Shown here piece by piece: positions 1-28,802 of a DNA stretch of 28,802 bases. Source of the stretch: a virus. The stretch lies in IMG/VR virus record IMGVR_UViG_3300035239_000037, positions 1-28,802 of that record, one strand, 5' to 3'. The position numbers were made by a program, and so were the translations under genes. Numbering within the stretch: position 1 is the stretch's first letter; each line of letters opens with the position of its first letter. The notes under the pieces were generated by a model. The model saw only the letters and a program-made list of their open reading frames with translations, made no database searches and was not told where the DNA came from.

Positions 1-1867
1 CAGTAACAGTTATTGAGTAAGTATTATACACTGACTCTGACCTAGGTCTATAATAGTTATTAGTTCTAGGATACATTTGGGCGTTACTAAAAGAATGTGA
101 AGGTCTTCTATGCCCTTTTAATGTTTCTTTATACCACCCATCGATAAGACCACTTATATTTCTTGGATTGATTGCCTTTATTTCTTTTGATGTAGAAGTA
201 GATCCACCATATAATGTATTTGCTCCACCATCACAAGTTCTATCATCAAACAACCCACCATTAACATTGAATGTTATGTCATTTTCATAGGAATTATTCT
301 GTATAAATCCCAACACATCACTATTAGTAAATCTTTCTTTACCTGTGGCCAACAATGCTGCAATACCACAAACCTGCGGTGATGCCATACTAGTTCCACT
401 GATTGGATATCTCCAATTATCACCACCATATTTGCTATCAGGATATCCAGCACCATTTAATCCTGATGCAGAATAAATGTTACTTGGATCTGGCCAAGCA
501 CTGTGAATCATATGTCCGGGTGCCCAAACATCAATCAATGGTCCAAAATTAGAAAAGTCTGACTTGCTAAAATTAGATAGATTTGAAATAGAACCTACAG
601 TAATACAACCTTTAGCATTAGCTGGGGAAAATCCTCTATTATGATAAACTGTATATGTTCCGCTATAAGGACTTGGAAGAAAGAATGTAACAGAATTATT
701 CCAATCAGTATATTCTGGTGCTGTTGGATCTGCGTGTATACTATACTGATCATTATTACCAGCAGCTGCGATACAAACTACCCCATCTTCAATAGCATCT
801 TCCATGTCATATCTTGACGCAGTGCTATCCAAATTATATCTAAATTGGGTTGAACCTACACCAAAATCTTTATGGATTCCATCCATTGTCCATCCACTAG
901 GACCAGGATTGCCGCTGTTATATGTAACACCACGAACTATAATATCCCGTATATCATTCACATTTAAAGATCTTTCAAAAAATGAATATATGTTGGAACT
1001 AGATCCCCAACTATGATTTGTTACTGTAGGATTTTTTTTACCTGTTAGAGGATTTATTGGTTTGTGTCGGTGGAATGCTCTCAAATAATCAAATACTAAT
1101 CTAGATGATAGAGAAGTTCCGAAACCACTGCCGAGGTTTACATGTAAACTATAAATGTTTGCTTCTCTTGCCCATCCATACCATTGTCCTGCTACTGTTC
1201 CAGCAACGTGTGTGCCGTGAAATGTTGTGTTAACAGAATTGGGATGATATGGATATGTTCCTGAAGGAAGTGACATACCATCATCATCTATACTACTAAC
1301 ATAACCATTTAACTCACCAAACCAATCATATTGTACAAACCTACTTTGCCCTGTAGTAGGACTTTTCCATTCATCACAATCATATGAAACTGGTTGATCA
1401 ACAATAACTACATCAACGTGTTTTCCATCTGCAAAAATTTCAACATTATCAGTAACATTTTTGAGGTTATCATGTCCCCACGATCCCTTTCTTCTTTCAG
1501 CAGTGCTCCCAGAAGAATGTAAATGTCCCCACTGTCTTTCATTATTATCATGATTATTTGCAAAAGATGATTTCTCAAAATCCCCAGCAAATCCATATGG
1601 AGTATTATTAACTTCATCATAAAAAGGTATGATTTCTCTTATTGGATCATCATCTTCATTAATTTCAACAGCAGCAACCCTAGAATCATTTCGTATATCT
1701 TCTGCTTGAGTACTATTCATATAGTACTCGGTACTTCTACTAATAGGACGTTTCAAATGGAGTTGATATCCATCCGATTCCATATCAGAATAAAAACTTT
1801 CTAAATCAGATTTATTTTCAAGTGTGACAACATATACCTTACTATCGGAATGATCGTATAGTCCCAT
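1..1867 (-). CDS. Subtilisin-like serine protease (S8 family), C-terminus cut by window edge
   Basis: The frame opens with ATG at 1867, one base after the stop of the preceding structural gene, and stays open for 622 codons to the window edge, so the C-terminus is missing. The subtilase catalytic set is present: Asp157 in VVIVDQP, His217 in HGTHVAG, the oxyanion Asn371 in AAAGNN and Ser493 in GTSMASP. The order and motifs are those of peptidase family S8, but the D-H (60) and H-S (276) spacings exceed those of subtilisin, implying insertions. Residues 10-75 (starting VYVVTLENK, ending near DSRVAAVEINED) resemble an I9-type propeptide, which normally chaperones and inhibits the enzyme until it is cleaved. 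There is no signal peptide or membrane segment. Its place at the end of the fibre genes suggests a virion-associated or virion-maturing protease. The enzyme family is nearly certain; the substrate is unknown. Confidence 0.93.
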   Translation of the reverse strand, partial: MGLYDHSDSKVYVVTLENKSDLESFYSDMESDGYQLHLKRPISRSTEYYMNSTQAEDIRNDSRVAAVEINEDDDPIREIIPFYDEVNNTPYGFAGDFEKSSFANNHDNNERQWGHLHSSGSTAERRKGSWGHDNLKNVTDNVEIFADGKHVDVVIVDQPVSYDCDEWKSPTTGQSRFVQYDWFGELNGYVSSIDDDGMSLPSGTYPYHPNSVNTTFHGTHVAGTVAGQWYGWAREANIYSLHVNLGSGFGTSLSSRLVFDYLRAFHRHKPINPLTGKKNPTVTNHSWGSSSNIYSFFERSLNVNDIRDIIVRGVTYNSGNPGPSGWTMDGIHKDFGVGSTQFRYNLDSTASRYDMEDAIEDGVVCIAAAGNNDQYSIHADPTAPEYTDWNNSVTFFLPSPYSGTYTVYHNRGFSPANAKGCITVGSISNLSNFSKSDFSNFGPLIDVWAPGHMIHSAWPDPSNIYSASGLNGAGYPDSKYGGDNWRYPISGTSMASPQVCGIAALLATGKERFTNSDVLGFIQNNSYENDITFNVNGGLFDDRTCDGGANTLYGGSTSTSKEIKAINPRNISGLIDGWYKETLKGHRRPSHSFSNAQMYPRTNNYYRPRSESVYNTYSITVT

Positions 1868-1868
1868 G

Positions 1869-2513
1869 TTACACCTCTAATTGAACATATGTTAAAGTTA
1901 CTGCAATAGCTGCTGCACTACTACCTTTATTAACTACCTTTGCATATATGTTAGTAGATGGTGTTGCGTCATTATTCCATCCAATAGTACCGGGAGTAAT
2001 AATTTGTGTAGCACCATCAGATGTAATAATTTCTGCAAGTACACCTGAACCTGGAAGTGGATCTGTTGTTTCAGTTCTACTAGAATCAGCAGTTCTACTA
2101 GAACTATCAGTGTAAAGAGTTACCCATGCTGCATGAGATGTTTGTATTTTTAATAAACTAAATGATTTTGCTGCAGTAATTGTTATATCTGCAGCTACGC
2201 CATTAGCGATTGTTGTTGTGGTTGCAGTGGCCGTTCCTCGACCAGCACCACCACCAGCAGTAGCATCTATAGTGTTAGTGGCATCATTGTATGCAAAACT
2301 AATTCCGGAGTGTGCTCCGTTAGTAAATAATTCACTAGCTGCATCTTGAGCATTTTCGTCTGTATACGACGATCCACCGCCTCCTCCTCCACCAGAACCA
2401 CTACCAGTTGATTGCCAACTAGATCCGTTCCATGACCAAGTTAACCCTCCATCTGTGTGGGTGAATGAACCGTCTGTTAGTTGACCAGCGGTATCTGGGA
2501 ATAGAATTGCCAT
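1869..2513 (-). CDS. Short glycine-linker virion or fibre-associated protein
   Basis: A 214-residue protein in three parts. Residues 1-36 hold a DGSFTHTDGGLTWSWNGSSW segment, a Trp/Gly pattern common at the front of marine phage fibre-type proteins. Residues 37-50 are a Gly/Ser linker with seven consecutive Gly. After a YTDENAQDAA segment typical of fibre proteins comes a Thr/Ala-rich beta domain of about 110 residues with paired TADSSR repeats, ending in VTLTYVQLEV. A GGAG Shine-Dalgarno lies 10 bases before the ATG, and an AATAAATA late-promoter-like box lies just upstream. It sits between a fibre-like gene and the subtilase gene (1-base gap). I infer a structural or decoration role; no enzymatic motif was seen. 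It may be a substrate or partner of the neighbouring protease, but this is speculative. Confidence 0.75.
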   Translation of the reverse strand: MAILFPDTAGQLTDGSFTHTDGGLTWSWNGSSWQSTGSGSGGGGGGGSSYTDENAQDAASELFTNGAHSGISFAYNDATNTIDATAGGGAGRGTATATTTTIANGVAADITITAAKSFSLLKIQTSHAAWVTLYTDSSSRTADSSRTETTDPLPGSGVLAEIITSDGATQIITPGTIGWNNDATPSTNIYAKVVNKGSSAAAIAVTLTYVQLEV

Positions 2514-2523
2514 TTTAAGATAT

Positions 2524-2527
2524 CTCC
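2524..2527 (-). promoter_or_regulatory. Shine-Dalgarno for the 214-residue protein
   Basis: Minus-strand GGAG, 10 bases upstream of the ATG at 2513. It is one of only three convincing ribosome binding sites in the window; most other genes here rely on overlaps or have weak sites. Confidence 0.55.
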
Positions 2528-2534
2528 GTATAGT

Positions 2535-2542
2535 TATTTATT
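2535..2542 (-). promoter_or_regulatory. Candidate T4-type late promoter box AATAAATA
   Basis: Minus-strand AATAAATA followed by AC, in the 30-base gap between the 472-residue and 214-residue genes. It differs by one base from the T4 late consensus TATAAATA and shares the 9-mer ATAAATAAC with the stronger box before gp8 at 16464. Distance to the ATG is 21 bases, so any leader would be very short. Motif evidence only, in an AT-rich genome. Confidence 0.4.
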
Positions 2543-2543
2543 T

Positions 2544-3962
2544 TTAATATGATTCTTCTATACTTAATTGACTAGTAGCAACAGTTCCTGTTGTTCTAGA
2601 ACCAGCAATATCCAATTCTAATTTAAGTTTATAAGTAACAGTAACTCCGGTTGATTGTCCGTGAGCGTCTACAAAATTAAACGCCATTGGACTATTTGGA
2701 GAACCATCTGTCCACACTTTACATAATTGTGTAGCAGTTCCGCTAACATCCCTTTCCAGGATTACATATCCTTCAGCAACTGCAGTTCCGGTAAGATGTC
2801 CAAGAACAATACTAATTTTAATTTTTGTTAAAGATGTTACATCTAAACTTGCTGAAAAAGTACCATTAGTATCGGCAAAATAATTACCTGTAGCAGCAGT
2901 AACAGCACCAGTATTAGTTCTGACATCCGTTGCCGGTATTAGTGCTGCTAATGGAGGTGATGCATCTACCCAAGAAGATGGATTAACACCGTTATCATAG
3001 TAGACTTTTAATCTGCCTGAATCACTCTCCCACCATAAATCTCCACCACTCGCACCGCCAGGAGCGTCATCAGAAACTGTTACACTAGCACCACTACCGG
3101 AACCCCAAACTAATTGACCATTACCATCCGTCTGTAATGATTGTCCTGATGTTCCATCCGCAGTAACAAATTTTAGAGCGCCATTAATCTTTCCGTCTTT
3201 ATCGACATAAAAATTATTAGTACCGGAAGTTTTTAAATATAAACCACCACCAGTAGAAGAATGGTTGATTATTAATTCACCAGTCTTATCAAAATTAATA
3301 CCGTAATCATTTGCAAGACCATTAGAAAAAGATCCTACAGAAACATCATTTGTAAAAAGAACTTTACCAGCGGTAATACCTAAATTATCTGATGATATTT
3401 TAGAAGTAATAGTATTTACTTTTATCGAACCAACAGTAACATCATGCGATGTTACACCACCACGACCAGTTACTGAATCTAACGTATCAGTTTCTGAATA
3501 TGTAGATATGTAGTTTTGAGCACTATGATCACCCCATCCATATGCAGTATCCCATTCTGTATTATTATAATTAGTAGGAGTTAGAGTTTTTGTAGTCTGA
3601 CCAAGAGTAAGAGTAATAGAATCTTGGGGACCAAGATTGGTGATGTTTAATCCGTTAACAAAGGTCTGATTTACTCTTGCATCAATAGCGGTATTTACTC
3701 TACTATCTGTATAATATAAATTTGTTCCTTCTAAAATAGAAGATGTGGAAAACTCATTGAATGCGAGATCAATTGATAAAGATCCATTGGCATCATCATA
3801 AGTAACCGCAGTTCCAACACCACCTTGCACCAAGGCAGCAATTCTGTCATCAACTTTTTCATCGAAGGTGACATCAATATCATTAACATCAGAAGCAAGA
3901 TTATTAATTTCTTGCCTTTGTTGGTCAATAGTATATGTAATTGGTACGTTTCTTAATGGCAT
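2544..3962 (-). CDS. Tail-fibre-like structural protein (472 aa)
   Basis: The N-terminus reads M-P-LRNVP-ITYTIDQQRQEINNLA and closely matches that of the next fibre gene (4001-6178), so both probably attach to the same virion site through this leader. The middle is beta-rich fibre sequence with a YTDSRVNTAI segment, an EWDTAYGWGDHS segment and a GDLWWESDSGRLKVYYDNG motif near residues 305-330, all of a kind common in marine phage fibre proteins. The last 130 residues form a separate Thr/Val-rich beta domain ending SQLSIEESY, the likely distal or receptor-facing part. There is no catalytic motif. A GAGG lies 14 bases before the ATG, too far to be a strong ribosome site. Receptor binding is inferred from position and architecture. 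Confidence 0.82.
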   Translation of the reverse strand: MPLRNVPITYTIDQQRQEINNLASDVNDIDVTFDEKVDDRIAALVQGGVGTAVTYDDANGSLSIDLAFNEFSTSSILEGTNLYYTDSRVNTAIDARVNQTFVNGLNITNLGPQDSITLTLGQTTKTLTPTNYNNTEWDTAYGWGDHSAQNYISTYSETDTLDSVTGRGGVTSHDVTVGSIKVNTITSKISSDNLGITAGKVLFTNDVSVGSFSNGLANDYGINFDKTGELIINHSSTGGGLYLKTSGTNNFYVDKDGKINGALKFVTADGTSGQSLQTDGNGQLVWGSGSGASVTVSDDAPGGASGGDLWWESDSGRLKVYYDNGVNPSSWVDASPPLAALIPATDVRTNTGAVTAATGNYFADTNGTFSASLDVTSLTKIKISIVLGHLTGTAVAEGYVILERDVSGTATQLCKVWTDGSPNSPMAFNFVDAHGQSTGVTVTYKLKLELDIAGSRTTGTVATSQLSIEESY

Positions 3963-4000
3963 GATACCAGACTATTCCTCTATTTTAGTATTTAGTATGA

Positions 4001-6178
4001 TCAAGCAGCACGATACGTGATACTGAATGCATAGTATGCACCATCTGCTGTAGGTAAGGCTTCGCTTGTAGCATTATCTCTAACCGCTAGGAACGATAGG
4101 TTAGTAGTTCCTATATCAGTCATGCAAATAACATAGTTGTGGTTTCCTGCTATCGGAGCATTATAAAGTCTTACTGCACCTACGGCATATCCAGCGCCAT
4201 CCCCTGTACTGTGTGAAGCATATGGTAAATTGTTAATAATCAATGCACTACCGCCATTACTACTATCAATTTGAATCTGTCCCATTACAGTTATAAGATT
4301 GCCAATTCTTGTCCATTGTAATTTATTACCAGAAACATTCAAAGTAATGCTATTGTCGCAAGTTGCGGTAAATTCACCATCGAGATAAGTCTTGAGTACT
4401 GCATTTGTAGCACCTGTTGGTAAAGTACCTGATGCTATACCAAGTTTGAGTCCACCAGTTGGACCAAAAGCAATTTCATCAAAAACACACATTGGGGACT
4501 GGAAAGAGATCGTAGCAGCAGAGTCTGTTGAACCAATGACCAGTGCTGATCCAGGAGTGACTGGATCAATGATTTGTGTTGTTAACTTTTTCGTATCATC
4601 ATTAAGAGAAAGATCGCCAAAAAACACAGAGTTGCCGTCATCATCAATAGTGACAATTTCTGAACTGTTATCAGCTTTACGAAGTTGAAGTCCGTTAGTT
4701 CCACCATAGAAGTATGATCTTGTTGCATCAACTTGTAATACGTTATGTCCAGCGCCAGTTATAAAAGTATTTGTGTTAGGGAGGTCGAGGTTATCCCCAA
4801 ATGAGACCGAACCAGTCGAAGTGATGCTATCCGCAGTGATGCTGCCGTCCGAACCTTTTAAAACTATGCTAGTACCACTGACATTTTTAAGGATTAACCT
4901 AGTATCAGAAGTTCCAGATCTATACAAACCACCAATATTTGTACTACCATTTTTAACTTCAAAGGCGTAAGTATTGTTTGCAGTTGTGCTTGTTACTGTA
5001 CCAGATGCAGCAACGGTGCCATCAATATCAACGTTGCCATCAATATCAACGTTGCCATCAATATCAACACTGTCAGTGATATCTAAAGTTGGGTTTACAG
5101 CACCTTGATAATAGAATCTAGTTCCGCCAAAAGGACTAAAGATTACTTGATCTTCGTATTGAGTGTTTGCAGTATCAAACCATCTGACATGGAAACCGCT
5201 TTCACTCTCTAGCCTTAATTCTGAAGATGCGTTATCGTAGTAGAGATCAGCATCTTCGTTAGTACCAAAGTAAATAGGTCTGCCATCTTTCATATGTAGA
5301 GAGGTTGGCTCTACATCTTCAAACAGTGCGTTACCTGTATTGAATATCGAGAAAGTAGGAGTACTTGCATTGCTTAAAATAGAATCGCCTTTGACCATTC
5401 CAGCAAATGTGGCAGCACCAGTAGCATCGATTTCTGATGTGATTCCAGCAGTTCCAGTCTGTCTACCTCTCCAGAGAGAACTTCCACTGCTATTAGAAAT
5501 ATAAATCTGTCCACCATTAGTGATAGTTATTCCATCATTAGTTGATGTCTCGCTAATACCACCGCCAGGAAAATAAGTAATGGGATATGTACTGAAACCG
5601 TATGGTACATACATTGATCCACCAAAGATCGCTTCAGTAACCATCTGACCAGGGGTTATCTGATCCGCAGTTTTTAAATATAATGCACCATCTGAAGAAT
5701 GTAATTCATTACCAACTTCAAGGTCTCCTAAAACTGATACTCCAGCATTAGTGGTTACAAGTCTTTCTTGTGATCCATTAGGTCCTGAAGTTGTTACAAA
5801 TGACAGAGAAACGTCGCCAGCAACCGCATCACTATCAATTAATTTAGATCCCAGTTGAGATCTTGTTAGAACAGATCCAAAGGTGGAGCTCATAATTACA
5901 TCATCATCTGCCGCAATATAAACGTTTTTTCCACTATTTTGAGCACGAAGTTCTAAATCCTCAACTGCGGATACAACAAGGTCGGATTGCTCATTGAAAA
6001 TCGTTCCAGCAGTATCAATACTAACAGTGCCACTAAATGTTACATCGGCAGTAAATGTTTTATCCCCACCAAATGTCTGTACGCCATCAACAGCGGTATC
6101 CAAATCTACTGCTATTTCATTAACCTCTTGACGCTGCTCTTCTAGCGTAAAACTCTTTGGTACGTTTCTTAATGTCAT
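4001..6178 (-). CDS. Tail-fibre-like structural protein (725 aa) with in-frame VDIDGN repeats
   Basis: It starts M-T-LRNVPKSFTLEEQRQEVNEIA, the same leader as the 472-residue fibre-like protein, followed by short beta-repeat fibre segments (TFTADVTFSGTV, DLVVSAVEDLEL). Around residues 368-390 a tandem six-residue repeat VDIDGN/VDIDGN/VDIDGT is encoded by an 18-base DNA repeat. An EDADLYYDNASSELRLES segment lies before it. The C-terminal ~120 residues include the LQWTRIGNLITVMGQI motif, typical of the terminal knob of many phage tail fibres, and end in a Tyr-rich YYAFSITYRAA strand. Its ATG overlaps the stop of the 64-residue gene by four bases (ATGA), implying translational coupling. It is probably a host-recognition fibre; the receptor is unknown. 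Confidence 0.85.
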   Translation of the reverse strand: MTLRNVPKSFTLEEQRQEVNEIAVDLDTAVDGVQTFGGDKTFTADVTFSGTVSIDTAGTIFNEQSDLVVSAVEDLELRAQNSGKNVYIAADDDVIMSSTFGSVLTRSQLGSKLIDSDAVAGDVSLSFVTTSGPNGSQERLVTTNAGVSVLGDLEVGNELHSSDGALYLKTADQITPGQMVTEAIFGGSMYVPYGFSTYPITYFPGGGISETSTNDGITITNGGQIYISNSSGSSLWRGRQTGTAGITSEIDATGAATFAGMVKGDSILSNASTPTFSIFNTGNALFEDVEPTSLHMKDGRPIYFGTNEDADLYYDNASSELRLESESGFHVRWFDTANTQYEDQVIFSPFGGTRFYYQGAVNPTLDITDSVDIDGNVDIDGNVDIDGTVAASGTVTSTTANNTYAFEVKNGSTNIGGLYRSGTSDTRLILKNVSGTSIVLKGSDGSITADSITSTGSVSFGDNLDLPNTNTFITGAGHNVLQVDATRSYFYGGTNGLQLRKADNSSEIVTIDDDGNSVFFGDLSLNDDTKKLTTQIIDPVTPGSALVIGSTDSAATISFQSPMCVFDEIAFGPTGGLKLGIASGTLPTGATNAVLKTYLDGEFTATCDNSITLNVSGNKLQWTRIGNLITVMGQIQIDSSNGGSALIINNLPYASHSTGDGAGYAVGAVRLYNAPIAGNHNYVICMTDIGTTNLSFLAVRDNATSEALPTADGAYYAFSITYRAA
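5015..5068 (-). repeat. Three-copy 18-bp in-frame tandem repeat
   Basis: Plus-strand unit GTTGCCATCAATATCAAC at 5033-5050 and 5051-5068 is identical, and 5015-5032 differs at one base (GG for GT at the start). It encodes VDIDGN-type hexapeptides inside the 725-residue fibre gene. A more diverged fourth copy may follow at 5069-5086 (DITDSV). The unit length is a multiple of three, so copy-number change would lengthen or shorten the fibre without a frameshift. Confidence 0.95.
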
Positions 6179-6369
6179 TTGATTAGCTGCTTAAGGAGGG
6201 ACTTGATTTCGGACATTTCTTCCTTCAAAGTATTTAGTTCCGAGACTACATTTTTAAATTCATTGGAAAAAGATTTACGTGTATTTTTAGGGGCAGTTGA
6301 AACAATTGCCCCTGTAGTTACATCTCTGACAAATCCATCTTGACCTTCAACTTTGATATAACGTTGCAT
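6175..6369 (-). CDS. Small coiled-coil protein (64 aa), function unknown
   Basis: A 64-residue protein starting one base after the stop of the 2714-residue gene and overlapping the next fibre gene by four bases (ATGA), so it is tightly embedded in the operon. Residues 1-30 are mixed and polar (YIKVEGQDGFVRDVTTGAIV). Residues 33-64 form a heptad-like amphipathic helix with regularly spaced Leu/Ile/Val (FKNVVSELNTLKEEMSEIKSL), a probable coiled coil. There is no signal peptide or membrane helix. I do not recognise a named family. Its position between a giant virion protein and a fibre gene suggests a small structural linker or a fibre-assembly chaperone, but that is only inference. Confidence 0.78.
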   Translation of the reverse strand: MQRYIKVEGQDGFVRDVTTGAIVSTAPKNTRKSFSNEFKNVVSELNTLKEEMSEIKSLLKQLIK

Positions 6370-6370
6370 A

Positions 6371-9300
6371 TCAGAATGAAGCTACTGCTCGTAGATCCTG
6401 AATCTTGGGAATATATGCAGGGTCATCCGTCTTCATAACAATCTTAATAGCAAAGGAAGAGAATTCTGTTAAGTCCTCTTCACTGTATCTCAATTCTTGA
6501 TAAGAAGATTGCTTCTCAAATTGACCGGAGATACTATTTTCTGACGTAGCAATATCATTGGATTGGTCAGAATCTCCAGTACCATTAAAATATTCCCAGT
6601 TAATATCATCAAAGTTTTGCTGTGACGCTGCAGGTTTGATCTTATAGAATACTTTAACATTTTCTACATCTTGGACATTTAATGTTAAGTAAACATTAAT
6701 AGAAGATGCGGGATTATTAATAAAGATTTCTTTAGTGACATATTTTGAAGCACCAGAAGTATTGACAGAACCATTTTCTGCAACGTAGTCAACGCCTTGA
6801 CTAAATGACATGTCACTAACTTCTGCAAATTTAGTGGTTTCAAAAGATGATCCATCAAAGTCAAGTAAATCACCTACCCTGAAAATATCAGTAACTTGAT
6901 CTGATGTCTGACTTTGCCTTGCATAATCACTACCCAAAGTAATTTTATTTGTGAAGTTATTATTAATGGGTTGCTTATCATTTTCTAGAGTTAAAATTTT
7001 AGTTTTAGAGTCCCAAGAAATTACCTTACCACTAATTTTATTTTCATATTTTTCGCTTCTAATGGATGGGTTGATAGAATTTACAGTTGCTCCAACAACA
7101 AAAGTAGGTACTTGTTCAAAAACACCGGTATTAGCAACAGTAACAGTAAATGTTTCATAATCTCCGCCGCTAGCAGATTGGGTACTAAAGAATAACTCTT
7201 CTCCTACTGTAAACTGCAGGGAATTTTTAATTTTAACATAAACATCATTATTAATAATCCTCAAGACTTCAGATTCTGCTCCTGATGTTTGTCCAGTAAC
7301 ATTTTGTCCGAGAGATACTGCAATATCATCACCACCAACGCCATCGTTGTTACCAGCAACTTCAAACTTGTATATTGGATATACTTTAACAACTTGATAC
7401 TTTTTACCAAATCTATCTTCAGAACCTGTGGCATTGTCTACACGGTTAGATATAGTTTTTACCGATGCAGCGCGTAAATCAATAACAGGAGAAAGATGAG
7501 AAAATTCTGAAGAAAGATTAATTTTATATTGTAAAGAATTGCCAGTATCATTTACAACTTCATTAATACTCGAAGCAATCATTTTCTGATTTAAGAAATA
7601 TTGCTCCTCATTCAAGAAAGTAGTCTCCATAGGAGTAACATCGTATGAGGCATAAGTTGATGTAGAAGAATCTACTGGAATTACATTTGTAGTCCTAACA
7701 AAACTATCAATCTTTGTGTTTGATAACTGTAAATATGGAATTTGTGCATAAAGTTTCTCGTACTTTCTATTATAAGATGCAAGAATACTATTTCCTCCAC
7801 CTAATCCAGTAGCAGCTGCCCTGGAAGGACCAACAATAGTATAAGTATCAATACCAGAATTAGCAACAGTATATAAGGATGATTCAATATCAATTTCGTT
7901 ATACCCAGCAAAGTCATCTACACCACGGAAGAATACTTTGGAATTACCCAAACCTTCAAATCCATGATCTCTATGATAAACCTTAACAATATTGCTGTTG
8001 TTTTTAAACAATGCAGATGTTGCTGTACTATTAGCTAATGCATAAGTTTCAAATGCATCTGATTCTAATTTCTCGAATCCGATATCAGCGTTAGTAATAT
8101 TTAATTCTGCAACTCTAGAGATATCAAATTCTGCTCTATGAATACTGAACTTAATGTCTTCAAATAAATCTTCACTCCAGTTATCAGTGTTTTGTGACTT
8201 GAATACAGATCCAAGCAGAGGTTGAGCATTCACAACTAAACCAGAAGAAATATCAGTCTCTCCTAATCGTGAAGCCCAGATTTCATATTCGGTATCATCA
8301 CACTCAATATTGATTGCGTATTCGGTATTATTCTGCAAGTATACCGGGTAATCAAAATTGAATCTGGTAGGCGTTGTAGATCTAACAGAATCTCCTGTAT
8401 CAGAAGCAATACCCATTCTTACTGCAGGTTCATCTATAATAAGTTTAGACTCGATGATAGCGCCTGTAGCACCGTTTCCAGAACCTCTAACCACAATAGA
8501 AGGTGGTTCTGTATATCCTCTGCCACCTAAAGCAACTGCTGCATAGTAAATCTGACCGTTAGAAACTTTTACAGAACCTGTAGAGGTACTTCCTCCAGGA
8601 AGTTGAGGACTTTCTACGGTGATAGTAGCACCTTCGTATCCGGAACCTAAAGTAGTAACATTAAGGGCACTAACTTTGCCAGAGTCTTTTGCGATCTTTA
8701 ATCCAATAGTAGCATTATTAGAATTATTGAATTGAGTAACTGAAGTAAGAACTATATCTTCATTAGCAAAGAATGAACTACCATTATGGTTACTTAATAC
8801 AAAAGTGTATACTTGCTCATTTGTAATATCAATTTCTCCATTACTTGATGCTACCACCTCAAAATTATTCTTATCTAATACTTTCGCGATAGGACCAGAA
8901 GCAAGAGACCTTGAACCAGTAACATACTCTCCAATATTGATGGTGATATTACCAGAAGAGAATACCTTAAGTAAGGTATCAGGATATAAAGTAACTTGTG
9001 AACCAGGCAGAATATACTTACTTGGTTTCTCGCTCTCAATATTAGTCAGATAGACTCTTAAAGGAATAGTAGAACTTTTCTTGGAGAAAAACAGATCTAT
9101 TGCAGTAGCAAACATACCACCATCAAAGTTCTCTACTCTGAAAGTTTGGGCAAGAGGATTCGGTCTAGATTTGTTTTCAGTGTTACTATCAATTGTCTGA
9201 ACGCCTTCATTTGCCTTGAAAATGGCGGGGGCAGTTGAGATAATAGAAGCAGGATTCTCCGGGAGAATACCGGTTGCATAGAACTTAACTTCTGCGTAAC

Positions 9301-12300
9301 TATCTACAGAATCTTTATCACTATCAGTTGAACTAGTTGTAAATCTAATGTTCTTGGCACCGGTAGAGAAGTATAGTTCTTCTGTTGTAGTATCATACTG
9401 CATGGTGTTGACATCACCTGTCCATGATGTATTCATTTTTGGAGCAAGACCTGCAGGTATTAAAATAATTCCACTTGCATTGCCATATTCATCAGTAGTT
9501 AAAGAACTATTAAATGTGGTTGACGAGTTTCCTGCAATCCCAGTAAATCTGGAGTCTGGATTGACCCAACGCCCAATAGATTTTTTATCCATGAAGACAT
9601 ACAATTGTGTCTTGGGTTTTAATCTCTTAAGAACAAACTTGACCGGGATTGACCTTGCGAAAAATCTCAACGAGTTAGCAACATTAGTCCCATTAATTGT
9701 TTTATAACCTACCCCTTTAGCAATTTCATTGTTTTGGGGACTTACATTAGAAGAACTCGAAACACTAGCAGAGTTTACTGTTGATTTAGAAATATCGCTA
9801 TTGCTCTCACCAAAACTGTTAATATTATAGAAAGTCTTGTTAACACCAACCCAATTAATAATAAAGGAATTATAAATGCTGGCAAATGCCGATCTAACAT
9901 CTGACTTGCCAAGGAAAACAGAAAACAGGTTAGTATTGTTTTCAGTTACTAATGGAGCAACCGTTGTGTTATACCATTGATCGATATTAGGAATTAATGC
10001 AGCGTCGCCTACGTATTGTAAAATAACAAATGGGTTTGGATTAATAGTTTTAGTTGCAAATTGATTAGAAGCATAAGAAACATTACTGTATGGCAATGTA
10101 ATTACGTCGTTAGAATTTTTATATCCTGACAATGATCTTTGATCTTCGCGACTATTAATTTCTACAAGAGTGAAATTATCTTCTTTAGATTGTGGACGTA
10201 AAACAGATTGCTGCGGATCAATAGCACACAAGTAATCTAAAGACTTGACATTACCAACTTGATGAGTTTCAAAATTGTCAACCACAAAACCACTCTTTGT
10301 TTTGTCAATACCCAAAACATCTTTTACTTGCATGTTTAGTGCTTGCTGCTCAAGAATGCTCAACGTAGTGTAATACTCAAGACGCTCAATACGCTTCTCC
10401 AGTTTACCAATGTCCTTCATCGTATATCTACGATTATCGACAGGAATAATCCTTACATCTTTACTTGACTTGGTAAACGCAGGAATATAAACATAATACA
10501 GAGGAATACCATCTTCAATAATTTCTGGTTTTGATGGGTTCAGTGAAGAGTTTCCAGTTTTAGTTAAAAACTCTCCTTTTTTATTCAAGAATATACCATC
10601 AATTCTATCCAGATATTGAGACTCACTAAACTTCATCGTGTATGGAAGCAGTCTGCTAGATGAAGGAGTACTTGAAACAGAACCACCATCACCAATAAAA
10701 CTGATATAATCTGCTTGTGATAGTAATGAAGTATCTTGGAAACCAGTAATAATTGTATTGGAATCAACTTTAGGTCTAAAGTCAATAACATTTTTAAGAT
10801 TTACAATACCGTATACAGTACTATTGAATGAAGGAATTTTATCTGCAGGTACACCCGCTTCATGTATATAAGAATCAACGGTACAAAAATCTCCTTGAGA
10901 ATGTTGGAAATAGTCAAAGGCAACAACTAGTTGACCTGAAGGAGTAGAGAATCCAGGCTTCAATACAATTCTAGAAATATCATAGAATGTTTCTCTTTGA
11001 CCATCGTCAAAAGTGAAGTGGTTTGTGATATCTGTACCAACAACTAAATTACCATTTACATCAACTGTTGGTGGCGAAGATGCAGAACCTTCGTAGATAT
11101 ACTTAATAGCATAAACATCGGAATAACTGAATGACTCGGTACTCTCATCATCGTAGTTAATTCCTCTTAAAGGAATAACTCTATCACCAGATGTTCTGAT
11201 AACAATTCTTCTATCTGGAATAGATGTTTTTAACTTTGGTCTACCTTTTGAAATTTGAATTGTAGCAGTTAATTTTAATTTGGGGAAGTTAGAAACATTT
11301 GATCCGAAATAATTACTCGGGAATCCAATAGTAATACTACCAGATGATAATCCAGAAGTTTGATCAGTAGTATTTAAAATATTTACATACTCTGGTCTCA
11401 AGAAAACGACATCGCCAGTTTCTACTTTATCAGAATCGCCTTTATCTAAAACGGTAACAACAAAATCTTTTTCATTGAACTCAACAAATCTTTGAGTACC
11501 AAAATCTAACTGTGCAGCAAATGTAATAGTACCACCACTACTAGATCCAGTAGCTACAAAATCTCTTCTTGTGTAATATTCAATTTTAGTATCTTCTGTA
11601 GTACTAATTAAACTACTTACTTCCTTACTTCCGGTAGGAAATACTAATGAAGAAATAGCAGAATTATTAATAGTAGGACGTAATCTTACTACTGAAGATG
11701 CACTTACGCTTTCTGGAAGAGCTCCGTTTAAATAAATTCTTGATTTAGTAGTGCCTTGACCGTCTGTTGCATAATCAACAATAAATTTATGAATGGTCCC
11801 TGTAGAATCACTGAATTGGATGGCATCTCCTTGAACTAGAAATGCTCCAGCACTTACGCCAAATCCAGTGCATTCTAGGAATTTATAACCTTTGGTTCCA
11901 GAGAAAGTAAATTGTGTTACTGGTGTAGATGTTGCATAAGTAGGATCAACTGTTTCTATATCTGCAGTAAATACATTGCCCGAACCATAAACAGAATATA
12001 ATGATTTAACGTTATTAGCAGAAAAATTAAGAACTGTGTTTTTAAACAGCACTGGCAAAACTTGTGCTTCAATAGTATAAGATCCGGTAAATTCAATTAC
12101 CGGGGGAGATACGTAATCCAAAGAAACTGCATCTCTATTTACAATCTCTACTTTGTATAGAGTTCCGCCACTAACACCCACAGAAATATCTGATGACTGA
12201 TATGAACCAACAAAGACTTCTGATGGTTCATATTGAACTCCATCGATGGAAATTTTTGCAGTATTTGAATATCCGGTTCCTTGACGTGATACGACAAAGT

Positions 12301-14515
12301 GAGAAATAGTATTTTCTTTAGCAATTCTTAAAATACCACCTTCTTCGTTGGTAATTGTTTCTCCAGATTTAAAATTACCATACAAAGTTTTTACATATAA
12401 ACTTCTGCCCGAAGATAGGAATCCATTACTATTACCTTCAATTACTCCGTAAGCACCACTTTCAGAACCAACAATATATTTACCAGGACTAAAGTCTGAT
12501 GTAATTAAAGAGTCAACTAATAACCTAGTAAAAAATACTGGGTTGAAATATGCGAGATTGAAGATACCATTATAAGTAGATTCTCCTGAAGACAACCTTC
12601 CTTTAGAAATAACTACATCTGTATCAGGATTGAATCCCGTTGCATTTTTTAAAAGAGTAAAATCTTTTGGTTTTGCTACGCCAACTAACGGAGTGATAGT
12701 CTGATCATAGTCAACAATAAATCCAATCTCATTAATTTCTTGTTGGGCATCGGATTCTGTTTTGTAAAGAAGTCTTCTTCTCGTACTTACATTATCATCA
12801 TACTCAATAAAAATAGTTTCTAAATAATCTTTTCTTCCAGCAACAGTTAGTTGTAAGAATTGAGCATTAACATCACCTACTTCTGGTCTTGTTACTTTTG
12901 CATATGAAATAGTCTCTACACTCTTTACTGTAGATACAGCATTGGTAGATGTTCTTGTGTTAACAAAATAAATGTTCTTAAGGTCTGCACGATCTGAAGG
13001 AGTATTAGGTTCAATACTCGATTCGTCAATCAGACCAAGATCTAAATCTGAAAACAAGTAAATTGTTTTGATTGCATCATCTTTACCAAAAGACTTACCT
13101 CTTCTTTCTAAAGTCTGTAGATAATTAGTAGAAGATTCTAAATTATTTGCTCCAATAGTTCCATCATTATATACTGAATTCAGGAAAATTGTTGGATATG
13201 CAGTAAGTTCAGAACCTTCTGCATTAAGTGGTACACTGTTATAAACATTAGTAATATTAAAACTAGCAAGACTATTGGTTTTAATACTAATGTTATCTCT
13301 AACTAATGTATCTCTTGCTTTATCTAATTCTAAATATTTTGTTTCCTTATTAACAATTTCATATCCACGGACATATGCTTTTCCAGGACCAACAGAAACT
13401 GTTAGTTTTTCTGATGCTTCTGATGGTGTTAAACCATTAACATTTCCATCAACACCTAATGAATAAATTCCTAAATTGCCATCCTGCTGATAATACTCTC
13501 GGATTTCAGCATCAAAATTATCAACAATATAATCACCAGACTCATCGTATGTTCTTCTTGCTAAAGTCTCTTCTATCAGACTATAATCAACTTTTCTTAC
13601 CTGACGCTCTACAACACCATTTTTGATGGAAAGCAGTTGAATAAAATTCTTATCGGGAGTTTGGTTATACTCGTATTTTACAAGTTCTAATTGAATTTGT
13701 AATCTATGTGCTCCTGGGGATGCAAAATTAGAAGATCCCGCAGCATTATCATATAAACTAGAATCTTTTTCTGGTGTTACTACAGACTCAAATACATTAA
13801 AACCAACTTTTATTGATGGTGTTTGGGTATATCCAGAAACAAGAATAAGACCAGCATCATTGCGAACAAAAAATCCATTGACAAAGTAGATACCTTCTTC
13901 TACTTTAACAGCAGAACCATATCCCATGGCAGGACTAGTAACAAACGTCACCTCTCCTGTGTCTGGATTAGTTACAGAAATACTTGTAGGTAGAACACTG
14001 CCATCAGTACCAACAACAAGCAGAGGGCTATTAACGCCATCGACAATTTCCAGAGTTTCGCCTTGACGGAATGTTTCTTCGTCTCCGCCATCACCTGCTG
14101 TAAGATACTTAACATAAATTGTGTCATTACTATTGTCTGTCGCTTTAGTTATAGCAAGAACTAAAGCAGACACTCCAGAAGATAATCCAGAAATTTTCTG
14201 TCCAACTAAATCAGAAATATCATATTTCTGATACACAATTTCGCCATCAATACTGATAGCAACTTCGGAAACTGATGATAGTTTTACAAAATCTAATTTT
14301 GTATTCAGACCAATCTCACCAGGAATAACCAGATCTCCCTGCTTAAACTGATGTTTGCCATAATTTTCAATCTGATTCTGTAGAATCGATTGAATACTAT
14401 TCAACTCCCTACCCTGAATAGGGTAAGAAGGTCTGAATAATACCTTATAGAAGTCTTTCCCCGAATCGTAGTCGTCAAAATAGGGAATAGAATTAAGATT
14501 AGTCTTCTGTGGCAT
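6371..14515 (-). CDS. Giant DUF4815-type virion protein (2714 aa)
   Basis: Residues 9-65 (IPYFDDYD, FYKVLFRPSYPIQGREL, QSILQNQIENYG, F-K-GDLV) match my memory of the conserved start of DUF4815 proteins from tailed phages, including cyanomyoviruses. Further marks are a helical segment at about 1362-1405 (KLEKRIERLEYYTTL), the PLAQTFRV segment near 1785 followed by beta sequence (TAIDLFFSKKS), and a YPVYLQNNTEYAINIE segment near 2055. GxGY-type beta repeats occur near 744, 1957 and 1997. The C-terminus is a beta domain ending IQDLRAVASF. It follows gp8 with a 39-base gap, where T4 has gp9-gp12, and none of those is recognisable here. It probably builds the peripheral baseplate or fibre attachment layer. 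The family is fairly sure; the exact role is not. Confidence 0.85.
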   Translation of the reverse strand: MPQKTNLNSIPYFDDYDSGKDFYKVLFRPSYPIQGRELNSIQSILQNQIENYGKHQFKQGDLVIPGEIGLNTKLDFVKLSSVSEVAISIDGEIVYQKYDISDLVGQKISGLSSGVSALVLAITKATDNSNDTIYVKYLTAGDGGDEETFRQGETLEIVDGVNSPLLVVGTDGSVLPTSISVTNPDTGEVTFVTSPAMGYGSAVKVEEGIYFVNGFFVRNDAGLILVSGYTQTPSIKVGFNVFESVVTPEKDSSLYDNAAGSSNFASPGAHRLQIQLELVKYEYNQTPDKNFIQLLSIKNGVVERQVRKVDYSLIEETLARRTYDESGDYIVDNFDAEIREYYQQDGNLGIYSLGVDGNVNGLTPSEASEKLTVSVGPGKAYVRGYEIVNKETKYLELDKARDTLVRDNISIKTNSLASFNITNVYNSVPLNAEGSELTAYPTIFLNSVYNDGTIGANNLESSTNYLQTLERRGKSFGKDDAIKTIYLFSDLDLGLIDESSIEPNTPSDRADLKNIYFVNTRTSTNAVSTVKSVETISYAKVTRPEVGDVNAQFLQLTVAGRKDYLETIFIEYDDNVSTRRRLLYKTESDAQQEINEIGFIVDYDQTITPLVGVAKPKDFTLLKNATGFNPDTDVVISKGRLSSGESTYNGIFNLAYFNPVFFTRLLVDSLITSDFSPGKYIVGSESGAYGVIEGNSNGFLSSGRSLYVKTLYGNFKSGETITNEEGGILRIAKENTISHFVVSRQGTGYSNTAKISIDGVQYEPSEVFVGSYQSSDISVGVSGGTLYKVEIVNRDAVSLDYVSPPVIEFTGSYTIEAQVLPVLFKNTVLNFSANNVKSLYSVYGSGNVFTADIETVDPTYATSTPVTQFTFSGTKGYKFLECTGFGVSAGAFLVQGDAIQFSDSTGTIHKFIVDYATDGQGTTKSRIYLNGALPESVSASSVVRLRPTINNSAISSLVFPTGSKEVSSLISTTEDTKIEYYTRRDFVATGSSSGGTITFAAQLDFGTQRFVEFNEKDFVVTVLDKGDSDKVETGDVVFLRPEYVNILNTTDQTSGLSSGSITIGFPSNYFGSNVSNFPKLKLTATIQISKGRPKLKTSIPDRRIVIRTSGDRVIPLRGINYDDESTESFSYSDVYAIKYIYEGSASSPPTVDVNGNLVVGTDITNHFTFDDGQRETFYDISRIVLKPGFSTPSGQLVVAFDYFQHSQGDFCTVDSYIHEAGVPADKIPSFNSTVYGIVNLKNVIDFRPKVDSNTIITGFQDTSLLSQADYISFIGDGGSVSSTPSSSRLLPYTMKFSESQYLDRIDGIFLNKKGEFLTKTGNSSLNPSKPEIIEDGIPLYYVYIPAFTKSSKDVRIIPVDNRRYTMKDIGKLEKRIERLEYYTTLSILEQQALNMQVKDVLGIDKTKSGFVVDNFETHQVGNVKSLDYLCAIDPQQSVLRPQSKEDNFTLVEINSREDQRSLSGYKNSNDVITLPYSNVSYASNQFATKTINPNPFVILQYVGDAALIPNIDQWYNTTVAPLVTENNTNLFSVFLGKSDVRSAFASIYNSFIINWVGVNKTFYNINSFGESNSDISKSTVNSASVSSSSNVSPQNNEIAKGVGYKTINGTNVANSLRFFARSIPVKFVLKRLKPKTQLYVFMDKKSIGRWVNPDSRFTGIAGNSSTTFNSSLTTDEYGNASGIILIPAGLAPKMNTSWTGDVNTMQYDTTTEELYFSTGAKNIRFTTSSTDSDKDSVDSYAEVKFYATGILPENPASIISTAPAIFKANEGVQTIDSNTENKSRPNPLAQTFRVENFDGGMFATAIDLFFSKKSSTIPLRVYLTNIESEKPSKYILPGSQVTLYPDTLLKVFSSGNITINIGEYVTGSRSLASGPIAKVLDKNNFEVVASSNGEIDITNEQVYTFVLSNHNGSSFFANEDIVLTSVTQFNNSNNATIGLKIAKDSGKVSALNVTTLGSGYEGATITVESPQLPGGSTSTGSVKVSNGQIYYAAVALGGRGYTEPPSIVVRGSGNGATGAIIESKLIIDEPAVRMGIASDTGDSVRSTTPTRFNFDYPVYLQNNTEYAINIECDDTEYEIWASRLGETDISSGLVVNAQPLLGSVFKSQNTDNWSEDLFEDIKFSIHRAEFDISRVAELNITNADIGFEKLESDAFETYALANSTATSALFKNNSNIVKVYHRDHGFEGLGNSKVFFRGVDDFAGYNEIDIESSLYTVANSGIDTYTIVGPSRAAATGLGGGNSILASYNRKYEKLYAQIPYLQLSNTKIDSFVRTTNVIPVDSSTSTYASYDVTPMETTFLNEEQYFLNQKMIASSINEVVNDTGNSLQYKINLSSEFSHLSPVIDLRAASVKTISNRVDNATGSEDRFGKKYQVVKVYPIYKFEVAGNNDGVGGDDIAVSLGQNVTGQTSGAESEVLRIINNDVYVKIKNSLQFTVGEELFFSTQSASGGDYETFTVTVANTGVFEQVPTFVVGATVNSINPSIRSEKYENKISGKVISWDSKTKILTLENDKQPINNNFTNKITLGSDYARQSQTSDQVTDIFRVGDLLDFDGSSFETTKFAEVSDMSFSQGVDYVAENGSVNTSGASKYVTKEIFINNPASSINVYLTLNVQDVENVKVFYKIKPAASQQNFDDINWEYFNGTGDSDQSNDIATSENSISGQFEKQSSYQELRYSEEDLTEFSSFAIKIVMKTDDPAYIPKIQDLRAVASF

Positions 14516-14554
14516 TGTAATATACTACCGTCTGGTTGGAATTTAATTAATAAA

Positions 14555-16432
14555 TCAGAACTCGATGACTAATTTGATATCCTCAATTTGATCAGCCGCT
14601 CTGGTAATTAGTCTTCTGTTCTCTATGTATATGAGATCACCAGAGTTATTTTGAATTTCTGGATTTGCTATACCATCTACAAAAATAGAACCAACTAATT
14701 GAGTTCCGTCCGCAAGAGCAACGTCAACCGTTCCTGCTGAACCAGAACCAGAACCATCAATGGTGTTAGAAGCATTGGGTTCAAATGCTCTTACAACCCC
14801 AGTGTCTTTATGTAAGGTAGGTGTTTGAATATACTTAAGAACGCCGCTTCCAGGGGTTGCGGGAGTAGGTGCAGGACTTCCAGCATCAAGAGTCCAAGAA
14901 ACTACAGTACCATGGGCAGTACCACCACTCACAGTTTGACTGATCGCTTCGTCAGAAATATAATTTCCTGTTGCTCCAGTAACTTTAACCGCTTTTAATC
15001 CATTTAAAGTATCTGCAGTCGCAAACGTAGTAGATCCAAACTCATAAGGATCTTTGATAATACCGATACGGCGGAAATCATTATCTACAGGGAAGTCGCC
15101 AGCATTCTCGATGAAAGTGAGACGAATATTTGTCATAACTCTTTTGGAGTTAAGTTCCATCTCAAAGTCAGAACCATGTCCGCCTTGTGGGGGCAATACA
15201 GGATCTAATGCAGGAGTATCAGTTGCTGTTACTGTTTCTGAAACTGTCAGTGCGCTATCGGAGAATAATCCAATTGCTTCTGTACTTCCGGCAGTACCTA
15301 AAGGAACACCGGTAACGAAAGGAATAGATGCATAAGTATAACCAGATCCTGGTGCGATTACTTTAGCAGCAGTAACTACTCCTCCACCGACTGTAACTTC
15401 CGCTACACCACCTGCACCATCTCCTACTACCGGAGCAAAGAATGTACCCGATACAGGAGCAGTGAGGGTGCCTGGGTTGCTGATTAAAGCAATATCCAAA
15501 GCACCATTAGTTGCAGCTGCTTCAGTTGCTACTCTAGATGTTTCTCCATCAGCATTGATTGGCATAAAATCAGTAGACAAGAATGCCAATACATCATCGG
15601 TTGGGATGGTGTACATGTACTTCCAGACGTAAGAATCGTCAGGAGCAGTGAAAATGCCGTTCGTGTAAGAACCTAAACCAGCTTGAGGGTTTGTTCTGGG
15701 TTCGTGCTGAATATTAACACCAGATGGGTTTGCTACCGATTCTCCATTATAGAGGCACTTGAATACCTCATAAGATTGATTCATAATGTAGAATTTGGCA
15801 TTACCAATGGAGGTTGCTCCTAATGATGCCGTTTTGCCAATCTGTCCGCCACCAGCTGGGGTAGCGAAATAATCAGGTTTCCACATATCAAACTTGGGAT
15901 TGTTAATAATATCCCAGTTATAACGTCTTACAACGTGTCTTGCATAAGAACTTGTGATTCTTTTAGCAGCAATAATATCACTATAGATACCAAATTTTTC
16001 GGTTTGGTTATCGAGAGGAACAGGAGGAATATTTTCTGTAGAGAATCTGTATACTCCAGTTGTTGCTGTTACTGATTTGTTTGCATTGGTTGTCTGATTA
16101 TAACCCGTTAACGTCGAACCAAGAGCAGGAGCGTCAGTAACTAAAGGACCGATGCTAGCAAGAAGAAGAGAATTGTCAAGAACTTTAGTTACAGTTGCTT
16201 TGAATGTAGCTCCTGCCCAAGACGCACCAACATAGACTCCATCGCCAACAGCAAACGAGTCTGCTCCGTCTGCTGAATAAATTTCTAGATAAGACTCCCA
16301 TGCCTGGGGTCTACCAACAAAGAAGTACATTCGACTCCTTTCACTGCCAGTGTCACTAGAACCTTCTGACAGGGATTCTAGGAACTGCTTTGCATTAAAA
16401 ATTCTGAACTTTTCCGAGATAATAGCAGCCAT
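14555..16432 (-). CDS. 8: Baseplate wedge protein gp8
   Basis: A 625-residue homologue of T4 gp8 (334 residues, from memory), the dimeric wedge protein that binds gp7 and gp10. The N-terminal SEKFRIFNAKQFLESL and the YFFVGRPQAWE segment parallel the T4 start (TSKFRTEKMLNFY, then FGRSEPW). Central motifs include RYNWD, YEVFKCLYNG and DDSYVWKYMYTIP, the last matching GYVWEYLFEIP in T4. The C-terminus YIENRRLITRAADQIEDIK resembles the T4 end (YMENRPP...DQTEEI). Extra length comes from a beta insertion at about 55-110 and a Gly/Thr-rich region at about 290-420 with a GSGYTYASIPFV repeat near 363. A doubled TATAAATA late promoter lies about 30 bases upstream. No good Shine-Dalgarno was seen. Confidence 0.93.
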   Translation of the reverse strand: MAAIISEKFRIFNAKQFLESLSEGSSDTGSERSRMYFFVGRPQAWESYLEIYSADGADSFAVGDGVYVGASWAGATFKATVTKVLDNSLLLASIGPLVTDAPALGSTLTGYNQTTNANKSVTATTGVYRFSTENIPPVPLDNQTEKFGIYSDIIAAKRITSSYARHVVRRYNWDIINNPKFDMWKPDYFATPAGGGQIGKTASLGATSIGNAKFYIMNQSYEVFKCLYNGESVANPSGVNIQHEPRTNPQAGLGSYTNGIFTAPDDSYVWKYMYTIPTDDVLAFLSTDFMPINADGETSRVATEAAATNGALDIALISNPGTLTAPVSGTFFAPVVGDGAGGVAEVTVGGGVVTAAKVIAPGSGYTYASIPFVTGVPLGTAGSTEAIGLFSDSALTVSETVTATDTPALDPVLPPQGGHGSDFEMELNSKRVMTNIRLTFIENAGDFPVDNDFRRIGIIKDPYEFGSTTFATADTLNGLKAVKVTGATGNYISDEAISQTVSGGTAHGTVVSWTLDAGSPAPTPATPGSGVLKYIQTPTLHKDTGVVRAFEPNASNTIDGSGSGSAGTVDVALADGTQLVGSIFVDGIANPEIQNNSGDLIYIENRRLITRAADQIEDIKLVIEF

Positions 16433-16463
16433 TGAGAGTAAGGTTACGGGTTGATTTCTGTGT

Positions 16464-16477
16464 TATTTATATTTATA
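16464..16477 (-). promoter_or_regulatory. Doubled T4-type late promoter, TATAAATATAAATA
   Basis: The minus strand reads TATAAATATAAATAAC in the gap between the gp7-like gene and gp8, giving two overlapping perfect copies of the T4 late consensus TATAAATA (16470-16477 and 16464-16471). T4 late promoters consist of only this box, read by the gp55/gp33/gp45 system. The expected start would be near 16457, leaving a leader of about 25 bases before the gp8 ATG at 16432. This is the only perfect late box I found in a gap between genes. Confidence 0.72.
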
Positions 16478-16493
16478 CTGCTTAACCAGCAGT
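16477..16493 (-). other. Small stem-loop after the gp7-like gene
   Basis: The minus strand can form a 6-bp stem ACTGCT/AGCAGT with a 5-base loop, starting five bases after the stop of the gp7-like gene and touching the late promoter box. The sequence after it is A/T mixed with no U run, so it is not a standard intrinsic terminator. It could be an mRNA 3'-end stabiliser, a processing site or chance. Confidence 0.35.
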
Positions 16494-16497
16494 TTAA

Positions 16498-19400
16498 TTA
16501 CGTAGTTGTTTCAATACCAATAGTTCTCAAAATAGAACCAGCGGGATGGTCAACTTCGGTTGTTCCATTAAGTGCTCTAGTTATACCAGATAATCTATCA
16601 TTACTAACTTTAGAAGTATAAGAAATAATTTCTTTTCCTATAAGTAATTTTCCTGATGGAGGGAAATTAGTAGTATCTGGGATATCAATTTGTAAAGTAT
16701 TTCCAATTAATAAATCAGCATCTAGATATGAACCAAGTTCTTGGATAGATGGAATTGCGAAGTTCAATACTCTACCAGTAGTTGAAATATTGCTATCAGT
16801 AATAGCATAATTTTGTATCCAGGTATCATTACCATCATCAATAGATTTAAATTCACTGAAAGTTGTATCTAACTGTTCTAATGTAATTCCAGAAACATTT
16901 GCATAACCAACATCAATATATAGAGACTCAATAAAATCTCTTACTGATTTTCCAGGTAGATAATGACTATACAAGAATTCTGTATCACCCATCGGACTAT
17001 TATTAAGATCCAAAACACCAGTTTGATGATGTTTTGTAACTGGGTGTAGATAGGTACTATAAGAAAGATCTTCAACTATTTCGTAATCAACTTCAACAGT
17101 AGTTTCATTCCAAGACAAGTTATTGTTTTGGGTAGTTGTCTCTACAATAGATGTATTTTCAAATTGAGTGGTGTTGAAAGTTACTACTAATGGATCTGGA
17201 GTAACAAAACATGTCAAAATCTCTGTTGCATCAACAGGAGATAGAGAAACTACTGCTGTTAGAGATTCCATCAAATTTCTATCCCATAGATAGACTTCAC
17301 TGAAGATGCTTTGCATCTTAACAACACCATAGATACCATCTTGAGCTTTTAATTTAAAATCAAAAGATGATTCTGGGTGGTTGTTTTCTCTAACAACACT
17401 ATATCCTCTAGAAATAAGTACTCTGGGAGCAATAGCATACCCAGATCCACCATCAACTAAAACAATATCAATAACTTGTCCACCATAAACAAGAACTTCC
17501 GCTCTTGCTCCACCACCAGCAGGAGTAGATGGAACAAAGTTTAAAACAGGTGGTGAGTTGTATTGATATGCAGTCGGGTTAATTAAAATATTATTATCAA
17601 AATACTGCTGTAGGTCTCTTTTGTTCCAATCAAGACTTACTACGACACCATCTGCTACATTTGCAGTAACACTTAATCCTTCTCCTTTTTTATCTTTATT
17701 ATAAGATCCGACACTAATTTTACTAAAATAATTATTAGAAACTTGCTTGCCAGGACGATACTCTTTAGTTTTTGCGAATAGTGGCACACTAAAAACTTCA
17801 CGTTTTTCAGATTCACCATCAATTTGTATAAAATCTCCCACTCTTAAATTAGGATGCTCTTTGATAACAATTCCTTTATATTCGTAACTATCAATCAAAT
17901 CAGTAGTTGTTATAAAAGGAGAATAGTTACTTTCGACTCTATTCAAAAGTCTTTCATTTTGTTCTGATAGTAAATATGAAACACTAAATGAATCGAATGA
18001 TACATTAATAGTATCAGTAGTTCCAGCAACAGTACGTCTAGAGAAATATACGGGTTCATCCGGAATCATATCTACGTTTTGTGATCTGATAAACATTTCC
18101 CAATCATTGCCATTAGAAAGACCAAAATCAATAAGTTCTCCCCAAACTCTTTGAGTTCCGCCAACAATTTGATAAACGGTAGTTTTGTATGATGTATTTT
18201 GCTTAAACCACGAATCAACTTGATCCTTGGTTCCTGCTCCAGAGAAAGCAATAGTTGTTCTGTTAAAGTAAGTATCGTTTTCAAAATCAAATAGTGTTAC
18301 TGTAGAATTATAATCTTTTCCATAGAAATATAAAATATCAACAGTAGCAGTGGTGTACGAACCATCTGGTTGTTTAGCATATCCCAAAGGATTCTCGAAT
18401 GTAACAGAAGAACCATTAATTCTATAAGAAAGGGAATCTCTCTGTAGCACACCGTCTACAAAAACATATGCATATAATGGGGTATCAAAGTTTTTAACTC
18501 TTCCATAAGTATCTAAAATTGGATATGGATATGATGATCCATTAAAAGGTATTAACTTATTATTAATCCCCAGTCTTTCATATGACCCTACGCTATATCC
18601 AAAGAAGTATTCTTCATTTTGTAATTGATCAGGAACACCTTCATAAAGGTCTTTATAATTTTTTGGTGCTTTAGAGAATACAATTTGATCAGTTTTTGCT
18701 GAACTATTGAATCTTCTAATTTCGTAAGAACCTTGTTGTAGAACAGCATTTAGATAGATCAAGAAATTTTCATTCTTGTCAGATTTTACAACTGAATTAT
18801 CTTCATAGAACAAATCAAAGATTCTTGTTCTGCCATCAAAGTTATTAGTAATATCTTTTAATTTTTTCAGATACTTATTATTATCTACGTCTTCTCTAAA
18901 TTCAAAACCTCTAATATAATATTCTTGTGCAGGAACATCAACTATATTACCATCTACAAGTTGTTGTCTCTTACCAATAGGTGGTTCATAGAATGTAATC
19001 TGATTACCATTAATTTTATATGATCTGCCAGGATTTTGTGCTACACCATCAATAGTAATCATGATAGATTGATTATTATTAGGAGTAAATGCAGTTCCTG
19101 TATTTTTATCTTTTAAGGTAAATGTTCTGTTTCCGATTTTAAGACCAGTAGAGTCATCATATTTTCCATCAAATTCTGGAGACAATACAATTTCCCTAAC
19201 TCTAGTTAAAGTCTCGTCAAAAGAATCTACAGATGCAGATCCTGCACCTCTAACAATGGTAGAATCTTCAACTTTAATTATTCCTGTAGTAATAGTTCTT
19301 CTTGATGTATATGAAGAAACTGCTGTAGTTGGTAGAATTAAATAATTAGTTAATTTTTGCGAGGTTTGCTGCTCGCCCTTCATTTTGATGTCAGCCGAGG

Positions 19401-22400
19401 ATTCAATATAAACCTCTCCAAACATTTTAAATCCAGCTGGATGGGTATTATCCTTTACTACATTTCTCCAATTATTGATAGGAGTTTTACTTCTAACAAC
19501 ATATGAATAATCTTGATAAAAATCAGAATCAGTAATTCTTTGATTTACCGAACTTAATTTTCCTCTATCAGAATTAAATTTGCCAATAGTCCTTGTTCTG
19601 GTATTAATTACCGGAGTAAAGGAAGTTTTAGTAACAGAAATTACATTTGCTGTTTTTCCTTTTGATCTTCCATTAATAGGATACCCCTCTCGGAATACTC
19701 CACTGATATTAACTAAACGTAAAATATTAGATCCTTTATTCCATCCATTGGATGCAACTTTACCAGAAGCAAATACAACTCCATTTATTTTTTGCTCAAT
19801 ACTCTCCCCATCACCAAATGCATTTAATTCAAAATTAGATAAAGTCAGTACTTGCGGGGTTTCGTAGTAAGATTGAATAGAATCATCTTTGAAATAGAAA
19901 GTACCATTATTAATAAATCGGATGCTTTGAGGAATTCCAATATCATTAGACTCGAAGAATAGTTTATTATCAGTCTCAATAATATCAATTTTTGGTGTGG
20001 AATAATAATCCTTACCAGGATTTAAAATTTCTACTGCAGTAACAATACCATTATCAATTTTGACTGCTAACTCTAATCCAGTTCCGTCGCCGGAAACATA
20101 TGCTTTGGGTTTAGAATAATTTTGTCCCGCAAAATCAATATCTATTTTAGTAATAGAATTGGATGATGCATCACGAACCGCTTTTACATCAGCCTTATAT
20201 CCTGCCGCAGGAACAACACCTTCTACAGAAGGCAGAGATTTATAGTTTTCTCCAAGATTATCTAATACAATAGAAGCAATTTTGCCTACAGATCTACCTT
20301 TATACTGAATATTTCCAGATCCATCATATTGAGGTACATCATCCAAACTATAAACAAACTTGGTATCAGTTGTAAAGACAACTCTTTTACGACCAGCAAG
20401 AGGATCTTCCTTAACTCTTAAGAAAGAACTATTGGTATTTGTGGAAGAATTAGTAAGGAAGTAGTAATATGTGGTGTAGTTAACATTTTTTCTTTTAATA
20501 TCTCCAATATTTGCGCCATATCCTAATCTGATCCTAACAAATGATCCAGCATTTCCTGGTTCTGCCAACCCAACTTCTTTTTCTTCGGTGAATACATTAT
20601 AATTTGAACTAGTAGAAATATCTAAATACGAACCCAACATCGAAGGATGACTAGTGTCAAATTTGTAAAAGTAATATTTTTGAATATCTACAATAGGATT
20701 TGTTAAGAAATCAGTATTGTCTAAAGAAAATAATAGTCTATCATCTAAAGGATCAACATTAGATACTGATACAATTTTTGTAGGAACACTCTGATCTGGG
20801 AATGATGAAACTACTGTTATTTTATTTGGGTTAGTAGCATCAAATCCATAATTAACTACTAATCTATGTGTAGTTTCGTTATAAGAAACAACATATGGAT
20901 CATTAACAGTATTACCAATAATTTGGGTTCCTGGAGTAAATCTATATTTTGGTTGATATGAAGTTACTATAGAATTAGGAAGATGATTTACAGCAGTAGT
21001 CCCACCAACACCCCTTTCTAATGATACTTGTCTAGTGTTGGAATCTACAGACGTTACTCTAACAATCTCACTACCTACTGATAGCAAGTCATTTTCCGCA
21101 ATAGAGAATATTTTATCTAAAACAATTTCGGTTCTCTGTAATCCTAATCCAACAGCATTGACAGATACTAGAGGAATAGCAGTACTTGGTGCTGGGTATA
21201 CAGTAAGTTCTCCGACCATTTCTGGGTGAGATATACAAACGTAATAATATGTGCCTGGTGCTTGAGGAGCAAACGTAATAGTTTCTGCCTCGTTAGAAGA
21301 TCCATTATTAGTTACTCCTGTTGCAGCAATATATGTTGCTATCTCTAATGCAACACCATCTTCTTGTCTAATCGTAGTTGAATAATCAGAAACAATCCAA
21401 ATAACATGACCAGGTATTGGGTTTACAGTAAATGTAGACCCAACTCGCATATCATATCCAGGATTTGTTACACCGCCAACATCAAATCTAAATTGTGGTA
21501 AAGGTGCTCCAGGACCAGAAGTAGTTCCGCTTGCAGTAACTACTACACTATCAATAGTAACAGAAGTATCGATTAACTCTCCGGGAACAGTTGTGCGATA
21601 TTCAAACCAATCGTTATCCGTATCTTCTCCAAGGTAGATATGTTCAACACCATTGCTATCAATAAAAATATCATTTACAGCACCTACGAATGCTGTTACT
21701 GCAGCTTTATCCGCACTATCTACTTGGAAGAACCCAATATCATATAATGCAATGTTATCTGCATTCAACTGAACCATTGTCGGATCAATATCAGTATCAA
21801 AAATTGTAGGATCTGCTTTTAAAATACTAGATGGATTAATAGTTAATATATCATCACTAGTGTATCCAGAACCACCATCAGTAACTACAATAGATTCAAT
21901 TTGACCACTATTATCAAAATTAGTAGAATTTACGGTTACTGTTGCTCTCGCATTATCACTATCTCCAGCAGATCCTACAGTTTCTCTAACATTTGTGAAA
22001 TTACTGAAAATGAGCTCCACATTGTTATAAACTCCACCAGCATAGTCTCTACCAAGACCAACCATGGTAGAATCCCCAACCCCAGTATCATTTACTTTTC
22101 CTCGGAATGATTGTGGAGTAAGATCAACTTCTTGATAATCTTTCTTTGCAACATAGTATAATGTTTCGGTGACAGATTCATCAGGGTCAATTTGAATATC
22201 GACATCATCTCCTTCGGCAAAATCATGTACTCCTACAGTTTCTGCAATAGCAATAGATTCATTTACTGAAGTAATGTCTACTCCTTGACTCAAGTTAGTA
22301 ATAGCAACAATTCCTGAACCGGCAGTGTTTGCTAAATCACCACTCTTTAAAATAGTTTTTCCTTCGTCATAATTCAGATAATCAGAAAAATTACCACTGA

Positions 22401-25400
22401 TTACTTTTACTCTTACAGAATTTTGGTCAATTGTAGATGATAATACTGAAGAACTAGCAATTATGTTAGATGGGTCATCAAGAAGAACTAAATCTAATGT
22501 GGCATCTTTTGTATATGTACTACTCCTATTCAATAGTATATTCAAGACTGTCGAACTAGATTCGATTGGTGATCCAGATTCAAATGTATTATTAATTGCT
22601 CGCAATACAAATGTAGTCTCTTCAATAGTATCTCGAAGCAACTCTCCTGTAGCACCGGTTGATGGTTGCGTGATAGTGTCGCCAGAAAATGAGTAGAATG
22701 GTTGTGCTGACATCAATACTGATGCTTTAGTCTCTCTTGATTCTAATGATGTAACTGGTTTTCCAAAAGTAGCAGAAACTCTTCCTGTAGCACCAGTGCC
22801 GCCAGTACCAGAATTATTTACATAAACTCTTGAACCAACCGAAAAATTTGGTTGAGAATCTTCTACAGTAACTCCGGAAACAGAACCTCTAGAAATAGAA
22901 TCAATGATTGCAATTTCTGACTTACCATTCTGTTCGGTTCCTGTAATGAATAATCTCTTTGCTTCTTTTGGAATAGCATTTTGAGTAACATCAGACTGAT
23001 AGTTTGATTTTACTGGTAATGAGTAATAATTTTCACCAATGATGTATGGAAAGACCGGAACGCCAGTAGCATCAATTGTTAGAAAATATGCATATACTCC
23101 TCTGGGAAATTCTGGTGTTACACAAAATCTTCCGTTGTTAACATCCAATCGTGTTTTTCCAGTATCAACTGTTGGTGACCACTCATAGTCATCCACAAAT
23201 GTTCCCATTTCGTAAGGGGCATCTATCGGACCACCTACTCTGGATGATTTAATAGAATATCCACTTTCCATTTTGGCGATAGCGGAAGATGGATTTAATG
23301 GATTTTCATAACCATAAGGTCCATAGATGGGATTTCCATCATATGCATAACCTAAAATAGGGGAGTGAGTCTTTGCTGCAGTAGATTCTACTAATGTAGT
23401 AGTAGCAACGTTATCATTTAATCGTAATCTTAATCTTTTTGGATTAGAAATTACACCATAGTAATTTTTATCTCTATTATATCCAGGTACAACTAAACCG
23501 CCATTGTCATCAACAACAGTGTTAAAATGTCTGTTTTTTACCCATTCGCGAATATTTGCTTTAGCAGATGCAGAATTTGAAAATGCATCTGGAATTACTG
23601 TAACAACTACATTTTCTTGAGTGTAGAATTTACCACCAGAAAGTTTTTCCAGACTAATAATCTGACCCTGGGGAGAAACAACCGCATGATATTCAGCAAA
23701 TCTACCTTTGCCAGAAAAATCACTAATAAGAATTGCTGGAGATGCTGAATAATATTCTCCAGGATTTACAATACGAATACTAGTAATTTCTCCTGATGTT
23801 ACGATAGGTTCTAAAACAGCATCTCTACCACTAACAATCTCAACCGTAGGAGCAGATGTGTAATTAGTACTATCGGTACTGATAATGTCAGAAACAGTAT
23901 CACCAGTTAAAATAGCATCTGCTTTACCAGATACTTTATTAATTAAGATAAATGGAGGTTTTTGATATCCAGATCCCCTACGAGTAACCACAAATTCTGT
24001 GATAGGACCATATTCAATTAAATTTTCGTTTTTAAATCCAAATGCAATTGAACCATCAACAAAGAGACCGATATCTCTTCGAGGAGTTTTGTAAATTTCT
24101 GATGTAGTAGTTGTCTCTTTTGGAATAATTTTAAGAAGTTGTGGATCTGAAAGAGTTTCAGTAACCCCTGATGGTAAAATTTTTGTAGATGGGTATGAAG
24201 AAGTAGCAAAATAGTATAAATCATTATCTTCATAAATTGAACCAACTCCTGCAAGTACCTTCTCTAAAGCCTGTCCTACACTGGGATTTAGAGGAACTGA
24301 TGGACTATCTCCCGTAACATTCACCTTCCAGCGATAGTTCTTATCAGAATCACTGAATAAAAGTGGATTTGCAGATTCAAACCCTGGAGTTGAAACTTGA
24401 ATACGATCATTAACTGATGCATATGGATGAGCATCGTCAATAAGTAAAGTATTGAGAGTTCCGTATGCTAATAAAGAAACAATGCCATTAGGGGTAACAG
24501 ATTTTAATGTGGAGTAATTAGTAACTTCATCTCCTACACTATGAGTTCTATTAATTGTTCCTCGCTGTTTGATTACAAATTGGCGTGCATTCTTACCTTC
24601 ATACGAAATTACCTCGTTATTAATAACAATCACACCATTAGTATCATCCCATCCAAATGTAGAATCTACAGTAATAGTATCACCAGTAGTTTGAGCAGGA
24701 TCAACAATTCTATTAAGAACCGTTCTTTGAGGAATTACAAATTCTGAATTGATTGATTGTGGATTAACAACTAGATTAAATAACTGATCTCCATTATTAG
24801 AATCTACTGTATAGAAATTTTCGATTACAGCAGATGCATAATTCACATTAGAATTATTATCAGACTGTTGTACTACAGTTTGTCCTATCAACCATTCCGG
24901 ATTTCCTGAAAGAATCCTACATTGAATTACATAGGAAGAGTCCCAATCAGAAACTGAAGCTTTTAATGTTTGATCCTTTGGGTTATATGTGGTTGGGGTG
25001 TCATTATCCGATATAATAGTATTAAAAAGAAATCTAATAGATTTATCAGTTCCTTTTACTTTATAAAAATTAGAAATATTCTTGATAAGGATTCGCTTAT
25101 CTACATCCTTTTTGATGTATTCTTCTGGAAAAGATTCTAAATATTGAATTTCAAATGACTTTACAATAGCATATAAAAACAGGTGACTTAAATTATCAAC
25201 ATTACTGCCATTATCATGAGTAGTCGAATCTGAAGAAACAAATTTTGATTTGGAATACAAATCACCGAGTTGAGTAGTACCACTCACTCCTCGGGAAACT
25301 TCTAACAACTCTGTTGATGTTCTCTCTTTATAAAAACAAATTTCATTACCAATTTTAACATAACCATTTTTTAATGGGAACGAAGAGGCATCCGCTACAA

Positions 25401-25638
25401 TAATAGTAGTATCAGTAGAATTTAACGATGATGAAAGAGTTGTTCTCTCTTGTAACAACTTTTTCTCATAAAAATCAATATCATAGTATGATGTTAAATT
25501 TGTAATAATATCTAAAGGATTGCCTGTAGACTCTAAATTTTCATAGTAAGATTCAAGAACTTTCTGAAAGTTCTCGTATTCTGATACAATAAACCCTGGA
25601 AGTTGATCTTCAATGAGTGAAGAGATCTGTGTATTCAT
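16498..25638 (-). CDS. Giant gp7-position baseplate protein (3046 aa; VrlC-like in some cyanophage annotations)
   Basis: It lies between gp6 and gp8 in the T4 gp7 slot but is about three times T4 gp7 (1032). Residues 13-50 (LPGFIVSEYENFQKVLESYYENL) and 165-213 (ILIKNISNFYKVKGTDKSIR, then FLFNTI) resemble helical parts of the T4 gp7 C-terminal third; NNWRNVVKDNTHPAGF near 2055-2069 resembles the T4 RWK...HPVGF segment. Between and after these are beta modules: IGxEIIxY...GTT..H repeats near 66-130, 303-373, 1500-1562 and 2975-3046; GxGY repeats near 552, 624, 1252, 1795, 1835, 1870 and 2727; a YHYH-like domain about 750-885; a cupredoxin-like domain about 1355-1485; and three I-DGV-Q...SY-I repeats at about 2190-2400. 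ATG follows the gp6 stop by four bases. gp7 homology is from memory, so no symbol is given. Confidence 0.85.
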   Translation of the reverse strand: MNTQISSLIEDQLPGFIVSEYENFQKVLESYYENLESTGNPLDIITNLTSYYDIDFYEKKLLQERTTLSSSLNSTDTTIIVADASSFPLKNGYVKIGNEICFYKERTSTELLEVSRGVSGTTQLGDLYSKSKFVSSDSTTHDNGSNVDNLSHLFLYAIVKSFEIQYLESFPEEYIKKDVDKRILIKNISNFYKVKGTDKSIRFLFNTIISDNDTPTTYNPKDQTLKASVSDWDSSYVIQCRILSGNPEWLIGQTVVQQSDNNSNVNYASAVIENFYTVDSNNGDQLFNLVVNPQSINSEFVIPQRTVLNRIVDPAQTTGDTITVDSTFGWDDTNGVIVINNEVISYEGKNARQFVIKQRGTINRTHSVGDEVTNYSTLKSVTPNGIVSLLAYGTLNTLLIDDAHPYASVNDRIQVSTPGFESANPLLFSDSDKNYRWKVNVTGDSPSVPLNPSVGQALEKVLAGVGSIYEDNDLYYFATSSYPSTKILPSGVTETLSDPQLLKIIPKETTTTSEIYKTPRRDIGLFVDGSIAFGFKNENLIEYGPITEFVVTRRGSGYQKPPFILINKVSGKADAILTGDTVSDIISTDSTNYTSAPTVEIVSGRDAVLEPIVTSGEITSIRIVNPGEYYSASPAILISDFSGKGRFAEYHAVVSPQGQIISLEKLSGGKFYTQENVVVTVIPDAFSNSASAKANIREWVKNRHFNTVVDDNGGLVVPGYNRDKNYYGVISNPKRLRLRLNDNVATTTLVESTAAKTHSPILGYAYDGNPIYGPYGYENPLNPSSAIAKMESGYSIKSSRVGGPIDAPYEMGTFVDDYEWSPTVDTGKTRLDVNNGRFCVTPEFPRGVYAYFLTIDATGVPVFPYIIGENYYSLPVKSNYQSDVTQNAIPKEAKRLFITGTEQNGKSEIAIIDSISRGSVSGVTVEDSQPNFSVGSRVYVNNSGTGGTGATGRVSATFGKPVTSLESRETKASVLMSAQPFYSFSGDTITQPSTGATGELLRDTIEETTFVLRAINNTFESGSPIESSSTVLNILLNRSSTYTKDATLDLVLLDDPSNIIASSSVLSSTIDQNSVRVKVISGNFSDYLNYDEGKTILKSGDLANTAGSGIVAITNLSQGVDITSVNESIAIAETVGVHDFAEGDDVDIQIDPDESVTETLYYVAKKDYQEVDLTPQSFRGKVNDTGVGDSTMVGLGRDYAGGVYNNVELIFSNFTNVRETVGSAGDSDNARATVTVNSTNFDNSGQIESIVVTDGGSGYTSDDILTINPSSILKADPTIFDTDIDPTMVQLNADNIALYDIGFFQVDSADKAAVTAFVGAVNDIFIDSNGVEHIYLGEDTDNDWFEYRTTVPGELIDTSVTIDSVVVTASGTTSGPGAPLPQFRFDVGGVTNPGYDMRVGSTFTVNPIPGHVIWIVSDYSTTIRQEDGVALEIATYIAATGVTNNGSSNEAETITFAPQAPGTYYYVCISHPEMVGELTVYPAPSTAIPLVSVNAVGLGLQRTEIVLDKIFSIAENDLLSVGSEIVRVTSVDSNTRQVSLERGVGGTTAVNHLPNSIVTSYQPKYRFTPGTQIIGNTVNDPYVVSYNETTHRLVVNYGFDATNPNKITVVSSFPDQSVPTKIVSVSNVDPLDDRLLFSLDNTDFLTNPIVDIQKYYFYKFDTSHPSMLGSYLDISTSSNYNVFTEEKEVGLAEPGNAGSFVRIRLGYGANIGDIKRKNVNYTTYYYFLTNSSTNTNSSFLRVKEDPLAGRKRVVFTTDTKFVYSLDDVPQYDGSGNIQYKGRSVGKIASIVLDNLGENYKSLPSVEGVVPAAGYKADVKAVRDASSNSITKIDIDFAGQNYSKPKAYVSGDGTGLELAVKIDNGIVTAVEILNPGKDYYSTPKIDIIETDNKLFFESNDIGIPQSIRFINNGTFYFKDDSIQSYYETPQVLTLSNFELNAFGDGESIEQKINGVVFASGKVASNGWNKGSNILRLVNISGVFREGYPINGRSKGKTANVISVTKTSFTPVINTRTRTIGKFNSDRGKLSSVNQRITDSDFYQDYSYVVRSKTPINNWRNVVKDNTHPAGFKMFGEVYIESSADIKMKGEQQTSQKLTNYLILPTTAVSSYTSRRTITTGIIKVEDSTIVRGAGSASVDSFDETLTRVREIVLSPEFDGKYDDSTGLKIGNRTFTLKDKNTGTAFTPNNNQSIMITIDGVAQNPGRSYKINGNQITFYEPPIGKRQQLVDGNIVDVPAQEYYIRGFEFREDVDNNKYLKKLKDITNNFDGRTRIFDLFYEDNSVVKSDKNENFLIYLNAVLQQGSYEIRRFNSSAKTDQIVFSKAPKNYKDLYEGVPDQLQNEEYFFGYSVGSYERLGINNKLIPFNGSSYPYPILDTYGRVKNFDTPLYAYVFVDGVLQRDSLSYRINGSSVTFENPLGYAKQPDGSYTTATVDILYFYGKDYNSTVTLFDFENDTYFNRTTIAFSGAGTKDQVDSWFKQNTSYKTTVYQIVGGTQRVWGELIDFGLSNGNDWEMFIRSQNVDMIPDEPVYFSRRTVAGTTDTINVSFDSFSVSYLLSEQNERLLNRVESNYSPFITTTDLIDSYEYKGIVIKEHPNLRVGDFIQIDGESEKREVFSVPLFAKTKEYRPGKQVSNNYFSKISVGSYNKDKKGEGLSVTANVADGVVVSLDWNKRDLQQYFDNNILINPTAYQYNSPPVLNFVPSTPAGGGARAEVLVYGGQVIDIVLVDGGSGYAIAPRVLISRGYSVVRENNHPESSFDFKLKAQDGIYGVVKMQSIFSEVYLWDRNLMESLTAVVSLSPVDATEILTCFVTPDPLVVTFNTTQFENTSIVETTTQNNNLSWNETTVEVDYEIVEDLSYSTYLHPVTKHHQTGVLDLNNSPMGDTEFLYSHYLPGKSVRDFIESLYIDVGYANVSGITLEQLDTTFSEFKSIDDGNDTWIQNYAITDSNISTTGRVLNFAIPSIQELGSYLDADLLIGNTLQIDIPDTTNFPPSGKLLIGKEIISYTSKVSNDRLSGITRALNGTTEVDHPAGSILRTIGIETTT
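21190..21575 (-). other. Cupredoxin-like segment inside the giant gp7-position protein
   Basis: About residues 1355-1485. The pattern is beta strands with MRVGSTFTVNPIPGHVIWIV, then APGTYYYVCISHPEMVGELTV. C1468-x2-H1471-x2-M1474 followed by VGELTV is the type 1 copper ligand loop in the amicyanin-like spacing, and H1411 in GHVIW can supply the upstream His. So all four candidate ligands are present. A related pattern (GHPL...YYYC-x2-H-x2-M) occurs, from memory, in other marine phage structural proteins. Actual copper binding is not shown. Confidence 0.65.
22990..23390 (-). other. YHYH-like domain inside the giant gp7-position protein
   Basis: About residues 750-885. HSPILGYAYDGNPIYGPYGY (763 is the Gly of GYAYD), then LDVNNGRFCVTPEFPRGVYAYF, then FPYIIGENYYS. 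This order matches the YHYH protein family (GYA-DG-PIYGP ... LD-NG ... YP-G-YHYH ... FPY-IG). The family's YHYH signature is replaced by YAYF (849-852), so both signature His residues... the YHYH His and following His position are Ala and Phe, and any metal site there is probably lost. Domain call from motif order only. Confidence 0.65.
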
Positions 25639-25642
25639 CTAG

Positions 25643-27439
25643 TTACTCTGGATATACCGTGAACTTACTATTAGAAATGTCTACATCTAAATATAGACTT
25701 CTTTCTGCGACAATATCATTACTAGCAGGTTCTACCCTGACTTGAATTCTGTTGTCGAAGAAACTACCGAGAATGATGGTTAAATCATATAACATAATTT
25801 CACCTGTTGCATAATCAACGGTTCCTAAAGAATCATTCAACACAACTTTTTCACCAGTTGCAGGATCTATTCTATATAGGGCAATTTTTCCCTCCCTATC
25901 TTCAAAATAGACAGTGTAATTGGGATATTCACTGACTTTAAATCCAGTGCTTTGCAGTACAGGTCCATCACATGATTTTCTAAATGCATTTTGGAAACAT
26001 AACTCATAAAAATAAGTAGAATTTAACGAAGGATAAAAATCCTTACGCAACATAATACTTGTAGTATTTGAGTTGACAGACATATCAGATTCGTCAATCA
26101 CTCCCACATACTTACTAAATCTAAACTTGCCATTGAATTGTTCAGTTTGTGATAGATCGGTGTAATTATCTACTGCACTAATAACTTTAGATTTAATTTC
26201 TTCTGGGAATTGTGTAGTCTCTCTAGTATTGTAATATATCGAACTATTGATCTCGATATAAAGAACCGATGCATCTAAAATGTTTGGTGTAACAGATGCA
26301 ACAGAATAATCTTTAAGACCTTCAATAATTTGCTGTTTGGTGAATGTTGATAAAGAAGAACCACTATTTGGTTTTATGATAATCTTTACCGTACCATATT
26401 CAGGATATCTTTCTTCTTCTCCACCATATACAATGATATCAGAGACTGCTGGGTAGATCTTTCTTACAATCGCTGCATAATCTTTAGCAGTTACCGCTCT
26501 ATTTTGTGTTGCATACTGCTTTGGAGCATTAAACTTGATCTTATCGATTGTTTCAATAGCCGCTCCACCAGAAGCATTAGAAACAGTTACTACATTAGAT
26601 ACCACTACAGGGTATACTTGATCACTCTCATCAAGTAAAGTTCCCGCGAATGTAAACTGTGAAGCACCATTAGTTGCTTCTCCATTCGTAATTAAGTATG
26701 ATACATCAACTACCTGATCATTATCTAATGCCTTACCAATAACATTGTCGCCAAAGAATAACTGATACTGCTCATCTAATGATTCATCAACATAGAAGAT
26801 ATTATTTGTAGACGTAATATCGATAATAGTATCGATTTGATTATAATATACAAATGATGATGACGATGGAGATTCAAATACTCTCACTCTAATAGTGCTC
26901 GTATCGGTATTTGAATTTGATAGAACAAATTTTTGTTTTGATAATGAAGTATCAACTACAAATTGGTTAGTAATTAAATTACCTTCAAATAATGATACAT
27001 TATTAAAGAATGCCTCTCTGTTTTCCACAGGCACCTTAATATCATCAATTGCAACATATCGATACAATTGATCGTCAAATGTAGTAACGAATCCTGTACC
27101 CTTCTTGAGAATAATAGTAGAAGGTGCCGTACCAGGAAATGTTACTTTAAAATTAATACTTGCTTCTGGAGCAACAACAGACTTTGGTTTATATCCTAAT
27201 TGCTTCGCCAGTGTAATAACATTGTCTCTTAAAGTCGCAGACTCAAGAAATAATTCATTCGTCACCATGTTGGTGTTGAATGCAGTGTAATATGTATTAT
27301 ATGCTAATACATCTAATAGGTTTGACCAAACAGAACCTTCAAAATCAAAGTCAGTAAAATCTGTCCTCGACCTCAAGTAATCTTTGAGTTCTGTTTTAAT
27401 ATCGGTAAAATCTAAATTACTAACCTGAACGTACTTCAT
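25643..27439 (-). CDS. 6: Baseplate wedge protein gp6 (Baseplate_J family)
   Basis: A 598-residue homologue of T4 gp6 (about 660), the protein that forms the dimeric iris ring of the inner baseplate with gp7 and gp53 and is related to phage Mu/P2 gpJ. The N-terminal signature is clear: FTDIKTELKDYLRSRTDFTD, then SVWSNLLDVLAYNTYYTAFN and NELFLESATLRDNV in residues 10-75, followed by LAKQLGYKP. The J-like core includes FNAPKQYATQNRAVTAKDYA at about 305-325 and IIVYGGEE after it. The C-terminus is beta-rich and ends DISNSKFTVYPE. Its ATG overlaps the gp25 stop by one base (TAATG), and the giant gp7-position gene begins four bases after its stop, consistent with co-translation of interacting wedge subunits. 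Confidence 0.95.
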   Translation of the reverse strand: MKYVQVSNLDFTDIKTELKDYLRSRTDFTDFDFEGSVWSNLLDVLAYNTYYTAFNTNMVTNELFLESATLRDNVITLAKQLGYKPKSVVAPEASINFKVTFPGTAPSTIILKKGTGFVTTFDDQLYRYVAIDDIKVPVENREAFFNNVSLFEGNLITNQFVVDTSLSKQKFVLSNSNTDTSTIRVRVFESPSSSSFVYYNQIDTIIDITSTNNIFYVDESLDEQYQLFFGDNVIGKALDNDQVVDVSYLITNGEATNGASQFTFAGTLLDESDQVYPVVVSNVVTVSNASGGAAIETIDKIKFNAPKQYATQNRAVTAKDYAAIVRKIYPAVSDIIVYGGEEERYPEYGTVKIIIKPNSGSSLSTFTKQQIIEGLKDYSVASVTPNILDASVLYIEINSSIYYNTRETTQFPEEIKSKVISAVDNYTDLSQTEQFNGKFRFSKYVGVIDESDMSVNSNTTSIMLRKDFYPSLNSTYFYELCFQNAFRKSCDGPVLQSTGFKVSEYPNYTVYFEDREGKIALYRIDPATGEKVVLNDSLGTVDYATGEIMLYDLTIILGSFFDNRIQVRVEPASNDIVAERSLYLDVDISNSKFTVYPE

Positions 27440-27834
27440 TATTGAGTTCTCTGCAGAAGGAAGTTAATTTGTAGTGGTGTAACGTCTTCGCGACCACGAA
27501 TCTCAAATTCAAAATGCACATCAAATGCATTATCACTAAAGTTGGGTTCTACTGTCAACCCAACCACCTTCACTCTTGGTTCATAATTACGAATAGTGTC
27601 GTTGATCTCATTCTTGATAAGTGCTGCTACACCAAAATCTAATGGTTCAAACAACAACTCTGATAAACTAGATCCTAATTGTGGTTGAAAAGGACGCTCA
27701 CCAGGAACAGTCATCAATAAGTTAACAATTGACTGCTTAATGGCAGCATCCTCTTTGGATACTTGCAAATCACCAGTAATCGGATGTGGTTTAAAATTAA
27801 CCTTTAAATCCTTAAAAGGAGCGAGATCTGGCAC
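27439..27834 (-). CDS. 25: Baseplate wedge and sheath initiator gp25
   Basis: A 131-residue protein, nearly identical in length to T4 gp25 (132). The GPW/gp25 signature is present: PGERPFQPQLGSSLSELLFE at 44-63, matching KGSRPFDPEFG-DLSDQLFE in T4, and the NYEPRV motif with EPR at 85-87, which in T4 holds the core bundle and seeds sheath polymerisation. The start is GTG at 27834; an in-frame TAA four codons upstream rules out a longer form. No good Shine-Dalgarno precedes it, only an A-rich stretch. It overlaps gp6 by one base. Confidence 0.96.
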   Translation of the reverse strand: MPDLAPFKDLKVNFKPHPITGDLQVSKEDAAIKQSIVNLLMTVPGERPFQPQLGSSLSELLFEPLDFGVAALIKNEINDTIRNYEPRVKVVGLTVEPNFSDNAFDVHFEFEIRGREDVTPLQINFLLQRTQ

Positions 27835-27852
27835 AACAGGACACTTTTATTT

Positions 27853-27981
27853 TTATTTAGTAGGCTTTTCCTGCTTCTCTTCTTTGACCTTCTTTAAAAA
27901 TTTATCAGAATCAACTTGAGTGATTAATGTCATACCTCTTTTGATAAAATCTTTACTTTTATCTGTTGGCGAATTACCCAT
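27853..27981 (-). CDS. Small lysine-rich protein (42 aa), function unknown
   Basis: MGNSPTDKSKDFIKRGMTLI then TQVDSDKFLKKVKEEKQEKP-TK. The start is well supported: AGGAG lies six bases before the ATG, the best-spaced ribosome site in the window, and the gene fits between the terminator at 28015-28036 and gp25. The protein is rich in Lys (12) and Glu with a helical centre and a charged tail; there is no membrane segment or recognised motif. It ends 18 bases before the gp25 start, so it is probably the first gene of the gp25-gp6-gp7-like unit. The role is unknown; a small virion or assembly factor is possible. Confidence 0.72.
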   Translation of the reverse strand: MGNSPTDKSKDFIKRGMTLITQVDSDKFLKKVKEEKQEKPTK

Positions 27982-27987
27982 TGTGCT

Positions 27988-27992
27988 CTCCT
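27988..27992 (-). promoter_or_regulatory. Shine-Dalgarno for the 42-residue protein
   Basis: Minus-strand AGGAG in CAGGAGAGCACA, six bases before the ATG at 27981. This near-ideal site is the main reason for calling such a short gene. Confidence 0.75.
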
Positions 27993-27993
27993 G

Positions 27994-28007
27994 TATTTTA
28001 TATTATA
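27994..28007 (-). promoter_or_regulatory. Candidate promoter box after the terminator (TATAATATAAAATA)
   Basis: Just downstream of the intrinsic terminator the minus strand reads TATAATATAAAATACAGGAG. It contains a perfect -10-like TATAAT (28002-28007) and TATAAAATA, one inserted A away from the late box. There is no plausible -35 (the position falls in the terminator stem). A promoter is expected here, because the terminator would otherwise cut off the gp25-gp6-gp7-like unit, but the box is near the ribosome site and AT-rich by nature. Confidence 0.38.
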
Positions 28008-28014
28008 ATTTATT

Positions 28015-28036
28015 AAAAAAAGGGGGTAATACCCCC
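28015..28036 (-). terminator. Intrinsic terminator after the 48-residue gene
   Basis: The minus strand reads GGGGGT-ATT-ACCCCC followed by seven T. This is a 6-bp stem with five G-C pairs and a 3-base loop ending directly at the U run, a textbook rho-independent terminator and the only one seen in the window. It starts six bases after the stop codon of the 48-residue gene. Confidence 0.92.
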
Positions 28037-28042
28037 AGTAAA

Positions 28043-28189
28043 TCAACCCCGACCTTGACCCCGATAACGCTTCTTTGCTTTGTTACGTGAAGTCGGAGTA
28101 TACTTCGTGTGCTTACCCATACCCTGTCTGGTTCTCTTGGGTTGCGATTCGATTGTGTCGTTACTAGACAGACTTGGACGATTTGCCAT
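28043..28189 (-). CDS. Small very basic protein (48 aa), function unknown
   Basis: MANRPSLSSNDTIESQPKRT then RQGMGKHTKYTPTSRNKAKK and RYRGQGRG. Thirteen Lys/Arg against two Asp/Glu give a net charge near +11, with the basic residues after position 17 and an RG-rich tail (RYRGQGRG). That composition suits binding nucleic acid or another polyanion, but no named family is recognised. The ATG has no clear Shine-Dalgarno. The gene is bracketed by a sigma70-like promoter (28213-28241) and a strong intrinsic terminator (28015-28036), so it appears to be its own transcription unit of about 190 bases between two late baseplate genes. Alternatives are a short RNA with a fortuitous frame or a late structural peptide. 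The codon-clean frame and the sharp fit between signals favour a real gene. Confidence 0.78.
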   Translation of the reverse strand: MANRPSLSSNDTIESQPKRTRQGMGKHTKYTPTSRNKAKKRYRGQGRG

Positions 28190-28212
28190 GAGTTTTAGTG
28201 TGAACTATAGTT

Positions 28213-28241
28213 ATTATACCACAAAATCAACCGCCTGCCAA
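28213..28241 (-). promoter_or_regulatory. Sigma70-like promoter TTGGCA-N17-TATAAT
   Basis: On the minus strand, TTGGCA at 28236-28241 (5 of 6 to TTGACA) and a perfect TATAAT at 28213-28218 are separated by exactly 17 bases. The expected start is near 28206, 17 bases before the ATG at 28189. The -35 lies inside the last codons of the PAAR gene. The sequence continues AATAACTATAG, which partly resembles a late box, so host-sigma and late recognition could overlap. Confidence 0.75.
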
Positions 28242-28544
28242 TACCGAGTGTGAACCTGATGCCATAACTGCAATACCACCAGGACCAAGACTTACCAGAA
28301 TATCCCCGATACGTGCTACTCCTCTTTTATTCACATATATTGTTAGAGATCCTAATGCAATCTGATCAATATGAGGAGATTTCTTTGGACAGACATGTGG
28401 TGCAGTTACATCTCCCACTTTTGCAGCAGGTAACTTATTAACTAATACTGTACCTATAGCACTTGTAATGGGTACTGGGAACCAACACCCATGTCCACTC
28501 TCGAAGTCGCCTAACCGACTTATTCCAGATCCTACTATCGCCAT
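28227..28544 (-). CDS. PAAR-domain spike-tip protein (gp5.4-like)
   Basis: A 105-residue PAAR-repeat protein. PAAR proteins form the sharp cone at the tip of the central spike of contractile tails (T4 gp5.4, about 97 residues) and of type VI secretion systems, usually holding one metal ion by His/Cys. Visible here are GDFESGHGCWFP (H18, C20), KVGDVTAPHVCP (H50, C52) with H58 after it, the IYVNKRGVARIGD strand-turn near 69-81, and GSHSVLAGG at the end with H99. Length and Gly/Val-rich strands fit the family. The start overlaps the previous stop by one base (TAATG), with AGGAGG ten bases upstream. No C-terminal effector extension is present. Confidence 0.92.
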   Translation of the reverse strand: MAIVGSGISRLGDFESGHGCWFPVPITSAIGTVLVNKLPAAKVGDVTAPHVCPKKSPHIDQIALGSLTIYVNKRGVARIGDILVSLGPGGIAVMASGSHSVLAGG

Positions 28545-28802
28545 TAGTACTTTGCCTCCTCTCCTGGTAATGCAGTCTTTTGTCTATTTATTCTATATTG
28601 TATACGTTTACCATGTGCCGTCCAGTTATTGACTACATCCATGTATGCCGGAAATACCCAAGTATATGGTGGACATGTACTCGTTACAGTAATCGTAAAG
28701 AATAGTCGTTCCATTATAATCATAGAAGGTTTCATTGACCACATATAACTACTATTCACTGATGCTTGCTCTGTCGCAATAGTTCCTTTAGTTAGCGCAG
28801 CA
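28544..28802 (-). CDS. Unrecognised protein, N-terminus cut by window edge
   Basis: The frame is open from the right edge for 85 codons to a TAA that overlaps the PAAR start. A GTG at 28759 is only one of several internal start options; codons upstream of it remain open to the edge (ALTKGTIATEQAS), so the real start is probably outside the window. The visible part contains MERLFFTITVTSTCPPYTWV, then AYMDVVNNWTAHGKRIQYRI, and ends with a basic tail (NRQKTALPGEEAKY). No family is recognised. Being directly upstream of a PAAR gene, it may be a baseplate hub or spike-related protein, but there is no motif to prove it. Confidence 0.7.
   Translation of the reverse strand, partial: AALTKGTIATEQASVNSSYMWSMKPSMIIMERLFFTITVTSTCPPYTWVFPAYMDVVNNWTAHGKRIQYRINRQKTALPGEEAKY
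28555..28560 (-). promoter_or_regulatory. Shine-Dalgarno for the PAAR gene
   Basis: Minus-strand AGGAGG, a perfect anti-16S match within GGAGAGGAGG, ten bases before the ATG at 28544 and inside the coding end of the upstream gene. It supports independent strong initiation of the PAAR protein in addition to TAATG coupling. Confidence 0.75.

Follow-up and report, generated by a model that had tools for sequence, protein, structure and literature searches.

A subtilisin/proteinase K-type protease is encoded at one edge of a T4-like marine cyanophage contig, directly behind the gene for a fibre-like protein. Our preferred interpretation, which we hold at a little better than even, is that it is made late, rides on the virion attached to a fibre tip, and digests host-surface protein at adsorption. 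The window, meaning the whole stretch of DNA analysed, is the complete IMG/VR virus record IMGVR_UViG_3300035239_000037 (28,802 bases). Its gene content is that of a cyanophage tail region, with all genes on the minus strand: a PAAR protein, gp25, gp6 (82% identical to gp6 of Synechococcus phage S-CAM3), a 3,046-aa protein that is gp7-like in size and place, a wedge protein where gp8 would lie, another large protein of 2,714 aa and three fibre-like proteins. The 3,046-aa protein (16498–25638, −) contains a YHYH domain (E 1.5e-25) at residues 747–858 (window 23065–23400). By reading, the 472- and 725-aa fibre-like proteins have an N-terminal M-x-LRNVP...QRQE motif in common, which is perhaps a shared attachment end. 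The features discussed below are collected in Table 1.

Table 1. Position of the subtilase, its partner and associated features in the window
Feature	Position	Strand	Remarks
Subtilase, peptidase S8, proteinase K-like, 622 of ~724 aa	2..1867	−	3′ end lost at contig edge; Pfam, model
Nucleophile Ser493 (GTSMASP)	389..391	−	kept in 65/65 relatives
Oxyanion Asn371	755..757	−	kept in 65/65 relatives
Catalytic His217	1217..1219	−	kept in 65/65 relatives
Catalytic Asp157	1397..1399	−	kept in 64/65 relatives
Predicted I9-like propeptide and flexible junction, residues 8–85	1613..1846	−	predicted topology; low pLDDT at 74–85
Partner gene: modular fibre-like protein, 214 aa	1869..2513	−	stop 1 bp before subtilase ATG
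Partner C-terminal beta domain, residues 88–214	1872..2252	−	conserved; nearly confined to subtilase-bearing loci
AGAGG ribosome-binding site of subtilase	1874..1878	−	within the partner's last codons
Late-promoter-like site AATAAATA	2535..2542	−	29 nt upstream of partner
Fibre-like protein, 472 aa, upstream neighbour in cluster	2544..3962	−	phrog_9729 tail fiber match
Fibre-like protein, 725 aa, upstream neighbour	4001..6178	−	matches phrogs of unknown function

A proteinase K-like enzyme with an intact catalytic set

The subtilase reading frame starts at an ATG (1867–1865) and is still open at the window edge. A sequence-only reading of this DNA had placed the gene at the end of a fibre operon; that placement did not survive, the contig edge cutting the gene and the relatives L009 and L015 having more genes downstream. 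Pfam Peptidase_S8 (PF00082) matches the window protein at 1e-24 (87.8 bits; cut-off 21.8), and the S8 profile is matched by 42 of 42 relatives. The Asp, His, Ser triad and the oxyanion Asn follow one another in the order required of S8 peptidases. The residues named in the earlier reading are all where it put them: D157 in VDVVIVD, H217 in FHGTHVAGT, N371 in AAAGNND and S493 in SGTSMASP. Of 65 relatives, each <80% identical, 64 retain all four residues, and such retention among divergent proteins indicates that activity is under selection. The window subtilase is very probably an active enzyme, judging from these sequences. The dN/dS ratio, mostly 0.4–0.5 in pairs of close members (NG86), indicates moderate overall constraint only; the ratio of 0.7 for the window protein and L009 derives from very few changes between near-identical sequences. 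The exception among the 65, a subtilase-like protein of S-CAM1 (L006 14080–16335) annotated as a tail fibre protein, carries Glu at the catalytic Asp position and is possibly inactive.

The structure was approached through the complete homologue L009 (724 aa, 98% identical to the window subtilase), for which an AlphaFold2 model was obtained from a 40-row alignment (mean pLDDT 79.8). The model superimposes on proteinase K-like proteases with a Z score of 35.3 (2.3–2.5 Å over ~275 residues); one of the matches, 2b6n (Z 35, 275 residues, 2.3 Å), has the subtilisin fold. Fold, tetrad and propeptide layout are those of the secreted proteinase K-like proteases (2b6n, 1s2n/1sh7, aqualysin, keratinase 5wsl), from which the phage enzyme differs in having no Sec signal, an apparently late gene and large insertions, at 24–31% identity. 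The Pfam tail-sheath ‘subtilisin-like domain’ is the name of a fold and bears no relation to the cyanophage subtilase. PADLOC, for its part, returned a generic subtilase model as the sole match to the subtilase, and a defence role was set aside on that result.

Residues 10–69 of the model form a beta-alpha-beta-beta-alpha-beta arrangement, the topology of I9 propeptides, and residue 91 aligns with residue 1 of mature proteinase K-like enzymes. Maturation cleavage would be expected within residues 74–85, which are modelled with low confidence. The Pfam I9 model gave no match. The suggested I9-like propeptide thus finds support in predicted topology and not in the family profile. Direct reading of the N-terminus, MGLYDHSDSKVYVVTLENK, reveals no hydrophobic core, in agreement with the proposed absence of a signal peptide.

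It had been hoped that the missing C-terminus would hold a virion-attachment domain. The full-length homologue L009 ends instead in a cupredoxin-like domain, a part that the window does not include, and no recognisable fibre- or virion-attachment domain is present in its C-terminus. Attachment of the subtilase through its upstream partner, and not through a C-terminal domain of its own, is more likely. A profile built in this analysis locates the cupredoxin-like domain in 48 of 65 subtilase representatives; the Pfam cupredoxin model scores above its cut-off in L017, L073 and L110, and below it in L009 (0.11). The expected His-Cys-His-Met ligand set of L009 is H664, C710, H713 and M716. The His corresponding to H664 is kept in 33 of 33 sequences; Cys, His and Met belonged to the selection motif and so are not independent evidence. 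The subtilases of S-RSM4, S-WAM2 and P-SSM2 end without this domain, whereas the closest complete relative of the window protein has it. A cupredoxin-like stretch with YYVCISHPEM also occurs in the 3,046-aa protein (residues 1403–1480, window 21199–21432), and P-SSM2 and S-SCSM1 have fibre proteins with the same domain, that of S-SCSM1 being labelled a virion protein. Copper-binding-type domains seem, from their sequences, to be common in cyanophage tails; no description of cupredoxin in cyanophages was found in the open-licence literature.

Other additions vary among family members. The subtilase L105 bears a LamG lectin domain, and weak matches to esterase-like regions are seen on L033 and L101. 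Such variable domains would fit an enzyme facing the host surface better than one of internal assembly. The subtilase of S-TIM54 (L008 10015–16452) is part of a 2,145-aa chain that also comprises esterase, Ig/Hoc-like and tail-fibre-type regions.

A conserved, probably late pair with a fibre-like gene

The junction between partner and subtilase reads TAA C ATG, which verifies the single base reported between the two genes. Since the ribosome-binding site of the subtilase lies within codons of the partner, the two are probably translationally coupled. A fibre-like gene is found directly 5′ of the subtilase in essentially all loci with sequence on that side. Of 92 loci, 74 have a spacing of +1, and the others mostly lie between −4 and +4; a few values of −17 to −32 probably reflect upstream in-frame start codons picked mechanically. 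Where the subtilase lies inside a giant protein, in S-TIM54, the upstream gene differs.

The N-terminal part of the partner varies, whereas its C-terminal domain of ~115–125 aa is conserved and predicted to be a beta sandwich. Structural comparison gave no match that stood out; the nearest neighbours are beta domains of capsid, cement, turret and baseplate proteins, with Z below 8, indicative of a common fold only. The specificity of the pairing was examined in 50,697 phage records. The C-terminal domain of the window type (type A) occurs in 42 of these, with a subtilase directly adjoining in 35. In S-SCSM1 (two records) and AG-345-F15 the type A domain is located elsewhere and the subtilase is paired with a second, unrelated C-terminal domain (type B); four records (S-BM3, Sf-CH1b, S-CRES1 and S-CRES2) have type A and no subtilase match. 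Type B occurs in 18 records and has a subtilase close beside it in every one.

Proteases are not the only proteins encoded next to the tip domain. In S-BM3, Sf-CH1b and a second cassette of S-H9-1, a related tip domain is followed after 1 bp by a different protein family of 608–767 aa without a match to any enzyme family; in ACG-2014i the order is the same and the gap slightly longer. Members of this alternative family lie at L160 6320–8146, L161 6344–8641, L003 11572–13875 and L034 3172–5502, and both cassettes are present in S-H9-1 and ACG-2014i. Because another family can take the place of the subtilase, the unit would be better read as a fibre tip combined with a tip protein that can be exchanged, the subtilase being one such protein. 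In T-even phages gp38, a glycine-rich adhesin and not an enzyme, sits on the tip of the gp37 fibre. There too a second gene lies directly downstream of a fibre-tip gene, with a product that would sit on the tip; the likeness is one of gene order, not homology, and docking of the subtilase is our proposal.

The published late promoter of S-PM2 is NATAAATA (PMC2984593). A slightly looser motif, N[A/T/C]TAAATA, occurs in the 60 nt preceding the partner at 60 of 70 loci, which are not all independent, against 0.026 expected per 60 nt; it is most often located 29–32 nt before the partner start. Late synthesis of the protease, already suggested from its setting, is supported for both genes of the pair by these promoter-like sites.

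Virion location and probable role

In S-SCSM1 a subtilase homologue of 1,411 aa with an intact tetrad (ORF228) and its partner (ORF227) are both labelled virion protein. The same label is carried by ORF213 and ORF214, and is absent from the head completion and baseplate hub proteins. The S-SCSM1 report (PMC9602691) describes 45 proteins detected when CsCl-purified virions were analysed by mass spectrometry, ORF213 and ORF214 being named among them; we infer that the label denotes such detection. Its authors warn that some non-structural proteins may be carry-over. The subtilase is moreover fused in one chain to virion-type domains in S-SCSM1 and S-TIM54. The suggestion of a virion-packaged protease accordingly gains support through relatives, from these fusions and from the S-SCSM1 label. 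Virion location is fairly well supported, the direct label belonging to the S-SCSM1 relative and not to the window protein.

Three jobs had been offered for the enzyme: cleavage of fibre proteins, digestion of host surface proteins and processing of the giant baseplate proteins. Digestion of the host surface fits best, because of the surface-acting accessory domains (lectin, esterase, Ig) and the pairing with a fibre, and is most likely the role as far as sequence can tell; fibre or baseplate cleavage fits less well. An assembly protease, which would trim the partner fibre or the large wedge and fibre proteins during tail assembly and may stay attached, is unlikely, at somewhat over one chance in five. 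S74 chaperone domains set a precedent for maturation of fibres by a serine protease, and a late, cytoplasmic enzyme (a signal peptide is lacking) whose gene lies amid those for fibre and baseplate would be well placed for such work, its propeptide permitting timed activation. Against this, gp6 like that of the window is found in 474 phage records (1e-60) and the subtilase in ~54 (union of lists), about one in nine, so the wedge does not generally require such processing. The lectin, esterase and Ig additions would also be of little use to an enzyme that processes proteins internally.

Subtilases are widespread as intracellular proteases. The family could on that ground act on host proteins within the cell or in the lysis phase and be a mere contaminant of virion preparations, a possibility to which the carry-over warning in the S-SCSM1 report (PMC9602691) lends some weight. 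Fixed pairing with a fibre-like gene, the late promoter and the single-chain fusions to virion-type domains make it improbable. Loss of enzyme function, with the fold kept for binding in a structural or adhesive protein, might describe S-CAM1, with its Asp to Glu change and tail fibre annotation; for the family it is very improbable given the D/H/N/S set retained in all but one of the divergent members and intact in the window.

In the fibre-tip reading that we prefer, the protease would be made late, along with the fibre-like product of the gene immediately upstream, and the I9-like propeptide would probably hold it inactive in the cytoplasm until removed around residues 73–90. Docking on the C-terminal beta domain of the partner (the tip) would carry it into the virion. 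Activation would follow outside the cell, possibly by seawater calcium, and the enzyme would then act on the host surface at adsorption, substrate and timing being part of the proposal.

Distribution and significance

The family is cyanophage T4-GC_292 / phrog_9158, whose profile matches residues 8–621 of the window subtilase at 2.1e-163. Its members in P-SSM2 (PSSM2_297), S-SSM7, S-RSM4, S-WAM2 and S-H9-1 are related to it along the full length and share its tetrad and upstream partner arrangement. Searching with the window subtilase (tblastn) gave 48 phage records, and a few more were reached through divergent members; all carriers are marine cyanophages or uncultured marine viruses. In IMG/VR at least 550 stretches are related to it. 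A scan of bacterial and archaeal genomes returned long matches in two marine MAG contigs (L116 and L117, binned as Euryarchaeota and Rickettsiales), the rest being generic subtilases. The two contigs are probably mis-binned phage sequence, and acquisition of the subtilase from a host was rejected.

The family itself is already known from databases, several records annotating it as ‘subtilisin-like serine protease’ or as T4-GC_292 with PF00082, and an S8 peptidase is merely listed for P-HM1/P-HM2 (PMC3037559). No paper describing a virion subtilase or peptidase S8 in cyanophages was found in the open-licence literature; within what was searched, neither the pairing nor its distribution nor the mechanistic reading appears to have been described. 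Tentatively, and at rather less than an even chance, we propose that marine cyanophages have a class of protease-tipped tail fibres, encoded by a late cassette of two genes, one for a fibre with its own docking tip and one for a proteinase K-like enzyme, often with a copper-binding-type domain, as an exchangeable tip protein. We know of no earlier virion-borne host-surface protease of T4-like phages, and protease-tipped fibres would be the first. The enzymes known from phage tails are mainly sugar or peptidoglycan cutters. Depolymerase tailspikes of the LKA1 gp49 type (PMC5701251) likewise remove host-surface material and cut polysaccharide, whereas the cyanophage subtilase would cut protein. 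The conserved pair is directly testable in the isolated phages S-WAM2, S-RSM4, P-SSM2 and S-SCSM1. If the proposal is true, Synechococcus and Prochlorococcus bear a protein layer that some marine cyanophages must find or pass, and host range in the ocean could be approached concretely through a fibre-tip protease.

Follow-up and report, generated by a model that had tools for sequence, protein, structure and literature searches.

A predicted cupredoxin domain with a candidate copper site, inserted in a gp7-position phage baseplate protein and related to domains in other phage tail proteins

The stretch of DNA analysed here, called the window throughout, comprises 28,802 bases of IMG/VR virus record IMGVR_UViG_3300035239_000037. 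It encodes a 3046-aa virion structural protein whose gene is preceded in the block by a gp25-like and a gp6-like gene and followed by a gp8-like gene (Table 1). Because this arrangement follows the T4 order gp25-gp6-gp7-gp8, the giant ORF was assigned to the gp7 position, in agreement with an earlier sequence-only reading that had already used this label, which describes gene order alone. The same gene order is found in the Synechococcus phages S-CAM3, the closest isolate, and S-CAM1, whose homologues are 69% (over 3053 aligned positions) and 54% identical to the 3046-aa protein, respectively. The window also encodes a second giant protein of 2714 aa with a DUF4815 domain (6371-14515, minus strand), and a PAAR-motif protein adjoins the baseplate genes (28227-28544, minus strand).

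Table 1. Genes, domains and candidate ligand residues in the window; residues are numbered in the 3046-aa protein
Feature	Residues	Positions	Strand	Evidence
gp6-like baseplate wedge protein		25643..27439	-	PHROG match and neighbourhood annotation
gp7-position virion structural protein, 3046 aa		16498..25638	-	PHROG 4406 (virion structural) and 2885 (baseplate wedge)
YHYH domain	747-858	23065..23400	-	PF14240, E 1.5e-25, 90.8 bits
Insertion, ~208 residues	1275-1482	21193..21816	-	Absent in AG-345-P14, S-PM2, Syn1 and Sf-FR1 homologues
N-terminal part of insertion, family not known	1275-1356	21571..21816	-	Low-confidence alpha/beta prediction
Predicted cupredoxin domain	1357-1483	21190..21570	-	Family profile iE 1.1e-23 (profile itself contains the window copy); PDB profile matches; AlphaFold2 model; structure searches
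Candidate first His ligand	H1411	21406..21408	-	Motif and copy alignment
Candidate Cys ligand	C1468	21235..21237	-	Motif and copy alignment
Candidate second His ligand	H1471	21226..21228	-	Motif and copy alignment
Candidate axial Met ligand (Ala in S-CAM3)	M1474	21217..21219	-	Motif and copy alignment
gp8-like baseplate wedge protein		14555..16432	-	PHROG match and neighbourhood annotation

Within the gp7-position protein, the sequence-only reading had singled out H1411, C1468, H1471 and M1474 as a possible copper ligand set with C-x2-H-x2-M loop spacing, and both the residues and the spacing were found as described, in GHVIW (residues 1410-1414) and YYYVCISHPEMVG (residues 1464-1476). When 10 ORFs of the window were scanned, leaving out the partial ORF at its end, C-x2-H-x(2-6)-M occurred once. 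On composition alone (5 Cys, 22 His and 17 Met), the expected number of C-x2-H-x2-M motifs in the protein is about 2e-4, a figure that ignores the number of motifs a reader might notice. We consider the motif to be more than chance because profile and fold evidence point to a cupredoxin fold and because its residues are conserved among related copies, as set out below.

Loci carrying related copies were chosen using the pattern [TAF][AP]G[TE]YYY[VIN], which does not contain the ligands, and then by likeness to the copy in P-SSM2, with the best 80 of 217 retained. After 13 of these 80 were dropped as core-sequence repeats, 67 distant copies (21-34% identical to the window), three close contigs and the window itself made up the 71-row alignment A3. 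A second alignment, A4, holds 48 of the 67 distant copies, with the ligand-less copy L026 among the 19 left out; loci from S-CAM1, S-CAM3 and other annotated records were left out of both. Searching PDB sequences with the A3 profile gave 84 matches at E ≤ 1, and the best 60 of the 84 were all cupredoxin-fold copper proteins, with rusticyanin first (E 2.9e-7), amicyanin (3.8e-6) and plastocyanin (7e-6), and with auracyanin, azurin, pseudoazurin, nitrite reductase and similar proteins also listed. When the profile was built without the GTYYY-C-x2-H-x2-M end (A5), the same search returned no significant cupredoxin: the overall best match was an unrelated protein (E 0.15), and the best cupredoxin, amicyanin, came eighth of 14 (E 1.2). 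Given this control, the sequence case is carried by the C-terminal third of the domain and the fold case by the predicted model.

Taken alone, the window domain scored below the gathering scores of both relevant Pfam families, at E 0.0012 and about 19 of 27 bits (18.9-19.3) for Cupredoxin_1 and at E 0.02 and 15.8 of 21.2 bits for Copper-bind. Copper-bind matched 52 of the 71 A3 members at E ≤ 0.01 (best 4.3e-8), and whole-protein scores above its 21.2 bits were obtained for P-SSM2 (23.3), L036 (22.9) and L043 (24.4), with no single stretch falling within the E-value limit. In single-sequence searches, the best match was copper nitrite reductase for the window domain (phmmer, E 0.011) and plastocyanin for the S-CAM4-type copy (E 0.0098).

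The AlphaFold2 model of the domain (pLDDT 77.8 overall and about 86-87 near the ligand residues, pTM 0.73) predicts the Greek-key beta-sandwich of the cupredoxin superfamily, with C1468 at the end of one strand and M1474 just before the next. The order His...Cys-x(n)-His-x(n)-Met on a loop before the last strand, also characteristic of this superfamily, is present in the window domain. All 14 PDB matches found by Foldseek at E ≤ 0.001 were copper proteins of cupredoxin fold, at modest TM-scores (max 0.44 over the query) and rmsd near 10 Å. VIA-align placed the model best on rusticyanin (Z 9.8, 112 residues, 2.8 Å), and the 50 rows listed consisted of rusticyanin, copper nitrite reductase and laccases. 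Viral structure matches from adenovirus, pithovirus and poxvirus proteins ranked below the phage rows and were taken as general beta-sandwich likeness. The AlphaFold2 model, Foldseek and VIA-align thus all agree with the cupredoxin fold that had been proposed from the letters of the sequence, and the idea of a copper-protein-fold module within a baseplate protein is supported. On this evidence the window stretch is predicted, with high confidence, to have a cupredoxin fold.

Rusticyanin from Acidithiobacillus was the best PDB match both by profile and by model, and the conserved H, C, H and M of A3 fall on its four ligands, whereas its loop is C-x4-H-x4-M, longer than the C-x2-H-x2-M of the window; it is also a free periplasmic protein, unlike the phage domain. 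Amicyanin has the same C-x2-H-x2-M loop spacing as the window, its loop CTPHPFM appearing in a structure title, and the NCBIfam amicyanin model (TIGR02657) matched 52 of the 71 A3 members at E ≤ 0.01, but the window reached 18.1 of the 110.2 bits of its equivalog cut-off. Asn follows the first His in amicyanin, and Asn or Ser occupies this place in classic blue copper proteins, whereas the residue is Val in the window and Pro in 66 of the 71 A3 copies, a departure that counts against the copper reading.

A scan of cellular genomes found 76 relatives. Marine Bacteroidetes scored best against the P-SSM2-type query, at 34-39% identity (34-38% for the loci L103, L104 and L106-L111), followed by many ammonia-oxidising archaea, Acidithiobacillus and a few others. 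These Bacteroidetes loci encode secreted-type cellular proteins of the same GHPF...C-x2-H-x2-M type as the phage copies; one of them, L106 from Flavobacteriaceae, has an ORF of 161 aa that consists of this single domain and begins like a lipoprotein. The sequence-only reading had considered the coincidence with the plastocyanin of cyanobacterial hosts worth testing, and a special link of this kind is not supported: the plastocyanin loop is C-x2-H-x4-M, and none of the 76 relatives carried a cyanobacterial title in this one scan, whose narrow pattern may have missed plastocyanins because it required GxYYYxC. That a host plastocyanin gene was captured and fused into the baseplate is therefore highly improbable, the more so as rusticyanin and amicyanin both outscore plastocyanin, if by little, even though the nearest isolates have cyanobacterial hosts, plastocyanin is among the A3 profile matches and petE is known in cyanophages according to PMC3037559.

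To follow the candidate ligands through the family, copies were tallied in the window and in viral loci L002-L102; this census gave 141 distinct copies, of which 115 cover all four ligand columns and 26 were set aside. All four residues are kept in 107 of the 115, as the sequence-only reading required of homologues, and H, C and H in 108, figures that somewhat overstate conservation because the loci were picked by likeness to the P-SSM2 copy and because the extra census copies came from the A3 profile, which itself weighs the ligand columns. The eight exceptions are three HSAM copies and one each of HCNM, YSHA, FCHM, YASM and HCHA; two or three ligands are lost together in the HSAM, YASM and YSHA types. 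Within A3, M is kept in all 71 rows and H, C and H in 70, the sole exception being L026, which is without H, C and H at once. Ranked by weighted entropy with the lowest variability first, the ligand columns come 3, 7, 8 and 9 of 117. The HCHA copy, with Ala for Met, is that of S-CAM3, the closest isolate, and counts against the copper reading; a copy without the Met may still bind copper, since a Cu(II) structure of the amicyanin M98A mutant exists and was among the structure-search matches. The YASM copies (L026/L027, ORF residues 1326-1439) and the HSAM copies (L064, L065 and L070) would be useful natural controls.

These site-less copies are what would be expected if the domain were a metal-free scaffold, its fold retained for an Ig-like display or spacing function and its Cys, His and Met being relics or packing residues. 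Ephrins, which belong to the cupredoxin superfamily and have no copper, provide a precedent and illustrate that copper binding is not universal there. Like other display domains of phages, this one is exchanged between tail proteins. Free copper is in short supply in the host cytoplasm, the place where phage proteins fold, and this counts against a copper site. We nevertheless consider a metal-free scaffold unlikely, since the four ligands persist in nearly all fully covered copies despite the low identity of the 67 distant ones to the window, and since all four ligand columns rank within the first nine of the alignment for low variability. Copper binding in at least some phages is instead judged likely on three grounds: the site persists in copies that otherwise look unrelated, two or three ligands have gone at once in several of the copies that lack it, and the nearest known relatives of the family are copper proteins.

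Within the gp7-position protein, the domain makes up most of the insertion listed in Table 1. All four homologues without the insertion align up to residues 1267-1278 and resume at 1483-1485, while S-CAM1 and S-CAM3 align throughout; the last residue of the cupredoxin, 1483, lies just beyond the insertion edge. With residues 900-2100 as the query, 409 records of the phage collection matched, and among the 60 of these listed, 11 (S-CAM3 and S-CAM1 records) aligned in one piece covering 99-100% and 49 in two pieces covering 80-83%. The window domain as query matched 18 of 50,697 phage records. For the N-terminal part of the insertion, a 92-aa query found only four phage records, all S-CAM3, and its model had a mean pLDDT of 63.5, mostly 28-72 over residues 1275-1356. 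Judged from these alignments, the domain lies in an insertion that most of the listed gp7-position homologues are without, a point beyond the sequence-only reading, as are the spread and nesting of related copies described next.

With a P-SSM2-like copy (from AG-345-F15) as the query, 172 of the 50,697 phage records matched, and nearly all of the 60 listed among these were Synechococcus or Prochlorococcus phages. Copies were located at the C-terminus of the gp9 connector of S-SSM5, in the S74-tailed spike of P-SSM2 (whose genome has four matches), in S-CAM4 at the C-terminal end of a subtilase-like protein, and in P-HM1 and the podovirus P-SCSP2. Phage proteins of the Peptidase_S8 (subtilase) family with a cupredoxin are encoded at L098:2285-4333 (S-CAM4) and L100:1958-7456 (P-HM1). 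Among PHROGs, all 71 A3 members matched two families without an assigned function, and the gp9-type connector family was matched by 70 of the 71. At the level of sequence matches, many further tail proteins of phages carry a related copy. Seven of eight phage records tested have at least one copy, two of the weaker matches (E near 1e-4) being in Syn1; in the eighth, S-PM2, no copy was found at E ≤ 0.001. Two copies were detected in S-CAM1, one of which is split or partial.

This distribution bears on a copper version of the "Ferrojan horse", in which a metal-uptake receptor of the host would recognise tail-borne copper, to the benefit of adsorption. The precedent is an idea proposed for iron in tail fibres, whose HxH sites, as in T4 gp37, are covered in PMC11705849; there, paired His residues bind iron in a trimeric fibre that is not a cupredoxin, and the likeness to the phage domain is that of a metal in a tail protein. 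Conserved ligands and a location in virion proteins would suit such piracy. However, S-PM2, without a detectable copy, and S-CAM1 are both recorded on Synechococcus WH7803, so the module is dispensable on that host, and we regard copper piracy as quite improbable.

A second domain that may involve metal is present in the gp7-position protein, where a YHYH domain scoring well above the 25-bit curated gathering score of PF14240 lies about 500 residues away from the cupredoxin, as a separate domain. YHYH proteins are predicted to be tail-associated metal-dependent hydrolases in PMC7824862. In Actinomycetia phage DSL-LC01 the YHYH domain is interrupted by a cupredoxin. Using short signatures, YHYH was detected in 26 of 103 cupredoxin-bearing ORFs and not in the other 77, and in 17 of the 103 the cupredoxin has the N-terminal YHYH signature on one side and the C-terminal one on the other, representing fewer than 17 independent nesting events because many of those contigs are near-identical. 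In L043 (L043:86-8323, plus strand, ORF residues about 1209-1540), and likewise in L036, a full cupredoxin with flanking glycine runs sits inside an outer cupredoxin, just before the first ligand His of the latter, and the outer cupredoxin in turn lies within a YHYH domain. This split-cupredoxin pattern was found in 16 contigs, many of them near-identical. Going by these signatures, insertion of cupredoxins inside YHYH domains is recurrent, and the nested insertions, a beta-sandwich in a beta-sandwich in a third domain, are a clear case of domain mobility in tail proteins.

The same arrangement could suggest an electron-transfer centre, in which electrons would leave the copper site, possibly for the predicted YHYH metal site of the same or the enclosing protein. 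The ligand set is indeed that of electron-transfer cupredoxins, and the nested copies, allowing for their near-identical contigs, also speak for it. A hydrolase, however, needs no electrons, the two domains of the window protein are far apart in sequence, and most cupredoxin-bearing ORFs are without a YHYH signature. Electron transfer is accordingly a very improbable role, and the same holds for its extended form, in which marine phage tails would be copper redox devices whose cupredoxins, sometimes nested, feed the YHYH metal site in a copper-dependent attack on the host envelope at contact.

The reading we prefer is that the window encodes a cupredoxin-fold accessory virion domain, inserted in a gp7-position baseplate wedge protein, that would hold a single copper ion in a type 1 site formed by H1411, C1468, H1471 and, as a weaker axial ligand, M1474. 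Leaving its role aside, we put the probability that the domain is a copper-binding accessory virion domain, as the conserved motif and the predicted model suggest, at roughly 65%. The module appears to have spread among tail fibres, the tail-fibre connector, subtilase-like proteins and YHYH proteins of marine phages, and its virion context is seen in the gp6 and gp8 neighbours, the gp9 C-terminus and the PHROG tail families. Outward display at the point of host contact is the preferred role because the copies are mostly found in tail fibres, connectors and baseplate proteins: the domain may be a rigid display module, locked by metal and placed on the baseplate exterior, that is active in first contact with the host envelope. 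This host-contact role is put forward tentatively; copper occupancy, surface exposure and the part played in adsorption are what we infer.

The cupredoxin fold is already known, and a search of the open-licence literature, in which several terms were narrow and which had subscription papers and preprints outside its scope, found no description of a cupredoxin in a phage tail; what was not found in that literature is a conserved, mobile and probably copper-bearing virion module. If the site holds copper, some phage virions, including those of S-CAM1 (Synechococcus) and P-SSM2 (Prochlorococcus), would be copper metalloproteins, and copper would join the metals carried by phage tails. Adsorption would then gain a testable metal dependence, and phage particles would be a possible copper ligand in seawater.
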